Shown here piece after piece: positions 1 through 64,000 of a stretch of DNA of 64,000 bases. Origin of the DNA: Gimesia aquarii (GTDB lineage Bacteria > Planctomycetota > Planctomycetia > Planctomycetales > Planctomycetaceae); contig NZ_CP037920.1 of NCBI RefSeq assembly GCF_007748195.1, forward strand, positions 5,237,800 through 5,301,799, read 5' to 3'. The position numbers and the translations under genes were made by a program. The stretch's first letter is position 1; each line of letters begins with the position of its first letter. The notes below the pieces were generated by a model. It had not been told where the DNA came from, searched no databases, and was given only the letters and a program-made list of their open reading frames with translations.

Positions 1-1031
1 TTCAGACCTGAGTGTTGATCCCATTTATAACTGTGTGTGATTTGAACGAAGCGTACTCCCCGCTCCGCAAAACGGCGTGCCATCAGACACTGACGTCCAA
101 AATTCTTGGTGACATCATTGTCCAGACCATACATCTTTTGAGTCGTCTCAGATTCATCACTGATATCCTGCAACTCAGGTGCAGCGGTCTGCATACGGTA
201 CGCAAGCTCAAACGAGTTGATCCTGCCTTCAAGTGCGTCATCAGGGCCGGATTTTGTTAATTGTTCCCGATTCATTTGCTGGAGATAATTCAATTCCTTA
301 CGTTGAATTGATAAGGGGATTCCACTCTTGTTATTGATAAAAGGAATCAGAGCCCGGTCAGCGGGAATACTCGCATTCCCAATGGGAGTTCCCTGATAGT
401 CGGCCGGTAAAAATGAGGAACTATAGGCATTCACTCCACCATGTGTCAGAGTCGGACAGACTGTAATGAAACCTGGTAAGTCCTGATTCTCCGATCCTAA
501 TCCGTAAGTGATCCAGGATCCCATACTGGGACGGACAAATGTGTCACTCCCCGTATGTAATTCTAATAGCGCTCCACCATGTCGAGAGTTAGATCCATAC
601 ATCGAATTGATGATACATAGATCATCCACACAGCCCGCAACATGCGGAAAGACTTCACTGACCCAGGCACCACTCTCACCGTGTTGCTTGAACTTCCAAG
701 GCGACCCCAACAAATTACCTGTTGTCGCCGAGAAAACACGTGGCTTATCAAAGGGAAGCGGTTTTCCGCTATCTTTCTGTAACTGAGGTTTATAATCAAA
801 AGTATCCATATGCGAAGGACCACCGTGCATAAACAGAAAGATGACACGTTTTGCCTTCGGCGTGAAATGGGGCTTTTGAACTAATTTTTGTTGTGCTGCT
901 TGACTGTCACTTCCCAGCAATGCAGCCAAAGCGAGACTCCCAAACCCGGCAGAGCTTTTTTGGAGCATCTCCCGCCGCGACATCAATGTATGCCCGAAAT
1001 AATTAGTCCCACTACTCATATGATATCCCAT
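1..1031 (-). CDS. DUF1501 family exported protein (C-terminus cut by window edge)
   Basis: The reading frame is open from the left edge to an ATG at 1031 (second in-frame ATG at 1019), giving about 340 residues of a family usually near 470. The start has an arginine pair (MSRREML) followed by a hydrophobic stretch, as in Tat-exported family members. Downstream come the alkaline-phosphatase/sulfatase-like motifs [23 protein letters not shown] and GLGSENQDLPGF, and near the edge [23 protein letters not shown]1501 proteins are exported and belong to the alkaline phosphatase-like superfamily; their substrates are unknown. The gene lies 39 bp downstream of the PSD1 cytochrome gene on the same strand, the usual planctomycete pairing, so co-transcription is likely. 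Neither start has a clear Shine-Dalgarno, so the exact start is uncertain. Confidence 0.9.
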   Translation of the reverse strand, partial: MGYHMSSGTNYFGHTLMSRREMLQKSSAGFGSLALAALLGSDSQAAQQKLVQKPHFTPKAKRVIFLFMHGGPSHMDTFDYKPQLQKDSGKPLPFDKPRVFSATTGNLLGSPWKFKQHGESGAWVSEVFPHVAGCVDDLCIINSMYGSNSRHGGALLELHTGSDTFVRPSMGSWITYGLGSENQDLPGFITVCPTLTHGGVNAYSSSFLPADYQGTPIGNASIPADRALIPFINNKSGIPLSIQRKELNYLQQMNREQLTKSGPDDALEGRINSFELAYRMQTAAPELQDISDESETTQKMYGLDNDVTKNFGRQCLMARRFAERGVRFVQITHSYKWDQHSGL

Positions 1032-1070
1032 TCAAAACCGACTATTAAAAGTCTTCTATTGATCTGATCA

Positions 1071-4000
1071 TTAATTAACAAATAGAAATTCATTGCTGGC
1101 AATCAGAATCCGGCACAAGCTCTGCCAGGTTCGTCGTTCTTTTTCTTCTTCCGACATCTTTAATAATTGCAAATCCTGATTGTATTGACCGATATAATTT
1201 AACGCCTGATTGATTTCCTTCGCTGACGCCGGGCGACTGAATGTCCGCTCATAAATTCGATTAATTTTGGCAGAATTATCTAACTGCGTTTCATGAATGA
1301 TTTCATCTGCAAAGTCTTTGGTATGCTGCATCATAAAATCGCTATTCATCATAAATAACGCTTGTGGTGCCACAGTTGTATGCGTGCGATCTCCCGAGAG
1401 AACACTCGGATCGGCAAAATCAAATGCCTGCAATACTTCATATAAGGCACTTCGTACGATCGGTAAATAAACAGAGCGACGATTCGTATCATAGACCACA
1501 GGGTCAACATTAGCTGTGCTCGTCACGTACTTCCGATTTTCGACATTCAACAAGGACCCCCCCATTTCATTATCGAGTTTTCCACAAACGGCGAGAATCG
1601 AATCCCGAATCGCTTCTGCTTCCAGTCGTCTGCGATTCATACGCCAGAGCAATCGGTTTTCAGGGTCGATTTCTGCTAATTGAGGATGATAAGCCGTACT
1701 CATCTGATAAGTCGAAGAGAGCATAATTAAACGATGCATTGATTTGATGGACCACTTATTTTCAACAAATTGCACTGCCAGCCAATCCAATAATTCTGGA
1801 TGTGTGGGACGTTCACCAAGTTTTCCAAAATTGTCGGGCGTTCTGACAAGACCCTTTCCAAAATGCCAGCGCCAAATACGATTGGCCATTACTCGAGCCG
1901 TTAAAGGATGCTTGCCGCTGGTTAACCATTGCGCGAGTTTGAGCCGTCCGCTTTGTTGGTCATCGAGGGGAGTCTGATTTTCTCCTTCAATAATTCTCAA
2001 AAACTGCCGCGGCACTTCTTTGCCGAGCGTGAAGTGGCTCCCGCGGAGGTGTACCTTAATGTTTTCCGGTTTTTGTTCGGATACCGCCATTGCTGTAGGA
2101 TATTTGGGTAACGCTTTTTCCAAATCTTGCTTTGCTTCCCTTTTTTTCGTTAGGACGGTTTTGATTTCCGCAACAAAATATTTTTCGTGATCCGCGGGTA
2201 AAGCAAAGGGGCCTTTGGAATCATAGAGCACTTTGCGAATGGCTTCTCGCTCGACATCGATTAAAGAAGTCGTTTCTTTTTCGGCTTTACTTTTTTGAAT
2301 GGCCTGCCATTCTTTTTCAACGTCTGCAAATAGATCTCCATAAATCTGAGCTGCTTTTGTTAAGCGTTGTTTCAGAGGTAGATCATTAAGTATTTCAAAT
2401 CGTTGATAATTTGTGCTCAGATTCTCTGGAGTTTTTCCAGTCCGAATGATTTCATTCCAGACAAAAAAGGGAGACGATTTGCCCGCTGAATCTTTCGTCA
2501 GATAATCGGCCCATTGCATCGTAACGCTGTCAATGAGTTTTACTTGAGGCGGAGCCACCTCAGCAATCAGACTCTTGTTTTCATCTGGGACTTTGCGAGG
2601 TTGAGAGATCAGGATTTTATCGATATGCGGAAAGGGAGTTTTACTTTCAAGATGGACCTTGTTCTTCCCTTGCTCAAATTGAAAAACCCCTTCCATTTTC
2701 CATTGTTGGGACTTCGGCAACCAACTCCCCGTCACTTCGCCGGCTGCATTATTTTTGACTAATTTATCGTTGATAGACAACTGAAGCGGACGAGCTGTTT
2801 GTGCGGCATAACGGATTTCAAATTGATACAGGCCGCTATCAGGGACTTCAATTTCATACTCGGCAATATTGGGTAAAGGTCCGTTATTATAAATGACACC
2901 AATTCCCTCACCATATCCGGTAAAGGACTTCTTCACGTTACCCGTCTGATAATCTTCTGCTTCAACAATAATCGCAGAATGGGACGCATAAGCTTCTGGA
3001 TCATCACCAATCGGTTTTGTGGTTTTCAATAACTGATCGGCATGTTTTTTGATTTCTCCAGACAATAAGTAATCGGAAACCCGTTCACGTGCTAAATGCA
3101 GTAACTCGTCATCCGCTTTTTTCACAACAGATTGAATCTGAGAATCCAAGTCAGCGATTTGTTTTTGCTTCTGCTTTAGAGCTTTAATCTCACTGGGACT
3201 GGCCAGAATTCGTTCCTGCCAGCGTGCAACAACCTGGAAGTTTTCCATGGTCTTTGTGCTTTTAAAGATTCCCGCCAGAGAGTAATAATCTTCAATCGGA
3301 ATAGGATCAAATTTATGTGAATGACAGCGGGCACAACCCATGGTAAGCCCCATAAAAGCACGGCTCACGGTATCCAGTTGCTCATCCACAATATCCATTT
3401 GCATTTTGGTTTCATCATCTTCGGCCAGCATTTTGGCACCGATGGAAAGAAATCCTGTCGCCGTGATTTTCTCAAGCCGACTTTCATCAGTCGTTTGATC
3501 AGCCAGGATATCACCCGCCAACTGCTCCTGCAGGAACTGATCGAAGGGCTTATCCTTATTAAATGCAGCAATCACATAATCGCGATATCGAAATGCGTTG
3601 GCATATGCTAGATTTTCATCGAGACCATTCGAATCGGCATACCGGGCTACATCAAGCCAATGACGTCCCCAGCGTTCGCCGTATCGGGGAGATGCGAGTA
3701 AGCGCTCAATGACTTTTGCAAATGCATCCGGGGAATCGTCTTTGAGAAACTGCTCCACTTCTTCGCGCGTCGGTGGCAAACCGATCAAATCAAATGTGGC
3801 GCGTCGAATCAGAGTTTGTTTATCTGCGGGCCTGGCAGGAGAGGCCTGCTTCTTTTCCAGTTTTGATAACACAAAGAAATCGATGGGACTTTTGGCCCAT
3901 CCCCTGTTTTTTACTTTGGGAATTTCTGGTCGCTTTGGTGACTGAAATGACCAGAATTCTTTCTCTTTCTGACTAAAAAGTGGGCCATCATATTGGTTCG

Positions 4001-4421
4001 TTTCCGTATGAACTATTGGCTTTGAGTTAGGCCAAACCGCTCCCATCCGAACCCATTCGGTCAAGTCACGAATTTCTTTTTGCGAGAGCTTTTCTTTCGG
4101 CGGCATATGCACCTGGCCGCTATGGTTCACCGCACTAATCAAAAAGCTCTCTTTAGGCTTTCCGATGACGATTGCAGGACCACGATCTCCCCCCTTCAGT
4201 AAACCAGACAGGGAATCAACCCGCAAACCGCTCTCAACAGAATCCTCACTGTGGCAGTCGTAACACCGATTAATGAATAACGGTCGGATATGCTTTTCGA
4301 AAAACGCCTCTTGTTTAAGATCGGTATCCTCAGCTCCAGGCAAAGCCATGGGTGCGAATACCACAGTAAAGAATCCAAAGGCTACTGAAAGCATGCGATT
4401 CATTGCAGAAGATCCAAACAT
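1071..4421 (-). CDS. PSD1-type planctomycete cytochrome c protein (PSCyt1-DUF1549-DUF1553) with inserted CBM6-like domain
   Basis: This 1116-residue exported protein starts with a signal peptide (residues 8-30; M1 and M7 are both possible starts). A PSCyt1 haem-binding domain follows, with the c-type motif CYDCH near residue 53, then DUF1549 (about 175-385) with a second motif, CARCHSHKFDPIP. DUF1553 fills the C-terminal third and contains HPLTARVMANRIWRWHFG. Between the two DUFs, about residues 480-610, is a beta-sandwich segment beginning IIVEAEDYQTG and ending near HIDKILIS, which resembles CBM6/35 carbohydrate-binding modules. The CxxCH motifs indicate covalent haem and a redox role in the periplasm or at the cell surface; the substrate is not known. 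The insert suggests the protein docks on a polysaccharide. It is followed by its DUF1501 partner. Confidence 0.92.
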   Translation of the reverse strand: MFGSSAMNRMLSVAFGFFTVVFAPMALPGAEDTDLKQEAFFEKHIRPLFINRCYDCHSEDSVESGLRVDSLSGLLKGGDRGPAIVIGKPKESFLISAVNHSGQVHMPPKEKLSQKEIRDLTEWVRMGAVWPNSKPIVHTETNQYDGPLFSQKEKEFWSFQSPKRPEIPKVKNRGWAKSPIDFFVLSKLEKKQASPARPADKQTLIRRATFDLIGLPPTREEVEQFLKDDSPDAFAKVIERLLASPRYGERWGRHWLDVARYADSNGLDENLAYANAFRYRDYVIAAFNKDKPFDQFLQEQLAGDILADQTTDESRLEKITATGFLSIGAKMLAEDDETKMQMDIVDEQLDTVSRAFMGLTMGCARCHSHKFDPIPIEDYYSLAGIFKSTKTMENFQVVARWQERILASPSEIKALKQKQKQIADLDSQIQSVVKKADDELLHLARERVSDYLLSGEIKKHADQLLKTTKPIGDDPEAYASHSAIIVEAEDYQTGNVKKSFTGYGEGIGVIYNNGPLPNIAEYEIEVPDSGLYQFEIRYAAQTARPLQLSINDKLVKNNAAGEVTGSWLPKSQQWKMEGVFQFEQGKNKVHLESKTPFPHIDKILISQPRKVPDENKSLIAEVAPPQVKLIDSVTMQWADYLTKDSAGKSSPFFVWNEIIRTGKTPENLSTNYQRFEILNDLPLKQRLTKAAQIYGDLFADVEKEWQAIQKSKAEKETTSLIDVEREAIRKVLYDSKGPFALPADHEKYFVAEIKTVLTKKREAKQDLEKALPKYPTAMAVSEQKPENIKVHLRGSHFTLGKEVPRQFLRIIEGENQTPLDDQQSGRLKLAQWLTSGKHPLTARVMANRIWRWHFGKGLVRTPDNFGKLGERPTHPELLDWLAVQFVENKWSIKSMHRLIMLSSTYQMSTAYHPQLAEIDPENRLLWRMNRRRLEAEAIRDSILAVCGKLDNEMGGSLLNVENRKYVTSTANVDPVVYDTNRRSVYLPIVRSALYEVLQAFDFADPSVLSGDRTHTTVAPQALFMMNSDFMMQHTKDFADEIIHETQLDNSAKINRIYERTFSRPASAKEINQALNYIGQYNQDLQLLKMSEEEKERRTWQSLCRILIASNEFLFVN

Positions 4422-4975
4422 CTATTTATTTTAATCTGAATTACCTGAGCATATCCATTATCTTAAGGGCTGGAAAGCCCTTAGACTTGCCCAAAACGAC
4501 CTCCAGCCAACGATTATATATTATATATAATATGAACTGCCAAGTAAAATCAACTCTAGATGAGAGAATCTGGCTCACTTTTTACATAATAAATCAGAGT
4601 GACCGCTAAACATCAAAATAAGGCCAAAAATCGTGATCTTACAATTAGCCTTTCAACGAAGTCAGCTTGACTCTTCAGAGGATTCTTGAAAAGAAAATCT
4701 AATTCATTTCAGAAAACCAGATAGATCCTTCACCCGCAGATTCAGATCTTACTGGATATCACCGGCCAGGCCTCTACCAAATCATCATGGCATGGTGCGA
4801 ATTTGCGCGGGTCGATTCTTGGGGTCCCCTTCTCTCAGAGCATCTAGCATCCAAAAGAAGGGCCACCACATTTTTTGAATTGATTTCTGGCATCGCTGCA
4901 CATGATGTGGATCACACGGGATTCCCAAATATTGTACCATTCAGAAAATCCCGACTGAACGAACTGCTATTCCAG
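4422..4975. other. Intergenic region, no gene recognised
   Basis: This 554-bp stretch lies between the 5' end of the PSD1 gene and the 3' end of pheT, both on the minus strand. It includes a very AT-rich run near 4512-4531 that could serve the PSD1 promoter on the minus strand. I see no convincing intrinsic terminator after pheT. The short open frames here show no recognisable protein features. Confidence 0.5.
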
Positions 4976-7432
4976 CTATCGTTGAACTGCACCGTGCTCT
5001 GAGTGGAGTTGCTTAACAACATAGTCCATTAGTTGCTGTGCCTCGCCGGAAGTCAGAGAATATGTGTCATCGCGGAACAGCATGCGAATTGTCAAGCTCA
5101 TCGCACCGTCCCCTACACTTTCACCGACAAAGGTATCGATACAGATAACTCTCTCAAGCCTCGGCTGTAATTCAACCACTGATTCCGTTTCTTTTCGCGG
5201 CTCAATTTCCAAATTCTCTACGGCAGATGCAAACGCGTTTTCAAGTGATTTTTCAATTTCTGCATAGCGTAAATCGATGGGAACCACGATCGAAATATCG
5301 CGGGCAATCACCTGAGTCCGTGCCAAACCAGCAAACATTTTGGCTGGCGATTTAATTCGGTTGAGTGCGGAGATATCTAATTCGAATCCATAAAGTGGAA
5401 CGCGCGCACGATCTTTCATGCCTAAGACATTCAAGTCGATTCGGCCCAATGCACCAATTCGCTGATCACCGTGCTTTAGCGCCGCGAATTCTTCACCACG
5501 GTATCCGTGAGCAGGCTCATCACCCTCAAATGTGATTTCATCCACACTCATCTGAGCAAGCAGGTTTTGAACAAGCCCTTTTGCTCGTAGGAAATCGATT
5601 TCTTTTTCAGAAGCGATCCAGGCAGAATCATTCACAACTCCACCCAATACTCCACCAATCATCCAGCGTTCATCGATGTCATCCTGGTTCTGTCGAAATG
5701 TGCGGTCGATTTCGAAGAAACGGAAATTACTGGCACCGCGACGTGCGTTCCGTTCCACAACTTCAACCAGGCTCCCCACCAGACTTTGTCGTAGTGAAGT
5801 CATCTCCTTGGAAATCGGATTCTGAACCTGAATCCGTTCGCCCTGCCATTGACTGAATGATAACGCGAGCTTCTCGGTTGTGAGAGGAGGCGTACGACAT
5901 TCCAGAAATCCATTGCTGTTGAGAAAAGTCGCAATACCCGTTCTGAGACTATCCGTCTCAGAGATCCGGCCTTTGGTCGTTGTCGCGATCATCGGCTTCA
6001 TATCAATGCTGTCATATCGCAACATGCGAGCAACATCTTCAGCTAAAACGACCTCGTTATTGACATCGACACGCCAGGTTGGAACAGAAATCGTAAGATC
6101 ACTATCATGCGTCATCTCCAGCTTGGAAAGACACTCCTTGATCTGATCATCACTGATCTCCGCCCCCAATATTTTGGAAAGTCGACCGGAATCCAAAGTG
6201 AATTTCGTCTGTTCTCGCTCAGTGGGATAATTGTCGGTTACGTTCGAAGCAGGCTTTGCCCCAGAAAGCTCCGAATCCTGCAACAACTGCGCGGCTCGGT
6301 TGAAAGCCCCACTCATCATACCATTGGGGTCGGTTCCCCGCTCGAAGCGGTAGGAAGAATCGGTACTGATGCGAAGTTTTCTTGAGGAGGTTCGAATACA
6401 GACCGGATCAAAACAGGCCGCTTCCAACAAAATTCGTTTTGAATCTACCGTCGTCTGGGAATCCCAGCCTCCCATAATTCCCGCTAGCGCAATGGGCTTC
6501 TCCGCATCCGCAATGACCAGCGGTTGATGCGTGCCATCCACTTCGGCTTCATCCAGCAGCTTCAGTTTTTCTGTTTTCTGAATGCGACGGACTTCAATCC
6601 GATTCCCCTTCAATGAATCAAAGTCAAACGCATGTAAAGGTTGCCCCCATTCCAACATTACAAAGTTAGTAATATCGACGACATTATTAATCGGACGCAA
6701 ACCCGCCGTCTGGAGACGACTCTGTATCCAGTGTGGTGAAGTGCGGATCTGAACGTTATCAAACACCTGACAGGTATACCGGGAACAAAGCGTTTCATCT
6801 GCGATTTCAACAACGACGGACTCTGTCTGATTCTCAGCAGGGCTAATGACACGCTCGCTGGGATACTTCAGTTTCATATCGAGCACCGCTGCGACTTCGC
6901 GGGCAATACCAATCATTCCCAGACAGTCCGGGCGATTTGGCAAGACAGCCACTTCCACCAACGATTCCTGAAACGGTGAGACGGCTGGCAGACTCTCACC
7001 CAGAGTCGCTTCATCTTGAAAGACCTGTAAGCCATCTGATTTTGCAATCATTCCCAATTCACCATCGAGACAGATCATCCCTTCAGAGCGAACCCCTTTG
7101 AACTTTCCTTCAGAGATCAAAGCACCAGTAGGCAGCTTCGTGCCGGCAATCGCAACAGGGACTCCCCAGCCAACTTCGACAGGATGCGCGGTAGCACAAA
7201 CGATCGTAATCAGTTTGCCTTTTTCGATTTCAACCTGACATTCAAAGTAATTGCCTGCTTCGTCTAATGGCTGCTTTTCCCGAATAAAACCAATCCGAAT
7301 TGGTTCCAGTGCATGCGAGAGGTCATGTTCTTCTTCGATTTCCAAACCAACCGTCATGAATGCATCAAGCAATTCGCTCTCTTTGCAATCTTCAGTCAGA
7401 TAATCGCGCAACCAACCAGTATTTATTTGCAT
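4976..7432 (-). CDS. pheT: Phenylalanine--tRNA ligase beta subunit
   Basis: This is the beta subunit of the cytoplasmic alpha2-beta2 phenylalanyl-tRNA synthetase, which charges tRNA-Phe. Its 818 residues match the long bacterial form. The order is the N-terminal MQINTGWLRDYL helix, an EMAP-II-like tRNA-binding domain (about 40-150), B3/B4 editing domain, B5 domain (about 400-480), the catalytic-like core, and a C-terminal ferredoxin-fold anticodon-binding domain starting near ARTQVIARDISIVVP and ending YSLTSGEAQQLMDYVV. The start is an ATG preceded by a purine-rich AGAGAGTAAG. It lies 54 bp downstream of pheS on the same strand, the standard bacterial pheST order. Confidence 0.98.
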   Translation of the reverse strand: MQINTGWLRDYLTEDCKESELLDAFMTVGLEIEEEHDLSHALEPIRIGFIREKQPLDEAGNYFECQVEIEKGKLITIVCATAHPVEVGWGVPVAIAGTKLPTGALISEGKFKGVRSEGMICLDGELGMIAKSDGLQVFQDEATLGESLPAVSPFQESLVEVAVLPNRPDCLGMIGIAREVAAVLDMKLKYPSERVISPAENQTESVVVEIADETLCSRYTCQVFDNVQIRTSPHWIQSRLQTAGLRPINNVVDITNFVMLEWGQPLHAFDFDSLKGNRIEVRRIQKTEKLKLLDEAEVDGTHQPLVIADAEKPIALAGIMGGWDSQTTVDSKRILLEAACFDPVCIRTSSRKLRISTDSSYRFERGTDPNGMMSGAFNRAAQLLQDSELSGAKPASNVTDNYPTEREQTKFTLDSGRLSKILGAEISDDQIKECLSKLEMTHDSDLTISVPTWRVDVNNEVVLAEDVARMLRYDSIDMKPMIATTTKGRISETDSLRTGIATFLNSNGFLECRTPPLTTEKLALSFSQWQGERIQVQNPISKEMTSLRQSLVGSLVEVVERNARRGASNFRFFEIDRTFRQNQDDIDERWMIGGVLGGVVNDSAWIASEKEIDFLRAKGLVQNLLAQMSVDEITFEGDEPAHGYRGEEFAALKHGDQRIGALGRIDLNVLGMKDRARVPLYGFELDISALNRIKSPAKMFAGLARTQVIARDISIVVPIDLRYAEIEKSLENAFASAVENLEIEPRKETESVVELQPRLERVICIDTFVGESVGDGAMSLTIRMLFRDDTYSLTSGEAQQLMDYVVKQLHSEHGAVQR

Positions 7433-7486
7433 CTTACTCTCTTCTCTGCCAGAAAAATTGTGTCAGTTTTTACAAGGAAATGGAGT

Positions 7487-8470
7487 TTAAAACTGACGCA
7501 AAAACGCTTCTTCATTTTCATACATCAACCGGATATCACTGATCCCGTGTCGAATCATCGCCATACGATCCAGCCCTAAACCAAAGGCAAAACCCTGCCA
7601 CTTTTCAGAGTCCACACCGCCGGCTTGCAGCACTTCGGGTCGGATCATGCCCGCTCCCAAAATTTCGAGCCATTTACCGTTAAACATCACATCCACTTCC
7701 GCACTGGGTGTTGTGAACGGGAAATAACTGGGACGGAAACGGAGTTGGACATCTTCGCCAAACAAAGCGCTGGCTAATTGATACAACACCCATTTCAAAT
7801 CTGCAAAACTGATATTCTCATCGATGGCGATCACATCGAGTTGATGAAAAATAGGAAAATGCGAGGCATCAATTTCATCACGTCGATAACAACGTCCGGA
7901 TGTCATCGCCCGCAAGGGAGGCGGACCGAATTCCTTCATGGCCCGTGTTTGAAACGCAGACGTATGCGTCCTTAGCACGTTCCCTTTTGTGGTATAAAAC
8001 GAATCGTGCATATCACGCGCCGGGTGCCAGTCGGGTGTGTTCAACGCGTCGAAATTATAAAATTCCGTTTCGACTTCGGGATAATCATCGTAACGAAAAC
8101 CCAACCCGATCAGAATGGACTTTACTTCTTCCATCGTCGTTGCCAGTGGGTGACGATGCCCCGGCAAGGCACGTACGCCGGGAAGTGTTACATCAATGGC
8201 TTCGATGTCAGGCCCTGAGTTTTCACTCTCTTCCAGTTGTGACTTTTTCTCAGCCAATGCGGTCTGAATACTCTGTTTAATGCCGTTGAGAACTTTTCCA
8301 AACTCGCGTTTTTCCTCAGGCGACAACGACTTCAACTGTGCTTGCAGGGATTTCAGTTTTCCCTTCTTACCCAGATATTGGACGCGCACTTCATCCAATT
8401 CTGCAAGAGATTGTGCTCCCGCAATGCCTGCCATTGCTTCTTCAACCAGCGCGTCATTGTTGTCCGACAT
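7487..8470 (-). CDS. pheS: Phenylalanine--tRNA ligase alpha subunit
   Basis: This is the catalytic alpha subunit of phenylalanyl-tRNA synthetase, a class II enzyme, of normal length at 327 residues. An N-terminal coiled-coil tRNA-binding region (LAELDEVRVQYLGKKGKLK) leads into the catalytic core. The core has the class II motifs LRTHTSAFQTRAM, the motif-2 region FHQLDVIAIDENISF, and motif 3 GFAFGLGLDRMAMIRHGI near the C-terminus. It is the promoter-proximal gene of pheST. I see no tRNA-Phe-rich leader or T-box upstream, so any attenuation control is not apparent. Confidence 0.98.
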   Translation of the reverse strand: MSDNNDALVEEAMAGIAGAQSLAELDEVRVQYLGKKGKLKSLQAQLKSLSPEEKREFGKVLNGIKQSIQTALAEKKSQLEESENSGPDIEAIDVTLPGVRALPGHRHPLATTMEEVKSILIGLGFRYDDYPEVETEFYNFDALNTPDWHPARDMHDSFYTTKGNVLRTHTSAFQTRAMKEFGPPPLRAMTSGRCYRRDEIDASHFPIFHQLDVIAIDENISFADLKWVLYQLASALFGEDVQLRFRPSYFPFTTPSAEVDVMFNGKWLEILGAGMIRPEVLQAGGVDSEKWQGFAFGLGLDRMAMIRHGISDIRLMYENEEAFLRQF

Positions 8471-8811
8471 TTTGATTCTTCAGATTCTGGAATTTCTGTG
8501 TGATAGTATTTTGGTACTTTAAAGACCACTAACTCGCTCATATCTCATGAAATCACAACGAGTTGCGCACAAAAAATGTACTGAGACGAGGATTGTAACT
8601 ATTCCGTCAAAATTCTGCAACCACCCTAAAATTCAAGGGATTTATGATTCATCGAAAGACTCAGCTGTGACTGTGCTTAGCAACAACAATCAGTTCACAT
8701 TAATTAATAGCATCGTCATAGATTATGACAAAAAAGAGTTGGCCGGGTTCCCCTTAATAATGCCATGTCCCTTACCCTATGGATCGGATTTTAGGGACCT
8801 GCATAGGTGGA
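8471..8811. other. Intergenic region upstream of pheS
   Basis: This 341-bp stretch lies between the pheS start and the 3' end of a DUF1501 gene, both on the minus strand. It should hold the pheST promoter and the end of the preceding operon. I recognise no RNA element, terminator or coding sequence; the 92-codon open frame on the plus strand has no recognisable motif. Confidence 0.5.
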
Positions 8812-10221
8812 TCAACTGGAAATAATATCAGTCACCACTTCACCATAGACATCAGTCAGACGGAAATCGCGACCCGCATAGCGATAGGTCAGTTTCTTAT
8901 GATCCATACCCATCAGATGCAGCAGCGTGGCATGCAAATCATGAATATGTACTTTATCGCGTGCGGCATAGTAACCATACTCATCGGTGGCGCCATGCAC
9001 ATGGCCACGTTTCACCCCGGCTCCCGCTAACCACATGCTATAACCTTGTGGGTTATGATCGCGACCATTTTTCCCTTGTGCGATTGGCGTACGTCCGAAT
9101 TCGCCGCCCCACACCACAAGCGTGTCTTCCAGTAGCCCCCGCTGTTTCAAATCAGCCAGCAAACCGGCAATCGGTTTATCCACCATCTGAGAATTGCGTT
9201 CGTGCCCCGCTTTCAATCCGCTGTGTTGATCCCATTTGTTGTTCCCCAACGCCACTTCGATATAGCGCACGCCCGCTTCTGCAAAGCGGCGGGCCATCAG
9301 ACATTGACGACCAAAATTTTCTGTGGACTTCTCATGGATGCCATACAACTCGTGAGTCTCTTTTGTTTCAGAAGATAAATCCATCAAGGCGGGAACATTT
9401 GATTGCATCTTGAAAGCCAACTCATAGGAATTGATCACTCCTTCGATCTCATTGTCAACTTGCACTTTTTCCAAATGTCTCCTGTTGATCGCTCGCAATA
9501 AACCTAGCTGTTTTCGTTGTTGTTCTTCTGAAGCAGAATGATTGGTGAGAAAGCGTATCCGCGCCTCTTTCGCAGCCGTATCAGCATCACCAATTGCCGT
9601 TCCCTGATAGGCGGCAGGCAGAAACGCACTCCCATAATTCCGAACCCCACCATGCCCCCGTGAAGGACAAATCGAAATAAAGCCGGGCAAATTATTATTT
9701 TCCGTCCCTAGACCATACACCATCCAGGAACCCACCGAAGGACGCACCAGACTGTCCGAACCGGTATGCAGCTTCATCACTGCCTGCCCGTGCGATTGGC
9801 CATTGGTATGCATCGAATTGATCACGCACAAATCATCGGCATGACCGGCGACATTTTCAAACAGTTCGGAAATCCAAAGTCCGCTTTCCCCGCGCTGTTT
9901 GAATTTCCAGGGAGACTTCATCAATCGCAAATTTTCCTGCGATGATTTCTCGATGTTCTTGGCTGCTTTAAAAGGTAGCCGTTTGCCATCTTCTTTGTTC
10001 AAACGAGGTTTGTAATCGAATGTATCCACATGGCTGGGTCCGCCATGCATAAACAGAAAGATCACACGTTTGGCGCGTGGCTCAAAGTGAGGTTTCTTCT
10101 CCAGCAAAGGAGACCGTGATTTCATCGCTGCTTCAGAACTGAGGCCCGCCAGCGCAAGATAACCAAAGCCACAAGCGGATGACTTCAACATTTGCCGACG
10201 AGAAGGTTGGAACGGTTCCAT
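8812..10221 (-). CDS. DUF1501 family exported protein
   Basis: This complete family member has 469 residues. The N-terminus, [19 protein letters not shown], carries a twin-arginine followed by a hydrophobic segment, consistent with Tat export. Family motifs are present in order: [18 protein letters not shown] (about 55-70), [47 protein letters not shown], and near the end [11 protein letters not shown] and [15 protein letters not shown]. The family belongs to the alkaline phosphatase/sulfatase superfamily; catalytic activity is unproven. It starts 22 bp after the PSD1 gene on the same strand, so the two are very likely one transcript and may act together at the cell envelope. Confidence 0.94.
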
Positions 10222-10243
10222 AACAAATCAATCTGATTAAAAA

Positions 10244-13222
10244 TTAATTGAGAAAACGAAATTCAGTAGAAGCGAAAAGAATCTGACAATAAGAGGCCCA
10301 CGCTTGTAATCGTGCTGCCGATGAATCGGTACTCGTATTCGCCAGAGATTCAATATACTTGAGCGCTTCAGTCTGTTCTGCTGCTTCTGCTTCGCGTCCC
10401 AGACAAGTCAAATATAACTGAGATATTCTTTCCTGATCATTTTGTTTTGTATCTGCTAATAAGCGCTGCGCAGTGACTTGCGCCTGCTCCACCACAAACG
10501 GGCTATTCATCATAAACAGCGCCTGGGCGGGAACCGTTGTCACCGGACGATTTCCGACCAGCATTTCCGGTGCAGGAAAATCAAAGACCGCCAAGGCAGC
10601 CGGCACACTTCCCCGCACGATGGGGAGATAGACACTGCGACGGTACTGATTTGGATTCACTTTCACTTTTTGATTCTTGTTGGGATTTACCGCTTGCTCT
10701 GGGTAATGGTCGACTGAAGAACCGCCCTGCTTCAAATCGATCTTACCGGAAATCGACAATACCGCATCCCGAATACTTTCCGCTGACAACCGCCTGCGAT
10801 TCATCCGCCAGAGGTGATAATTTCCCGGATCTTTCTCATATTGAGCCGCACTGAATTCCGAACTCAAACGGTATGTCTTGCTCAGCATAATCTGACTGAT
10901 GAGAGTTTTGATTGACCAACCTTCTTTAACAAAGCGAATCGCCAGATAGTCTAACAGTTCAGGATGTGTGGGCTGTTCTCCCAGGTGACCAAAGTTATCG
11001 ACACTACGCACCAGGCCATTTCCAAACAAGTGTTTCCAGACCCGATTCACAATTACGCGGCTCGCCAGTGGATTCTCGGGACGACTCAACCAGTTCGCCA
11101 GTTCCAGACGTCCACTCTGACGCGGACTAACAGGACGCGATTTTACAACAGAGGCAATCGTCAAAAACCCGCGATCGACTTTGTCACCCAGTTGATGAAT
11201 ATTCCCTCGTCGCGCGATACGATAATCTCCTGGTTCAGGCTGCTCACCTACGGCGAGTGCCACCGGTGCCGGAGGCGGTGCCTGCTTTTTCAACTCGGCA
11301 ATCTGCGACTTTAGTTTTTTCACAGCAACCTGCAGACTTTTAATCTTCTTCTGCCTGGTGGTATTCCCAGGCTTTCGTGCTTCGATAGCTCCGGCCAGAG
11401 CAGCCTCTTGTTTTGGCAATTCAAACTGTGGAAGAAACTGAACGGCATCCACAATCACATAACCTGAAGTGTCTTTATTCGAGATGACAACCGAACTGGT
11501 TTTACCGGCTTCAAATTCAAAGCGGCCCAGTGAGACAAACATACCATCAATGGGACCTTGTTTTGTTTGGTTGACATAAACCGTCTTCGCACCTTGATGC
11601 GAATGAATCGTCACAGGCACACGATTGGCACGCCCGTTACTGCCTGCAAAGGCAAAACGAACTTCATACTTTCCGGCTGCGGGCAGATCGGGGACAAAAC
11701 GAACTGATTTCTCCCCTTTACTCTGATTAAGATCATGTATGTAACCGATCCCTAAATAATTTTTAGAGTAAACCGATTCTTTCCAATCACCTGTTTTCAC
11801 CGCGTGCACGTCATCAACGATAATCCCAGGCAGTGACTTTAAGTGCTCCTGCTGATCTTTTTTGTTCTGAAGCGTTTTGAGTTCTTTTGAACTCGCTTTC
11901 AGTTTCTTTTCCAATGACTTCAACTGTGACTGATACTTTTCCAGTGCCGCCGCATGCTCTGGTTTGATCGGCAAAGGACGTGTCATCCAGCCGGAAACAA
12001 ACTGGTTATTTAATCGATTCCCCCGCACCGTTTCCGTACTGCGGAAGATACCCGCCAACGCGTAATAGTCGGTCATGGGAATCGGATCGAACTTATGGTC
12101 ATGACAGCGGGCACATCCCAAAGTCATCCCCATAAAAGCGCGACCAGTTACGTCGATCTGCTCATCAACGACATCCATACGTAATTTCTCTTTATCCCGC
12201 TCACTGAGCATTTTGGCTCCCATCGCCAGAAATCCGGTGGCGATGATATTGCGAGACAACTCGGCATCATTCTCATAAGGCAGGAGATCACCGGCAATCT
12301 GCTCGCGGATAAATTCATTGTACGGTTTGTCTGCATTGAACGCCTGGATGACATAATCGCGATACCGCCACGCATTATAAAACGTCAGGTTAATATCGAG
12401 GCCATTCGAATCGGCATAGCGGGCAAGGTCGAGCCAGTGCCGTCCCCAGGTTTCACCAAACTGAGGCGTATTCAACAATCGATCAATCAGATGCTCATAA
12501 GCCTGTGGCGACTTGTCATTCAGAAACTTCTGAATTTCTTCAGGTGACGGAGGCAGACCGGTCAAATCAAAATAGACACGCCGAATCAATGTGCGTCTGT
12601 CAGCATCTGACACGGGTTTCAGCTTAGACTGTTCCAGCTTCGCAAGAATAAAGCGGTCGATAGGATTCGTAGCCCATGTTTTATCTTTGACGTCCGGAAT
12701 CTTGGGATTCTTCAAAGGTCGAAACGACCAGAACTCGCGTTCTTTATCAAAGTCAATCGCCAGTTGTTTTTTAGTTTTGGGACGACTCGTTGCTTTTCCC
12801 TTACGTGGATCGGGCGCCCCCATTTGAATCCACTTTTTAAAATCGTTAATGACTTGTGCCGGTAACTTCTCATCCGGCGGCATCGCATAAAAATCAGGAT
12901 CGTGCTCAATTGCCTGCAGTATTAAACTCTGCTTGAGGTTTCCAGGTACGACTGCTTTGCCGGAGTCGCCCCCCTGCAACATTCCTTCTCGTGTGTCGAC
13001 CACAAAAGACGCACTTTCGACATCGGGTTCGCCGGAATGGCATTCATAACAATGTTCTACCAGAACGGGACGAATTTTCTTCTCAAAGAATTCTATGCCC
13101 GCTTGCTGATTCTGAGCAACTGCTTTTTGTTTGGGAGCTTGAGCGCTCACCGTCTGCTCGTTAACGAAAGTCAAAGCAGGTACGAATACAATCAGGAATG
13201 AAAAATAGAGGTAAGACCGCAA
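10244..13222 (-). CDS. PSD1-type planctomycete cytochrome c protein with inserted golvesin-like domain
   Basis: The open frame extends to a TTG at 13261, but AAGGAG at 13230-13235 sits 7 nt before a TTG at 13222. Starting there gives a clean signal peptide, MLRSYLYFSFLIVFVPALTF, and about 992 residues; a GTG at 13225 is the alternative. Domains in order are PSCyt1 with haem motif CYECHSGEPDVES, DUF1549 with CARCHDHKFDPIP, a coiled coil, a beta-sandwich insert, a second helical linker, and DUF1553 (NPLASRVIVNRVWKHLFG). The insert runs from about VDDVHAVKTGDW to VIVDAVQFLP and resembles golvesin/xanthan-lyase C-terminal domains. Haem binding and export follow from the motifs; the substrate is unknown. 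The paired DUF1501 gene follows after 22 bp. Confidence 0.92.
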   Translation of the reverse strand: MRSYLYFSFLIVFVPALTFVNEQTVSAQAPKQKAVAQNQQAGIEFFEKKIRPVLVEHCYECHSGEPDVESASFVVDTREGMLQGGDSGKAVVPGNLKQSLILQAIEHDPDFYAMPPDEKLPAQVINDFKKWIQMGAPDPRKGKATSRPKTKKQLAIDFDKEREFWSFRPLKNPKIPDVKDKTWATNPIDRFILAKLEQSKLKPVSDADRRTLIRRVYFDLTGLPPSPEEIQKFLNDKSPQAYEHLIDRLLNTPQFGETWGRHWLDLARYADSNGLDINLTFYNAWRYRDYVIQAFNADKPYNEFIREQIAGDLLPYENDAELSRNIIATGFLAMGAKMLSERDKEKLRMDVVDEQIDVTGRAFMGMTLGCARCHDHKFDPIPMTDYYALAGIFRSTETVRGNRLNNQFVSGWMTRPLPIKPEHAAALEKYQSQLKSLEKKLKASSKELKTLQNKKDQQEHLKSLPGIIVDDVHAVKTGDWKESVYSKNYLGIGYIHDLNQSKGEKSVRFVPDLPAAGKYEVRFAFAGSNGRANRVPVTIHSHQGAKTVYVNQTKQGPIDGMFVSLGRFEFEAGKTSSVVISNKDTSGYVIVDAVQFLPQFELPKQEAALAGAIEARKPGNTTRQKKIKSLQVAVKKLKSQIAELKKQAPPPAPVALAVGEQPEPGDYRIARRGNIHQLGDKVDRGFLTIASVVKSRPVSPRQSGRLELANWLSRPENPLASRVIVNRVWKHLFGNGLVRSVDNFGHLGEQPTHPELLDYLAIRFVKEGWSIKTLISQIMLSKTYRLSSEFSAAQYEKDPGNYHLWRMNRRRLSAESIRDAVLSISGKIDLKQGGSSVDHYPEQAVNPNKNQKVKVNPNQYRRSVYLPIVRGSVPAALAVFDFPAPEMLVGNRPVTTVPAQALFMMNSPFVVEQAQVTAQRLLADTKQNDQERISQLYLTCLGREAEAAEQTEALKYIESLANTSTDSSAARLQAWASYCQILFASTEFRFLN

Positions 13223-14316
13223 CACAGTTCTCCTTCTCGAAACCGTGAATGATGAACACAATCAATACGCTAACGGAAATCAAACTCTTAAGGATGGATG
13301 AGGTTCAGGCCGGGAGGAAGTTTGTTTGATCATTCGGATCGAGCCTGAATTTCAATCATCGGTCATTGTAATCCAAAAATGGTTGAATATGAACTAAATA
13401 AAGTCATTTTTTACCTTTTTAAGACAGTTCTAACTTAGAAATTACCAAACTAGCGTCAAACCGAACCCATTAGATACGAACAAACAGAATGCTCCCAATA
13501 ATCGGACCCAACAAACTAAAAGAAAACCTCCTCTCCTATTTCCTTAATGAACTAAAATTAATCCATTCCCCCGGTTCAGTTAGATTTCGACACCTGTATT
13601 TGAAATCAACAAATCATCTTGACATTTTCACGACTCCAAAACCTCTCGTTTTCCAAGAGACAAACCACACCTTGACACAGCCGCGCCTCTCGCGAAACTC
13701 CGTTTCTGCGTCGCGCGCGCGAGGCAACGTTTTTTTGGATAGTAATGACTTTCGCAGCTGCGAATACTTTCACCATAAAACCCGCTAGGCGTTCGAAATT
13801 TTTCAAATACCTTCTCAAGTTCAGTTCTCGATGCTCACTACCATTTTGATCCCAAATGGTCTGTTCTTTACTAAAACCACGACCTGCGCGAACGCGCAAA
13901 TACCATATCTCAGACAAAACTGCGCAAATCATTCGCTTGACCGCCTCATGCAGTTCACCAAAATGCGACGTCGTTGAAAAGAAGCGCATCAAACAATCAA
14001 CCGAGACCAAACAGACCAGCAATGTAATTCCCCTTCTGAAACAGACCCACTAAAATGATAGACAGAGCATGTGGAAGACTTTGACTTTCTGCGCAAGGCT
14101 CAACTCAGATTCCATTCGGATTCATTCATTGTAGTTGATCGCATTCCATCGTCTGAGATGAAAATCCGGCAGTAGTGCAAACCGAGACTGATTCTTGAAA
14201 TCAGCAAGATTTATTTTGCACTGTCGAATCTGGTTCTTATAATGAACAACACACAGCACACACACCTTCACTTAAACTTTCCTCCTGAATCGTTTAGCCC
14301 ACCTGGAGAGAATCTC
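13223..14316. other. Long intergenic region with no recognised gene
   Basis: About 1.1 kb separates the minus-strand PSD1 gene from the plus-strand oxidoreductase. The left part is AT-rich and probably carries the PSD1 promoter. Around 13680-13740 lies a GC-rich patch with complementary CTCTCGCG and CGCGCGAG runs that could fold. A 138-codon minus-strand frame (13606-14022) runs through it, but its translation shows no family motif, signal peptide or ribosome-binding site, so I do not call a gene. It could be a decayed gene or a structured RNA. Confidence 0.4.
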
Positions 14317-15630
14317 ATGGATCGCAGAAAGTTTCTACAAAATTCCGCCGCTGGAATCACAGCCACAATCGCCCTGGATGAAGTCGCGAAGGCCTCTGCC
14401 AGCGAACGTATTCGCGTTGGAATGATCGGCGCCGCGGGCCGTGCGTCTGCCCTCAATAAATACTTTGCCGCGAATCAGAATGCAGAAATTGCCTCGATCG
14501 CCGAGATTGATTCCGCCCGTCTGGGAAATACCGTCGAAACCGTCACGAAGTTGCAGGGTAAACAACCCCAGATCTTTCAGGACTTTCGCCGACTGATCGA
14601 TGACAACAGCATTGATGCCATCGTGGTGGGAACCCCCGATCATTGGCACGCTATTCCGACCATCCTCGCCTGTCAGGCCGGGAAAGATGTCTATGTCGAA
14701 AAACCGGACGGCCACAATATTGTGGAAGGCCAACGCATGGTGGCTGCGCTGAAAAAACACAAACGCATCGTGCAAATGGGCTCACAACATCGTTCTACAG
14801 AACGCTTGAAATCCGCCCTCGAATATATCCGTAGCGGTGCACTCGGTCGTTGCCTGGTTGCGAAAGCCTGGGAAAGCACGCGTCAGGGAAATATCGGAAA
14901 CCCACCGGACAGCACTCCCCCCAAAACCGTTGACTACGATATGTGGCTCGGTTCCGCCCCCAAACGGCCGTTCAACCGAAATCGATTTCATGGCCGCTGG
15001 CGCTGGTTCCATGATTACGGCACCGGAGACCTCGGCAATGATGGCGTGCATCGACTCGATATGGCGTTCGCAGCCCTCAACGCCGCCTGTGAGGCACAGG
15101 GAGACGAAGCGGTCTCGCTCCCCACAAAAATTTCAGCGACCGGCGGAAAATGGTATTTCGACGACATGCAGGAATGGCCTGACACCTTGCAGGTCACTTA
15201 CGAATACACGAGCAAAACTCCGAAAATCCTGACTTATGAAATGCGAATCTGGGCTCCCTACCATTACCATGGTGAATCCGAAGGCGCCGTAATCTATGGC
15301 GACAAAGCCCACATGACCATCGGTAACAGCCGTTGGCGCGTCTACGGAAACCGCGGTAAGTTAATCAAGGAAGTCAAAGGGGGCAGCAACGCCGCGGCTC
15401 ACGTAGCAAACTTCCTGGACTGCATCAAAACCCGCAACAAGCCGGTCTGCGACCTGGAAACCGTGGGCCATCCCGCCTCCGTGCTCTGCCATGCCGGCAA
15501 CATCGCCGCCCGCGTCGGACGAACTCTTGTTCTTGATTCCAAAACAGAAACATTCGTCAATGACGACGAAGCAAACCAACTCCGCGGCCGCAAAGAATGG
15601 CGTAAACCCTGGGAATTGCCCGAAGTCTGA
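14317..15630 (+). CDS. Gfo/Idh/MocA family oxidoreductase, Tat-exported
   Basis: This is an NAD(P)-dependent sugar or inositol dehydrogenase-like enzyme of 437 residues. I start it at 14317 and not at an upstream in-frame ATG (14242), because GGAGAG at 14305-14310 is well placed and the protein then begins with the Tat signal MDRRKFLQNSAAG. The Rossmann motif GMIGAAGRASALN, the substrate-domain motif VGTPDHWHAIP and the catalytic-region VEKPDGHNI follow, then HDYGTGDLGNDGVHRLDMA, typical of the planctomycete exported branch. The substrate is probably a sugar or sugar acid, but the sequence does not identify it. It stands alone, with 172 bp to the next gene on the same strand. Confidence 0.93.
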   Translation: MDRRKFLQNSAAGITATIALDEVAKASASERIRVGMIGAAGRASALNKYFAANQNAEIASIAEIDSARLGNTVETVTKLQGKQPQIFQDFRRLIDDNSIDAIVVGTPDHWHAIPTILACQAGKDVYVEKPDGHNIVEGQRMVAALKKHKRIVQMGSQHRSTERLKSALEYIRSGALGRCLVAKAWESTRQGNIGNPPDSTPPKTVDYDMWLGSAPKRPFNRNRFHGRWRWFHDYGTGDLGNDGVHRLDMAFAALNAACEAQGDEAVSLPTKISATGGKWYFDDMQEWPDTLQVTYEYTSKTPKILTYEMRIWAPYHYHGESEGAVIYGDKAHMTIGNSRWRVYGNRGKLIKEVKGGSNAAAHVANFLDCIKTRNKPVCDLETVGHPASVLCHAGNIAARVGRTLVLDSKTETFVNDDEANQLRGRKEWRKPWELPEV

Positions 15631-15802
15631 TTTGACTCACACACACCACATTCAAGAAAAATATCGATTGAATCACTGGCTAACCTGTAGTAAACATCAA
15701 TATTTTTCGTGTCTTTCATTGGAAGAAAAAAGAAGTCATGTCGAATTTTGAGTTTGTTCCAGCCTATTGTGCATTTTAAGAAGGTTAAAGAGGAGTTCGA
15801 TT

Positions 15803-17110
15803 ATGAATTTTCAAAAAGCCTTTTTAGTAAGTGCCATGAGTGCTTGTTCGATCATAAATAATTGTGATCTTTTAAATGGTCAGGAAAATTGTCAGACTGC
15901 GCCAGCATTCAAATGGACTCCATTGATGAGTGAGCAGTCCATTTCGCTAAAGTGCGAGGATTGTTCCATATTAGAGTTTGGAAAATCCTTGAATCAAGCA
16001 CGCGGTGCTCAGAATTTTCCGCTTTCATTTGATGATTATGATAACTACCTAAAAAATGGCTCACTTGCTCTTTCAAAAGAAGTTCTGGATAGAAAAATTT
16101 CACTTAATCTGAATCGAGTTCCATTCTGGGATGCGGTTGGTGGGATTGCGTCTAAGACCAACTTAGGGATTTTGACCGATATTGATGGTTATCCCTATCT
16201 GACTGACGGTCTAGATACACCAAGCAATCACTGGGAAGTTGTTGGCCCCATGTTACTACGTGTGAATTTTGAATTTCCGGAGAAAGAAACTTCTGGTATC
16301 GAGGGGAAAGATAATATTGAAAAAGCAACCCATTTAGAACTGCGGTTCACCTATGGTGATGGAGAAGCCGATCGCTTCGATATGAAACTGAATGAGGTAG
16401 CAGTTATGACGAAATCGAAGCAATTACATCCCGTTAAGCTCAAACGATATTCTGATGGTACACGGTTTGGAAAGATACCATTTGGCCAGGACGAAGTAGC
16501 CATGATTCGTGGCAAAGTGATCGCGAATGTCGCAACGAAATTGCTTTGGTTAAGAATTCATCCCAACTCTATTTGTCAGGACAAGGATTTTGGATTACGA
16601 GCAAAGTGTAGCGAAGTGAAATCAACAAAAGAGTTAATACTTCGCCGAACCAATCGCACTGGAAAGGGTGTCGGTAAAGGGTTTGGAATTAATGGCACAA
16701 CATACTTACCTTCCAAAGGACACGAAAAAATATACTACACAACCATTGAACTCGAGTGGAAGACAGACATCACAGAGAAGCAACAGAGCAGATTGGCAAA
16801 TCAAGTTTCGTGGGATCGTCTTGATACGAATGAAGTTAATTTTATCGAAAAAATAATGCAGGATAATCTCATCTTAGATTTTGTTCGGAATAGACCGAAC
16901 CAAATCAAAACTACCGATGGCAAGGTGCCAGATCGCTCTAACTTCTTCGCAGCAGCACCAAACTCTTTTGTTGAAACGAATATAGATAAAATATTGATTA
17001 CACTTTTTTCAGAAGACCGTAACAAAATTAATATCTGCCACAAATTACTTTTTGCACGCAAGGGTCTACTTAAAGAGAACTTTACAGTAAGCACTGGATT
17101 TGGGAATTAA
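15803..17110 (+). CDS. Secreted protein of unknown function with STN/secretin-like N-terminal repeat
   Basis: The start is ATG 15803, preceded by AGGAG (15791-15795), giving 435 residues; the longer frame from TTG 15767 has no such support. A signal peptide (MNFQKAFLVSAMSACS) leads into a short region whose pattern (SLKCEDCSILEFGKSL, then KISLNLNRVPFWDAVGGIA) resembles secretin/TonB short N-terminal (STN) folds found in planctomycete envelope proteins. The remaining roughly 300 residues are beta-rich with no family I recognise. The gene is more AT-rich than the neighbouring oxidoreductase and has no operon partner, so recent acquisition is possible. Function cannot be assigned. Confidence 0.75.
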   Translation: MNFQKAFLVSAMSACSIINNCDLLNGQENCQTAPAFKWTPLMSEQSISLKCEDCSILEFGKSLNQARGAQNFPLSFDDYDNYLKNGSLALSKEVLDRKISLNLNRVPFWDAVGGIASKTNLGILTDIDGYPYLTDGLDTPSNHWEVVGPMLLRVNFEFPEKETSGIEGKDNIEKATHLELRFTYGDGEADRFDMKLNEVAVMTKSKQLHPVKLKRYSDGTRFGKIPFGQDEVAMIRGKVIANVATKLLWLRIHPNSICQDKDFGLRAKCSEVKSTKELILRRTNRTGKGVGKGFGINGTTYLPSKGHEKIYYTTIELEWKTDITEKQQSRLANQVSWDRLDTNEVNFIEKIMQDNLILDFVRNRPNQIKTTDGKVPDRSNFFAAAPNSFVETNIDKILITLFSEDRNKINICHKLLFARKGLLKENFTVSTGFGN

Positions 17111-17148
17111 TGTTCAAGGGGAGGTAGTACAAGTCCCAATTCCCAAAC

Positions 17149-18516
17149 TCACGACTGATGAATTTTCAGCGGGTTGGTCTCCAGAATGATGTCATTAATC
17201 CCCGTCTGATTAAAGCCTTTGAAACCCTCTTCGCGTTGTAGAATTTCCATGTGAGATCCGATCGCGCCTTCCCTGCGGAAGCGGTCGGCCTCTTCTGCGG
17301 AAATCAAACCTTCCTCAAGCAGTGACATAATCCGCGACTCTTCAACAGCCCAGATTTCACCGGCGGTAAACGCCTGCTTGAGATGCGGTAGATCCGTAAA
17401 CGGTTTCATCGTTTTGACTTCATTTTCGGACGCCAGTTGATCGCGGGCCGCATCGAATTCAAACAGACATTCGAGGTGATGCATGCCCGCCTGCAGAAAT
17501 GCTTCGCCATGCAGACGACACCAGAGTCCCACCGTTCCCAGTTCGTCCAATTCCAGTAACGGCTCATGTGCAAAGTCCTGTGAGACTTCCGCAGGCGACA
17601 AATCGACGTCGGCAAAAATCACCACGCCTGTTGTCGGGTGCTCCAACACTTGAGCCCCCCACCCCGCTTCCTTGCCTGCATAAAAACGTTCTCGCAGGTC
17701 AAAGCCGAGTAGCTCAAACATCGCAATCAAACGTTGAAAATGCTTTCGACTGGAGCGATAGGTATGGTGATCGTGATTCGCCCAACCCAGGCCCATTGTA
17801 TCCTGACGGGCTTTTTGAATGCGGGCGACTCCGTTTCTTTGTTGCCAATACGCACGTTCGGCAGCAAAGAAAAGATCACAAGTGCGATCCACACCCAAAT
17901 CTTCAATCGCAATTTTAATCAGCGACTCGGCGTGTTCAAACCCGGCGATCTCATCTGAAAAATCGCGTTTACGAAGACGAAAGGCTTCAGTATGCGAGAG
18001 CAGATCTTCCAGGTCAGCCTGAAAGGATCTCTCCACGGAATCAAGACGAACACCATGTCTTTCGATGGCGTGTAACTCAAAATCGTTTTCCTGAAACGCC
18101 AGTCGATGTCGCACCGCAGCAGCGATTTCCCCTTCAATCGGAAGTTGTAGCGAATACTGATGAGTGGCTAAGAAATCTACCACAGATTCCACACGCAGAA
18201 ACAGTCGTTCTGCTGACAAGGAACTGGATTGAATCGGCGGAAAATGTGCGGCAACATGTCGAAACAATTTGAAATTAAAACCGGTTACTTCCTCATAACC
18301 TAAACGGATCAAGGTCGCTTCTAACGCGTTGGACCAATGCAGTTCCAAATGATCCACCCAATCAATCAAGCGGGTCCCCGTTTTCGCTTGCAAATCACTC
18401 GCAAATTTTACGAGGGTGGGAGATTGTTGAGAAAACGTTACAATCCGCTCATTCAGAAAGTCGGCTGTCTCGGGAAAGCGTTTCCAGTCATAAGTTGCAA
18501 GTTGTTCGTCAGACAT
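17149..18516 (-). CDS. Two-module VOC-fold protein, possible distant 2-oxoadipate dioxygenase/decarboxylase (DUF1338-like)
   Basis: The protein has 455 residues; its ATG has GAAGGAG placed about 7 nt upstream. Residues 54-116 (VDHLELHW ... RLFLRVESVVDFL) and 248-315 (NHDHHTYRSS ... VIFADVDLSPAEVS) each show the beta-alpha-beta pattern of vicinal-oxygen-chelate enzymes. The second module resembles the DUF1338 core: a DH-x-x-(F/Y)R start, a helix ending in LGF, and an IF-x-x-VDLS end. DUF1338 enzymes (HglS of Pseudomonas putida) convert 2-oxoadipate to 2-hydroxyglutarate in lysine breakdown. The gene is divergent from a saccharopine-dehydrogenase-like gene and an ALDH7 gene, which supports this role. 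I cannot place all three metal ligands, so the function is a hypothesis; it could be another VOC enzyme. Confidence 0.6.
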   Translation of the reverse strand: MSDEQLATYDWKRFPETADFLNERIVTFSQQSPTLVKFASDLQAKTGTRLIDWVDHLELHWSNALEATLIRLGYEEVTGFNFKLFRHVAAHFPPIQSSSLSAERLFLRVESVVDFLATHQYSLQLPIEGEIAAAVRHRLAFQENDFELHAIERHGVRLDSVERSFQADLEDLLSHTEAFRLRKRDFSDEIAGFEHAESLIKIAIEDLGVDRTCDLFFAAERAYWQQRNGVARIQKARQDTMGLGWANHDHHTYRSSRKHFQRLIAMFELLGFDLRERFYAGKEAGWGAQVLEHPTTGVVIFADVDLSPAEVSQDFAHEPLLELDELGTVGLWCRLHGEAFLQAGMHHLECLFEFDAARDQLASENEVKTMKPFTDLPHLKQAFTAGEIWAVEESRIMSLLEEGLISAEEADRFRREGAIGSHMEILQREEGFKGFNQTGINDIILETNPLKIHQS

Positions 18517-18703
18517 GTTTTATCTCCTTCAAACTTCATTCTTTCCTCTCAGAATTAAGAGTCAAGTCGCCTTTCTCTTTTAATACGATAATTATCCGTA
18601 AAACCGTAACTCAATCAGAAACGACTTTTCCAACGTATATAATTAAGTAGAGACTGATCTACTGAGAATACCACATCTTGAATTCACGTCTGGAGGACCT
18701 GGA

Positions 18704-19828
18704 ATGTCTCAAACCATCTTACTCATCGGCGCGGGAAAAATCGGACGCATGATTGCATCCTTGCTTAACGATTCCGGCGATTATCAACTGCGAATCGCGG
18801 ACCGTGTTCCCGCTGCCTTGGAACGAATACAGAAACGTATTCCTTCCGCTGAAACCTATGCCCTGAATGCCGACTCGCATGCGGAACTGGTCCACATGAT
18901 GCAGGGTTGCACTGCAGTCATCTCGGCTTTGAGTTTTCGAGAAAACCCGGGCGTCGCCCGCGCTGCGTTAGAAGCAGGCATTAACTATTTTGATCTCACC
19001 GAAGACCGGCAGACAACGGTCGCCGTCAAAGAGATCGCCGACGATGCCGTCCCCGGTCAGGTGTTTGTTCCTCAATGTGGTCTGGCTCCCGGCTTTGTGA
19101 CGATTGTGTCAAAACATGTGATGGAATGGTTTGATGAGATCGATACCATTCGCATGCGCGTCGGTGCATTACCCCAACACCCGACCAATGCACTCTCCTA
19201 TAATCTCACCTGGTCTACCGACGGCCTGATTAATGAATATTGTAATCCCTGCGAAGAGATCCACGCGCACGAAATCAAGAACCGGCTCCCTTTGGAAGGA
19301 CTGGAACAGTTTACCCTCGATGGCAATGTTTATGAGGCCTTTAATACTTCCGGGGGCCTGGGAACGTTATGCGAAACGATGCATGGGCAGGTTCGCGAAT
19401 TGAACTACAAAACGATTCGTTACCCCGGCCATCACATGTTGATGAAGTTCCTGCTGCAGGATCTCAGGCTCGCAGACCGTCGTGAATTACTGAAGGATGT
19501 GATGGAACACGCTATTCCCATCACATTTCAGGATGTCGTGATCGTGTTCTGCACTGTCACAGGTAAACGAAATGGACAATTTGTTGAAAAAAGCGACTTG
19601 CGCAAACTCTATGCGCAGGAAGTCAAAGGAGAACAGTGGAGTGCGATTCAATTGACAACAGGAGCCGGTATCTGCGCTGTCGTCGATCTGGTTCAGCAGG
19701 ATCAGATAAATGGAACCGGGTTTCTCAAACAGGAAGATGTGCCGTTCGATCTGTTTATCAATAACCGATTCGGTCGTTACTATCAGACAGATAGTCTTCT
19801 CTCTGAAAAATCGAATTTTATCAAGTGA
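18704..19828 (+). CDS. Saccharopine dehydrogenase-like NAD(P)-binding protein
   Basis: This 374-residue protein begins with a Rossmann fold, TILLIGAGKIGRMIASLL (GAGKIG near residues 8-13), followed by IADR and the family sequence VISALSFRENPGVARAALEAGINYFDLTED. The central GLAPGF and the C-terminal substrate domain are also typical of the saccharopine dehydrogenase superfamily. These enzymes cleave saccharopine to glutamate and aminoadipate semialdehyde, although some members act on carboxynorspermidine or lysine directly. The start is supported by GGAGG (18692-18696) before the ATG. A TATAAT-like box at 18638-18643 is a weak promoter candidate. The ALDH7-like gene follows after 8 bp, which strongly supports a lysine-catabolic role. 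Confidence 0.88.
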   Translation: MSQTILLIGAGKIGRMIASLLNDSGDYQLRIADRVPAALERIQKRIPSAETYALNADSHAELVHMMQGCTAVISALSFRENPGVARAALEAGINYFDLTEDRQTTVAVKEIADDAVPGQVFVPQCGLAPGFVTIVSKHVMEWFDEIDTIRMRVGALPQHPTNALSYNLTWSTDGLINEYCNPCEEIHAHEIKNRLPLEGLEQFTLDGNVYEAFNTSGGLGTLCETMHGQVRELNYKTIRYPGHHMLMKFLLQDLRLADRRELLKDVMEHAIPITFQDVVIVFCTVTGKRNGQFVEKSDLRKLYAQEVKGEQWSAIQLTTGAGICAVVDLVQQDQINGTGFLKQEDVPFDLFINNRFGRYYQTDSLLSEKSNFIK

Positions 19829-19836
19829 GCTAAACT

Positions 19837-21375
19837 ATGACTCATTCAATACAAGATGTCTTACAACGCATCGGCGTTCCCGGTCAGCCCTCCGCAGTTG
19901 GTATTGGAACCACCTGGCAAGCGGGCGCGGGAGAAGTCCTGACAGGAAAATCGCCCATTGATGGCGAGACGTTGGTCACGTTACAGGAAGCCACGCTCGG
20001 CGATGTCGGTCTGGTTGTCGACACCGCCAAAAATGCCTTTCTGAAATGGCGACAAGTCCCCGCCCCCCGACGCGGTGAATTCGTACGCTTAATCGGCGAA
20101 GCCCTGCGCGAACACAAAGCAGACCTGGCCGCGATCGTCAGTTGGGAAGCTGGTAAGATCACGCAGGAAGCATTAGGGGAAGTCCAAGAGATGATTGACA
20201 TCTGCGATTTTGCGGTCGGCTTGAGCCGTCAGCTTTATGGATATACCATCGCCAGCGAACGTCCGGGGCACCGCCTGATGGAACAATGGCATCCATTGGG
20301 TCCCATCGGAGTCATCAGTGCGTTTAATTTCCCGGTTGCGGTCTGGGCGTGGAACTCGATGCTCGCGTTTGTGTGCGGAGATTCGGTGATCTGGAAACCT
20401 TCAGAGAAAACGCCTCTTTGTGCGATTGCCTGTCAACAAATCGTCAACAATGTTGCACAGGATTTCCCCGAGGTCCCCGACGGCATTTCGAACCTGCTCG
20501 TCGGACGCGCGGAAATTGGCAAAGCGTTAACAGAACATCACGAAATTCCATTGATCTCGGCAACGGGATCGATCCCCATGGGCCGCGCTGTTGCCAAAAC
20601 TGTCGCCGGTCGCCTGGGACGCAGCCTGCTGGAATTAGGTGGCAACAACGCCATGATCGTCACCGAATCCGCAGACCTGGAAATGACCGTTCGTTCTGCG
20701 CTCTTCTCCGCCGTTGGCACCTGTGGTCAACGTTGCACCACACTGCGTCGTCTTATCGTCCACGAAAGTATCGCAGACCAATTACTGAACTCACTCAAGA
20801 ATGCCTACCAGCGATTGCCCATTGGAAATCCCTTGAGTACAGGCACGCTGGTTGGGCCCCTCGTTGATCAGGCTGCGCTCGATGCCATGCAACACGCGCT
20901 GCGAACTGCTGAAAGTCAGGGGGGCACAGTCCACTATGGGAACCCCATTTTGGAAGATGTTCCCGCAGGCGGCTGCTACGTGCATCCGGCGATTGTAGAG
21001 ATGCACAGCCAGACCGAAATCGTGCAACAGGAAACATTCGCCCCCATTCTGTATGTCATGCGCTATCGCACGCTGGAAGAAGCATTCGAAATGCACAACC
21101 AGGTTCCGCAGGGGCTTTCGTCAGCCATCATGACAAATGATATCCGGGAAGCAGAATTGTTCATTTCACCCGTCGGATCAGACTGTGGTATCGCCAATGT
21201 GAATGTCGGCTCCAGTGGCGCGGAAATTGGCGGCGCCTTTGGAGGTGAAAAAGAGACCGGCGGCGGGCGCGAGTCAGGCTCTGATTCCTGGAAAGCCTAC
21301 ATGCGACGCACGACAAACACGATCAATTATTCTACCGAGTTGCCGCTCGCTCAAGGCATCGAATTCAATCTGTAA
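19837..21375 (+). CDS. ALDH7-type aldehyde dehydrogenase, likely alpha-aminoadipate semialdehyde dehydrogenase
   Basis: The protein is a 512-residue aldehyde dehydrogenase. The NAD-binding region has GVISAFNFPVAVWAWN and IWKPSEKTP; the catalytic pair is Glu266 in LELGGNN and Cys300 in GTCGQRCTTLRRL. The GQRCTT context and the C-terminal GGEKETGGGRESGSDSWK are characteristic of the antiquitin/ALDH7 branch, which oxidises aminoadipate semialdehyde to aminoadipate. The gene starts 8 bp after the saccharopine-dehydrogenase-like gene, so the two enzymes plausibly perform consecutive steps. It converges with a lipoprotein gene 13 bp downstream, with no obvious terminator between them. Confidence 0.93.
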   Translation: MTHSIQDVLQRIGVPGQPSAVGIGTTWQAGAGEVLTGKSPIDGETLVTLQEATLGDVGLVVDTAKNAFLKWRQVPAPRRGEFVRLIGEALREHKADLAAIVSWEAGKITQEALGEVQEMIDICDFAVGLSRQLYGYTIASERPGHRLMEQWHPLGPIGVISAFNFPVAVWAWNSMLAFVCGDSVIWKPSEKTPLCAIACQQIVNNVAQDFPEVPDGISNLLVGRAEIGKALTEHHEIPLISATGSIPMGRAVAKTVAGRLGRSLLELGGNNAMIVTESADLEMTVRSALFSAVGTCGQRCTTLRRLIVHESIADQLLNSLKNAYQRLPIGNPLSTGTLVGPLVDQAALDAMQHALRTAESQGGTVHYGNPILEDVPAGGCYVHPAIVEMHSQTEIVQQETFAPILYVMRYRTLEEAFEMHNQVPQGLSSAIMTNDIREAELFISPVGSDCGIANVNVGSSGAEIGGAFGGEKETGGGRESGSDSWKAYMRRTTNTINYSTELPLAQGIEFNL

Positions 21376-21388
21376 GACATCAACGCAA

Positions 21389-21826
21389 TTATTCATCGCT
21401 TTGGGTTCGATTCTCGGGTACTTCGAATTTCTGGACTGAGTTCTCTTCGGGAAAGACGGCCGTGGTTTGGAAATCAGCAAAGAGAGGGGGATCTCCCCCT
21501 CCTTCGTCCTCTTCTTGTGAAGACTGTGTACTGCGTCCCTTAATGATGACGGTATACGCGCCGCCAACGACGCCCCGCCCTGCTTTTGCCGTATCAAACT
21601 TACCATCTTCAATCGCCGCTACCCCCTGAGGTCCGGTGTTTCCTTCGTCAGCGTCTGCGACGAACAACACGGAACCATAGGGAACGGGTTTGCCGGCATA
21701 AGTCACCGTTCCTGAAACATCATACAATGTTTCACTTCTCCCGTTTGATCCACAGCTTTGGCTTAACAAACAACACAGACCGCCCAATAACATCACTGTC
21801 AGCTTGGGAACATTCAAATGAAACAT
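21389..21826 (-). CDS. Small lipoprotein with carboxypeptidase-regulatory-like fold
   Basis: This 145-residue protein has a hydrophobic signal ending in the lipobox LLSQSC (lipidated Cys near residue 25). It is followed by a beta-sandwich pattern (YDVSGTVTYAGKPVPYGSVLFVADADEG ... GGAYTVIIKG) typical of carboxypeptidase-regulatory/transthyretin-like domains, and an acidic C-terminus. Planctomycetes often encode such lipoproteins immediately after a DUF1559 pseudopilin, as here (89-bp gap). It is probably the last gene of the sigma-factor operon that begins at 29786. Its partner and molecular role are unknown. Confidence 0.85.
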   Translation of the reverse strand: MFHLNVPKLTVMLLGGLCCLLSQSCGSNGRSETLYDVSGTVTYAGKPVPYGSVLFVADADEGNTGPQGVAAIEDGKFDTAKAGRGVVGGAYTVIIKGRSTQSSQEEDEGGGDPPLFADFQTTAVFPEENSVQKFEVPENRTQSDE

Positions 21827-21915
21827 GATCAGACTACCAAATCAGTTGTAGGTTACAATGAAAAAAGCATCTCCCAAGGAAGACTTCATGAGAGATGCAA
21901 GTTGAATCGATATGA

Positions 21916-22887
21916 CTAGAACTCAAGCGTATTGGTTTCGCCCCCTTCGCGGCTGGCCGTCGCCAGATACACATTCAGATCGATATTTTCGGAAGCAAAA
22001 TGTACGCTACCATCGGACATTAAAATGTGAGCGCCCCCTTCGTGTGTGCTACCGAAGCTCATATTATTGAATTCACCAGAAACGAATCCGTGCACGTTAA
22101 TTCCAAACTTCACGTTCTTGCTACTCCCACACGAATCATTGTGGCAGCCACGATTCCAGGATCGGGGGGCAATTGCTTCGGCCAGATATTTATGAGCAGA
22201 CATTTCTCCCACCATAATGGTATTGGAAGATCCATCCAGAATATCCCGCAGCCGCACCTGGGAACGAGGACCACCTAAGACTCCCAGATTGGAAACGTCA
22301 TTTCCACTTCGACAATTGGGAATCGAAGTACCCGATGAAGGGTTTTCGCACTCCAGTTGATAAGGCGCCGAAGAAGTTGCATTGGTTCCCACCGGCCCCA
22401 TGTTGCCCACATAGTGTGAGGCGAATGTCGGTGTGGAATTAAAGACTTCACTTGTATGCGTGGATTTCGTTTTATTAGAACTCGGGCAATGGTAAACCTG
22501 TGGCACGTTCAGACAGGCTTGCCGATTATCGGAAAAGGCATAGCCTCGATTGAGATTAAACGTTTGATACAAAGGCGCCTGATCCACAAACGGAAGAATC
22601 ATCACAAGAAAGCTCATACTCACGTTATTGGCCGTCGAACTACCGGTTCCCGAACCAATCGATTGCCCATAGCCCCCTTGGGGAAAGATCCGATGAGTCT
22701 CATGATAATTATGTAACGCCAGACCAATTTGCTTTAATTGATTCTTGCAGGTACTGCGACGCGCGGCTTCGCGCGCCTGTTGGACTGCCGGTAATAATAA
22801 CGCGATTAAAATGGCAATAATGGCAATCACCACCAGCAATTCAATCAGAGTAAAGCCACGCCGCTCTCTTCTGCCTGATGAACTCAT
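21916..22887 (-). CDS. DUF1559 pseudopilin-like protein (type II secretion prepilin N-terminus)
   Basis: The 323-residue protein opens with the prepilin cleavage/methylation signal [19 protein letters not shown], giving one membrane helix after cleavage by a prepilin peptidase, then the family block [21 protein letters not shown]. The C-terminus carries the H-x9-DG signature ([18 protein letters not shown]). DUF1559 proteins occur in many copies per planctomycete genome and are inferred to assemble as pseudopilins or envelope fibres. This copy lies 46 bp downstream of the DUF1501 gene and upstream of a lipoprotein gene, so it probably belongs to the sigma/FecR operon. Confidence 0.95.
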
Positions 22888-22933
22888 GATTTCTTCCTTC
22901 GGTAAGATTTAAAAACGATTAAGAAAATCCGAA

Positions 22934-24394
22934 CTAAAACACCTCATTGATGACTTCACCCCCTAATACGGTGGCGATTTCTTTTCGATTATTATGCATA
23001 TAAAACAGTTTGTGCTGATCGATACCCAATGCGTGAAGCAGTGTGGCGTGTAGATCGGCGGGAGAGACGGGACGTTCGACGGGCGTGTATCCCAGGTCGT
23101 CCGTTCTGCCAATGATCTGCCCCCCCTTCACGCCTCCTCCGGCCATCCACATACAATAGGTCGTTGGTAAATGATCGCGGCCGCGCCGGTCCCCTTTTGC
23201 AGAGCCTTCCGTGGTCGGCGTTCGTCCGAATTCGCCTCCCCAGATCACCAGCGTCTCCTCCAGTAAACCTCGCTGTTTCAAATCTTTGAGCAAACCCGCT
23301 ATTGGTCGATCCGTCGCACGGGATCGTTTCAGATGATTGGCCTTGAGCGAACCATGAGCGTCCCAACCTCCGTTTCGTAATTGCACCACCCGCACGCCGC
23401 GCTCCACGAGCCGTCGCGCAATCAGACAATGCCTGCCAAATTCCGCAGTCGGCTTATCATCCAGACCATAGAGTTTGGCAGTCTCAGCCGTTTCGCTCTC
23501 CAGATCAAAGACTTCCGGTGCGGAGGTTTGCAAGCGGAACCCGAGTTCGTAAGAGGCAATTCGCGCCTCCAGTTCGGAATCCTGACCGAGCTGCCCCAGA
23601 TGCTCCTGATTCATCCATTTGATGAAATCGAGTTGCTGACGGCGATTCTGATTCGAATAACCGGACGGCATCTGGGTGTAGGGAATCCCCCGCTTTCCAT
23701 CCACCAGTGTTCCCTGGAATCGCGATGGTAAAAACCCGGCCCCCCAGCCCGGTGTCTGCGGGGCGGGACCGGTACTGTTGGAAAGCATCGAAATAAACCC
23801 GGGTAGATCGCGGCTTTCACTTCCCAATCCATACGTCATCCAGGCGCCCAGACTGGGTCGATCACCAATGGCTGAACCGGTCAATGCAATACACTCTCCC
23901 GGTCCATGTACGGGCACCCGATGATTCACCGACCGCAAGACACAAATTTCATCAATCAACTGTGCGGTCTCGGGAAACAGATTCGAAACGGGAATGCCAC
24001 TCTCACCATATCGTTTGAATAAAAACGGTGATGCCATCAGCTTGGAACCCAGGCCCGCACGCGGAATGTTCGGCACACGGGCCGCTATGCTCGCAGGGAC
24101 CGCCTGCCCTTCCAGTTCGGTGAGCAATGGTTTCGGATCAAACGTATCAACCTGACTCGGTGCTCCCGACATAAACAGAAAAATCACGCTTTTGGCCGTC
24201 GCGGGAAAATGACGTTCGCCGCTACTGATGTGAGTTCCCTCTTCTGCACACAACAGCCCTTCATCGGCCAGCAAAGACAATAATCCCACAGCGCCAAAGC
24301 CGAGCACACTCTGCCCCAGCATTTCACGCCGACTCACAAACCGTCGATCGATGCCGGGAGAAAACCAAGTTTGATTCATTTCATCAGATAACAT
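22934..24394 (-). CDS. DUF1501 family exported protein
   Basis: This is a complete 486-residue family member. Near the N-terminus, [21 protein letters not shown] gives a twin-arginine and hydrophobic Tat signal. Motifs in order are [83 protein letters not shown] and [15 protein letters not shown]. It starts 14 bp after the PSD1 gene, suggesting translational coupling and joint function. MHGGPS of other family copies here reads MSGAPS in this one, a mild deviation at a conserved loop. Biochemical activity is unknown. Confidence 0.94.
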
Positions 24395-24408
24395 TAAAAA
24401 TCTCTGAA

Positions 24409-27400
24409 TTAAGGGATGTACATAAACTCGTTCAAATTCAGTAACGCATGACAGAGCATCGACAGCGGACGTTTCTGCTCCACTACAGGTTTCTCCATTT
24501 CATAAAAGAGCATCGCACGCTTCTGTTCCTGTGCAGTCGGCATGCGACCTAACACTCGTAAAAACGCACGCTCGACCTGTTGACCGTGATGATCGCCGGC
24601 TTCCTCAACAATCGTTTTCGCCAGGACCTGCGCCCGTCGATCCATGAACTGACTGTTCAACATAAAGAGAGGTTGCAGTGCGACGGTCGAAACCTGCCGA
24701 CGGGAACAACTGGCGATACTGTCCGGCGCGTCAAACATCGCCATCACGGATGGCTTCTCGCTCCGCCGCTGAAACAGATAAATTGTGCGTCGCAAATTTT
24801 CCTCTTCGCGTTCCTGAGGCACACTCGGTCCTCCAAGTTCGCGTTTGAGTTCACCCGTCGCACATAAAATTGAATCGCGAATCGCTTCCGCTTCCAACCG
24901 ACGACGAGGCCAGCTCCAGAGCAGTCGATTCTCGGGATCCTGTTTCAAATTGGTTTCGTTAAATGAACGTGCCTGCCGATAGGTTGACGAAAGCACAATC
25001 AGCCGATGAATGTGCTTCGTGCTCCAGCCCTGATCCATCAACTCAGCCGCCAGCCAGTCCAGCAACTCGGGATGTGTCGGTTTCTCGCCCTGCACACCAA
25101 AATCACTGGGGGTTGCCACCAGACCCCGTCCGAAATGATACTGCCAGAGCCGATTGACCCACACGCGGGATACCAGCGGATTCTTCCGATCCGTCAGCCA
25201 GTCCGCCAGCGCGGTCCGCGACATCGTTTCTGACGATTCCGAAGTGGCCCCCAATACTGCTGGCCAGCCTTTTCCTACTTCCGGTCCCCGCTTGTGCACA
25301 TCGCCGCGAAGCAGGATTTGCGATTTGGTCAGTTTCAAGCGTTCTTTGGAATACGGGATCGGATCACGGTTCACTACCGGCAGCCGTTCGATGTTTCCAT
25401 GCCCTGTTAACGGAGAATAATACCCCCAGGTATGCGGTTTCGTCGTGTGCTGAAATCGCTTCTGTTTGATTAATTTCTTCGCCTCGCGTTGATAAAAATC
25501 AAACGTCCCTTTCGGCATCCACGCTTTCATGTCTGTGGGGTTGGAAAGCGACTGACTCTGGAGTGACAGATTCCCCAATTGGCCATTCACAAAAAAGCCC
25601 TGCAGCCGATAATAGTCCCGCTGTGTCAACGGATCGAATTTATGGTTGTGGCATTGAGCACATTCCAGAGTCAGACCAAGCAGCGCACTACTGGTGACAT
25701 TCACAATATCCACCAGCACATCATTTCGCTGTGCCGCCTTATCCATCTGATTACCGCTGATTCGAGCCGATGCTAAAAAACCGGTCGCGATCACATGCTC
25801 GTCTGCATACGGCTTCAGCTCATCTCCCGCTAACTGTTCCCTGATGAACTGATCAAAGGGTTTATCCTCATTAAAACTCTCGATGACATAATCACGATAC
25901 CGCCAGGCATAAGGCCGCGGCAGATCATGCTGGTAACCGTGGCTCTCCGCCCAGCGCGTGAGATCGAGCCAATACCGCGCCCAACGTTCGCCATAATGTT
26001 TCGATGCTAATAAGTGGTCGACCAGTTTTTCGTAAGCACGCGGATCCGTATCGTTCACAAAGGTCTCGATTTGCTCTGCCGTTGGCGGTAAACCGATCAG
26101 ATCCAAATAGAGGCGCCGAATCAATGTTCCCTTGTCGGCTTCCGGTGCAGGTTGAATGCCCTGTTTCTGATACGCGCGCTTGATAAACGCATCCACGGGC
26201 GTACGCACACGTTTGGAGTTTTGCATCACGGGCACTTCGGGGCGTTTAATGATTTGAAAGGCCCAATGATCGGACTCGGCTTTGGGCGTCGGTAATAACT
26301 GATGATCCCATTTTGCCCCTTGATCGATCCAGGCACTTAACAAAGCAACTTCCCGTTCAGACAACGGCTGTGTTGAATCTACAGGCGGCATCCGTTCCTC
26401 GGCGACTTTTGAGGAAACTAGCTGAATCAGCTTACTTTGTGCGCTTTCCCCCGGCACAATCAACTCTTCGCCGGTACTGAACCCAAGTAATTCGTCATAC
26501 ACATCCAGTCGATAGCCGGAATCGGGATTCGTGCCCGCATGACAGGAAAAACAACGTTGTTTAAGCAACGGATAAATTTCTTTGCGAAAATCAACCTGCG
26601 ACTGCCAGGCTTGCTGTTTTTTCTGATTCATTGAGGGAATCTGTGACGGTGATAAATCGAGCATATCACTCCAGGTGCGACTCAATACCAGATCACTCAC
26701 ATAAATCCGGTCATCCACTTCCGTTTTATACCCGGTCGCAAAACCGACCCAACGCACCGCATTGACACTCTGCGGATTTACCGCGGTGGCCACGGGTTGG
26801 TCGAATTCGTCCGGTTTCGGATCGACCCATAAATCGAATCGCGTAAACCCCGCACGCAGGGATTTTTCCGGCTTCGATAATCTGCCGACAATCTGGTAAT
26901 CCCGATCGCGTTCCAGCTCAACAGAACTCCAGGCGGTTTTATGGCTCCCAATCCGAACCATAAACACGACTTTTCCTTTTTGTGGACCGCTGGCAGCCAC
27001 ATGCACACCGATATTCGGAATGTGTGAAGCATGGACCGCCTCATCAGTGCCTTCATAACGATCCAGCCAGAAGACAAAAAACTCGCCCTGATCACGCAAT
27101 CTTTCATCGACCGCATAACGGAATCGAAACCGCAGAAACAATTCCTGTCCCTGATAGGTTTCCTGCAACTCTCTGCGCAACGGATTATTGCGTTTGTTGG
27201 AACCTTGAATCAGCGCTTCATGTTGAATGGCCTGTTGCTGTTCGTTTTGTGATTTCTTTTGCTTCACATCGACAAACAGAGCCGGTTGCTGTTTCGAAAG
27301 TACCCAGCCTCCGTTCCAGCCAAATCCCGGTTGTTCTTTTTTGTGTGAATCAAACGTCTGATTGACTAAGCCCTGTGCCAGTCGTGATTCTTGTCCCGGT

Positions 27401-27489
27401 ATCTGCTGAATGTGAGAGAGCAGCATCCCACAAACCAGTATGGAAAGTAGTCTTGTATTAAAAAGAAAAGCCCGCACAGCGCAAAACAT
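24409..27489 (-). CDS. PSD1-type planctomycete cytochrome c protein with N-terminal LamG-like domain
   Basis: The protein has about 1026 residues from ATG 27489 (a GTG directly precedes it). A signal segment ([15 protein letters not shown]) is followed by a concanavalin/LamG-like domain of roughly 240 residues ([17 protein letters not shown] to [15 protein letters not shown]). Then come PSCyt1 with the haem motif [20 protein letters not shown]1549 with [13 protein letters not shown], and DUF1553 ([18 protein letters not shown]). The LamG-like part resembles the C-terminal part of the FecR protein encoded 30 bp upstream, so the two may recognise the same glycan. It sits in the sigma-FecR-PSD1-DUF1501 gene string and is probably an exported haem protein; the substrate is unknown. 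Confidence 0.92.
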
Positions 27490-27519
27490 CACAAAACTTT
27501 CAGTACAAACATTGATAAA

Positions 27520-29259
27520 CTATTTCTGAACGGCAGCAGGTTGTGTGACTGCTTCATACGAATCACCAATGACGAGCCGATCCAGAAAAAGCGAATCGGT
27601 CACTTCAGTATATTGCCCGATCCGCATGCCTAGAGCGTTAATCGATTTCAGGAGCTTCCCCTCTTTCGGTAGGTTCACAACAACATCCGGAGTTTCTACC
27701 CGATCACCAACCGGGTTCACCCAGACCTCCAGATGATTAAAATGAGGGGCATTTTTCCTGGCAAGATGGCCTACCAGCAAAAACGTTTCATGATCGATGG
27801 GCTCCTGAAATAAGACTTCATCTTTCACAGTAAAACGAGCAAAGAACTGCCCCTCTTTAAACCCGACACTCGGCACCAGGGAATGGCTGTTTCCCAGACG
27901 GCCCTTTGAATCATCAAACCAGAGGCCAAAAAAGTCATCTCCATCCAAACCATGATATTGGACCAGGACGCTGAAATAGAAATCATCCTTAAGTGGTGTT
28001 TCCAGTTTGCGGGCCATCCGATGTGCGAGTGAAGGATAGGCATGATGACGACCGCGGGCCTCTAAGATCATCGGCCCCCCATCCAGTCCTCCCCATTGCA
28101 TTCTTTTCTCAGGAACCATCAAGCGGGTAAAATTTTGATCGACCCACCAGCCTTCATGATCGAATCCGATACCACCGTTTTGTTGAAATAGCGAAGTCGA
28201 CGGATATTCAAAATCCTCACCCACCAGAATCCCCGCAGGCAATGCGGAATTCTCTTTGATGAGCGAAATTTGATTCAATGGCTGGTGATTCTCAAAATGA
28301 ATTGTCTCTTGCGGCGGATAGTTACCGGACTTCGCCGCGACGAGTTGTTCGAGCGTCGGCACATCTGCAAACTTCGCTGGCGTCACACTGATTTCTGCCC
28401 CCTGAACTGTTCCGTTCGAAAACCGTAGTGCCTGGCTGGCCTTGAGGTTGGCAAGCTTCTTGTTCGCGGACATCACCGGTTTCACATCAACTTCGCCTTC
28501 AAACACATGCACTTCCGCTTCGCCTGACCGATCCACAACGGTACCAAACCGTGTTCCCAAATCAACAATTCGTATTTTGGAAGTATCCACAGAAAACCCC
28601 TGCGCCTCATCAGGCACATACGCAGCCAGTTTTCCATGATGCAGCAGTGCATTCAAAGGAGAACGGAATTCGATCTTCGCCGGACCTTCTAAGACAACTC
28701 CTGCCCCACTCTGAAAATGGATGCGGGCAATTCCCGATTTCAACCACAGAGATTGCCCTGTTTTAAACTGAGTGCCATAGGGAATGTCTTCTTCGAGATC
28801 GTCATGTCCCCAAACCGCATCTTCCGTATCGAGTAGCATACCGACGTAGTCGGGGCGAGAGGCGATTTGGTTCTCTTGTCGGGGCGGCACTTTCTGGTTC
28901 AACCAAACAACAGCACCGACCAACAGAACCACCATGACTAACGCGATCCCTCGCAAGCGAAAAGAAAATCGACGGGAAGCTGGGAGCTCCGCGGAAGGGA
29001 TTCCCAAATGAGTTGTCTGACTTTCGTGAGACAAATTTTCCTGATCTACAACATTGATTCCTTCCGGAACTGATTCATACAAGCTGGCAGACAAGAGTGA
29101 ATCGAGATGAATTTGATTCGTATAATCTTTAATGAGATCAGGATACGCATTGAGAATCTCGGTCAGCCGCGCGTCTTGATCTGTCGTCAACTGTTTTTCC
29201 AGGAGACGGCAGGTCAGAGCTTCCAGTTCTTTGCGAATGGCATCATTGGGTTGATTCAT
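27520..29259 (-). CDS. FecR-domain anti-sigma/sensor protein with C-terminal LamG-like domain
   Basis: The ATG at 29259 overlaps the sigma-factor stop codon (ATGA), so translation is coupled; this gives 579 residues. A cytoplasmic N-terminus of about 100 residues ([22 protein letters not shown]), one membrane helix (about 103-120, [17 protein letters not shown]), a FecR domain (about 145-290; [27 protein letters not shown]) and a LamG-like domain (about 340-575) follow. By analogy with FecI/FecR it would hold or activate the adjacent ECF sigma factor in response to an envelope signal. The LamG-like ectodomain suggests the signal is a carbohydrate. No zinc-binding anti-sigma motif is visible. 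Confidence 0.9.
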
Positions 29260-29786
29260 AAATGCGCCTCCTGGGCAACCGTCTTTTGAATACACTCCAT
29301 GAGTGTCTTACGAATCCGATACAAGGTCATCGAAACCGCATCCGCCGAGCGCCCTGCTTGCGAAGCGATCTGATTCACGGGTATCGACTCACAATATCGG
29401 TTTTCTACCAACTGACGATGTTCCGGCGAGAGCTTTTCCATACAATATGTGAGCGCCTCAGCGTGTGTTTTTGTATTGACCGCCTGTTGTGTGGCGATGA
29501 CAGCGATCTGCTCCAGCGTCCGATCATCGAGGGCCGCCTGTCCGTGATTCCGTACCCGCTTAAAAAACGCCATCGCCTGCAGTTGAGCAATCCGACACGC
29601 CCAAGGCGTGAAATCTAATCGCCAGTTATACTCGGCCCGTTTCCGCCACAAAACGGTATTCGTTTCCTGCAACACATCATCCACATCCGCGGCCCGACGA
29701 ATCAACGCCATTAACAAACCACGCAATACAGGTTGGCTGGCTGCAATTAAAGCGACGTATTCTTCATCAAGTTCCTGATTCTGCAA
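29256..29786 (-). CDS. ECF-type sigma-70 family RNA polymerase sigma factor
   Basis: The protein has 176 residues from a TTG start, with AGAAGG about 9 nt upstream. Region 2 is visible as LIRRAADVDDVLQETNTVLWRK and LDFTPWACRIAQLQAMAFFKR. Region 4 is an HTH (LSPEHRQLVENRYCESIPVNQIASQAGRS in part), with SADAVSMTLYRIRKTLMECI recognising the -35 element. It belongs to the planctomycete ECF type found with FecR-like partners. It is the first gene of a tight minus-strand run ending near 21389, and probably directs transcription of that operon and others. No sigma-autoregulated promoter could be recognised upstream. Confidence 0.93.
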   Translation of the reverse strand: MQNQELDEEYVALIAASQPVLRGLLMALIRRAADVDDVLQETNTVLWRKRAEYNWRLDFTPWACRIAQLQAMAFFKRVRNHGQAALDDRTLEQIAVIATQQAVNTKTHAEALTYCMEKLSPEHRQLVENRYCESIPVNQIASQAGRSADAVSMTLYRIRKTLMECIQKTVAQEAHL

Positions 29787-30149
29787 AACGAAAAACCTTC
29801 TCTGGCCTCAAGCCGATGAATCTACGTCAAAACAAAACACCGTGTAAGTTCATTAGATCAAACCCCACCAATCTAACGCACATTTTTTAAAAAAGATCTT
29901 TTTAATGCTCTCTGACAGTGCTTTGGAATAGCTTTAGTTTCATGAACTATTGCAAAAACAAAGATAGTATGGTTGTCAGAATAAGTCGTTAAAAGTTCTA
30001 AGCAATAATGGGCTAATAGATCAGCGATATTTAATCATGGATAAAATGGAAAAACTTTAACGATTAGTTGACATATTGACATAACCAACACATAATAGCA
30101 AAAATCCAGTATACAAAATTTATATTTATACTAGATTTAGGAACTCAAA
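29787..30149. other. Divergent intergenic region
   Basis: This 363-bp AT-rich region lies between the minus-strand sigma-factor operon and the plus-strand island starting at 30150. Apart from a good sigma-70-like promoter for the island at 30068-30096, I see nothing recognisable in it. Confidence 0.5.
30068..30096 (+). promoter_or_regulatory. Sigma-70-like promoter for the 30150-32767 genes
   Basis: A perfect -35 hexamer TTGACA (30068-30073) is followed after exactly 17 bp by CATAAT (30091-30096), one mismatch from the consensus -10. A second TTGACA overlaps at 30076-30081 but has no well-spaced -10. Transcription would begin about 45 nt before the ATG of the first island gene. This is predicted from sequence only. 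Confidence 0.55.
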
Positions 30150-30755
30150 ATGCCCAGGTATGAAGAAATTCGGGATCAATTCAAAACTGGTGATATCATC
30201 TTATTCTCTGGAAAAGGTGCTTTTTCAAGTATGATTAAATTGTTTTCCGGAGGAAAATGGTCACATATAGGAATGGTTATTCGTCTTCCAGATTTTGACG
30301 ATGCAGTACTACTTTGGGAATCTACTACACTAACAAATACATCTGATGTAGAGTTCAATAGCAGCATCAAAGGTGTACAGTTAGTTGCACTAAGTGAAAG
30401 AATTTCACGATATGCTGGAGAAATTTCCCTAAGACCGCTGAACAAACCAATTAATGAATCTATGTATTCAGACCTTTCTCAACTACGTCACAAGCTGTCT
30501 AGGCGCCCCTATGAAAGAGATGAATTAGAGCTATTGCGATCTGCTTGGGACGGAATTGCAGGGGCTAACAGTGAAGATCTCTCAAGTGTGTTTTGTTCGG
30601 AGCTAGTGGCAGAAGCTTATCAGTCAATGGGCTTGTTACCAGAGCCTCCAGTTGGGTTACCTTCAAACGAATATACGCCTCTTGATTTTTCTGAAGCAAG
30701 AGAATTGAAGCTTCAGGGCGACTATCGTTTGAAAAGAGAAATTTCTATTACCTAG
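30150..30755 (+). CDS. YiiX-like permuted NlpC/P60 papain-like hydrolase
   Basis: The 201-residue protein has AGGA 8 nt before the ATG. FKTGDIILFSG at the N-terminus, WSHIGMVI with catalytic His39, and VFCSELVAEAY with catalytic Cys149 show the permuted papain-like order (His before Cys) of the YiiX/YebB and LRAT-like branch of NlpC/P60. Such enzymes act on amide or ester bonds in peptidoglycan, lipids or proteins. There is no signal peptide or membrane segment, so it appears cytoplasmic unless exported in an unusual way. It is the first gene of an AT-rich three-gene island; the next gene begins 14 bp downstream. Confidence 0.8.
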   Translation: MPRYEEIRDQFKTGDIILFSGKGAFSSMIKLFSGGKWSHIGMVIRLPDFDDAVLLWESTTLTNTSDVEFNSSIKGVQLVALSERISRYAGEISLRPLNKPINESMYSDLSQLRHKLSRRPYERDELELLRSAWDGIAGANSEDLSSVFCSELVAEAYQSMGLLPEPPVGLPSNEYTPLDFSEARELKLQGDYRLKREISIT

Positions 30756-30769
30756 CTGGATAAGGTCTT

Positions 30770-31825
30770 ATGAATAAGAAGATAGTAGGCAGGAAGGTGA
30801 AAACAACTATGGCGGATACAGATACAACTCAAGATTCATCGAATAAAACTAATCCAGTTTGGGGAACTCAATACTTACCATATATCTTCTTGACGGCTGG
30901 GCTCCTATTAATAGTTTGGTTGATTTTACGAAATGAACCTTTCAAAGAAGCAATCTTTGCTTATGCACTACGTGTTTTTCTTAGCGTTTGTTCTGCATAT
31001 TCCGTACAAGTTGTTCCCGGTTTTCTAAATCTTGAAATTAGTCAGAGGGGACGACGAATTACTGCAGGAGGTGCTTTTGCCTTCGCAATAATTACATTTT
31101 TTGGAGCTCCTGTTATTGCACCAACTTTAGATCCAGAAAACATTAGAAGAGAACCCCCTCGTACTTTTCCATGTAGAGTATGGCTACCAGAAAATTATTC
31201 AAGCAAACAGGTTGGATCGCTTTACTCAACATCTGCTCGTGAAGCGGGCTTTTGGGTTAGTAACTTAATTGATCAACATGAAGCAGATAAAGCTGGTTAT
31301 TTGTCTCAACAACCTAATCTACTAAGAAATGTTGTCAAAGAGCTACAAACCACCTCGCTTAAAATTGATTTTGTTGAAAAAAAGAAAGACGAAAAAAATA
31401 AAGATGAATTAGTCAAAATCAAGGAAGAATTAAACCAACAAACAAATAAAGTGCAAGAAATTGCTAATCAATTAGGTGAATTATTACCTAGTACTCAACC
31501 ATTAATTGTTATAGCGGAGACAGATCCATTTGAAAGTCCGTATGATGCTTTTAGTGCATCAGTCTCTACACTAACTTCAGCAACTGGCAATCCATCTGGC
31601 TCACATAAGATCTCTGCGTTTCTAGTTCGCAAAAAAGATGCAAAATACACATTTGAACCATTACTAGTATTACACAGCTCACAGTTAGAACGTAATACTA
31701 TTCACGTCCCAGCATCAAACTCTGGTGATCAAATTCTTCTAGTAATTAAATTTATATTGAAAAAAGATGATCCATTTCCAAAACGTGCAGACCAGATACC
31801 TGTCCAAATAATTCCATTGAACTAA
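30770..31825 (+). CDS. Membrane protein of unknown function with coiled coil
   Basis: This protein of up to 351 residues could also start at an ATG at 30809, preceded by GGAAGG. I recognise no family. Three hydrophobic segments are visible at about 36-53, 62-85 and 97-117, followed by a soluble domain of about 230 residues. That domain has a charged coiled coil (about 195-240, with KEELNQQTNKVQEIANQLGELL) and a C-terminal beta-rich region. It lies 14 bp after the hydrolase gene and 42 bp before the Cys-rich protein gene, so the three are probably one transcript. AT-rich codon use sets it apart from the flanking operons. It may anchor the other products to the membrane, but this is inference. 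Confidence 0.7.
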   Translation: MNKKIVGRKVKTTMADTDTTQDSSNKTNPVWGTQYLPYIFLTAGLLLIVWLILRNEPFKEAIFAYALRVFLSVCSAYSVQVVPGFLNLEISQRGRRITAGGAFAFAIITFFGAPVIAPTLDPENIRREPPRTFPCRVWLPENYSSKQVGSLYSTSAREAGFWVSNLIDQHEADKAGYLSQQPNLLRNVVKELQTTSLKIDFVEKKKDEKNKDELVKIKEELNQQTNKVQEIANQLGELLPSTQPLIVIAETDPFESPYDAFSASVSTLTSATGNPSGSHKISAFLVRKKDAKYTFEPLLVLHSSQLERNTIHVPASNSGDQILLVIKFILKKDDPFPKRADQIPVQIIPLN

Positions 31826-31867
31826 GTATAATTATAAATTTAAAGCTTAACTAAAGGGAGACAAGTA

Positions 31868-32767
31868 ATGTTTCGACAATTGACTGGTGTATTAGTACTA
31901 TTACTTACTTTGACAAACCCCTCATATAGTGATGTTGAGCTTTCAGGAATTGTTACTAGTAATGATACTCAAAAACCTATTAAGGGCGTTTTTATTAGGG
32001 TAAAGGCAGAACGATCAGGACGTACCTTGGGAAATATAGGAAGAACTGATAAAGATGGAAGATACTCCATTAAAATCAAAGAAGTAGACGAAGCAATTTT
32101 TCTAGATTTTAATCCAGGTGATCGAACAAATAACGCACCCGACAGTGTTAGACTATTATCTGGAAGTAAAAAACAACAAATCAACAAAGTTCTTAGAGCT
32201 GGTAACATTGTAAGAGCTAGATCGATGGCTCCACGTTCTTGCCCAAAACCTTGTTGCCCAAATCCTTGTTGCCCAAATCCTTGTTGCCCAAATCCTTGTT
32301 GCCCAAATCCTTGTTGCCCAAATCCTTGTTGCCCACCAATAGAAAAATCGGAGAAACAGAAAATTGAGCCGATTCCTGATGGAAAATCAAACTTTAGAAA
32401 GATGTCCTCTAATGATAGATTAAAAGATGCTCTGGAAAAACTTGCTTCATTTGAGGATTTTGGCTATCGATTGATACAGATTAATAATCCTGATGAATTT
32501 GATATTCAAATGAAAAAATCTATTGTAAACTATATGCGTAATATGCCACTCGCTAAAGAATTAATATACGGTGAAGACCAATACAGCCAAGGTCTTTATA
32601 ATGCCTTAACTCGAAAGAGAGAAATCGTATTTTCTCTCTATAATCTAGAAAATATTGAACAAACTAGAGTCAACTCTCCAGAACCTTGTTGCCATGTTTA
32701 CAAATGTAAAAAGCGATATCGAAAATCGAGAAAATGTAGAGTTCGTAAAAAATGCTGGCGTCGATAA
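31868..32767 (+). CDS. Secreted cysteine-rich protein with CCPNP tandem repeat
   Basis: The protein has 299 residues; GGGAG sits 7 nt before the ATG. A signal peptide ([20 protein letters not shown]) precedes a carboxypeptidase-regulatory-like beta domain (about 24-115; [18 protein letters not shown] and [13 protein letters not shown]). Then come five perfect CCPNP pentapeptides closed by CCPP (about 127-158), a helical region without recognised homology, and a basic Cys-containing tail ([18 protein letters not shown]). Paired cysteines spaced this way could bind metal or cross-link molecules by disulfides outside the cell. It is the last gene of the island, ending just before a strong terminator. 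Function is unknown. Confidence 0.78.
32249..32335 (+). repeat. 15-bp coding tandem repeat (CCPNP units)
   Basis: Five consecutive identical 15-bp units (CCTTGTTGCCCAAAT) and a sixth truncated to 12 bp lie inside the 31868 gene and encode PCCPN. Identity at the DNA level, not only the protein level, indicates recent expansion by slippage or unequal exchange. Confidence 0.95.
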
Positions 32768-32806
32768 TTAACTTCTTTCACTCAATTAATATTAACTCTT
32801 ACTGTT

Positions 32807-32845
32807 AAAAAAACAGAGTGATGAGAAATATCACTCTGTTTTTTT
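32807..32845. terminator. Intrinsic terminator after the AT-rich island
   Basis: A perfect 12-bp stem, AAACAGAGTGAT (32811-32822) with ATCACTCTGTTT (32830-32841), and a 7-nt loop are followed by a T run to 32845 and preceded by an A run. It could work in both directions. It lies 40 bp after the Cys-rich gene and also 70 bp before the 3' end of the convergent esterase gene, so it probably terminates both transcripts. Confidence 0.9.
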
Positions 32846-32914
32846 GTTTGTGCCAGAAACGCATCCTCCAAAGTATTCAATTTTCATGAATTCAAAGTTC
32901 GTTTAGTGAGATAA

Positions 32915-33796
32915 TTATATCTGAAACGCCCGTTTCGTAAACTCCAACATAAGCGGAATAGATTCACTCACCACAGAAAACGTATGCCTTCCTTTAAGCA
33001 TGATCCATTCGGGCGGCTGCTTCAGTTCGATCAGCCGTTCTCGAAAATGTTCGTTCATCGTCCGGTCGAATGCCTTGTCAGCGGTGACGATTAATACGCA
33101 CATCCCCTTCAGCTTCTCGGCCCGCTCAATCGGATTAAACTGTTTCCAGACTGCTTCGTCTGAACCAAAGCGGGCGGTGGGCACACGGTACGACTGGCCT
33201 TTTGGTAAGCCGTTTCGCGGAAAATCGAGTAACCCAATCATCGAACTGACGGCAATAAATCGATCGGGATGGCGTGCAGCAAAATTCACACAACCAAAGC
33301 CCCCCATCGACCAGCCGGCAATCGCCCATTGTTGACGTGCAGTGGGTAACTGAAATTCCTGAGTAACAACAGCCAGCACTTCTTCAAGATACATTTCATA
33401 AACGTCTGACTTGCGCACCGGCGAATTAATGTACCAGCCATCATCGCCATCCGGCAGGATCACAAACAGACCGGAATCGAGCAACTGCTTGCGAACGCCC
33501 TTGTCTTCAATTAAAGAGAGTTCATGCCGACCACGACCATGTAGAATCACTAACATGCGACGTTTTTGCTGTTTGATCTGTTGCCGATGTTTTGGCAAGA
33601 CGACCACAGCCCGTTTCCGTTGCTTGAGATTCTGGCTGAAAAACGTCACTCCCAGAATCCGTGGAAAGAGCTCCTCAGTTTCGAGCTTCGTCTCCTTAGT
33701 TTTCGGATTCTCTGCCATAACGAAACCAGCATTAAATGACAGTAAAGAAAGAACAATCCAGATTATCAGAAAATTCAAAAACAAACGCTGTTGCAT
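32915..33796 (-). CDS. Secreted alpha/beta-hydrolase esterase
   Basis: Starting at ATG 33796 (an upstream in-frame TTG at 33811 is less likely) gives 293 residues. A signal peptide (LFLNFLIIWIVLSLLSFNAGFVMA) leads into an alpha/beta-hydrolase domain. LVILHGRGRHE gives the oxyanion region, GWSMGGFG the nucleophile (Ser163), VTADKAFD the acid (near Asp240) and GRHTFS the catalytic His271. The arrangement matches putative esterase/feruloyl-esterase D-like proteins, which remove acyl groups from exported substrates, often polysaccharides. It stands alone and converges on the island terminator. Confidence 0.88.
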   Translation of the reverse strand: MQQRLFLNFLIIWIVLSLLSFNAGFVMAENPKTKETKLETEELFPRILGVTFFSQNLKQRKRAVVVLPKHRQQIKQQKRRMLVILHGRGRHELSLIEDKGVRKQLLDSGLFVILPDGDDGWYINSPVRKSDVYEMYLEEVLAVVTQEFQLPTARQQWAIAGWSMGGFGCVNFAARHPDRFIAVSSMIGLLDFPRNGLPKGQSYRVPTARFGSDEAVWKQFNPIERAEKLKGMCVLIVTADKAFDRTMNEHFRERLIELKQPPEWIMLKGRHTFSVVSESIPLMLEFTKRAFQI

Positions 33797-33834
33797 CAAG
33801 TTACTACCCAAGCTGAATCAATGGAAAGATTACT

Positions 33835-33972
33835 ACCACGAAATACACGAAAAGCACGAAATTTTTCTATATGAGGAATTGTTGAAAGCAGCAGAGATTG
33901 TATCACACACGATTAAAGATATTTTAATTGGATGACCATTAATGTTTTCGTGAATTTAGTGTATTTCGTGGT
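33835..33972. repeat. Inverted-repeat element between esterase and FAD oxidoreductase genes
   Basis: The left arm starting ACCACGAAATACACGAAAAG (33835-33863) is the reverse complement of the right arm (33944-33972) at 24 of 29 positions, with ACCACGAAATACAC identical. The 80-bp interior has no convincing gene. The size and ends suggest a small mobile or MITE-like repeat, or the relic of a larger one. I recall similar GTATTTCGTGGT-type repeats in other environmental genomes, but this is not checked. Confidence 0.65.
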
Positions 33973-33986
33973 TAAAAAATCAGTCC

Positions 33987-35915
33987 TCAATAAACACGTA
34001 CTTCACAAATCCGAGCATGATCGACTCCATTCGAAGCGGTCACAACAACACGGATTGCTGACAATGACGATGTTCGTTCGACTGTATGCACACGGCGACG
34101 TTGAAAATTCCCCTCGACTTCTGCTAACAGAAACCAGGTTTTTCCGTCAAAGACTTCGATGCGATAATCACGCACTGTTTCCGCCTGCGGCGCTCCCCAC
34201 TGCATCTTTGACGTGTATCCATCATGATGACTGAGTGTCAGATGCCGATGCAAGCCTGTATCAAAAATGAGTTGAATTTCACTCGGTTGAATCGGCACAT
34301 CCCACTCCAGTTGTAATGTAGCAGGTAAACCCGCTTTGGGATCAGACATCCAGCGGTGACCACCAGGATTCGCACGGCCCTCCGGTGCTCCCGCAGCTCC
34401 ATGCACACAACGCGTCTGACCTGAAACCACATTCGCCGCTTCATAGCCAACCCGCTCGCTGCTGGCTGAAATACACGCGGCTCGCGCAAGATCGTTGTGA
34501 TCCTGAATCTGAATCCCGACCAGATACGAATCGTCCCGCAACAACTGTTGCTGAACTTGTGCCATCACACCTTGATTCGAAATCAGCTCCGCCGGCGGCA
34601 ACTTCTGCTGCACAGCGAACGCGGCTGCGGTCCCGACCCCCTGCCCGATCACCGCACAAGTCGCCATCACCCTTGTAGAAGAGAAAGCCACATGTGTTGC
34701 AGAAATATTGCGGCCGGCAAACATCAGATTGGTTCTGTTTTTCGAAATACAGGCAGACAGAGGCACATTATACAACGAAGGTACCGGATGTTGAGTACAG
34801 GGCTCAAGGTCGGGTGCGTCGATGCCTTCCGGGGGATGTAGATCGAGCGACCAGCCGCCAAAGGCAATCGCATCGGGAAAGTCGCGTGAAGTAAGCAGAT
34901 CCTGTTCGGTCAGAATGTGTTGACCGATAAACCGTCGGCTTTCACGTTTGCCGGGGAGAAAACCAAACCAATCCAGCGCCCAGTGCGCCGCTTCAAAGGG
35001 ATCGTCTCCTGCAGGCGTTCCCGGTGGTCCGTTCTTTACATGATCCCAAATCCCCATCACGACCGCTAACAACTCATCGCGGATCTCTTCATTCTGCTTG
35101 ATCGTATCCAGTACACCGCCCCACTCTGCCCACCAGTAACCGTATTCATGCGTCGGTTGCTCTTCACCGGGTGTCGCATAGAGTCGCCGTTTCAATTCGT
35201 CCTGTTCAAATTTCCGTACCCACTCAGGTGCGATAAAGGGCATCGGTCGATTATGACGACGGGCCTGCAGCAAAATCGTGGAACCCAGGCGATGATTGTC
35301 TGGCGTTTCAGGAGCCAGTGATTCGTTGAACTGCTGCCGCCCTTCTCGCCCCTCAATAAACAGAGCCCCCGCTTCCGCTGCCAGCCGACCATCGCCGGTG
35401 CAGTCAATGAAGATCTCTGCGTTGATCGTAAAACGGTCTTCAGTACTTTGACGTTCTGCAATCGCATGCTCGATTTGATCACCGTTTAACGTGACGGCGG
35501 TCACCGCAGTATTGAGCAGCAATGTGAGATTTGGCTCCGCCTTGCATTTCTCAAATAAGATCAAATCAAACATCGAAGCCGACCGCTGAGGATTGCGGAC
35601 ACAATTCTCCAGCCGCAACTCTTCGATGATTCCCCCTTCACGGGCCTCTGTTTCCAGCTCCACCCCACGATCAAAGCCGCCTGTTCCATTCGCCCCTACG
35701 ATATGCATGCGAATTTCGCTTGAGGCATTTCCGCCGAGTACAGAACGATCCTGACATAAAATGACCTTGGCCCCACAACGGGCCGCAGCGATAGCGCAAC
35801 AGCAGCCCGCCATCCCGCCACCAGCGACGAGGATCTCGCAATTCAATGTATGTTCTTGCAAAAGGGTCACTTCGTTTTTATTGCCTTTGAATTTGACAAT
35901 GCTATTAAATGCCAT
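33987..35915 (-). CDS. FAD-dependent oxidoreductase with C-terminal galactose-binding-like domain
   Basis: I start at ATG 35915 and not at an in-frame TTG at 35936, giving 642 residues. An N-terminal dinucleotide-binding motif (EILVAGGGMAGCCCAIAAARCGAKV) and SVLGGNASSEIRMHIVGA mark the FAD_oxidored (PF12831-like) family. FIDCTGDGRLA and the C-terminal MFAGRNISATHVAFSSTRVMAT also match. The last roughly 120 residues, including GHRWMSDPKAGLPATLQLEWD and YRIEVFDGKTWFLLAEVEGN, resemble an F5/8-type galactose-binding domain. There is no signal peptide, so the enzyme looks cytoplasmic. The substrate is probably a sugar-derived compound. It is divergent from a GntR gene 55 bp away, which probably regulates it. 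Confidence 0.88.
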   Translation of the reverse strand: MAFNSIVKFKGNKNEVTLLQEHTLNCEILVAGGGMAGCCCAIAAARCGAKVILCQDRSVLGGNASSEIRMHIVGANGTGGFDRGVELETEAREGGIIEELRLENCVRNPQRSASMFDLILFEKCKAEPNLTLLLNTAVTAVTLNGDQIEHAIAERQSTEDRFTINAEIFIDCTGDGRLAAEAGALFIEGREGRQQFNESLAPETPDNHRLGSTILLQARRHNRPMPFIAPEWVRKFEQDELKRRLYATPGEEQPTHEYGYWWAEWGGVLDTIKQNEEIRDELLAVVMGIWDHVKNGPPGTPAGDDPFEAAHWALDWFGFLPGKRESRRFIGQHILTEQDLLTSRDFPDAIAFGGWSLDLHPPEGIDAPDLEPCTQHPVPSLYNVPLSACISKNRTNLMFAGRNISATHVAFSSTRVMATCAVIGQGVGTAAAFAVQQKLPPAELISNQGVMAQVQQQLLRDDSYLVGIQIQDHNDLARAACISASSERVGYEAANVVSGQTRCVHGAAGAPEGRANPGGHRWMSDPKAGLPATLQLEWDVPIQPSEIQLIFDTGLHRHLTLSHHDGYTSKMQWGAPQAETVRDYRIEVFDGKTWFLLAEVEGNFQRRRVHTVERTSSLSAIRVVVTASNGVDHARICEVRVY

Positions 35916-35970
35916 ATAATAATCAAATCCAACCAATATTCAATCATAAACTCGTTAATAACACACTATA

Positions 35971-36684
35971 ATGACACTTATAACCAAAGAACCACAGAAT
36001 TCACTGGCACTGGAATTGTCAGAACGCATTCGACACCGGATCCAGTCTGCTGAGTTCAATGATGGTGATTTTTTTCTCACCGAAGCCGAACTTGCAGAGG
36101 AATACAACGTCTCGCGACGAATCGCCCGCGAAGCTGTCAACCGTTTGTGTGCACTGGGATTGCTGGAAGGTCGCAAACGAAAAGGACTCATTGTTCGCCA
36201 TCCCGATCCGGTCGAAGTCTGGGCCAACTGCCTGCCATCACTGGCCAGGTCACAGGAAAAACTGGCCGAACTCGCACAGTTCCGTTATGCCCTGGAAGTG
36301 GGTGCTGTGGAAATGGCAGTCAAAAATGCGAGTGAAGAACAAATCGCTCAACTGGCAACTCTGGCCAAAGAATTCAAATTGATTGCGAGTAAAAAGAAGA
36401 ACCGCAAACAACGAACCGAACTCGAACGACAATTCCATGGGCTGATTCTGGAAATGTCAGGTTCATCGTTTATCGCGGACATGCAGAAGCTATTAGCGAC
36501 GCTCTTTGAAACATCTTACCCTCCAAGAGAATCCCCCGTTTTAGAAGACGACGTGAACGACCGCATCATCTGGCAGCACTTTGAACTCGTCAGCGCGATT
36601 CAAGACCGGGATGTGGAACGGGCACGTTCCGTGATGCGATCCCATTTGAAATACTTATTGATGTCCAAACCAGATATTCCCTGA
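35971..36684 (+). CDS. GntR-family transcriptional regulator (FadR/FCD subfamily)
   Basis: The 237-residue regulator has an N-terminal winged helix (LALELSERIRHRIQSAEF ... LTEAELAEEYNVSRRIAREA) and an all-helical FCD ligand-binding domain (AQFRYALEVGAVEMAVKNAS; ELERQFHGLILEMSGS; VERARSVMRSHLKYLL). FCD domains bind sugar acids, amino acids or other carboxylates. The gene is divergent from the FAD oxidoreductase with only 55 bp between them, and is followed 36 bp later by a sialidase-like gene. It probably controls both directions. A TATAAT overlaps its own start codon region, so a very short leader is possible. Confidence 0.92.
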   Translation: MTLITKEPQNSLALELSERIRHRIQSAEFNDGDFFLTEAELAEEYNVSRRIAREAVNRLCALGLLEGRKRKGLIVRHPDPVEVWANCLPSLARSQEKLAELAQFRYALEVGAVEMAVKNASEEQIAQLATLAKEFKLIASKKKNRKQRTELERQFHGLILEMSGSSFIADMQKLLATLFETSYPPRESPVLEDDVNDRIIWQHFELVSAIQDRDVERARSVMRSHLKYLLMSKPDIP

Positions 36685-36720
36685 TAAATTGAATACCAAC
36701 ATTCTTTGAGGCCCATTACA

Positions 36721-37797
36721 ATGAAAAAACAGATCCCCTCTCTGATTCCCTTATTGGCACTGTTCTCTGGCTGTCTGATGAATCTACCCGCTTTACTCGC
36801 GGGAGAGAACTCTACACTCCCCGAAGTGGAAGTCACCAACGTGCGCCGTGTTTTTCATAATGGAGAGCACAATGCGTTTACCGATATGATTGAGTTCAAA
36901 GGAAAATACTATCTCACCTTTCGCACTTGTCCGGGTGGCCACATGTTGTTTCCCAGCTCGCGCATTCTGGTGATGCAAAGTGATGACACCAAAACCTGGA
37001 AACAGGTCGAAGAATTTTCCGTTCCCAAACGGGATGTACGCGATCCTCACTTTTTGATCTTCAAAGACAAACTGTTTGTGTATACGGGAACCTGGTACTG
37101 CGGCGATGCTCCACCAAAAACCAGAACCCTCAATCAACATCTCGGATATGCAGTCTGGACTGCCGATGGTACGAACTGGTCCAAGCCGATCATGCTGGAA
37201 GGCACCTACGGTCATTACATCTGGCGGGCTGCCGCCTATGACGGCAAAGCGTACCTCTGTGGCCGACGCATTAAACATTTCACAGAAGGGGATAAAGATC
37301 GCGAACTCATCGAAACCGCGATTCTCGAAAGTGATGACGGTTTAGTATGGAAGACCGCGAGTCTGTTTAATGAAAAACAGGGTGACGAAACGGCGTTCCT
37401 GTTTGAAAAGAATGGCGACCTCTTGGCCATCGGCCGTAGTGGCACCAAGCCCGCCTGGGTCATGCGTTCGCGTCCCCCCTTTGAAAAATGGGACCGCAAG
37501 CAACTGGATCGCTACATCGGTGGTCCCTTACTAGCGAAATGGGGGAAACATTATCTGGTGGGAGGTCGTCAGCTCAAAAACAGAAAACCCGTCACGTCTC
37601 TGTACTGGTTCCAGAATGATCAACTGCACGAATTCGCCTCGCTCCCCAGTGGCGGTGATAATTCATACCCCGGAATCCTCATTCTGGAACCCGATCGTGC
37701 ACTGATCTCCTATTACTCCAGTCATGAAAAAGACGAGAAAGGAAAGCCCATCACGGCAATCTACCTGGCAGACCTCAAGTTGAAGAACCAGAAATAG
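36721..37797 (+). CDS. Exported sialidase-fold (BNR-like) protein
   Basis: Starting at ATG 36721 gives 358 residues with a signal segment (KKQIPSLIPLLALFSGCLM). The body is a beta-propeller with degenerate Asp-box motifs (QSDDTKTWKQ, TADGTNWSK, ESDDGLVWK) and repeated short blade motifs such as FRTCPGGHMLF and KRDVRDPHFLIF. The DPHFLIF pattern also occurs in five-bladed GH43/GH117-like folds, so a glycoside-hydrolase role other than sialidase is possible. It follows the GntR gene by 36 bp and probably shares its transcript. The substrate is unknown. Confidence 0.82.
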   Translation: MKKQIPSLIPLLALFSGCLMNLPALLAGENSTLPEVEVTNVRRVFHNGEHNAFTDMIEFKGKYYLTFRTCPGGHMLFPSSRILVMQSDDTKTWKQVEEFSVPKRDVRDPHFLIFKDKLFVYTGTWYCGDAPPKTRTLNQHLGYAVWTADGTNWSKPIMLEGTYGHYIWRAAAYDGKAYLCGRRIKHFTEGDKDRELIETAILESDDGLVWKTASLFNEKQGDETAFLFEKNGDLLAIGRSGTKPAWVMRSRPPFEKWDRKQLDRYIGGPLLAKWGKHYLVGGRQLKNRKPVTSLYWFQNDQLHEFASLPSGGDNSYPGILILEPDRALISYYSSHEKDEKGKPITAIYLADLKLKNQK

Positions 37798-37891
37798 TTG
37801 GCCGCAGATAACAGGCAAAAATCCTTACTCTATTATTACTGACTGAGTAGAGTTGAATCCACATTGTGGAATTGAGAAACTTGACCCTGAC

Positions 37892-37909
37892 GATATATCA
37901 TGATATATT
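37892..37909. promoter_or_regulatory. Palindromic candidate operator upstream of the 37960 GntR gene
   Basis: GATATATCATGATATATT is an 18-bp near-perfect palindrome (one mismatched end pair) placed 50 bp before the GntR start. The same palindrome in perfect form occurs at 39985-40002. Position and symmetry suggest an autoregulatory operator of the adjacent regulator. Confidence 0.6.
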
Positions 37910-37959
37910 AAAGGGTGCAAATCTGCAATAAAACGATTTAACCGAATAACTGAGTCATT

Positions 37960-38679
37960 ATGGAAGAAGCGCCTAAAAATCTGACCGAGCAATCCTATCA
38001 ATATATCAAACAGCAAATGGAACGTAATGTTCTGCCCCCTGGTTCTCGATTGGTTAACAGGAAACTGGCATCAGAACTTGGCGTGAGCGCGATCCCCGTA
38101 CGTGAGGCCATCTGTCGTCTCGCCTCTGAAGGCTTCGTCGAACACATTCAGGGATCGGGGGCATTCGTCAGGCAACTCAGCCGGGAAGATTTAGACGAAC
38201 TTTATGTTCTAAGAGACCTTCTGGAAAGTTTCGCCGCAAGCGAAGCCGCGTTATATATTTCACGCCAGCAGTTAGAAGATCTACAGTTTATCATTGACGA
38301 ACACCGTGAAATCACAGCCACAATGGTAGAACGCGATGCAAAACACACGACTCCGGCACAATTCAATCGCTGGGTCGACTGCGAAACAGAATTTCATGAG
38401 ATCCTGGTGGATGCTTCGCGTAATCGTCTACTGAAAAAAGTCATCCAGGAAAACCGGGCCATCACGGCTGTGTTCTATGCCCTGCGTCAGTTGAAACATA
38501 AAATCATCACACCGGAAAGTGCAGAAGAAACCTGTGCAGGCAAAGAGCAGTTATTAGCTGCCCTAACAAAACGAGACGCTGAACTCTCTCGCAAAATCAT
38601 GAGTGAACAAATCCAGGCGGGCCGCCGTGATGTGCTTGCTTTTATGCGAAAACAGGAAAGAGAGAGAAATGCGTCTTAA
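37960..38679 (+). CDS. GntR-family transcriptional regulator (FCD subfamily)
   Basis: The 239-residue regulator has an N-terminal winged helix (SYQYIKQQMERNVLPPGSRL, then ELGVSAIPVREAICRLASEG) and an FCD domain (VLRDLLESFAASEAALYIS; CETEFHEILVDASRNRLL; AGKEQLLAALTKRDAEL). The next gene, a BNR sialidase, begins 11 bp before this gene ends, so expression is coupled. Palindromes of one type lie upstream of this gene and upstream of the cassette at 40 kb, so this protein is the best candidate regulator of both. The ligand is unknown but is probably a sugar acid. Confidence 0.92.
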   Translation: MEEAPKNLTEQSYQYIKQQMERNVLPPGSRLVNRKLASELGVSAIPVREAICRLASEGFVEHIQGSGAFVRQLSREDLDELYVLRDLLESFAASEAALYISRQQLEDLQFIIDEHREITATMVERDAKHTTPAQFNRWVDCETEFHEILVDASRNRLLKKVIQENRAITAVFYALRQLKHKIITPESAEETCAGKEQLLAALTKRDAELSRKIMSEQIQAGRRDVLAFMRKQERERNAS

Positions 38680-39784
38680 CAACCTGGAAACGGGGATCCT
38701 CTTTAAAAATGACAAACCGCACGTCAAGAGTATCCACGCCTATTTTCCTTCTGTTGTGGTATTACCCGATGGCGCGCTACTCGGCATGTACATGCTGGGG
38801 GAAGCCTTTGAAGCAACTAACGCGCAGGTCCATTTATCTCGCTCTTACGACCAGGGCCGGACATGGAAGTATCAGGGACGCCTCTGTCCTGATACAACAG
38901 ACCGAATCACATCCATGTTCGGACGAGTGGCGATTAACGATGATGGCGAATTAATTGCAAATTTGATTCGCTTTGACCGAACTGATTACCCAGATCAGGG
39001 TCTCTCAAATCCTGAAACTCTGGGGATGGTCCCCGCCGATTTATTATTAATGAGGTCGAGCAACTACGGGGAAACCTGGGATAATCCAGAAAAAGTCAAG
39101 CCCCCTTTGGCTAATTCGGAATTTGAAATGTGTAGCCCGATCACATTTTTAAAGGATGGTCGCTGGGTTTGGCCCACATCGCTGTGGCGTGACTGGGAGG
39201 GCAACTTGCCGCACGGCAACCGCATGGTGGCACTCGTTTCCCAAGATCGCGGCGTCAACTGGCAACATTATTTCGACGTGATGCATCATGAGAGGAATCA
39301 TCAAACGTTCTGGGAATCTAAAATTGTAGAATTTCCCGATGGCCGTTTGCTGGCAATTGCCTGGTGCTATGATGAAGAATCAAAAAGCAATCTTCCCAAT
39401 CAGTATTCCCTTAGTGACGATGGTGGCGCCACATGGTCGGCACCATCGTCAACGGAAATCTGCGGACAGACATTAACTCCTTATCTGTTAGATGATGGAA
39501 AAATTCTGAACATTTATCGTCGGCTTGATCAACCCGGGCTCTGGGCTTGCATGTCTCGTTTTAAAGAAGGACGATGGGAGAACCTCGATCAACAACCACT
39601 CTGGGGAAATAATTCCCAGGAAGGGAAAACGGCGACCGGTGAAAATATGTCGGAGAATTTTGCGGTACTCAAATTTGGAGCGCCCCATATTACTCGTCTG
39701 CCTGATGGTGACCTGTTTGTGACATTCTGGTGTTATGAGCAGTGCGTGAGTGTCATTCGCTGGTTTCGCTTTAGTATTGGTTAG
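38669..39784 (+). CDS. BNR-repeat sialidase-family protein, apparently cytoplasmic
   Basis: The start is ATG 38669, inside the end of the GntR gene, with GGAAAGAGAGAG just upstream; this gives 371 residues. Four Asp boxes are visible (SRSYDQGRTWK, SNYGETWDN, SQDRGVNWQ, SDDGGATWS), indicating a six-bladed sialidase/neuraminidase propeller. Conserved sialidase residues cannot be fully placed by eye. There is no signal peptide, unlike the other BNR proteins here, so it may act on an imported oligosaccharide. Coupling to the regulator suggests it is the first enzyme of that regulon. Confidence 0.85.
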   Translation: MRLNNLETGILFKNDKPHVKSIHAYFPSVVVLPDGALLGMYMLGEAFEATNAQVHLSRSYDQGRTWKYQGRLCPDTTDRITSMFGRVAINDDGELIANLIRFDRTDYPDQGLSNPETLGMVPADLLLMRSSNYGETWDNPEKVKPPLANSEFEMCSPITFLKDGRWVWPTSLWRDWEGNLPHGNRMVALVSQDRGVNWQHYFDVMHHERNHQTFWESKIVEFPDGRLLAIAWCYDEESKSNLPNQYSLSDDGGATWSAPSSTEICGQTLTPYLLDDGKILNIYRRLDQPGLWACMSRFKEGRWENLDQQPLWGNNSQEGKTATGENMSENFAVLKFGAPHITRLPDGDLFVTFWCYEQCVSVIRWFRFSIG

Positions 39785-40091
39785 AGCTCCTCTTGCAAAA
39801 TCAACGTCTGATACGAACAGACTGAACTTTTCAAGAGCACTTGAAAAACCGGTAGCCTTTCAGTTGTATTAAGTCGCAAATGATTTCTTTGTAAATTCTT
39901 TAAGCGAATCGTACAAAACGCTAATTCTTCAAAAGCACTCCCTTTCTTCATTTTTGTATTGACAATATAGCAAACTACAATCATGATATATCATGATATA
40001 TCTATATTTATTTAGAATCATAAATATGAATAGAAGGCGTTCAACTGATTTCATTCCGATTTTCTTTTCGCGTTGTGGGAGGCCCTAAACA
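39785..40091. other. Intergenic region with hairpin and operator
   Basis: This 307-bp region lies between the BNR gene and a DUF1559 gene. It contains a small perfect hairpin, TTTTCAAG (39828-39835) with CTTGAAAA (39840-39847), which could end the upstream transcript, and a perfect 18-bp palindrome at 39985-40002 near the downstream promoter. I see no coding sequence in it. Confidence 0.55.
39985..40002. promoter_or_regulatory. Perfect palindromic candidate operator upstream of DUF1559-lipoprotein-BNR cassette
   Basis: GATATATCATGATATATC is fully self-complementary over 18 bp and matches the element before the 37960 GntR gene at 17 of 18 positions. It sits 90 bp before the DUF1559 start, a normal position for promoter-proximal control. 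The flanking ATCATGATA direct repeat extends the site to the left. Confidence 0.62.
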
Positions 40092-41000
40092 ATGTTGCGA
40101 CGTAATTTTTTATCAAACACCATTCGTAGAGGTTTTACCTTAATCGAACTCTTAGTTGTGATCGCCATCATCGCCATTTTGATTGCCCTGCTCCTACCTG
40201 CCGTTCAGCAGGCTCGCGAATCAGCGCGCCGCAGTACCTGTAAGAACAATCTAAAGCAAATCGGGCTGGCGCTACACAACTACCATGATTCACACAGCAT
40301 TTTTCCAGCCGGAAGAAGTTATACCGATAGTTCCTTTTCAGCGCCACAACTTTATGGATCTCATATGTGTTCCACGATGTTACTTCCCTTCCTGGATCAA
40401 GCACCACTTTATAATCAATTCAATTTTCAGTTAGCCTTCTATCAGGCACCCAACTCTGCCTTAACTCAACAAAAAATTGTCGTTTTTATTTGCCCCAGTA
40501 ACCCGCAGGACGAAGGGCAAAATTGGACCGGTGCCGGTGGCCCCAATGATTCGTGGGGCAGCCATTATCACCCCGTTGCCCACAGTGGACGCGATGGAAA
40601 TCCAGCGCGGGATGGGCAGGATGCCGTTGGTTTTAATAAAGATGGCATGTTTTTTAGAAACTCAAAAATCAGATTCCGAGACATCACCGATGGTTCCAGT
40701 AATACACTGGCATTCGCGGAAACTGTTGGCAACAAATTAGGCTCTCATCAATTATTTACCTGGGGAGCCTTTGGAGGCGGTGGAATTGGAGTCAGAAGCG
40801 GAATCAATACCAACTTTCCTTCACTATCCGGCTGGAGCTGGAACGGTGATGATTTTACCGGACCTGCCAGCCACCATACGGGAGGCTGTCATTTCCTTAT
40901 GGGTGATGGTGCGGTCCGCTTTATTTCTGAAAATATTGATTTGGGTACGCTGCAGGACCTTACCACACGCGCTGGTGGCGAAGTGGTTGGTGAGTTCTAA
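40092..41000 (+). CDS. DUF1559 pseudopilin-like protein
   Basis: The 302-residue protein has the prepilin signal [19 protein letters not shown], the block [21 protein letters not shown] and the C-terminal H-x9-DG signature ([19 protein letters not shown]). After cleavage it would be a single-helix membrane pseudopilin with an extracytoplasmic domain. It opens a cassette with a lipoprotein and a BNR sialidase, an order repeated at 56-58.7 kb. The palindrome 90 bp upstream suggests GntR control. Confidence 0.95.
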
Positions 41001-41094
41001 AATCTATTCATTTTTCATGGCATCTACTTTTGTGTAACACGTATTGCATTTTCGATTTCAACAGACATTGATTCTTTCCCTCTGGTACTGGTAA

Positions 41095-41514
41095 ATGAAA
41101 AGCAAGTTCTCTCTCTGTATTAGTCTGTTTGTAATACTTCTGGCTGGATGTGGCCAAAATTCTGATCAACTCTCATTGACTCCGGTCAGTGGTAAAGTGA
41201 CTTATCAGGGAGAGATCATTCACGATGGCGTGATTCGCCTGATTCCTATCAAGGGCAATCAGGCGCCGGCAAGAACTACACAAATCAAAAAAGGACTTTA
41301 TCAGTTCGCGGAACGGTCTGCAGTAAAACCCGGTACGTATCAGGTCGAAATTGACGCTTATCGAGGGGGTGCCAGTCTGCCGGGAGACAAAACTGAAAAC
41401 TCAACAGAACGGGAACAGTTCCTCCCGGAACAATTCAATAAAAAAACGACAATCGAAACATTCACTGTCAAACCTGATAGTAACGAAATAAAAAAAGACT
41501 TTGACCTCAAGTAG
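41095..41514 (+). CDS. Small lipoprotein with carboxypeptidase-regulatory-like fold
   Basis: This 139-residue protein has a short signal ending in the lipobox LLAGC (Cys near residue 19). The beta-rich domain (VSGKVTYQGEIIHDGVIRLIPIKG; GTYQVEIDAYRGG) is typical of the small lipoproteins that follow DUF1559 genes in planctomycetes. It lies 94 bp after the DUF1559 gene and 12 bp before a sialidase gene, so it is probably co-transcribed with the latter. It may present or stabilise envelope components; no activity is expected. Confidence 0.85.
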   Translation: MKSKFSLCISLFVILLAGCGQNSDQLSLTPVSGKVTYQGEIIHDGVIRLIPIKGNQAPARTTQIKKGLYQFAERSAVKPGTYQVEIDAYRGGASLPGDKTENSTEREQFLPEQFNKKTTIETFTVKPDSNEIKKDFDLK

Positions 41515-41526
41515 AGAGAAACTTCC

Positions 41527-42636
41527 ATGATCCGGAATATGAAGCACATAAAATTAAGAACCCTTTGTCTGGCGTTGACTGCATTCATCGCTACGATGAA
41601 CTTATTACCTGACCATAGTGATGCGGAATCACGTCTCTTAATTAAATCTACAAAGGACCTACCTCGACATGGGGAAGGTGCCCTGCTGACACTCGATAAC
41701 GGACGGTTACTTCTGGTTTACACTCAATGGTATGGCGCCAAAGGTAACGATCATGATCCAGCACGACTGGTGGAAATTCATTCGGACGATGGCGGCAAGA
41801 CCTGGTCAGAGCCGAAAACAATCCAGGAAAATATTGGCAAGATGAACGTCATGTCCGCCAGCCTGGTGAAGACAACCAGCGGGAAGATCTTGCTGACTTA
41901 CATCCGCATCGACAGTAACCGCTTCGCCAATTTATGGTTCAAAGAATCGACTGATGAAGGAAAAACCTGGAGCGAGCCCAAACAGCTTTCGCACGGCAAA
42001 AAAGGTCTGATTTTCACCGTCAACGCAGCCGCCATTCGTTTGAAATCAGGTCGTATCTTATTAGCCGCCTATGGTTCTCCCAGCGCCTGGCAGAAAGACG
42101 AACACTTTCGCGCCTTCAGCTATTACACCGATGACGAAGGAGCCACCTGGCATCGCTCAGAAAATGATGTCGATTGTCCTATGCGGGGCGCGATGGAACC
42201 GGAAATCGAGCAATTGAGCGATGGCCGGATCCTCATGTTGATTCGCACACAGACCACCAGAATGTACCGTTCCTATAGTAGTGATGGAGGCAAAACCTGG
42301 AGTCCTGCTAAAAAAACCGAAATCGTTCATCCCGAAGCACCAATGCTCTTACAACGCGCACCAGGCAAAGACGCACCTCTCATTTTAATCTGGAACAACG
42401 CCGTCGTTCCCGGTGCCGATCACCAGGGGCCACGTACGCCTTTCACACTGGGTCTTTCTTATGATGACGGAAAAACATGGGAGAATCTGACCAATATTGA
42501 AGAAAGCGCTAAGGGTTCTTACTGTTACGCTGCAGCAGCATTTCGAAAGAATGTACTGCACCTGGTCTATTATGGACCGGGTGGCCTGCGTTATCAGAGC
42601 ATTCCCCTGGCCCAACTATTAAAGAAGAAGCAGTAA
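41527..42636 (+). CDS. Exported BNR-repeat sialidase-family protein
   Basis: The 369-residue protein has a signal peptide (LRTLCLALTAFIATMNLLP). Five Asp boxes (HSDDGGKTWSE, STDEGKTWSE, YTDDEGATWH, SSDGGKTWSP, SYDDGKTWEN) define a six-bladed sialidase propeller. The arginine in EPEIEQLSDGRILMLIRTQT may be one of the sialidase triad arginines. Sialidases release sialic acids, but many planctomycete members probably act on other sugars. It ends the DUF1559-lipoprotein-BNR cassette and is followed by a long perfect hairpin and a PQQ-propeller gene. Confidence 0.88.
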   Translation: MIRNMKHIKLRTLCLALTAFIATMNLLPDHSDAESRLLIKSTKDLPRHGEGALLTLDNGRLLLVYTQWYGAKGNDHDPARLVEIHSDDGGKTWSEPKTIQENIGKMNVMSASLVKTTSGKILLTYIRIDSNRFANLWFKESTDEGKTWSEPKQLSHGKKGLIFTVNAAAIRLKSGRILLAAYGSPSAWQKDEHFRAFSYYTDDEGATWHRSENDVDCPMRGAMEPEIEQLSDGRILMLIRTQTTRMYRSYSSDGGKTWSPAKKTEIVHPEAPMLLQRAPGKDAPLILIWNNAVVPGADHQGPRTPFTLGLSYDDGKTWENLTNIEESAKGSYCYAAAAFRKNVLHLVYYGPGGLRYQSIPLAQLLKKKQ

Positions 42637-42726
42637 ACAAAGACATCGAACCCGCTCTGATTCCATCGGCAAATGCTTCGTTGAAATCATGGATTTCGCC
42701 CCTTCTTTTCGGTGACAAGTCCTCGC

Positions 42727-42758
42727 GCAGCGATTACCATTAATATAGTAATCGCTGC
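42727..42758. terminator. Perfect hairpin downstream of the BNR gene
   Basis: GCAGCGATTAC (42727-42737) pairs perfectly with GTAATCGCTGC (42748-42758) around a 10-nt loop. It lies 90 bp after the sialidase stop and 59 bp before the next gene. There is no T run, so it is either an atypical terminator, an mRNA-stabilising element or an operator. Confidence 0.5.
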
Positions 42759-42817
42759 ACTCCTTGTTCTGTCAGATCACCACCAGACAGAGATCACCAA
42801 TCAAATAGAGGCCCTCC

Positions 42818-45800
42818 ATGAGATTCCTGACGGTTATTGCATTTCTGTTCGCACTGGGATTCAGTTCTGAAACCACGGTTGCCGACTGGCCCCAATTTCG
42901 AGGAAACGCAGCCCGCACTGGATATACCCGTGAACCACTACCAAACCGCCTGGAATTGAAATGGACGTTTCGTGTCCAACATGCTCCTACTCCTGCCTGG
43001 CCCACACATACACGCATTAAATTTGATGAAGTCTTTCAGCCCATCATCGTGCAGCAGACCGTTCTATTTGGGAGTTCCACCGATGATCAACTTTATGCAC
43101 TCGATTTAGAAACAGGGGAACTCAAATGGAAATTCTTTACAGAAGGTCCCATTCGTTTTGCACCGGCTGCCTGGAAAGACCGCATCTTTGTTGCCAGCGA
43201 TGATGGCAACCTCTACGCTTTGGCCATCAAAGATGGCTCTCTCCTCTGGAAAAGACAAGGTGGTCCCAAGAAAAAGTATATCATGGGCAATGATCGACTC
43301 ATCTCGCACTGGCCTGCCAGAGGTGGCCCGGCGGTCGTGGGAGATCAGGTCTATTTTGCTGCGGGAGTCTGGCCCTCCGATGGTGTTTACCTTTATGCAC
43401 TCAATGCAGAAACAGGAGAGGTGATCTGGAGCAACCGCGATTCAGGTCAGCTGGTGATGGATCAACCACATGGTGGCGCGAGGGCCAAAAGTGGCGTCTC
43501 TTCACAAGGGTATCTGGCGGCCAGCCAGGATCAGATTTTCATGCCTACCGGACGCGCTGTGCCTGCGGCATTCGAACGAACAAGTGGAAAATTCCAATAC
43601 TTTCATATGCAGAAAAACCAGCAACGGGGCGGTTCTGAGGTCATCCTGGCTGATCAATTCTTTTGTAACGCCGGTTGCCTGTTCGATCAGTCGACGGGTC
43701 AACTGACACAACAAACGGGCACCGGACCGATGGCGGCAACCGATGGTGGAATTCTGCGCGGCAGTGGTCAATCACTGCTTTACAGCGCATGGACAGACAC
43801 ACAAACCCGCGACCGTAAAGGGAAGCCGATCACCATCAAACAGTTACAAGAGAAACGAGTCATCCCATTAAACTACACGATCACCGATGTCATTATTGCT
43901 GGAGTCGACGCCTACTGCGGATCGCATAACAAAGTCACCGCCGTCGATTTCAGCAGGCAGGCCAACACCTGGTGGTCCCATGAAATTGAAGGCACCGTCC
44001 GCGGTCTGGCTGCCTCCGATGAATGCCTTGTTGCCAGTACAGACCAGGGAGTAATTTGCTGTTTTGGAAATGGTGGAGCACAAGAGACAGACAACACTTC
44101 ACCTTCCCCCACTCCAAAACCTGTCGCATCCCCCAAGGAATACCAAGCGGCCGCAAAAGAAATTCTCGACAAAACAAACCGGAAGACAGGAATCTGTGTC
44201 GACCTGGGTGCTGAGAATGCGCAACTCGCTCTGGAGCTTGCACGGCTCTCTGATTTGCAGATTTATGTCGTTATGCAAGATGCAAAACAAGCGGCTCAGG
44301 CCCGCAAGCTGCTTTCTAATGCCGGCGTTTACGGTTCACGCGTTGCCGTCCATGTGGCTGATCCGAAACGTACTCCCTACTCGAAAAACTTTGCAAATCT
44401 GGTGATTTCTTCGTCTTCTCTTGATAAAACAATAGGCTCCAAGCTGCTACAAGAAGCACGTCGTATCCAACGTCCCTATGGTGGTCAATTTTGTCGGGGA
44501 GCTTTGGGAAAGATCCAGGTTGAAACCAAATCGGAATTAAAAGGAGCCGGTAGCTGGACACACCAGTATTCCAATGCCACGAACACCGTCAACTCGGATG
44601 ATGAAATCGTCAAAGGTCCTCTCAAAATGTACTGGTATCGTGACATGGATTTTCAGATTCCAAATCGTCACGGCCAGGGACCCGCGCCACTGGTGAATCA
44701 GGGAGTGATGGTCGTCGGTGGTTTACATGGCCTTTGCGGACTGGATGCCTATAACGGCCATACGGTTTGGCGATATCAACTCAAGAATAATCTCACGGAG
44801 ATGAATGGCATTCATCATGATGTGGGAACCGCGGAAGTAGGCAGTAATTTCTGCCTGGGAGGCGATTATGTCTTCGTTAAACAAGACACCTTCTGTCATC
44901 AGATCGATTTAAAAACCGGAAAACTGATTCGAAAAATTTCCACCCCCGTCAGTCAAGACAATCCGAATCAGAACTGGGGCTATATCAGCTATCATGACGG
45001 TATTGTATATGGTACTGTCAGCAATGACGCACACTACACAAGCCCCCGTTATAAAAATCTGAAACTCCGTAACGAATCAGTTCTGTTTTTTGCCATCGAT
45101 GCCAAAACCGGCAACATTCTCTGGACCTACCAACCCGAATATTCCATTCGCAATAATGCGATTACCATTGGAGACAACAGTGTGTATCTCATCGATCGTG
45201 AAATTGCGAAGGCTGATCACATCAAAGAATCTCGCCGAAACGGCAGACCTAATCCTGCCTCGGCTGAAGATGAAAAACGCAAAGGAAAATTGAAAGCCTT
45301 TCATGCCAAAGAGGGTACGGATCTCTGGAAAGCCGATCAGGACATCTTTGGAACTCAACTCGCCGTTTCAGAAGAAAACCAGACCCTCTTGATGTTCTAT
45401 CAGGGTATCCGCCATAGTTTTTTCAAACTTCCCTCTGAAGTCGGCGGCCGAATTGCCGCCATCGATACCAAAACGGGAAAACGTATCTGGGATATCAAAG
45501 CCAAGTATCAATCGCATCCCGTCATCAACGGTGACAAAATTTATGCACAAGGGGGCGCCTGGGATTTAAAAACAGGTAAAAGTATCGACTTCAAATTTGA
45601 TCGTTCCTATGGCTGCGGACAAATTTCTGCCAGCAAACACCTCATGGTCTTTCGCTCCGCCACGCTCGGCTATGTCGATTTAACCCGCAAAGCAGGCGTT
45701 GAAAACTTCGGGGGCATCCGCCTGGGTTGCTACATCAACGCCATCCCTGCCGGCGGACTGGTCCTCGTTCCCGATGGTTCGTCGCAATGTAACTGCTCTT

Positions 45801-45841
45801 ACCAGATGCAGGCCTGGTTTGCCTTGGAAGGGAGTGAGTGA
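42818..45841 (+). CDS. Large PQQ-binding-like beta-propeller protein with embedded degenerate methyltransferase-like domain
   Basis: This 1007-residue exported protein has a signal peptide (RFLTVIAFLFALGF) and AGAGG 7 nt before its ATG. Residues about 25-420 are PQQ/BamB-like blades (GSSTDDQLYALDLETGELKWKF; ASDDGNLYALAIKDGSLLWKR). Residues about 440-560 (TGICVDLGAENAQLALELARL ...) follow the fold pattern of a Rossmann-type methyltransferase but lack the GxGxG loop. PQQ-like blades resume from about 600 to the end. Such proteins are thought to be envelope scaffolds or quinoprotein dehydrogenases; the insert suggests a binding role. It follows the sialidase cassette by about 180 bp and may be transcribed separately. 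Confidence 0.88.
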   Translation: MRFLTVIAFLFALGFSSETTVADWPQFRGNAARTGYTREPLPNRLELKWTFRVQHAPTPAWPTHTRIKFDEVFQPIIVQQTVLFGSSTDDQLYALDLETGELKWKFFTEGPIRFAPAAWKDRIFVASDDGNLYALAIKDGSLLWKRQGGPKKKYIMGNDRLISHWPARGGPAVVGDQVYFAAGVWPSDGVYLYALNAETGEVIWSNRDSGQLVMDQPHGGARAKSGVSSQGYLAASQDQIFMPTGRAVPAAFERTSGKFQYFHMQKNQQRGGSEVILADQFFCNAGCLFDQSTGQLTQQTGTGPMAATDGGILRGSGQSLLYSAWTDTQTRDRKGKPITIKQLQEKRVIPLNYTITDVIIAGVDAYCGSHNKVTAVDFSRQANTWWSHEIEGTVRGLAASDECLVASTDQGVICCFGNGGAQETDNTSPSPTPKPVASPKEYQAAAKEILDKTNRKTGICVDLGAENAQLALELARLSDLQIYVVMQDAKQAAQARKLLSNAGVYGSRVAVHVADPKRTPYSKNFANLVISSSSLDKTIGSKLLQEARRIQRPYGGQFCRGALGKIQVETKSELKGAGSWTHQYSNATNTVNSDDEIVKGPLKMYWYRDMDFQIPNRHGQGPAPLVNQGVMVVGGLHGLCGLDAYNGHTVWRYQLKNNLTEMNGIHHDVGTAEVGSNFCLGGDYVFVKQDTFCHQIDLKTGKLIRKISTPVSQDNPNQNWGYISYHDGIVYGTVSNDAHYTSPRYKNLKLRNESVLFFAIDAKTGNILWTYQPEYSIRNNAITIGDNSVYLIDREIAKADHIKESRRNGRPNPASAEDEKRKGKLKAFHAKEGTDLWKADQDIFGTQLAVSEENQTLLMFYQGIRHSFFKLPSEVGGRIAAIDTKTGKRIWDIKAKYQSHPVINGDKIYAQGGAWDLKTGKSIDFKFDRSYGCGQISASKHLMVFRSATLGYVDLTRKAGVENFGGIRLGCYINAIPAGGLVLVPDGSSQCNCSYQMQAWFALEGSE

Positions 45842-46061
45842 AAAACACTCAACCTTCCATTTGCTTCAAATGAAACGTTGCAGGAACACCAGGAACACTT
45901 AATCTGCAGATTCTCTGCGAAATTTCAAATAAATCCCGTGGTGATGCCCCAATAGATGCGTTATGCCTGCTGACGAGTCGTTTTCCGATGAAAAACTAGC
46001 AGAATTTTCATGGAAAATGAATGATGAGCGATTATGTACCATCAACGGGAGAGTCCATCGA

Positions 46062-46883
46062 ATGAAGAAAATTATTGCATTCCTTGCTATCGCAGCTATT
46101 GCCGGGTTAATCACCACCAGCGTCTCCTCTCAGCCACCAGGAGGTGAACGAGAACGTCACCGACCAGAAGGACCTCCGCCTGATCCGCTCCTGATGTTAT
46201 TTGATACAAACCGAGACGAAGAAATTTCGACACAGGAAATGAAACAGGCGACGGAAATCTTAAAAAAGCTGGATCGCAATCAAGATGGAGTTCTGAGGCG
46301 AGAAGAACTCCCTCGTCCCCCTCGCCCGGGAGAAGTTCGCCCCGGCAAAAATCCAGGAAAAATTCGTCATCAACAGAAACCTGTGTCAAAAAATGCCCCC
46401 GCTGGCAGTGTTATTTTCACAAATGGCCATCAAACCGATCCTCGTGATCATGGTCGGCCAGTCACTCTCATTGCAGCTGCGCTAGGTGTCAAACCCGAAG
46501 TCTTTCGTCAGGCCTTCAGCAATGTGAACCCGGCTCGCGGAGGAGATCCAACCCCCACACGTGCTCGTGCCAACAAAAAAGTGCTGATGGATGCGCTGGG
46601 GAAATACGGGATCACTAATGGTCGACTTGACGCCGTATCAAATTATTATCGCTACCAGCCAGAGAGGGGAGACCTTTGGAACCACACTCCTGCCGCTGCC
46701 AAAGCGATTATCAAAGATGGTAAAGTAACTGGTTTTCGTATTACGAATGCCGGTTCCGGCTACACGACAGCTCCTAAAGTGACAATTGCCGGACATGAAA
46801 ATGTTCAAGTGAAAGCCACACTTGAATTCAGCAAGAATTTTCGTACGAATGGCAGTATTAAATCACTGATCATTGTGAACTGA
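46062..46883 (+). CDS. Secreted EF-hand calcium-binding protein
   Basis: I start at ATG 46062, preceded by GGGAGAG (46047-46053), which gives 273 residues with a signal peptide (KKIIAFLAIAAIAGLITTS). Two EF-hand-like loops, FDTNRDEEISTQEM and LDRNQDGVLRREEL, follow within residues 40-85 and should bind calcium. After a Pro/Arg-rich linker the C-terminal part contains KDGKVTGFRITNAGSGYTTAP, a short beta motif common in large planctomycete surface proteins. Export and calcium binding are expected; the partner is unknown. It is alone on its strand. Confidence 0.82.
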   Translation: MKKIIAFLAIAAIAGLITTSVSSQPPGGERERHRPEGPPPDPLLMLFDTNRDEEISTQEMKQATEILKKLDRNQDGVLRREELPRPPRPGEVRPGKNPGKIRHQQKPVSKNAPAGSVIFTNGHQTDPRDHGRPVTLIAAALGVKPEVFRQAFSNVNPARGGDPTPTRARANKKVLMDALGKYGITNGRLDAVSNYYRYQPERGDLWNHTPAAAKAIIKDGKVTGFRITNAGSGYTTAPKVTIAGHENVQVKATLEFSKNFRTNGSIKSLIIVN

Positions 46884-46895
46884 GATTTTTAAATG

Positions 46896-46930
46896 GTTAT
46901 CGCATGCGACGACGAAGCACATGCGATAAC
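46896..46930. terminator. Perfect hairpin between convergent genes
   Basis: GTTATCGCATG (46896-46906) and CATGCGATAAC (46920-46930) pair perfectly over 11 bp with a 13-nt loop. It lies 12 bp after the EF-hand gene and 42 bp before the end of a convergent lipoprotein gene, the position of a bidirectional terminator. T runs are weak on both sides. Confidence 0.55.
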
Positions 46931-46972
46931 TATTCTACTAGAATCACATAATCGCCGAAGCACATTTCATAC

Positions 46973-47353
46973 TTATGAACTCGCAGAAGAGAGGGCCGCT
47001 GCCTTTTGCTTGAGCACATCCAGTTGTGCTTGAATTTTATCCTTTGCTGCTGAACTCTGATAAAGCGACAAAAGTTCCTTGGCTGAATCTCGCAATTCAA
47101 TGTAAGGCCCCTCATATTCGCTGGCGTAGGCGTCTAAAGATTCCATCAGCACAGACAGTTCCTGAGCCGCGCTCTTCGGTTTTTTCTTAGCAGATGCGAT
47201 AAATGCTTCAACGGACTTCTGTGCAATCTCGCTTTTCTGTGACTCCGATGGTGGTGGAGCTGAAGGACCACCACAACCAGTAAAAACAACCGTCAATAAG
47301 AGCAACACCAAACAACTTGTCAGTTGCTCACCAATCGCAATTCTACTTTTCAT
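46973..47353 (-). CDS. Small lipoprotein, coiled-coil
   Basis: Starting at ATG 47353 gives 126 residues: signal plus lipobox (LLLLTVVFTGC, Cys near residue 27), a Pro/Ser linker, then a helical region (ELSVLMESLDAYASEYEG; IQAQLDVLKQKAAAL) likely to form a short coiled coil. Unlike the other DUF1559-linked lipoproteins here it is helical, not beta-rich. It lies 94 bp after the DUF1559 gene on the same strand and is probably in its operon. I recognise no family. Confidence 0.75.
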   Translation of the reverse strand: MKSRIAIGEQLTSCLVLLLLTVVFTGCGGPSAPPPSESQKSEIAQKSVEAFIASAKKKPKSAAQELSVLMESLDAYASEYEGPYIELRDSAKELLSLYQSSAAKDKIQAQLDVLKQKAAALSSASS

Positions 47354-47447
47354 TTCTATGTGCCTTTGTAGCTTTGAGTAAAAAAACAGCCCCAATAGAA
47401 ACGATTGGAGCTGCTAACTTTTTGAAGAGAGAGAATCCATCTAACGA

Positions 47448-48422
47448 TTAGAATTCACCAATCACATTTCCATCAGCAATCGATAATAAATTCAGGTAGG
47501 TCGTTTGATCGATGTTCTCAGAGATGAAACGCACCGAACCATCTCCAAGGCAGACATGTACACCACCTACGTGAAAACTGCGTGCCGCCTGCCCTCCCCC
47601 GGCGTTTGTATCATCAGGGTTGTTTCGCTTATTAAAGTTATTATCACTCGTGTTGTTAGAAGCATATGGAGTTCGATCAGTAACTAGACTGGTATTGGGA
47701 GTTAAAACACCATTCTCGTTTGTCCCACTAAACAACGCTCCCGTACACCATCCCCAGGCTCCTTTGTCATCACCAGTATTCGTACCAGTGACAACTTCAC
47801 CCAGCATAATCACATTGGTAGTCCCATCGGAAATGTCTCGGATTTTCGCTCCATACTGCCCGATGGCACTAAAGACCCCTCGCTCATTGTCATTGTTATA
47901 GTCAGCGATATCTAAAGTCGATCCGGAACCAACAGATCCTGCATAGGTGATTTTTGAAAATCCGTTGAAGTCTTGTGTGAGTAAGAAACGATCAATGCCT
48001 GGATGGGAGGGGCATCGTAATACGGGAATTTTAGCTTGTAAAACACTATCCGTCGTATTTGCATTCGCACTACGTGCGGGCAGCGACATGTTGTAGTTGT
48101 TGTATAACGGGGCTTGATCCATAAATGGAAGAATTTGAACCACCCACGTGGTGCCCCAGTTAGCATCGCGGCCATTTGCAGGTGCAGAACCGACTCCATA
48201 CCACACTGCCCCGGGAGGAAATGTGCGGTGTGTATCATGATAATTATGCAATGCAACTCCAATTTGCTTCAAGCTATTTTTACAGGTACTGCGGCGCGCT
48301 GCCTCACGTGCTTGTTGTACTGCTGGCAATAAAAGTGCAATCAGAATCGCAATAATGGCAATCACCACCAGCAATTCGATTAGCGTAAAACCTCGTTTTT
48401 TCTGTACGTTCTTCGATCGCAT
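47448..48422 (-). CDS. DUF1559 pseudopilin-like protein
   Basis: The open frame extends 50 codons upstream, but the prepilin leader must begin at ATG 48422 ([18 protein letters not shown]), giving 324 residues. The signal, the block [21 protein letters not shown] and the C-terminal H-x9-DG signature ([18 protein letters not shown]) are all present. It is followed by a lipoprotein gene. There is about 1 kb of non-coding DNA upstream, so its promoter lies in an unusually large intergenic region. Confidence 0.95.
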   Translation of the reverse strand: MRSKNVQKKRGFTLIELLVVIAIIAILIALLLPAVQQAREAARRSTCKNSLKQIGVALHNYHDTHRTFPPGAVWYGVGSAPANGRDANWGTTWVVQILPFMDQAPLYNNYNMSLPARSANANTTDSVLQAKIPVLRCPSHPGIDRFLLTQDFNGFSKITYAGSVGSGSTLDIADYNNDNERGVFSAIGQYGAKIRDISDGTTNVIMLGEVVTGTNTGDDKGAWGWCTGALFSGTNENGVLTPNTSLVTDRTPYASNNTSDNNFNKRNNPDDTNAGGGQAARSFHVGGVHVCLGDGSVRFISENIDQTTYLNLLSIADGNVIGEF

Positions 48423-49473
48423 GAATGAAATCCCTGATAAATAATTTGAGTAATAAAATGGCCCGGAGACTAAGTTGGTCCTAAATAGGGACCACACTAA
48501 TACGCTTCTAATTGGTGGAAGCTGGCCCTGAAAAAAGTTTGAAAGCTTGAGGAAGAAAACAAATTCCGCCACGTTGAGATATGCAATGAAACACTCTTCT
48601 TACGTTAACGTTACGGGAATTCTAGATTTTTCTTTAGCTCAGGCAACAAATACAATGAATCTTTTGTGACTGATCACCCAAAAACTATTACATGTTGAGT
48701 AAATTCAAAATAACACTGTATAGAAAGGAATTAATATTGAAGCTCCAAAAACACTTATATGTAAATTCAAATCCTATACATTACACTAAACAGAACAGTA
48801 CTCTTGCTCGCTTTCCCTTATAAAAAAACTCAGCTTTATTGAATCAAACCTTAGTTAATAAAAAGAGAGAACCGAATTGATCGCATACATAAGATGAAAA
48901 ATGCTTCAATCATTCTGTGAATCAAAAAACACACTCGTGCAACTTCTGCTTAAAATCAAGTGTTATACCCTGAAAGATACTTCAGATACTTCCCTCCCTG
49001 TAAGTACTATAAACATTCGACGTGAGATTTCTTTACGTACAAAACTAACTTGAACATAGTACAAGGAGGGTTTCAGCTCTTTCCCTGAAAGTGTAACTGT
49101 GTTTAAAATCTTCCCCTCGCTCAAACCATTTCATTACATTACGACATTCACAATTCAAAATAGTTCCGATCATAATTAGGCAATATTAACTCTGTTGATA
49201 ACCCTAAAATCATTACTGCATCTGGTTTCTACTATGATCTAACCAGGTAATAACCGATTTTCTGATAACCAATTCATCTTGCTTATAACAGGAGAACAAA
49301 AACAAGAAAAAAGACCCAATGTAATTAAGTCCCTCTACTCTACTTTTATATTGAATCTAATTTCTTCCAAACCAATTCTTACCATAATCGAGGCACTACT
49401 CATTTAATGAGACGATTTGAGAGAGCGGTTGGTATCTATCGTACGCGCTAAAGCTGAAGGAGTACCACAAAGC
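48423..49473. other. Large AT-rich intergenic region
   Basis: About 1.05 kb of AT-rich DNA separates a minus-strand DUF1559 gene from a plus-strand histidine kinase gene. I find no open frame with gene-like features, no tRNA and no clear terminator. The words CCCTGAAAG (near 48968) and CCCTGAAAG (near 49082) recur, and CCTCC...TGTA/TACA...GGAGG complementary words lie near 49000-49070, but the pairing is too weak to call. It could hold an undetected small RNA. Confidence 0.4.
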
Positions 49474-51015
49474 ATGACCAAGCCTCAAGTCTCACTTTTG
49501 CCGCTAGAAAATCTTATTACAGAAATTGAGCATTCAACTGTTTCGAATTTCAATCAAGCCCTATCGGATATGCATCTTCTTGCTGATATGCAGTTGCTTA
49601 GCGAGCAGGAATGCCAGACAAAAGCACAACCCAAAACATGTCATGAGACGGTCCTTTCAAATTGTACACTGGCACTGAATCATCTTCAGTCGACAATCAC
49701 CAGAATGAAAGAGGAAGTGCATCAACTAAGTAGCCAGTTTGATGAAAACAAAAACAAGACTCTGGAATCAATCAATTCCTCACTTAGCGATAATGAAAAT
49801 TCAGAACTAGAATCAACGAACGCTGTCATCCAGTCTCGGAGCGAGTTTCTCGCAAATATGACTCACGAAATCCGCACTCCCATGACAGCAATACTGGGTT
49901 TCAGTGAGCTGCTGGAAAACAAAGATCTCACGGCCTCACAACATTCAAAAGCGGTCCAAACAATCCAACGTAATGGCCGCTATTTACTGGATTTGATCAA
50001 CGATATTCTTGACCTTTCTCAAGTCGAAGCGGGGAAATTTGAAATTGAAAAACGAAAGACAAATCCCGCAAGAATGCTCCTTGAAATAAAGGAGTCCTTA
50101 AATCATCGCGCATCGGCACAAAACAACAAACTCTTGATTGAACTTCAAGGTAAGATTCCTCAGTTCATTCATACTGATCCCACGCGGCTCAAACAAGCGC
50201 TGGTTAATCTAACCGAAAATGCAATCAAATTTACAAAGCATGGTACGATCCGGATCACTGTTGAACATGACCCACAGCAGCAACGGCTCTGCTACTATGT
50301 AACCGACACCGGAATTGGCATTCCATTGAATCAACTACAACACATCTTTCAGCCGTTTGGTCAAGTCGATTCATCTCTGACACGAAAACAAAGTGGAATC
50401 GGTCTGGGATTAACGATGACCCAACGCATTGCCAAAATGCTGGACGGCGATGTGAATGTTGAAAGTACGTATGGTAAAGGGAGCAAATTCACGTTCCACA
50501 TTTCGACGGGAGATCTGTCAGGAGTGGAAATGGTAACATCTCTTGATTGCGATAAAATACGCAAATCAACGCCCATGGAATATTCAGCCAACAGCAAAAT
50601 TAATGGACGAATTCTGTTAGTGGAAGATCGACCGGATAATCAACATCTGATCCGATTTATTTTGACAAAAGCGGGAGCAGAGGTCACGATTGCCCACAAC
50701 GGTAAAGAAGGAACGGAACTCGCGTTGATAGAACTGCAAGCCAAGAATCCGTTCGACCTGATCTTAATGGATATGCAGATGCCAATTATGGATGGCTATG
50801 AGGCCACCCAGGTTCTTCGTAATGCTGGTTATAAAGGTCAAATTGTTGCATTAACTTCTGAAGTGAGGGATGCCAAGCTCGACAAACGTCTGTCAGCAGG
50901 CTTCGATGGTTTTTTGCCGAAACCTATTGATCGTAAAACCTTCATTCCAGAAATCGCTGCGCGGATGAGTCTGACATTAAAGAACGATCAAAATCAGCAT
51001 CCGCAAGTCGCTTAA
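49474..51015 (+). CDS. Cytoplasmic hybrid histidine kinase with C-terminal receiver domain
   Basis: I start at ATG 49474, with GGAG 11 nt upstream; an in-frame TTG at 49417 would add 19 residues. The 513-residue protein has an N-terminal helical region of about 110 residues without PAS, GAF or membrane segments. Then come a HisKA H-box (FLANMTHEIRTPMTAIL, His131), an HATPase domain (N-box LTENAIKFT, DTGIGIP, GIGLGLTMT), and a receiver domain with phosphoacceptor Asp433 in LILMDMQMPIMDGYEA and Lys in FLPKP. The signal is therefore cytosolic or comes from a partner protein. No response regulator or output gene is adjacent, so its target is unknown. Confidence 0.93.
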   Translation: MTKPQVSLLPLENLITEIEHSTVSNFNQALSDMHLLADMQLLSEQECQTKAQPKTCHETVLSNCTLALNHLQSTITRMKEEVHQLSSQFDENKNKTLESINSSLSDNENSELESTNAVIQSRSEFLANMTHEIRTPMTAILGFSELLENKDLTASQHSKAVQTIQRNGRYLLDLINDILDLSQVEAGKFEIEKRKTNPARMLLEIKESLNHRASAQNNKLLIELQGKIPQFIHTDPTRLKQALVNLTENAIKFTKHGTIRITVEHDPQQQRLCYYVTDTGIGIPLNQLQHIFQPFGQVDSSLTRKQSGIGLGLTMTQRIAKMLDGDVNVESTYGKGSKFTFHISTGDLSGVEMVTSLDCDKIRKSTPMEYSANSKINGRILLVEDRPDNQHLIRFILTKAGAEVTIAHNGKEGTELALIELQAKNPFDLILMDMQMPIMDGYEATQVLRNAGYKGQIVALTSEVRDAKLDKRLSAGFDGFLPKPIDRKTFIPEIAARMSLTLKNDQNQHPQVA

Positions 51016-51315
51016 TAAGAGTATCCCTTCGCTATCTCTCTCCAATCCGAAATGGGAAATGACGCGTTTCAACTGGGTGATGAATCCTGTTACCTTGTGA
51101 GTTGTCAATTTCAGACTTTTGCTGACTCAAACGAGCTTGCTATTTGGTATTCTCGCATTTACATTGGAAAGTTAAGAAAAGTGATTTCCTCTTCGTTTTC
51201 GTGAACAGACCATGTCCGTTTACACTGCAAAATCAAGTGGAAGCTTTCGAGAATGAAAAGGCTCTTTTAGCAATCAGCTCAAAAAAGTCTGATCCAAATG
51301 ACAAGGAATTGTTCC
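51016..51315. other. Intergenic region
   Basis: This 300-bp stretch between the kinase gene and the ceramidase-family gene shows no coding or RNA feature that I recognise. It presumably holds the promoter of the latter. A 95-codon frame beginning at 51144 overlaps the next gene out of frame and is not credible. Confidence 0.45.
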
Positions 51316-52749
51316 ATGAACCAGAGCCAGAAACTGGAGTCTCCTTCAAAAAAAATGCGAGGCTTGAGTCGTTTGTTTGTTTTGCAAATCTGTCTGCTGT
51401 CAATCAACTTTTGTGGCCTTACCAGTCATGAACTCTCTGCTGCAGAAAACTGGAAAGTGGGTATCGCCAAGGCAATCATTACTCCTGAAAAAGGAGTTTG
51501 GCTCGCCGGCTATGGGTCAGCAAGAGCCCCCGAAGGAAAACTGCATGATATCTGGATGAAAGCGCTGGCACTAGAAGATAGCCAGGGACATCGCGCCGTG
51601 TTAATCACCAGTGATTTTCAAGGCGTTCCTAAAATGATGAGCGATCGCGTCTTTGCACAAATCAAGAACCAGTTTGGACTTCAGCGTAAACAAATCATGT
51701 TTACATTCTCACACAATCATTGTGGGCCGCGTTTAGGTGATGATCTTTATGACTACTACCCGACCACTCCAATGCAGGACAAACTGGTTGATGAATACAC
51801 GGATGCCATGGTAAACAAGACGGTCGAAATGATCGGACAGGCACTCACCAACCTTGCCCCCGCCAGTTTGAAGATGGGAACAGGCCACACCACGTTTGCA
51901 GTCAATCGCCGTAACAATCGCGAAGCCGATATTCCCGCTCTCTTAAAAGCAGGCAAGAAACTTGTTGGCCCCGTAGATCACTCTGTCCCCGTCATGACTG
52001 TTACGCGACCTGATGGAAAATTGGACGCCGTACTGTTTGGATACGCCTGTCATCCCACAACGCTCAGTTTCAAAAAAATATGTGGTGATTACCCCGGCTA
52101 TGCACAAATAGAAATCGAGAAAAACCACCCGGGTGTCACTGCCATGTTCGTCAATACATGTGGAGGGGATCAGAACCCCCTTCCCCGTCGAACGGTAGAA
52201 CTCTGCGAAAAATATGGACACATGCTGGCCGTTGCAGTAGAAGAAACTTTGAAAAAATCGCTCAGACCCATTTCTCCTGATTTAAAGATGGCGTTTGAAT
52301 ATGTCGAACTCCCGTATCTGAAAGTGGTCACGCGCAAGGACCTGGAAGCGGATACCAAAAGCAATAATGCCATCAAAAAGCGCTGGGCGGCGCGTCTTCT
52401 GAAAAAGCTGGATCAAGGTGAAACGTTCCCAGGTTCCTATCCTTACCCGATCCATGTATGGCGACTCGGAAAAGACACCCTGATGATTGGTATGGGCGCT
52501 GAAACCGTTGTGGATTATGCACTCCGTTTTAAAAGAGAGTTTGGTCCAAACACCTGGGTCTGCGGTTATGCAGATGATATGATCTCTTATATTCCTTCAA
52601 AACGTGTTTGGCTTGAAGGGGGCTACGAAGGTGGCTCAAACCTTTATGAGTATGGGAGACCCGCTTATCGTTGGGGACCCAATACAGAAGCGCTGATTTC
52701 CGCTTCCGTTCACAGGCTGGTCAAAGAAGTAGATCCCAAGCAAGATTAA
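51316..52749 (+). CDS. Neutral/alkaline ceramidase N-terminal domain protein, exported
   Basis: AGGA lies 8 nt before ATG 51316, so I prefer it over ATG 51298; the protein then has 477 residues with a signal segment (SRLFVLQICLLSINFCGL). The domain begins VGIAKAIITPEKGVWLAGYG and carries the family's metal-site sequences SHNHCGP and ACHPTTLSF, and VNTCGGDQNPLP. Neutral ceramidases hydrolyse the amide bond of ceramide using zinc. This shorter planctomycete form lacks the C-terminal immunoglobulin-like domain, so its substrate may be a different N-acyl compound. It is convergent with the aldolase gene. Confidence 0.86.
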   Translation: MNQSQKLESPSKKMRGLSRLFVLQICLLSINFCGLTSHELSAAENWKVGIAKAIITPEKGVWLAGYGSARAPEGKLHDIWMKALALEDSQGHRAVLITSDFQGVPKMMSDRVFAQIKNQFGLQRKQIMFTFSHNHCGPRLGDDLYDYYPTTPMQDKLVDEYTDAMVNKTVEMIGQALTNLAPASLKMGTGHTTFAVNRRNNREADIPALLKAGKKLVGPVDHSVPVMTVTRPDGKLDAVLFGYACHPTTLSFKKICGDYPGYAQIEIEKNHPGVTAMFVNTCGGDQNPLPRRTVELCEKYGHMLAVAVEETLKKSLRPISPDLKMAFEYVELPYLKVVTRKDLEADTKSNNAIKKRWAARLLKKLDQGETFPGSYPYPIHVWRLGKDTLMIGMGAETVVDYALRFKREFGPNTWVCGYADDMISYIPSKRVWLEGGYEGGSNLYEYGRPAYRWGPNTEALISASVHRLVKEVDPKQD

Positions 52750-52773
52750 GAGACTAATTCTAATCAGATTTCA

Positions 52774-53688
52774 TCAAGCTTCTACGGGAGAGATTGATTT
52801 TCCAACGAAGATTTTCTGAACATGAGGCTCCTCTGTCAGCAACACTTGCTCATGTGCAGTTAAAGCACGCATCGGTCGAGGTGCAAAGTTACCCGGAATA
52901 CCGCGCATATTCATTAAAGCTGTAACAGTTGAAAAGAGAGGAGCTGAAAATGATTGCAAAAATGAGAGCAATCCGGACAGATCCCGCTGTACCGCTGATA
53001 GTGTTTCCCAATCTTCTGCCTCAGTTGCTGCTACCATTTTTTTAATCCATTCTGGCACCAGAATATACACACCGTCCAGATGTTCGCTGACGCCAGACCG
53101 CAACAGAACATCCATTAAATGGGGTTGCGCCACAATCACACGAAACTGCTCACTGAGTGAATCAACCACCGGACGAATCGTCACAAAATGATCCGAGCAT
53201 TTAATTCCTCGAATATTAGGATGCTCAGCCAGCTTCAACACAGTCTCCACTTCCAATTTTGTTCCCGTCGTCTGAGGCAGGTCATACAAAAATAATGGCT
53301 TCGAACTCAGATCTGCTAACGATAAATAATAATCGACCAGATCTTCCTGACTGAATTGGACAAAAAAAGGAGAAATCACGACAACCCCATCAATGGACAG
53401 ATTCTCCACCATTCGTATGCGGTCGCGTGTCCGCACAAAGCTGGTATCACCCACCCCCACAAGTAATTCTGCACGGCCTTTAGTGAATTGAACACTCTGT
53501 TCCACAAGCTGTCGGTAGGTCTCATCTGACAAAAGCTGCATCAACCCCATAGTGCCACCCACTAAAAAACCATTGATTGCATGAGAAAGTTGATCATGAA
53601 TCTGTGCTTCCATTCCTGGTAGATGGAGATCTTCTTCTGCAGTCAGTGGAGTTCCCAGCGCGGTAATCATTTTAACAGATTGTATCAT
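52774..53688 (-). CDS. Dihydrodipicolinate synthase (DHDPS)/N-acetylneuraminate lyase family aldolase
   Basis: This 304-residue class I aldolase of the DapA/NanA TIM-barrel family has the Schiff-base Lys163 in IRGIKCSDH and Tyr135 in LFLYDLPQTTG. The family GTTGE loop is replaced by GGTMGLMQLL, so substrate specificity probably differs from DHDPS. Family reactions join or split pyruvate and an aldehyde, including sialic-acid cleavage. It lies 35 bp after a threonine-synthase-like PLP gene on the same strand and is probably the second gene of that operon, controlled by the divergent GntR regulator. The sialidase-rich surroundings make a keto-sugar lyase role attractive but unproven. Confidence 0.88.
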   Translation of the reverse strand: MIQSVKMITALGTPLTAEEDLHLPGMEAQIHDQLSHAINGFLVGGTMGLMQLLSDETYRQLVEQSVQFTKGRAELLVGVGDTSFVRTRDRIRMVENLSIDGVVVISPFFVQFSQEDLVDYYLSLADLSSKPLFLYDLPQTTGTKLEVETVLKLAEHPNIRGIKCSDHFVTIRPVVDSLSEQFRVIVAQPHLMDVLLRSGVSEHLDGVYILVPEWIKKMVAATEAEDWETLSAVQRDLSGLLSFLQSFSAPLFSTVTALMNMRGIPGNFAPRPMRALTAHEQVLLTEEPHVQKIFVGKSISPVEA

Positions 53689-53723
53689 ATTGAAGGACTT
53701 TCTTTGTGCTCAATGACAAGTGG

Positions 53724-54776
53724 TTAAGATGTATGATTGATGAACTCTGATAGCGTAACGACCGGGCAGGTGTTTGAAGCCAGCATTCGATCTATTGAAG
53801 ACTGATCCTTGAATCCTGTGCCCGTGATGAGACAGACCACGGTTTCCTCCCGGTGTATCTTTCCTTCCACGGCAGCTTGTAAGATGCCCGCCAATGAAAC
53901 TGCAGCCGCTGGCTCACAAAAGATGCCTTCCTGTCGTGCCAGTTGCGACTGTACCTCATACACGAATTCATCTTCGACAAGATAACCAGAGCCACCAGTT
54001 TGTCTGCAGGCTGCAATCACTTTGTCTCCATCCAGCACACTGGCAACCTGTAGTCCACCAATTTCTGTCGTGCTCTGACAGGGCCGTGCATGGTCAAGTC
54101 CCTCCCGTAAGGGACCAACGATCGTATTATTACCAGCTGGTTGAACACAGTGCATGGCAGGCAGGTCGGTTATGTTTTTCTGTTTCAGTGCCGCTTCAAA
54201 GCCCCGAAAAACAGCCAGAATCAGCCCCCCGCCCCCCGCACAACTAAAAACATGCTCAATAGGACGTTGTAATTGCTCTGATTGACTTACAAGTTCCTGA
54301 CCGATTGTCTCAACCCCCAGCATGCTGACGGGACTAAATTGATAACTGCTGATCTGAAGTTGCGCATCGGAGGCCGACCCGATCTGTTTCAGATACTCAA
54401 AAGTGTCCCTGGTAATTTCTGGATCTGATCCGAAATCCCGAATCTTCCAGATTTCTGCACCGTAGGCCAGCATCTGTTTCAGTTTGTTTTCCGGTGCGCC
54501 AATAAACACAGCAACCTGACATTTTATTCCCGCAGCAGCACTATAAGCGGCCAGCGCAGAACCGGCATTTCCGCTGGAAGAGGTCACAACGTGTTGTTTC
54601 CCATTCATCCGCATGTCAGAAATCGCAGCAGCGGCAAACCGATCTTTGTAAGACCCTGTGGGATTGACGGTTTCCAATTTAAAATACAAATGCTGCAGCC
54701 CCACATCAGGGCCAATGCGGCGCGAACGTAAGAGAGGTGTTTGACCTTCGCCCAAAGTAAAATGTTTTGAATCCAT
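53724..54776 (-). CDS. Threonine synthase-like PLP-dependent enzyme
   Basis: The protein has 350 residues of fold type II (tryptophan synthase beta-like). GEGQTPLL at the N-terminus, PTGSYKDRFAAAA with PLP Lys44, the phosphate loop SSSGNAGSALAAY, and CAGGGG are all characteristic of threonine synthase and related lyases or dehydratases. The length is shorter than bacterial ThrC, and the gene is not near thrA or thrB, so it may be a specialised lyase and not the housekeeping enzyme. It is the first gene of a two-gene minus-strand operon with the aldolase, divergent from a GntR gene with palindromic sites between. Confidence 0.88.
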   Translation of the reverse strand: MDSKHFTLGEGQTPLLRSRRIGPDVGLQHLYFKLETVNPTGSYKDRFAAAAISDMRMNGKQHVVTSSSGNAGSALAAYSAAAGIKCQVAVFIGAPENKLKQMLAYGAEIWKIRDFGSDPEITRDTFEYLKQIGSASDAQLQISSYQFSPVSMLGVETIGQELVSQSEQLQRPIEHVFSCAGGGGLILAVFRGFEAALKQKNITDLPAMHCVQPAGNNTIVGPLREGLDHARPCQSTTEIGGLQVASVLDGDKVIAACRQTGGSGYLVEDEFVYEVQSQLARQEGIFCEPAAAVSLAGILQAAVEGKIHREETVVCLITGTGFKDQSSIDRMLASNTCPVVTLSEFINHTS

Positions 54777-54910
54777 ATACCATTCCCTGGTGAGAAATCA
54801 GCAATTCATTGATGCCAACGACATCACATTAAACCAAAGCAATTTACATCAGAGTTAGATTCAAAACATCAGTAATCTTGATCAAAAGAGTATGAATAGC
54901 CTTGACGCAC

Positions 54911-54948
54911 ATATTATCAGTTATATGATAATATCTTTGATTATCATA
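54911..54948. promoter_or_regulatory. Triple half-site candidate GntR operator
   Basis: ATATTATCA (54911-54919) and TGATAATAT (54926-54934) form one perfect inverted repeat; TATGATAAT (54924-54932) and ATTATCATA (54940-54948) form a second. The middle half-site is shared, so three ATTATCA/TGATAAT half-sites follow each other about 13 bp apart. The cluster lies between the PLP gene and the GntR gene, where it could control both. Confidence 0.6.
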
Positions 54949-55090
54949 CAATTTAATATTTTATAGTATAAAAATTTATTTGAAGCAATAAACCCAATCC
55001 CATGTTTTTGGACGTGGTTTCAGAAAATCGCATTTCATTGCCTGTCTCTCAGAGATTCACGAGAGCACGTATAGGAAAGTCGTCGTTAAA

Positions 55091-55810
55091 ATGAAGATTT
55101 CGCAGGATGCCCGACAAGTTGATGCAGCAAAAACACTCAGTGCGGAACTGGCTGATCGCCTGTGTGAAAGAATCCGTAACGACCGACTCGCCCCTGGTTC
55201 ACGCCTGGGAACAGAGGCCGATCTAGCCGATCAATTTGGTGTCTCGCGGACCGTGGTACGTGAGGCCATCGGTTCCCTGAGAGGCTTGGGAGTTGTGACG
55301 GGACGACAAGGTCTGGGGCTTTGTGTGGCAGAAGCAGATAACTTTTCCTCTGTCTTGCGGAAGGCTCTGGTACCACAGGTCGCCAGCCCCCAGGGATTAT
55401 GTGAACTACAGCAACTGCGTGCCGTGATCGAAATTGGTTCTATCGCACTGGCAGTAGAACGGATCACATCTGAAGAAATTATTCGCCTGCAGACTATCGT
55501 TGCCGAGATGAAGCGTGTGATGAAAAACCTTAAGAAAGACGAAGCAGGAACGAGTAAAGCCTATAAAGAAATGGACTGCCTGTTTCACCAGACAATTCTT
55601 GCCGCTTCGCATGGCAGCTTTGTGAAACAGTTCCACGGAGTATTGCTGGATTACTTTCACGCAGGTGAATTCTACGGCCGCATTCCCACGTTGAAAGGAC
55701 TCCGGGAACATGAAAAGATTGCCAATGCCATTGCTGATCGGGATACAGATAAAGCAACAAAACACTTAACGGAACATTTACAAACTCAGTTAAAAGCTCC
55801 GAGTGAATGA
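55091..55810 (+). CDS. GntR-family transcriptional regulator (FCD subfamily)
   Basis: The 239-residue regulator has a winged helix (LSAELADRLCERIRNDRLAPGSRL; LADQFGVSRTVVREAIGSLRGLG) and an FCD domain (LQQLRAVIEIGSIALAVERI; YKEMDCLFHQTILAASHGSF; DKATKHLTEHLQTQL). It is divergent from the PLP/aldolase operon across a 314-bp region that contains a three-half-site palindromic cluster. This makes it the probable repressor or activator of that operon, and perhaps of the DUF1559-lipoprotein-BNR cassette downstream. The effector is probably the substrate of the aldolase or PLP enzyme. Confidence 0.92.
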   Translation: MKISQDARQVDAAKTLSAELADRLCERIRNDRLAPGSRLGTEADLADQFGVSRTVVREAIGSLRGLGVVTGRQGLGLCVAEADNFSSVLRKALVPQVASPQGLCELQQLRAVIEIGSIALAVERITSEEIIRLQTIVAEMKRVMKNLKKDEAGTSKAYKEMDCLFHQTILAASHGSFVKQFHGVLLDYFHAGEFYGRIPTLKGLREHEKIANAIADRDTDKATKHLTEHLQTQLKAPSE

Positions 55811-55960
55811 TACTAAAAAGCCCCTCTTTTTTTTGTATCACAATAGATTTAACAATCGTGCAGACCATCGGACACTTGATTGAATGCGAGCGTTCTGATT
55901 GAGACATAAAATCAAATACGGCTGAGCACGTCAAAATGGTGAACCCTAATCTGGTAAATG

Positions 55961-55977
55961 CCATTAATCATTAATGG
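55961..55977. promoter_or_regulatory. Palindrome upstream of the second DUF1559 cassette
   Basis: CCATTAATCATTAATGG has perfect 8-bp arms around a single central base, about 130 bp before the DUF1559 start. It is a plausible operator for a local regulator; it does not match the palindrome at 39985 in sequence. Confidence 0.4.
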
Positions 55978-56108
55978 TGAAACATCGTTTGTCATAGAAA
56001 ACAGTCTGATGGCTGACAACATTTATTATTCAGAGATCATATGCGTCTAGATACAAAGGTTATATTTATCGTATTGCGTTCTTTCCCCGTTTTGATGGAG
56101 ATGAAACA

Positions 56109-57020
56109 ATGTTACAATTCAAAGTCGAAAAGAAACATCATGGATTTACGCTAATTGAACTACTGGTTGTCATTGCCATAATCGCAATTTTAATCGCAAT
56201 CTTACTGCCTGCAGTGCAACAGGCACGCGAGGCAGCACGACGCTCCTCCTGCAAAAACAACTTTAAGCAAGTCGGATTGGCTTTACATAACTATCACGAC
56301 ACCTTTACCGCGTTTCCCATCGGTGCTGGAATCAGTGGCGGTTGCAGCGGATACTCAGGAAGTCATATGTTTTCCTGGGGCGTGCGCATTCTGCCTTATC
56401 TGGATCAGGCAAATATTTATAACAATCTCAATTTTTCCGGTCCCACACCTTTTGTACCGCCCAACTTCAATTCGAGCACTTGTCTGTCTCCCGTGCTCCC
56501 GTTCCTCTGCCCCAGTAATCCTCAACCAGATGTGATCGTTAATAAAGCAGGCGCCTTTGCAGGTGCTCTGCCTGATGGCATGGCTAGAACAGATATGGCG
56601 GGCGTCGCCGATTCCATCAGCTGGAGATGCAATAGTGGTTCGGGGGTGCGACCGACCTCTGTCGGAAATGGTGTGCTCTATGGCATCTCCCGCGTCAAAA
56701 TGCGCGACATAATTGACGGTGCAAGTAATACCCTGATCGTGGGTGAGATTACCGGTTCCCTCGCTCAAACCGGGTTGAACGGAAATTCATACACTGGCTA
56801 TGACGTTTTCGATACCAGTAATGGCATCAACAGCATCGACACGGTCCCCGGTGGAGGTGCATTTGCATTTCGCCCTCAGGGTTTTTCCAGTTATCACGTC
56901 GGTGGTGCCCACTTTGTCCTCGGCGATGGATCTGTCCGCTTTATTTCCGAAAACATCGATCAGGGCACACTCTCTGCCATCACCACCCGTGCTGGTAAAG
57001 AAGTGGTCGGCGAATTTTAA
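56109..57020 (+). CDS. DUF1559 pseudopilin-like protein
   Basis: The 303-residue protein has the prepilin signal [18 protein letters not shown], the block [21 protein letters not shown] and the C-terminal signature [18 protein letters not shown]. It is expected to be a membrane-anchored pseudopilin with an exported domain. It heads the second DUF1559-lipoprotein-BNR cassette, mirroring 40092-42636. A 17-bp palindrome lies upstream. Confidence 0.95.
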   Translation: MLQFKVEKKHHGFTLIELLVVIAIIAILIAILLPAVQQAREAARRSSCKNNFKQVGLALHNYHDTFTAFPIGAGISGGCSGYSGSHMFSWGVRILPYLDQANIYNNLNFSGPTPFVPPNFNSSTCLSPVLPFLCPSNPQPDVIVNKAGAFAGALPDGMARTDMAGVADSISWRCNSGSGVRPTSVGNGVLYGISRVKMRDIIDGASNTLIVGEITGSLAQTGLNGNSYTGYDVFDTSNGINSIDTVPGGGAFAFRPQGFSSYHVGGAHFVLGDGSVRFISENIDQGTLSAITTRAGKEVVGEF

Positions 57021-57112
57021 CTCCGTTTACATCGTCATGTTGGACATGCACGCTCACGCATCTTTTTGCGCTGACTAACCGGAATTAGTCAACGTTCTTT
57101 AAGGAGGCTGTT

Positions 57113-57538
57113 ATGCCTGTCATACGAATGATTCTTTGTGGAGCATTGTTGGCTCTCTTCTCTGGCTGTGGAGGTGTCAGCGATGCGCCTGATCGGCGCA
57201 TTGTTAAAGGTATCGTCACTTTGAACGGCGAACCGCTGGAAGGGGCTGCGATTCGCTTTCTACCACAACCAACGGGCCCCGTTGCAGCAGGTAAAGTCAA
57301 AAATGGGATGTACGAAATCTCGAATAAAGGTGGCGTCCCCTTAGGAAAACATCGTGTGGAGATCAAAGGCATTCCCATTCTTCCCGATGATACAGATGGA
57401 AAATCATTGGGAGAAATTGACGCCGCAACCAAACCTGCAATCTCCATTCCAGAGAAGTATCACACCAATTCTGAACTGGAAGCGACTGTGGAAGCAGGAA
57501 GTGAACCATTCATCGTCGACTTTGAACTGAAAGAATAA
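57113..57538 (+). CDS. Small lipoprotein with carboxypeptidase-regulatory-like fold
   Basis: AAGGAGG precedes the ATG. The 141-residue protein has a short signal with lipobox LFSGC (Cys near residue 19), then a beta-rich domain (VKGIVTLNGEPLEGAAIRFLP; GKHRVEIKGIPIL). It resembles the 41095 lipoprotein in length, lipobox and domain, and occupies the same place between a DUF1559 gene and a sialidase gene, so the two are probably paralogues. It is probably co-transcribed with the sialidase gene 69 bp downstream. Confidence 0.87.
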   Translation: MPVIRMILCGALLALFSGCGGVSDAPDRRIVKGIVTLNGEPLEGAAIRFLPQPTGPVAAGKVKNGMYEISNKGGVPLGKHRVEIKGIPILPDDTDGKSLGEIDAATKPAISIPEKYHTNSELEATVEAGSEPFIVDFELKE

Positions 57539-57607
57539 ATGTCAAAAACTGACAACTTTAAGACCATACTTTTTATCAAAATCGTTTGAAACAAGGCAGA
57601 GAAAATA

Positions 57608-58675
57608 ATGAAGCAGCTTTTACGTTCAACCTGCGTGATATCAATCACTTTATACTCGTTACACGTTTCTCAGGCAGAATGGAATCATCCACAAACGCAA
57701 AAATTACCCCACCGCCATCTGGGACCGTTTCTCAAACTTTCAGATGGAAGCCTGTTGGCTCCGGATGCCAAACAGGTCTTAATAAGTCAAGATGAAGGAA
57801 AATCATGGGCTGGCAAACCCTTGTATAAAAATCCTGAAAAATTCCATACCAGTAATGAAAGAGCCATCATCAAAACACGTAAGGGTACGATCATCCTAGC
57901 TTTCATGAATTTGAAAGAACGAAAATTCAACTGGAATGATAAAAAGGGAGGTCCCCAGTCCGACTGCTATCTCCCTGCTTACATTGTACGTAGCAAAGAT
58001 GGCGGCCATACCTGGCTGGCCCCTCAGATCATTCAGGACCATAGCTGGTGTGGCGCTATTCGCAGCATGATTCAAACCAAATCGGGACGCATCATTGTTG
58101 CCGTTTCCAAAGCCATCGCTAATCCGGGTCGGCATGTGATGGTCACATACTACTCGGACGATGAAGGAGCAACCTGGAACCACAGTAATATGATCGACCT
58201 GGGCGGTTCCGGCGATCACGACGGCGCGATGGAGGGCACAATTGTTGAATTGAAAGATGGCAGAATCTATGCATTGATCCGCACAAGATTTGGTCGCTTC
58301 TGGGAGGCATTCTCAACAGATGAAGGTGCTTCCTGGCGTACCATTCGTCCTTCGCAAATTCCAGCCAGCAGTTCCCCTGCCATTCTGCAACGACTGGAAA
58401 GTGGCCGGATCGTCATGCTATGGAATCGTTTCCGTGACCCGGAACGCAAAAAGGGACGGCGCGAGGAATTGTCTATTGCGTTTTCAGACGATGAATGTAA
58501 ATCCTGGAGCAAACCCATCATCATCGCACGGGACTTAACACCTTCAGGTCAAAAGCGTGAAAACCGGGTTTCTTATCCGTATGTGCTGGAAGTCAAACCC
58601 GGACAACTCTGGATTACCACCATGCAAGGCCCCGTCCGCCTGACTCTGAAAGAAGAAGACTTCCTCACAAAATAA
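57608..58675 (+). CDS. Exported BNR-repeat sialidase-family protein
   Basis: The 355-residue protein has a signal segment (KQLLRSTCVISITLYSLHVSQA) and five Asp boxes (SQDEGKSWAG, SKDGGHTWLA, YSDDEGATWN, STDEGASWRT, SDDECKSWSK), giving a six-bladed sialidase-type propeller. RIYALIRTRFGRFW contains a candidate triad arginine. It is the end of the second DUF1559-lipoprotein-BNR cassette and is followed by a long palindrome next to a LacI gene. The natural substrate may not be sialic acid. Confidence 0.88.
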   Translation: MKQLLRSTCVISITLYSLHVSQAEWNHPQTQKLPHRHLGPFLKLSDGSLLAPDAKQVLISQDEGKSWAGKPLYKNPEKFHTSNERAIIKTRKGTIILAFMNLKERKFNWNDKKGGPQSDCYLPAYIVRSKDGGHTWLAPQIIQDHSWCGAIRSMIQTKSGRIIVAVSKAIANPGRHVMVTYYSDDEGATWNHSNMIDLGGSGDHDGAMEGTIVELKDGRIYALIRTRFGRFWEAFSTDEGASWRTIRPSQIPASSSPAILQRLESGRIVMLWNRFRDPERKKGRREELSIAFSDDECKSWSKPIIIARDLTPSGQKRENRVSYPYVLEVKPGQLWITTMQGPVRLTLKEEDFLTK

Positions 58676-58747
58676 TCTCAACTGTGATTCCGCAGCAAGC
58701 TCCCAATGATTAGCGGAAATATCATCATCCCTATTTTCTAACCCCAA

Positions 58748-58784
58748 TTCGTTTACGCAAATAAAATATATTTGCGTAAACGAA
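58748..58784. promoter_or_regulatory. Long palindrome with two LacI-type operator-like cores
   Basis: A perfect 16-bp inverted repeat (58748-58763 with 58769-58784, 5-nt loop) contains TTTACGCAAA (58752-58761) and TTTGCGTAAA (58771-58780). Both have the central CG and A/T flanks typical of LacI-family operators. The LacI gene starts 200 bp downstream, while the BNR gene ends 73 bp upstream. There is no T run, so an operator seems more likely than a terminator. Confidence 0.6.
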
Positions 58785-58984
58785 ACTCCTATTTCCTATC
58801 CACTCAATTTTAGTGACATCAATATCTTTAGATGAATTTCTCTTTACATCTATCAATAAATTGTTTATCAACAAGAGTAATGTGAGAAATAACCACCTTC
58901 GTGCCCTGCTTATTTTTAATCTATATGCGTTAATTTGCATTCAACTTCTATATCGATTTCTGAAACCAACTACGAGGTCCGATT

Positions 58985-60082
58985 GTGAGTGGAACTGTTG
59001 AACTCGTTACAGTAAAAACAGTCGCCAAAGCAGCTGACTGTGCAGTGAGTACGGTGAGCCGCGCATTACGTGATGACCCTTCGATAAGCGAAGCGGCAAA
59101 ACAGCGCATCCGACAAGTGGCAGAGTCATTAGATTACCGTCCGCTCAGACGCCGACGTCCTAAAGCAAATCCCAGCCAGAATACACCCAGTATTCTCCAA
59201 GGCAAGCGCTTGCTCGCCCTCTCTTTAGGACTGGATCGATCGCTGATCTCACTCCCGGTTGTCAGCTCTGCGTTTAGTGGTGTCGAAGATGCATTCTCAG
59301 AACTGGGAGTCCGTTTTCAAATCGCTCACATTCCGGACATGCATGCTGTCCCCTCCCATTTAGATTTTGACCAGATTGACGGTCTGTTTCTGATGGGTGC
59401 ACTTCAGGGAAAAATGCTGATCGAATCAAATAACACGTTATTAAATCGTTTATCACAAATTCCCTCTGTCTGGCTCTTAGGACGTCCCGAAGGTTGCTCA
59501 GGTGATTTTGTTGGCGCTAATGATGTTCAGGTTGGCGCGAAAGCCGCCGATTATCTTGCCGATTATGGACATCGCAATGTTGCCTTCTTGAGTCCCAAGC
59601 CCAACCACTTGATTATGATGAACCGTGAAACCGGCTTCGTTTCACAGGCAATGCGCCGCGGCTTACACGTGCAACGCTTTGTTGATGCTCCCTCAGAAGG
59701 ATGGTCACTTCCCATAAAACCACCGCTGTCTACAGAGGCCGTTCAGCACCTTGTTGATCAACTTTTAAAGGCTAAAAAACGTCCCACTGCGCTCTTTGCA
59801 GGTTCCGACAGTGTCGCAGCCGTGGTTTATGGTTCACTGGCGCGGCGTGGAATCAAAGTTGGCGAAGAGATCAGTGTGATTTCAGGAAACAACGACCATG
59901 CCTTTATTACGGGTCTGTACCCACAATTAACTACGTTTGATATTCACGCCCATGATATTGGTCGGCTGGCAGTGCGTCAGATGGAAACCCGTCTGGCAAT
60001 GGGCAATGCGATTGCAAACGTCGATTTAACCTTGGAATCACATCTGACTCAAGGTGAATCTGTATGTCATTTAAACAGTTAA
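58985..60082 (+). CDS. LacI-family transcriptional regulator
   Basis: The 365-residue protein has a GTG start with GAGG 7 nt upstream. The N-terminal helix-turn-helix is TVKTVAKAADCAVSTVSRALRDD, followed by the hinge helix and a two-lobed periplasmic-binding-protein-like sensor domain (IDGLFLMGALQG; ALFAGSDSVAAVVYGSLARRG; TTFDIHAHDIGRLAVRQME). It is expected to bind a sugar and regulate nearby transport or catabolic genes. The long palindrome 200 bp upstream is a candidate autoregulatory operator. The next gene starts 35 bp after its stop, so it probably shares a transcript with the TIM-barrel gene and the fourth PSD1 pair. Confidence 0.93.
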   Translation: MSGTVELVTVKTVAKAADCAVSTVSRALRDDPSISEAAKQRIRQVAESLDYRPLRRRRPKANPSQNTPSILQGKRLLALSLGLDRSLISLPVVSSAFSGVEDAFSELGVRFQIAHIPDMHAVPSHLDFDQIDGLFLMGALQGKMLIESNNTLLNRLSQIPSVWLLGRPEGCSGDFVGANDVQVGAKAADYLADYGHRNVAFLSPKPNHLIMMNRETGFVSQAMRRGLHVQRFVDAPSEGWSLPIKPPLSTEAVQHLVDQLLKAKKRPTALFAGSDSVAAVVYGSLARRGIKVGEEISVISGNNDHAFITGLYPQLTTFDIHAHDIGRLAVRQMETRLAMGNAIANVDLTLESHLTQGESVCHLNS

Positions 60083-60117
60083 ATAAACCGAATGCTCCCC
60101 GCATAGGAACAGCAAAG

Positions 60118-61056
60118 ATGAATCGAATCACAAGACGTGAGTTTCTTTATTCGACCAGTGCAGCCACCGCCGGTCTCACAGGAATCAACTGGCTGGAAGC
60201 AGGGAAATCAGCCAGGCCTGAGCTCACACTGGGCTTCAGTCTTTATGGAATGCCCCATTTAAAAACCGAACAGGCGATCCAGGCTGTCGCTGAGATTGGT
60301 TATGACTCTGTCGAGCTATGCCTGATGGATCAATGGGACGCCACGCCCTTAAAACTCAATACCAAACGACGCCAGGAGGTCTCTAAAAAACTGGATGATA
60401 CGGGATTAAAACTAACATCGCTCATGGAGCACTGTAGCCTGCCCGGTTCAAAAACAAGTCAGCAAAAGGTTCTGGAACGTCTCAAGCGGGCGGCAGAATT
60501 AGGTCATACTTTAAAACCAGTACACTCTCCACTAATTGAAACGACGGCCGGAAACGGAAAATGGGAGGCGCTAAAAAATGAAATGCGGGACAATCTGGGA
60601 GCATGGGCCAAGATTGCCGAAAGCACGAAAACGGTGATCGCCGTTAAACCTCATCGGGGCGGTGTTGTTGATCGACCCGAGCAAGGCGTCTGGCTGGTTC
60701 AACAAATCAATAGTCCCTGGATTCGCTTAAACTATGATTATAGTCACTTTACGCATCGAAATATTTCACTCGCAGATTCCATGCGGACGATGATGCCGTT
60801 TACCAGCCTGATTCAGGTTAAAGACACCATCAAGAAAGACAAAAAAGTACACTTTGTCCTTCCTGGCGAAAGTGGTGAAATCGATTATTCCAAACTACTC
60901 AAACTGGCCGTGCAAGCAGGCTATCAGGGAGATATCTGTTGTGAAGTCAGTAGTATGGTTTTTAAACAAAAAGGCTACGAGCCGATTGTTGCCGCAAAAA
61001 CCTGTTATCAGAATCTGGCTCCGGCTTTTGATAAGGCGGGAATTTCACGCGGTTAG
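60118..61056 (+). CDS. TIM-barrel sugar phosphate isomerase/epimerase-family protein, Tat-exported
   Basis: I start at ATG 60118 with AGGA upstream, because this gives the Tat signal NRITRREFLYSTSAATAG at the N-terminus of a 312-residue protein; the upstream ATG at 60064 overlaps the LacI gene. The AP_endonuc_2 (xylose-isomerase-like) barrel shows GYDSVELCLMDQWD, VIAVKPHRGG and LNYDYSHFTHRN, containing likely metal-binding Glu, His and Asp residues, and near the end GDICCEVSSM. The family includes sugar epimerases and 3-keto-sugar hydrolases. It lies between LacI and the PSD1 gene. Confidence 0.88.
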   Translation: MNRITRREFLYSTSAATAGLTGINWLEAGKSARPELTLGFSLYGMPHLKTEQAIQAVAEIGYDSVELCLMDQWDATPLKLNTKRRQEVSKKLDDTGLKLTSLMEHCSLPGSKTSQQKVLERLKRAAELGHTLKPVHSPLIETTAGNGKWEALKNEMRDNLGAWAKIAESTKTVIAVKPHRGGVVDRPEQGVWLVQQINSPWIRLNYDYSHFTHRNISLADSMRTMMPFTSLIQVKDTIKKDKKVHFVLPGESGEIDYSKLLKLAVQAGYQGDICCEVSSMVFKQKGYEPIVAAKTCYQNLAPAFDKAGISRG

Positions 61057-61096
61057 CCAGTAACGTTTTTTCATTCACAATGTAAATGGTTAGAAC

Positions 61097-63649
61097 ATGA
61101 TTGAGCGCAATCGAATTCAACAACTCATTTCACTAATGGTTTTCGTAGTTTTATTCTGCCTGGAAAATTCCCTCTTCGCTGCCGAAGCAACAAAATCATC
61201 CGCTAAACAAATCGAATTCTTTGAACTCCATATTCGTCCTGTATTGATTGAGAAATGTGCCGATTGCCATACAGGCGACGAAGACGCGGAAAGCGCATTG
61301 GCAATCAGTTCCCGATCTGCCTTAATCAAAGGCGGCGATTTCGGCCCGGCGATTGTCCCAGGAAAGCCGGAACAGAGCCTCTTGTATCAATCCATTCAAC
61401 GGACGCATAAAGAACTGAAAATGCCCCCTGATGTGGATGAGAAATTAAACAAAGCAACCATCCAACATTTCAAACGTTGGATCGAATGGGGTGCCCCCTG
61501 GCCTGAAGAGAAAACAAAACCCCTCACTAAATCTCAAGCAAAGAAAACACAGTCTCTAACAACATCACACTGGTGCTTTCTTACACGTCAAGCGATCGCA
61601 CCGCCTGAAGTCAACAATCCCCAGTGGTCCCGGTCACCCATTGATCGATTTATCTACAGCCGTCTACAGAAAGAAAAGCTCACACCCGCACATTTAGCAT
61701 CGCGGCGTATCTTAATCAGGCGGGCCTCCTTCGATTTGACAGGCCTACCCCCGACTCCAGAAGAAGTGCAGGAGTTCCTCGATGATCCCGATACTGATCT
61801 TCATGCGTTTTCCAAAGTTATCGATCGCCTGTTAGCCTCCCCCGCTTACGGGGAGCGATGGGGCCGTCATTGGCTGGACGTCGCAAGATATGCGGACACC
61901 CAGGGAGATGTCGGAGACTTTCCCATACCGGGTGCCTATTTATATCGAAACTGGGTCATTGATGCGTTTAATACGGATCTTCCTTATGACAAGTTCCTTC
62001 AGGCGCAACTTGCCGGAGACATCCTGGCGAAACGTGAAAATGATCCCCAGCGCGCACGTCAACTCAAAATTGCCACCGGTTTTATTGCCCTCTCCCGCCG
62101 GTTCGGCAATACACGATTTGAAGATCAGCATCTGACCATCGATGATACCATCGACACCATCGGTCGTGGCATCATGGGAGTTACATTAAAGTGTGCCCGC
62201 TGCCATGATCATAAATTCGATCCGATGCTGGCTACGGACTATTACGGTTTATATGGCATTTTTGAAAGCACACTCTACCCGACGATGGGCGCTTCGAATT
62301 CCCCTTCACCAACACAACTGGTCTCAGCGGAAAACAACCCGGAGTCACAACAAAAAATCAATGCCTACTGGGATCTCCTGAGTCACTATCAACATCAAAT
62401 TCGAAACCATTTCCGCCCCTGGTTGAAGCCGACTCTCAAAGAGTATGCGGAAGTCGCTAAAAAAATCAAATCCGCGAAAAAAGAGGACCAATCCAATGAG
62501 AAGTTAGAAGCACGGCGTCAAAAGCTTCTGGCTTCTCACAAAGGGAAATTCCGGGAACTGATGGAACATGGTTTACCCTGGCTCAAACAGGAAAAGGCCC
62601 GACTGGTTAAACAACCTCCCGCAGAAATGTTGTATGCGGTCATCGATGGTAAACCTCACCACGCGAAGCTGCACCGTCGTGGCAACCCCAGCAACCCGGG
62701 AGAGGTGGTACCGCGCCAATTCATTAATGTGATTTCCAAAACAAAGCCCCATTTAGATCAAAAACAATCAGGTCGAGAAGAACTGGCAAACTGGATTACC
62801 GATCCAGCCCACCCCTTAACGGCCCGCGTGATTGTCAATCGGCTCTGGTATTATCACTTCGGACAGGGGCTTGTGAAAACCGTCGATAATCTCGGAGTCC
62901 TGGGCGCAGCTCCCTCTCATCCTCAATTGTTGGATTATCTGGCCAATCAACTCATTGAACAGGGGTGGTCCTTGAAAGCACTCCATCGTCAGATGCTATT
63001 AAGCCGCGCTTATCGATTAGATAGCAAAGACATCCTCGAAAACAGCAAACGAGATCCGGAAAATGTGTTTCTCTGGAAGTTCACCCGTAAGCGCCTCGAT
63101 GCCGAGTCGATTCGAGATGCCATGCTGTTTGTGTCAGGAGAATTGGACCGTCAACCAGGAGGACCGCATCCTTTCAAACCCTGGCATAAGAAAGGGTATA
63201 GTCTGAATGGGCCCTTTCATGAGGTTTTTTCATCAAAAAAACGTAGCGTCTATCTGATGACGCAGCGATTATACAAACATCCGTTCCTTGGCTTGTTTAA
63301 TGGTCCTGACACAAATGAAACCACTGGCACCCGCAAGAACGCCAACATTCCCACACAGGCACTGTTTCTGATGAACTCTCCATTTGTTCCCAAACTGGCA
63401 GAAGCATTTGCCAGACGAATTTTACAGACAGAAACAACGGAAGAAAAACAGATCAAAGCAGCCTGCCAGATCGCTTTTTCCAGAAACCCAACACCCACAG
63501 AAAAGGCCGAATTTTCGCAAACTCTCGACGCTTATCGCAGGCAACTACTAAAGGAACAATCAAAACGGTCTGCAGAAGTGAATGAGGCGGCATGGACCGG
63601 ATTATGCAAAGTACTGCTCACGACTAATGAGTTCTTTTTCATCGACTAA
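61097..63649 (+). CDS. PSD1-type planctomycete cytochrome c protein (PSCyt1-DUF1549-DUF1553)
   Basis: The 850-residue protein is the compact form without an extra beta-sandwich module. A signal segment (LMVFVVLFCLENSLFA) precedes PSCyt1 with haem motif CADCHTGDEDAESAL, DUF1549 with GERWGRHWLDVARYADTQG and CARCHDHKFDPML, a charged helical linker (about 430-490), and DUF1553 (HPLTARVIVNRLWYYHFG; TQALFLMNSPFV). It lies 40 bp after the TIM-barrel gene and 44 bp before the DUF1501 partner, so the LacI regulator may control the set. Confidence 0.93.
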   Translation: MIERNRIQQLISLMVFVVLFCLENSLFAAEATKSSAKQIEFFELHIRPVLIEKCADCHTGDEDAESALAISSRSALIKGGDFGPAIVPGKPEQSLLYQSIQRTHKELKMPPDVDEKLNKATIQHFKRWIEWGAPWPEEKTKPLTKSQAKKTQSLTTSHWCFLTRQAIAPPEVNNPQWSRSPIDRFIYSRLQKEKLTPAHLASRRILIRRASFDLTGLPPTPEEVQEFLDDPDTDLHAFSKVIDRLLASPAYGERWGRHWLDVARYADTQGDVGDFPIPGAYLYRNWVIDAFNTDLPYDKFLQAQLAGDILAKRENDPQRARQLKIATGFIALSRRFGNTRFEDQHLTIDDTIDTIGRGIMGVTLKCARCHDHKFDPMLATDYYGLYGIFESTLYPTMGASNSPSPTQLVSAENNPESQQKINAYWDLLSHYQHQIRNHFRPWLKPTLKEYAEVAKKIKSAKKEDQSNEKLEARRQKLLASHKGKFRELMEHGLPWLKQEKARLVKQPPAEMLYAVIDGKPHHAKLHRRGNPSNPGEVVPRQFINVISKTKPHLDQKQSGREELANWITDPAHPLTARVIVNRLWYYHFGQGLVKTVDNLGVLGAAPSHPQLLDYLANQLIEQGWSLKALHRQMLLSRAYRLDSKDILENSKRDPENVFLWKFTRKRLDAESIRDAMLFVSGELDRQPGGPHPFKPWHKKGYSLNGPFHEVFSSKKRSVYLMTQRLYKHPFLGLFNGPDTNETTGTRKNANIPTQALFLMNSPFVPKLAEAFARRILQTETTEEKQIKAACQIAFSRNPTPTEKAEFSQTLDAYRRQLLKEQSKRSAEVNEAAWTGLCKVLLTTNEFFFID

Positions 63650-63693
63650 TTATTTTAACATCAAAAAAGCAACTTCCACTGAGGAGTGACAAG

Positions 63694-64000
63694 ATGCAAG
63701 ACCCCACATTCATCAATCGCAGAAACCTGCTGCAAGCGGGACTCGGAACAACGGCGGGGCTTTTACTACCATCTCCGCTGCCAGCCAAACTTTCGACTCC
63801 GCATCATCGCCCGCAGGCCAAGCATGTGATTATGCTCTATATGTCGGGCGGTTACTCTCATGTCGATACATTCGATCCTAAACCCGAATTGACAAAACGG
63901 CACGATCAATCGATCGGTGAAGAAGAAAAAGCTGCTGTCTCCGGACAACCGATTGTGAAACGTTTTCTCAAAGCCCCTCTATGGAAGTTTCGTCCCAATC
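63694..64000 (+). CDS. DUF1501 family exported protein (C-terminus cut by window edge)
   Basis: GAGGAG (63681-63686) lies 7 nt before the ATG, and the frame is open to the right edge, giving about 102 residues. The N-terminus NRRNLLQAGLGTTAGLLLP has a twin-arginine and a hydrophobic stretch. The first family motif ([20 protein letters not shown]) is present. The MSGGYSH loop differs from the usual MHGGPSH. It is the partner of the preceding PSD1 gene, as in the other three pairs. Confidence 0.9.
   Translation, partial: MQDPTFINRRNLLQAGLGTTAGLLLPSPLPAKLSTPHHRPQAKHVIMLYMSGGYSHVDTFDPKPELTKRHDQSIGEEEKAAVSGQPIVKRFLKAPLWKFRPN

Follow-up and report, generated by a model that had tools for sequence, protein, structure and literature searches.

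A clade-specific accessory operon in Gimesia aquarii that combines a permuted NlpC/P60 enzyme with a membrane protein and a cysteine-rich, probably secreted protein

YiiX-type permuted NlpC/P60 enzymes occur widely among bacteria, and their functions have been called poorly understood or unknown (PMC3142127; PMC7387801, in the part available). A fatty acid occupied the pocket of YiiX; the PPNEs have a hydrophobic S1 pocket, and for that of YiiX the case has been made that it does not suit a peptide (PMC3142127). LnsA, an enzyme of the permuted type, requires LnsB for lipoprotein acylation, according to the sections of PMC7387801 consulted here, and Tox-Act1, an effector with a permuted core, is a phospholipase, according to the available portion of PMC12994826. 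Here we describe a Gimesia aquarii operon in which a gene for such an enzyme is followed by genes for a membrane protein and a Cys-rich protein. "The window" denotes the whole 64-kb stretch of DNA that was analyzed.

Layout, composition, and encoded proteins

The region from 30068 to 32845 contains a promoter-like site, three codirectional genes, and a strong hairpin terminator (Table 1), which confirms the tandem arrangement and the two signals described in the initial annotation. The promoter-like site was the best among 11 sites found by a scan of positions 29700 to 33000; since shuffled sequence gave 11.1 sites with at least 9 of 12 matches, the number of sites is that of chance and only the strength of the TTGACA-N17-CATAAT site stands out. 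When positions 32795 to 32850 were folded, they formed an 18-bp stem with U's at its end (−20.3 kcal/mol; z = −5.8) that none of 200 shuffles equaled; a separate terminator scan did not list this hairpin. The only match in an Rfam search, to GIR1 at 17.7 bits against a gathering threshold of 100, was treated as chance. The three flanking genes scanned encode a sigma factor, a FecR-domain protein, and an esterase.

Table 1. Features of the operon and its flanks (positions in the window)
Feature	Coordinates	Strand	Basis
ECF-type sigma factor gene, left flank	29256..29786	-	Family search
Stretch absent from G002	29907..32927	.	Flank blastn match ends at 29906, resumes at 32928
Promoter-like TTGACA-N17-CATAAT	30068..30096	+	11/12 match
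Gene 1, permuted NlpC/P60 (C92, YaeF/YiiX-like) cysteine enzyme, 201 aa	30150..30755	+	Pfam, profiles, catalytic residues
Gene 2, 351 aa, membrane protein with three predicted TM segments, a helical middle, and a C-terminal domain	30770..31825	+	Hydropathy
Gene 2 TM module, aa 35-120	30872..31129	+	Profile comparisons
Gene 2 C-terminal domain, aa 245-342, common to G095	31502..31795	+	BLASTP
Gene 3, CarboxypepD_reg-like N-terminal domain, CCPNP repeats, Cys/Arg/Lys-rich tail, 299 aa	31868..32767	+	Pfam (below cutoff), composition
15-bp tandem repeat coding CCPNP units, 6.5 copies	32239..32335	+	Repeat analysis
Gene 3 3' end, almost without synonymous change between two species	32564..32767	+	Alignment, codon shuffles
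Intrinsic terminator hairpin	32806..32846	+	Folding; L086 alignment
Esterase gene, right flank	32915..33811	-	Family search; marker for the locus in congeners

The operon had been described as more AT-rich than both flanks, and it indeed lies in the 3-kb segment of the window that is richest in AT. Positions 29907 to 32927 have a GC content of 0.358, compared with a mean of 0.470 (SD, 0.032) for 3,021-bp segments taken in steps of 100, and the lowest-GC segment of that length begins at 29901. Composition at third codon positions is likewise foreign-looking: GC3 is 0.294, 0.217, and 0.221 for genes 1, 2, and 3 and 0.484 (SD, 0.052; minimum, 0.367) for the 35 other long open reading frames, which were called mechanically and serve as a reference for the window rather than for the whole genome.

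Gene 1, originally noted as a papain-like hydrolase with His39 and Cys149, encodes a permuted papain-like enzyme. It matched Pfam PF05708 at 26.8 bits (E = 6.4e-6; curated cutoff, 27), with 21.4 bits for its copy in a second locus, L086, and profile comparisons reached PDB entries 3kw0 (E = 8.8e-11) and 2if6 (E = 6.4e-6). The order of His39, Glu57, and Cys149 is the permuted one, with His N-terminal and Cys C-terminal. In an alignment of 67 family members (the window plus 66 of 79 loci, the other 13 having been dropped for lack of a clean reading frame or for odd length), 66 have the His, 64 the Glu, and all 67 the Cys. Tyr121 corresponds to the conserved active-site Tyr, and its column holds Tyr in 44 of the 67. 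A hydropathy scan of gene 1 found no hydrophobic segment. Judged by its sequence, gene 1 is a member of the lipid-pocket (PPNE) branch, which makes a peptidoglycan hydrolase the less likely reading (PMC3142127).

Gene 2, which has an alternative possible start at M14, fits its earlier description as an unrecognized membrane protein in having three predicted transmembrane (TM) segments and no Pfam family at the curated cutoff. Pfam matches of gene 3 were all below the cutoff (best E = 5.4e-4), and its L086 copy, with fewer CCPNP repeats, had no match up to 0.01. The gene 3 protein contains 18 cysteines and a basic tail. A signal-like segment was flagged by hydropathy in the corresponding proteins of L086 and of a more distant genome, G095, and none was flagged in that of the window. 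The earlier description of gene 3 as coding for a secreted repeat protein is supported, in that its product contains CCPNP repeats and is probably secreted; G095 has a partner-like gene. Single-sequence structure models of genes 2 and 3, made without an alignment, were too poor (mean pLDDT, 39 and 43) to support a fold search or the protein contacts proposed below.

Distribution and divergence

Comparison with close relatives, as the initial annotation had proposed, found no match to genes 1 to 3 in any of 16 congeners. The esterase-flanked locus was readable in 13 of these and held other, variable genes; no 18-mer from positions 29907 to 32927 was common to any of the 13 loci. The closest relative compared, G002 (sister to G000), lacks the operon set and carries at this site an unrelated segment of about 0.9 kb with a 210-aa gene. 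All three genes were found in L086, in the same order and at the same chromosomal site. The L086 contig was first read as alphaproteobacterial, a reading rejected on its flanks; it looks like that of a sister species misbinned in an "Emcibacter" MAG. Because it is absent from 16 congeners and was found complete elsewhere only in the sister species, the operon is a clade-specific accessory set, coinherited at a variable chromosomal site, and not a widespread system.

Between the window and L086, the −35 element is unchanged, the −10 element differs at one base, and the terminator differs at 0 of 40 aligned bases, with one gapped column at its edge. Identity is 86% for gene 1, 87% for aa 1 to 60 of gene 2, and 73% for its aa 304 to 333; much of what is predicted to lie outside has diverged, as in aa 151 to 243 of gene 2 (about 25%) and aa 1 to 92 of gene 3 (about 50%). 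Gene-wide dN/dS values (0.17, 0.25, and 0.33) are all below 1 and thus do not support diversifying selection. The final 204 nucleotides of gene 3 differ at only 3 positions, and their 41.7 synonymous sites contain 2 changes, a level that none of 500 codon shuffles reached. Recent recombination or RNA-level constraint may account for this near-frozen end; the spacer that follows differs at 7 of 37 sites. The predicted inside/outside pattern of divergence is imperfect: no part is better conserved than the C-terminal part of gene 3, which is also predicted to lie outside, and the 73% identity of aa 304 to 333 of gene 2 departs from the pattern too.

The 79 gene 1 loci were compared with flanks that reached 6 kb at most and in many cases were cut short by a contig end; genes 2 and 3 lie alongside only in L086. 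The neighborhoods of the gene 1 relatives contain other genes, and weak gene 3 matches at two loci (L118 and L087) cover the Cys-repeat part only. The nearest gene 1 relatives found outside the genus are gammaproteobacterial (64 to 65% identity), and in the gene 1 tree it clusters with Ectothiorhodospiraceae and Microbulbifer sequences (support, 0.994); a copy in G077, from the same class, is only 38% identical. Horizontal transfer from other bacteria probably contributed to the assembly of the operon.

In G095, a genome of another family, gene-2-like and gene-3-like genes are adjacent and similar in the matching domains. The gene 2 C-terminal domain matched with a BLASTP E value of 4e-9 in a single comparison and of 4.3e-4 in the genome search, a weak link in which the TM part fell outside the local match, and gene 3 as a query did not reach G095 at 1e-3. 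From these sequence matches, which are modest, it is likely that the pair of genes 2 and 3 is present elsewhere. The gene 2 profile matched 4 of 397 genomes of the class (the window, G095, G307, and G314) and 3 of 95 genomes of the family of G095; the G307 and G314 matches cover the TM module only. This module is also carried by a TPR protein of G314 and by a protein of G307 whose gene lies near a DO-GTPase2-like gene (match below cutoff) and a TPR-CHAT gene. A search with the module matched 2 of 314 phylum genomes (the window and G053), a phrog_5814 match was present in 2 of 119 genomes, and P0002 alone found no relative among genome contigs.

The gene 3 profile gave 18 matches over 392 phylum genomes, including the window itself. 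The other 17 span 34 to 117 of 314 model positions, mostly in CCP-rich or CarboxypepD-like parts, and 6 of the 17 contain internal stops; the best of them, in G477, reads as a Pro/Cys repeat in the frame examined. None of these was counted as a homolog, nor was a G075 match to aa 130 to 180 with one stop. The search for co-occurrence of the three families that the initial annotation had proposed found the full trio at one further locus. The set is not an independently recurring system: that locus is the same site in a sister species, and beyond it the G095 pair is the one distant echo found.

Possible functions

Our best reading, which we put forward tentatively, is that of a partly transferred clade-specific operon encoding a membrane-tethered lipid enzyme and a secreted partner, switched by gene 2, that serve envelope modification or self-membrane attack. 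We infer the topology of gene 2, the secretion of gene 3, the contacts, the substrate, and the trigger. In the cytoplasm, gene 1 would serve as a thiol acyl-hydrolase or acyltransferase with membrane lipids or lipidated amines as its substrates. Gene 2 would tether it at the inner membrane and cross that membrane by three TM helices, which would place the N terminus of gene 2 inside and its helical middle and C-terminal domain outside. The gene 3 product may be exported and contact this outer domain via its immunoglobulin-like N-terminal domain, and an outside signal passed through gene 2 could then switch the enzyme, leading to modification of the envelope or attack on the cell's own membrane. 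The envelope role suggested by the initial annotation is plausible.

It is possible, although somewhat unlikely, that the operon instead performs an LnsA/LnsB-like modification in which the enzyme and membrane partner acylate an exported protein, perhaps that of gene 3, as a housekeeping-like surface trait rather than a conflict system. The order of enzyme, membrane, and secreted genes, the dependence of LnsA on LnsB, and the cysteines and basic tail of gene 3 would fit. However, gene 2 had no CPBP or LnsB Pfam match up to an E value of 1, gene 1 has no hydrophobic segment, and the first cysteine of gene 3 is residue 125, so that by inspection it is not a lipoprotein. We are also rather doubtful that there is no system at all and that three unrelated orphan genes were gained, together or in turn, at a tolerant AT-rich site and are being slowly lost. 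Each of the 13 congeners read has different content at the site, G002 lacks the set, and most gene 1 relatives have neighbors other than genes 2 and 3; against this stand three intact frames under purifying constraint in two species (dN/dS, 0.17 to 0.33), the same order and terminator in L086, and the similar pair in G095.

Less probable still is three-part envelope surveillance, in which gene 3 as secreted ligand or sensor and the fast-evolving outer domain of gene 2 as a 3-TM receptor would detect an invader, neighbor, or kin at the surface and release the membrane-tethered gene 1 lipase on the cell's own membrane, with alleles exchanged at a fixed site between conserved flanks. If this were true, planctomycetes would have a new kind of conflict system, one that targets lipids.

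The interbacterial role that had also been suggested, with a peptidoglycan hydrolase, a membrane immunity protein, and a secreted carrier, appears very improbable. Membership in the NlpC/P60 superfamily, the adjacent membrane protein, and two matches that fall far below curated scores, EssA for gene 2 (E = 0.0083) and BimA for gene 3 (E = 0.0071), point toward it, but gene 1 belongs to the permuted branch, with the S1 pocket argument made for YiiX (PMC3142127), and has no hydrophobic segment, and the three genes include no secretion family above cutoff and no recognized toxin/immunity pair. Phage cargo (a moron) left by a prophage is extremely unlikely, as matches of gene 1 to phrog_1128 (E = 8.6e-10) and of the gene 2 TM segment to phrog_5814 (E = 1.4e-4), distant gene 1 relatives in three phage records (25 to 30% identity), and a G048 relative adjoining a gene read by eye as Mu Gam-like are set against no integrase or phage structural gene recognized by eye among window reading frames of at least 150 aa, no tRNA in the window, a putative boundary repeat of only 9 bp, and no match to genes 1 to 3 in three pattern-based viral-contig scans. 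No integrase or transposase, and thus no integration machinery of its own, was found in the three genes. Plasmid records gave no match to gene 2 or 3 and one distant match to gene 1, in a chromosome-sized Nonomuraea record; gene 2 also had no match in phage records.

Comparison with known systems

PADLOC 2.0.0 assigned the three proteins to none of its antiphage defense families, and MoxR/vWA, DO-GTPase, and STAND components of NTP-dependent ternary conflict systems were sought in the three genes without a match. DO-GTPases are parts of conflict systems according to the available part of PMC7159879, which does not mention CHAT; the link to such systems runs only via the gene 2 TM module in the G307 cluster, and within the operon no match to an NTPase, GAP1, or CHAT was found. 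The Tox-Act1/TseH type VI effectors (PMC12994826, portion consulted) share with gene 1 a permuted core with conserved His and Cys. They differ in that the three proteins here have no type VI, delivery, secretion, or immunity family above cutoff. LnsA/LnsB (PMC7387801) likewise combines a permuted-type NlpC/P60 enzyme with an integral membrane partner, but Pfam shows no resemblance of gene 2 to LnsB, a probably secreted component is added as a third part, and the genes are linked, whereas those of Staphylococcus aureus are noncontiguous in the text available from that study. The PPNEs (Peptidase_C92, YaeF/YiiX; BcPPNE, 3KW0; YiiX, 2IF6) resemble gene 1 in length, in the order of His39, Glu57, and Cys149, and in Tyr121; gene 1 differs in a Pfam score just short of the 27-bit cutoff and in its flanking by membrane and probably secreted protein genes, which are absent from 78 of 79 related loci. 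An operon that links a YiiX-type enzyme to such partners, and whose relatives can be compared, offers a concrete place to learn the role of the enzyme.

An AT-rich operon at a variable chromosomal site

The window corresponds to positions 5237800-5301799 of a 7.4-Mb genome consisting of one contig, and the operon lies within it between a sigma factor gene and an esterase gene. The three genes are separated by gaps of 14 and 42 bases and are accompanied by a promoter-like site and a hairpin terminator. The initial annotation described three tandem genes with promoter and terminator that are more AT-rich than their surroundings, and this was borne out: no other stretch of the window is as AT-rich, and GC3 is 0.22 to 0.29 in the operon genes versus a mean of 0.48 in the 35 other window ORFs. 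We conclude that the operon is real. The lowest GC3 outside it (0.367) belongs to an ORF at 15767-17110. The surroundings look planctomycetal; PSD1-type, DUF1501-type, and sialidase-like ORFs were read by eye among the window genes.

Genes of the operon and its flanks (window positions)
Feature	Position	Strand	Basis or product
FecR-domain protein gene (flank)			Pfam
ECF sigma factor gene (left flank)	29256-29786	-	Pfam
Gene 1	30150-30755	+	201 aa
Gene 2	30770-31825	+	351 aa
Gene 3	31868-32767	+	299 aa
Esterase gene (right flank)	32915-33811	-	Pfam

The comparison with close relatives that had been proposed gave no match for any of the three proteins in the 16 congeners at an E value of ≤1e-3 (two of these genomes are only 74 and 76% complete). 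The esterase-flanked region was read in 13 of the 16, leaving out G005 (short contig) and two genomes in which no esterase orthologue was clear (G012 and G015), and no 18-mer was shared between the operon stretch and any of the 13 loci. The site is variable among the congeners. The sigma gene is on the left in 10 of 13; G010 and G003 have PSD1-type DNA there, without sigma and FecR genes, and the left neighbor in G006 is the aldehyde-dehydrogenase-like gene found at 19837-21375 in the window. ORF reading placed a 767- to 833-aa protein at the site in 11 of 13 congeners, the G016 copy having a sub-cut-off match to GDSL lipases. Relatives (210 to 228 aa) of the gene found in G002, the closest of these congeners, were seen by eye in 5 of 13. 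The G009 site holds a Mutator-family transposase and two SMI1/KNR4 genes (L049, 13669-16659), and the G013 site holds an LRR gene.

Distribution and history of the three genes

Gene 1 encodes a permuted papain-like enzyme of the YaeF/YiiX type. The predicted hydrolase residues His39 and Cys149 are conserved in an alignment of 67 members (the window and 66 of 79 loci), in which Cys149 is kept in 67, His39 in 66, and Glu57 in 64. Matches were present in three other genomes (G040, G048, and G077) of a 119-genome set that included the window's own (E ≤ 1e-3). A pattern-based scan of the genomes of 84,980 species using the gene-1 alignment returned 110 relatives, with proteobacterial, firmicute, cyanobacterial, and other record titles, and 79 loci were kept. 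In a midpoint-rooted tree of 75 sequences, gene 1 clustered with L087 (Ectothiorhodospiraceae) and L088 (Microbulbifer) with support of 0.994, a grouping that points to movement between phyla. In 13 loci within L137-L164, clostridial and bacillar by their titles, the relative adjoins a family of ~700- to 745-aa proteins, in codirectional or divergent orientation. At L006 (469-3336, in G048), its neighbors were read by eye as a Mu Gam-like gene on one side and a gene for a trypsin-like protease on the other.

Co-occurrence of the three families elsewhere held for one locus only: genes 2 and 3 were present at 1 of the 79 gene-1 loci, L086, and not at the other 78 (flanks of ≤6 kb, many shorter). 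L118 and L087 gave weak gene-3 matches to the Cys-repeat part only (E values of 1.7e-4 and 0.004). The gene set was not described among the literature matches listed for our search words.

L086 (JAJFIP010000299.1, 1-6374) is labeled as a contig of an Emcibacter metagenome-assembled genome. Its gene order is that of the window (PSD1-FecR-sigma-[three genes]-esterase), and trees built for esterase, sigma, and FecR each place it as sister to the window genome plus G002, so that it looks like a misbinned contig from a sister species. The G002 flanks are 93 to 95% identical to those of the window, and at the operon site G002 has a ~0.9-kb stretch with a 210-aa gene (GC, 0.34). Since the sister lineage has the operon and G002 has this gene instead, either the operon predates the split from G002, in which it was then lost or exchanged, or it moved sideways between the two carrier species, the only two found.

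In the same 119 genomes, gene 2 matched one other genome, G095 (4.3e-4), of the same class and a different family; gene 3 did not reach G095 at 1e-3 and matched only G075, in the Cys repeats only and with one stop. G095 encodes a 317-aa membrane protein and, immediately downstream with its start overlapping, a protein of 194 aa that matches CarboxypepD_reg (E, 1.1e-11). Single-comparison BLASTP E values were 4e-9 for the gene-2 C-terminal domain and 8e-5 for the gene-3 N-terminal domain. Each link alone is modest, and chance is a less likely explanation for the pair because the gene order is common to both. No gene-1 homologue was seen by eye beside the pair in 19 kb.

Divergence between the two copies

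Gene-wide dN/dS values between the window and L086, from our own counting script, were 0.17, 0.25, and 0.33 for genes 1, 2, and 3 and 0.11, 0.18, and 0.13 for the flanking sigma, FecR, and partial esterase genes. Identity in gene 2 is 87% over aa 1-60, 23 to 27% over aa 151-243, and 73% over aa 304-333; in gene 3, it is 50 to 53% over aa 1-92 and 97 to 100% over aa 233-292. Divergence is highest in much of the sequence predicted to lie outside, as might result from an arms race. Fast drift is as good an explanation, because no dN/dS exceeds 1 and the C-terminal part of gene 3 shows the opposite pattern.

The 3'-terminal 204 nt of gene 3 contain 3 differences. Synonymous changes there number 2 over 41.7 sites, versus 259.8 over 553 for the three genes; none of 500 codon shuffles contained a 67-codon window as low in synonymous change. 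Across 32564-32846, this end and the terminator (0 of 40 nt) are nearly unchanged, and the intervening spacer differs at 7 of 37 aligned nt; the 68 nt beyond the terminator have 4 differences, and the esterase gene differs by 13 to 14%. Plus-strand RNA folding of this end is mildly above chance (z, -2.46; 3 of 200 shuffles as good), and folding of the opposite strand is not better than chance (z, -1.08). No further copies were found among 150 family genomes, a set that includes the window's own. The pattern could reflect either a short tract of recombination or constraint at the nucleotide level.

Gene products and a putative trans-envelope module

By eye, the N terminus of gene 3 is predicted to be signal peptide-like, as are its L086 and G095 counterparts; a hydropathy scan flagged such a segment in the latter two and not in the window's protein. 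Gene 3 is probably secreted. Its CarboxypepD_reg match is weak and below the Pfam cut-off (E, 5e-4 to 6e-4), and the L086 copy had none at 0.01. The CCPNP repeats are encoded by a 15-bp tandem repeat, and the 29-residue tail has 14 K/R and 1 D/E. Gene 2 has three hydrophobic regions by hydropathy (aa 35-53, 61-87, and 102-120). The positive-inside rule, given the many K/R residues at the N terminus and the RGRR loop that joins the second region to the third, would place the N terminus inside and the C-terminal ~230 residues outside. The hydropathy scan found no hydrophobic segment in gene 1.

A putatively cytoplasmic enzyme, a membrane partner, and a probably secreted partner suggest that the operon may form a trans-envelope module. 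The product of gene 1 would most likely act on acyl groups, by analogy with the lipid pocket of the permuted family (PMC3142127), the phospholipase Tox-Act1 (PMC12994826), and the lipoprotein-acylating enzyme LnsA (PMC7387801).

The transmembrane part of gene 2 recurs in G307 and G314, both from the same class, within proteins of 566 aa and 897 aa, respectively, the latter a TPR protein; a 118-aa protein of G053, from the same phylum, matches it more weakly. CHAT proteins are components of conflict systems. In G307 (L083, 1511-10264), a gene resembling DO-GTPase2, with a sub-cut-off match (E, 2.2e-5), is followed by two small membrane protein genes, the gene with the transmembrane module, and directly thereafter a TPR-CHAT gene (CHAT E, 1.1e-42). 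PMC7159879, which contains no occurrence of CHAT, presents DO-GTPases as core parts of conflict systems that are often membrane linked. By association only, this hints at a tie between the transmembrane module of gene 2 and such systems.
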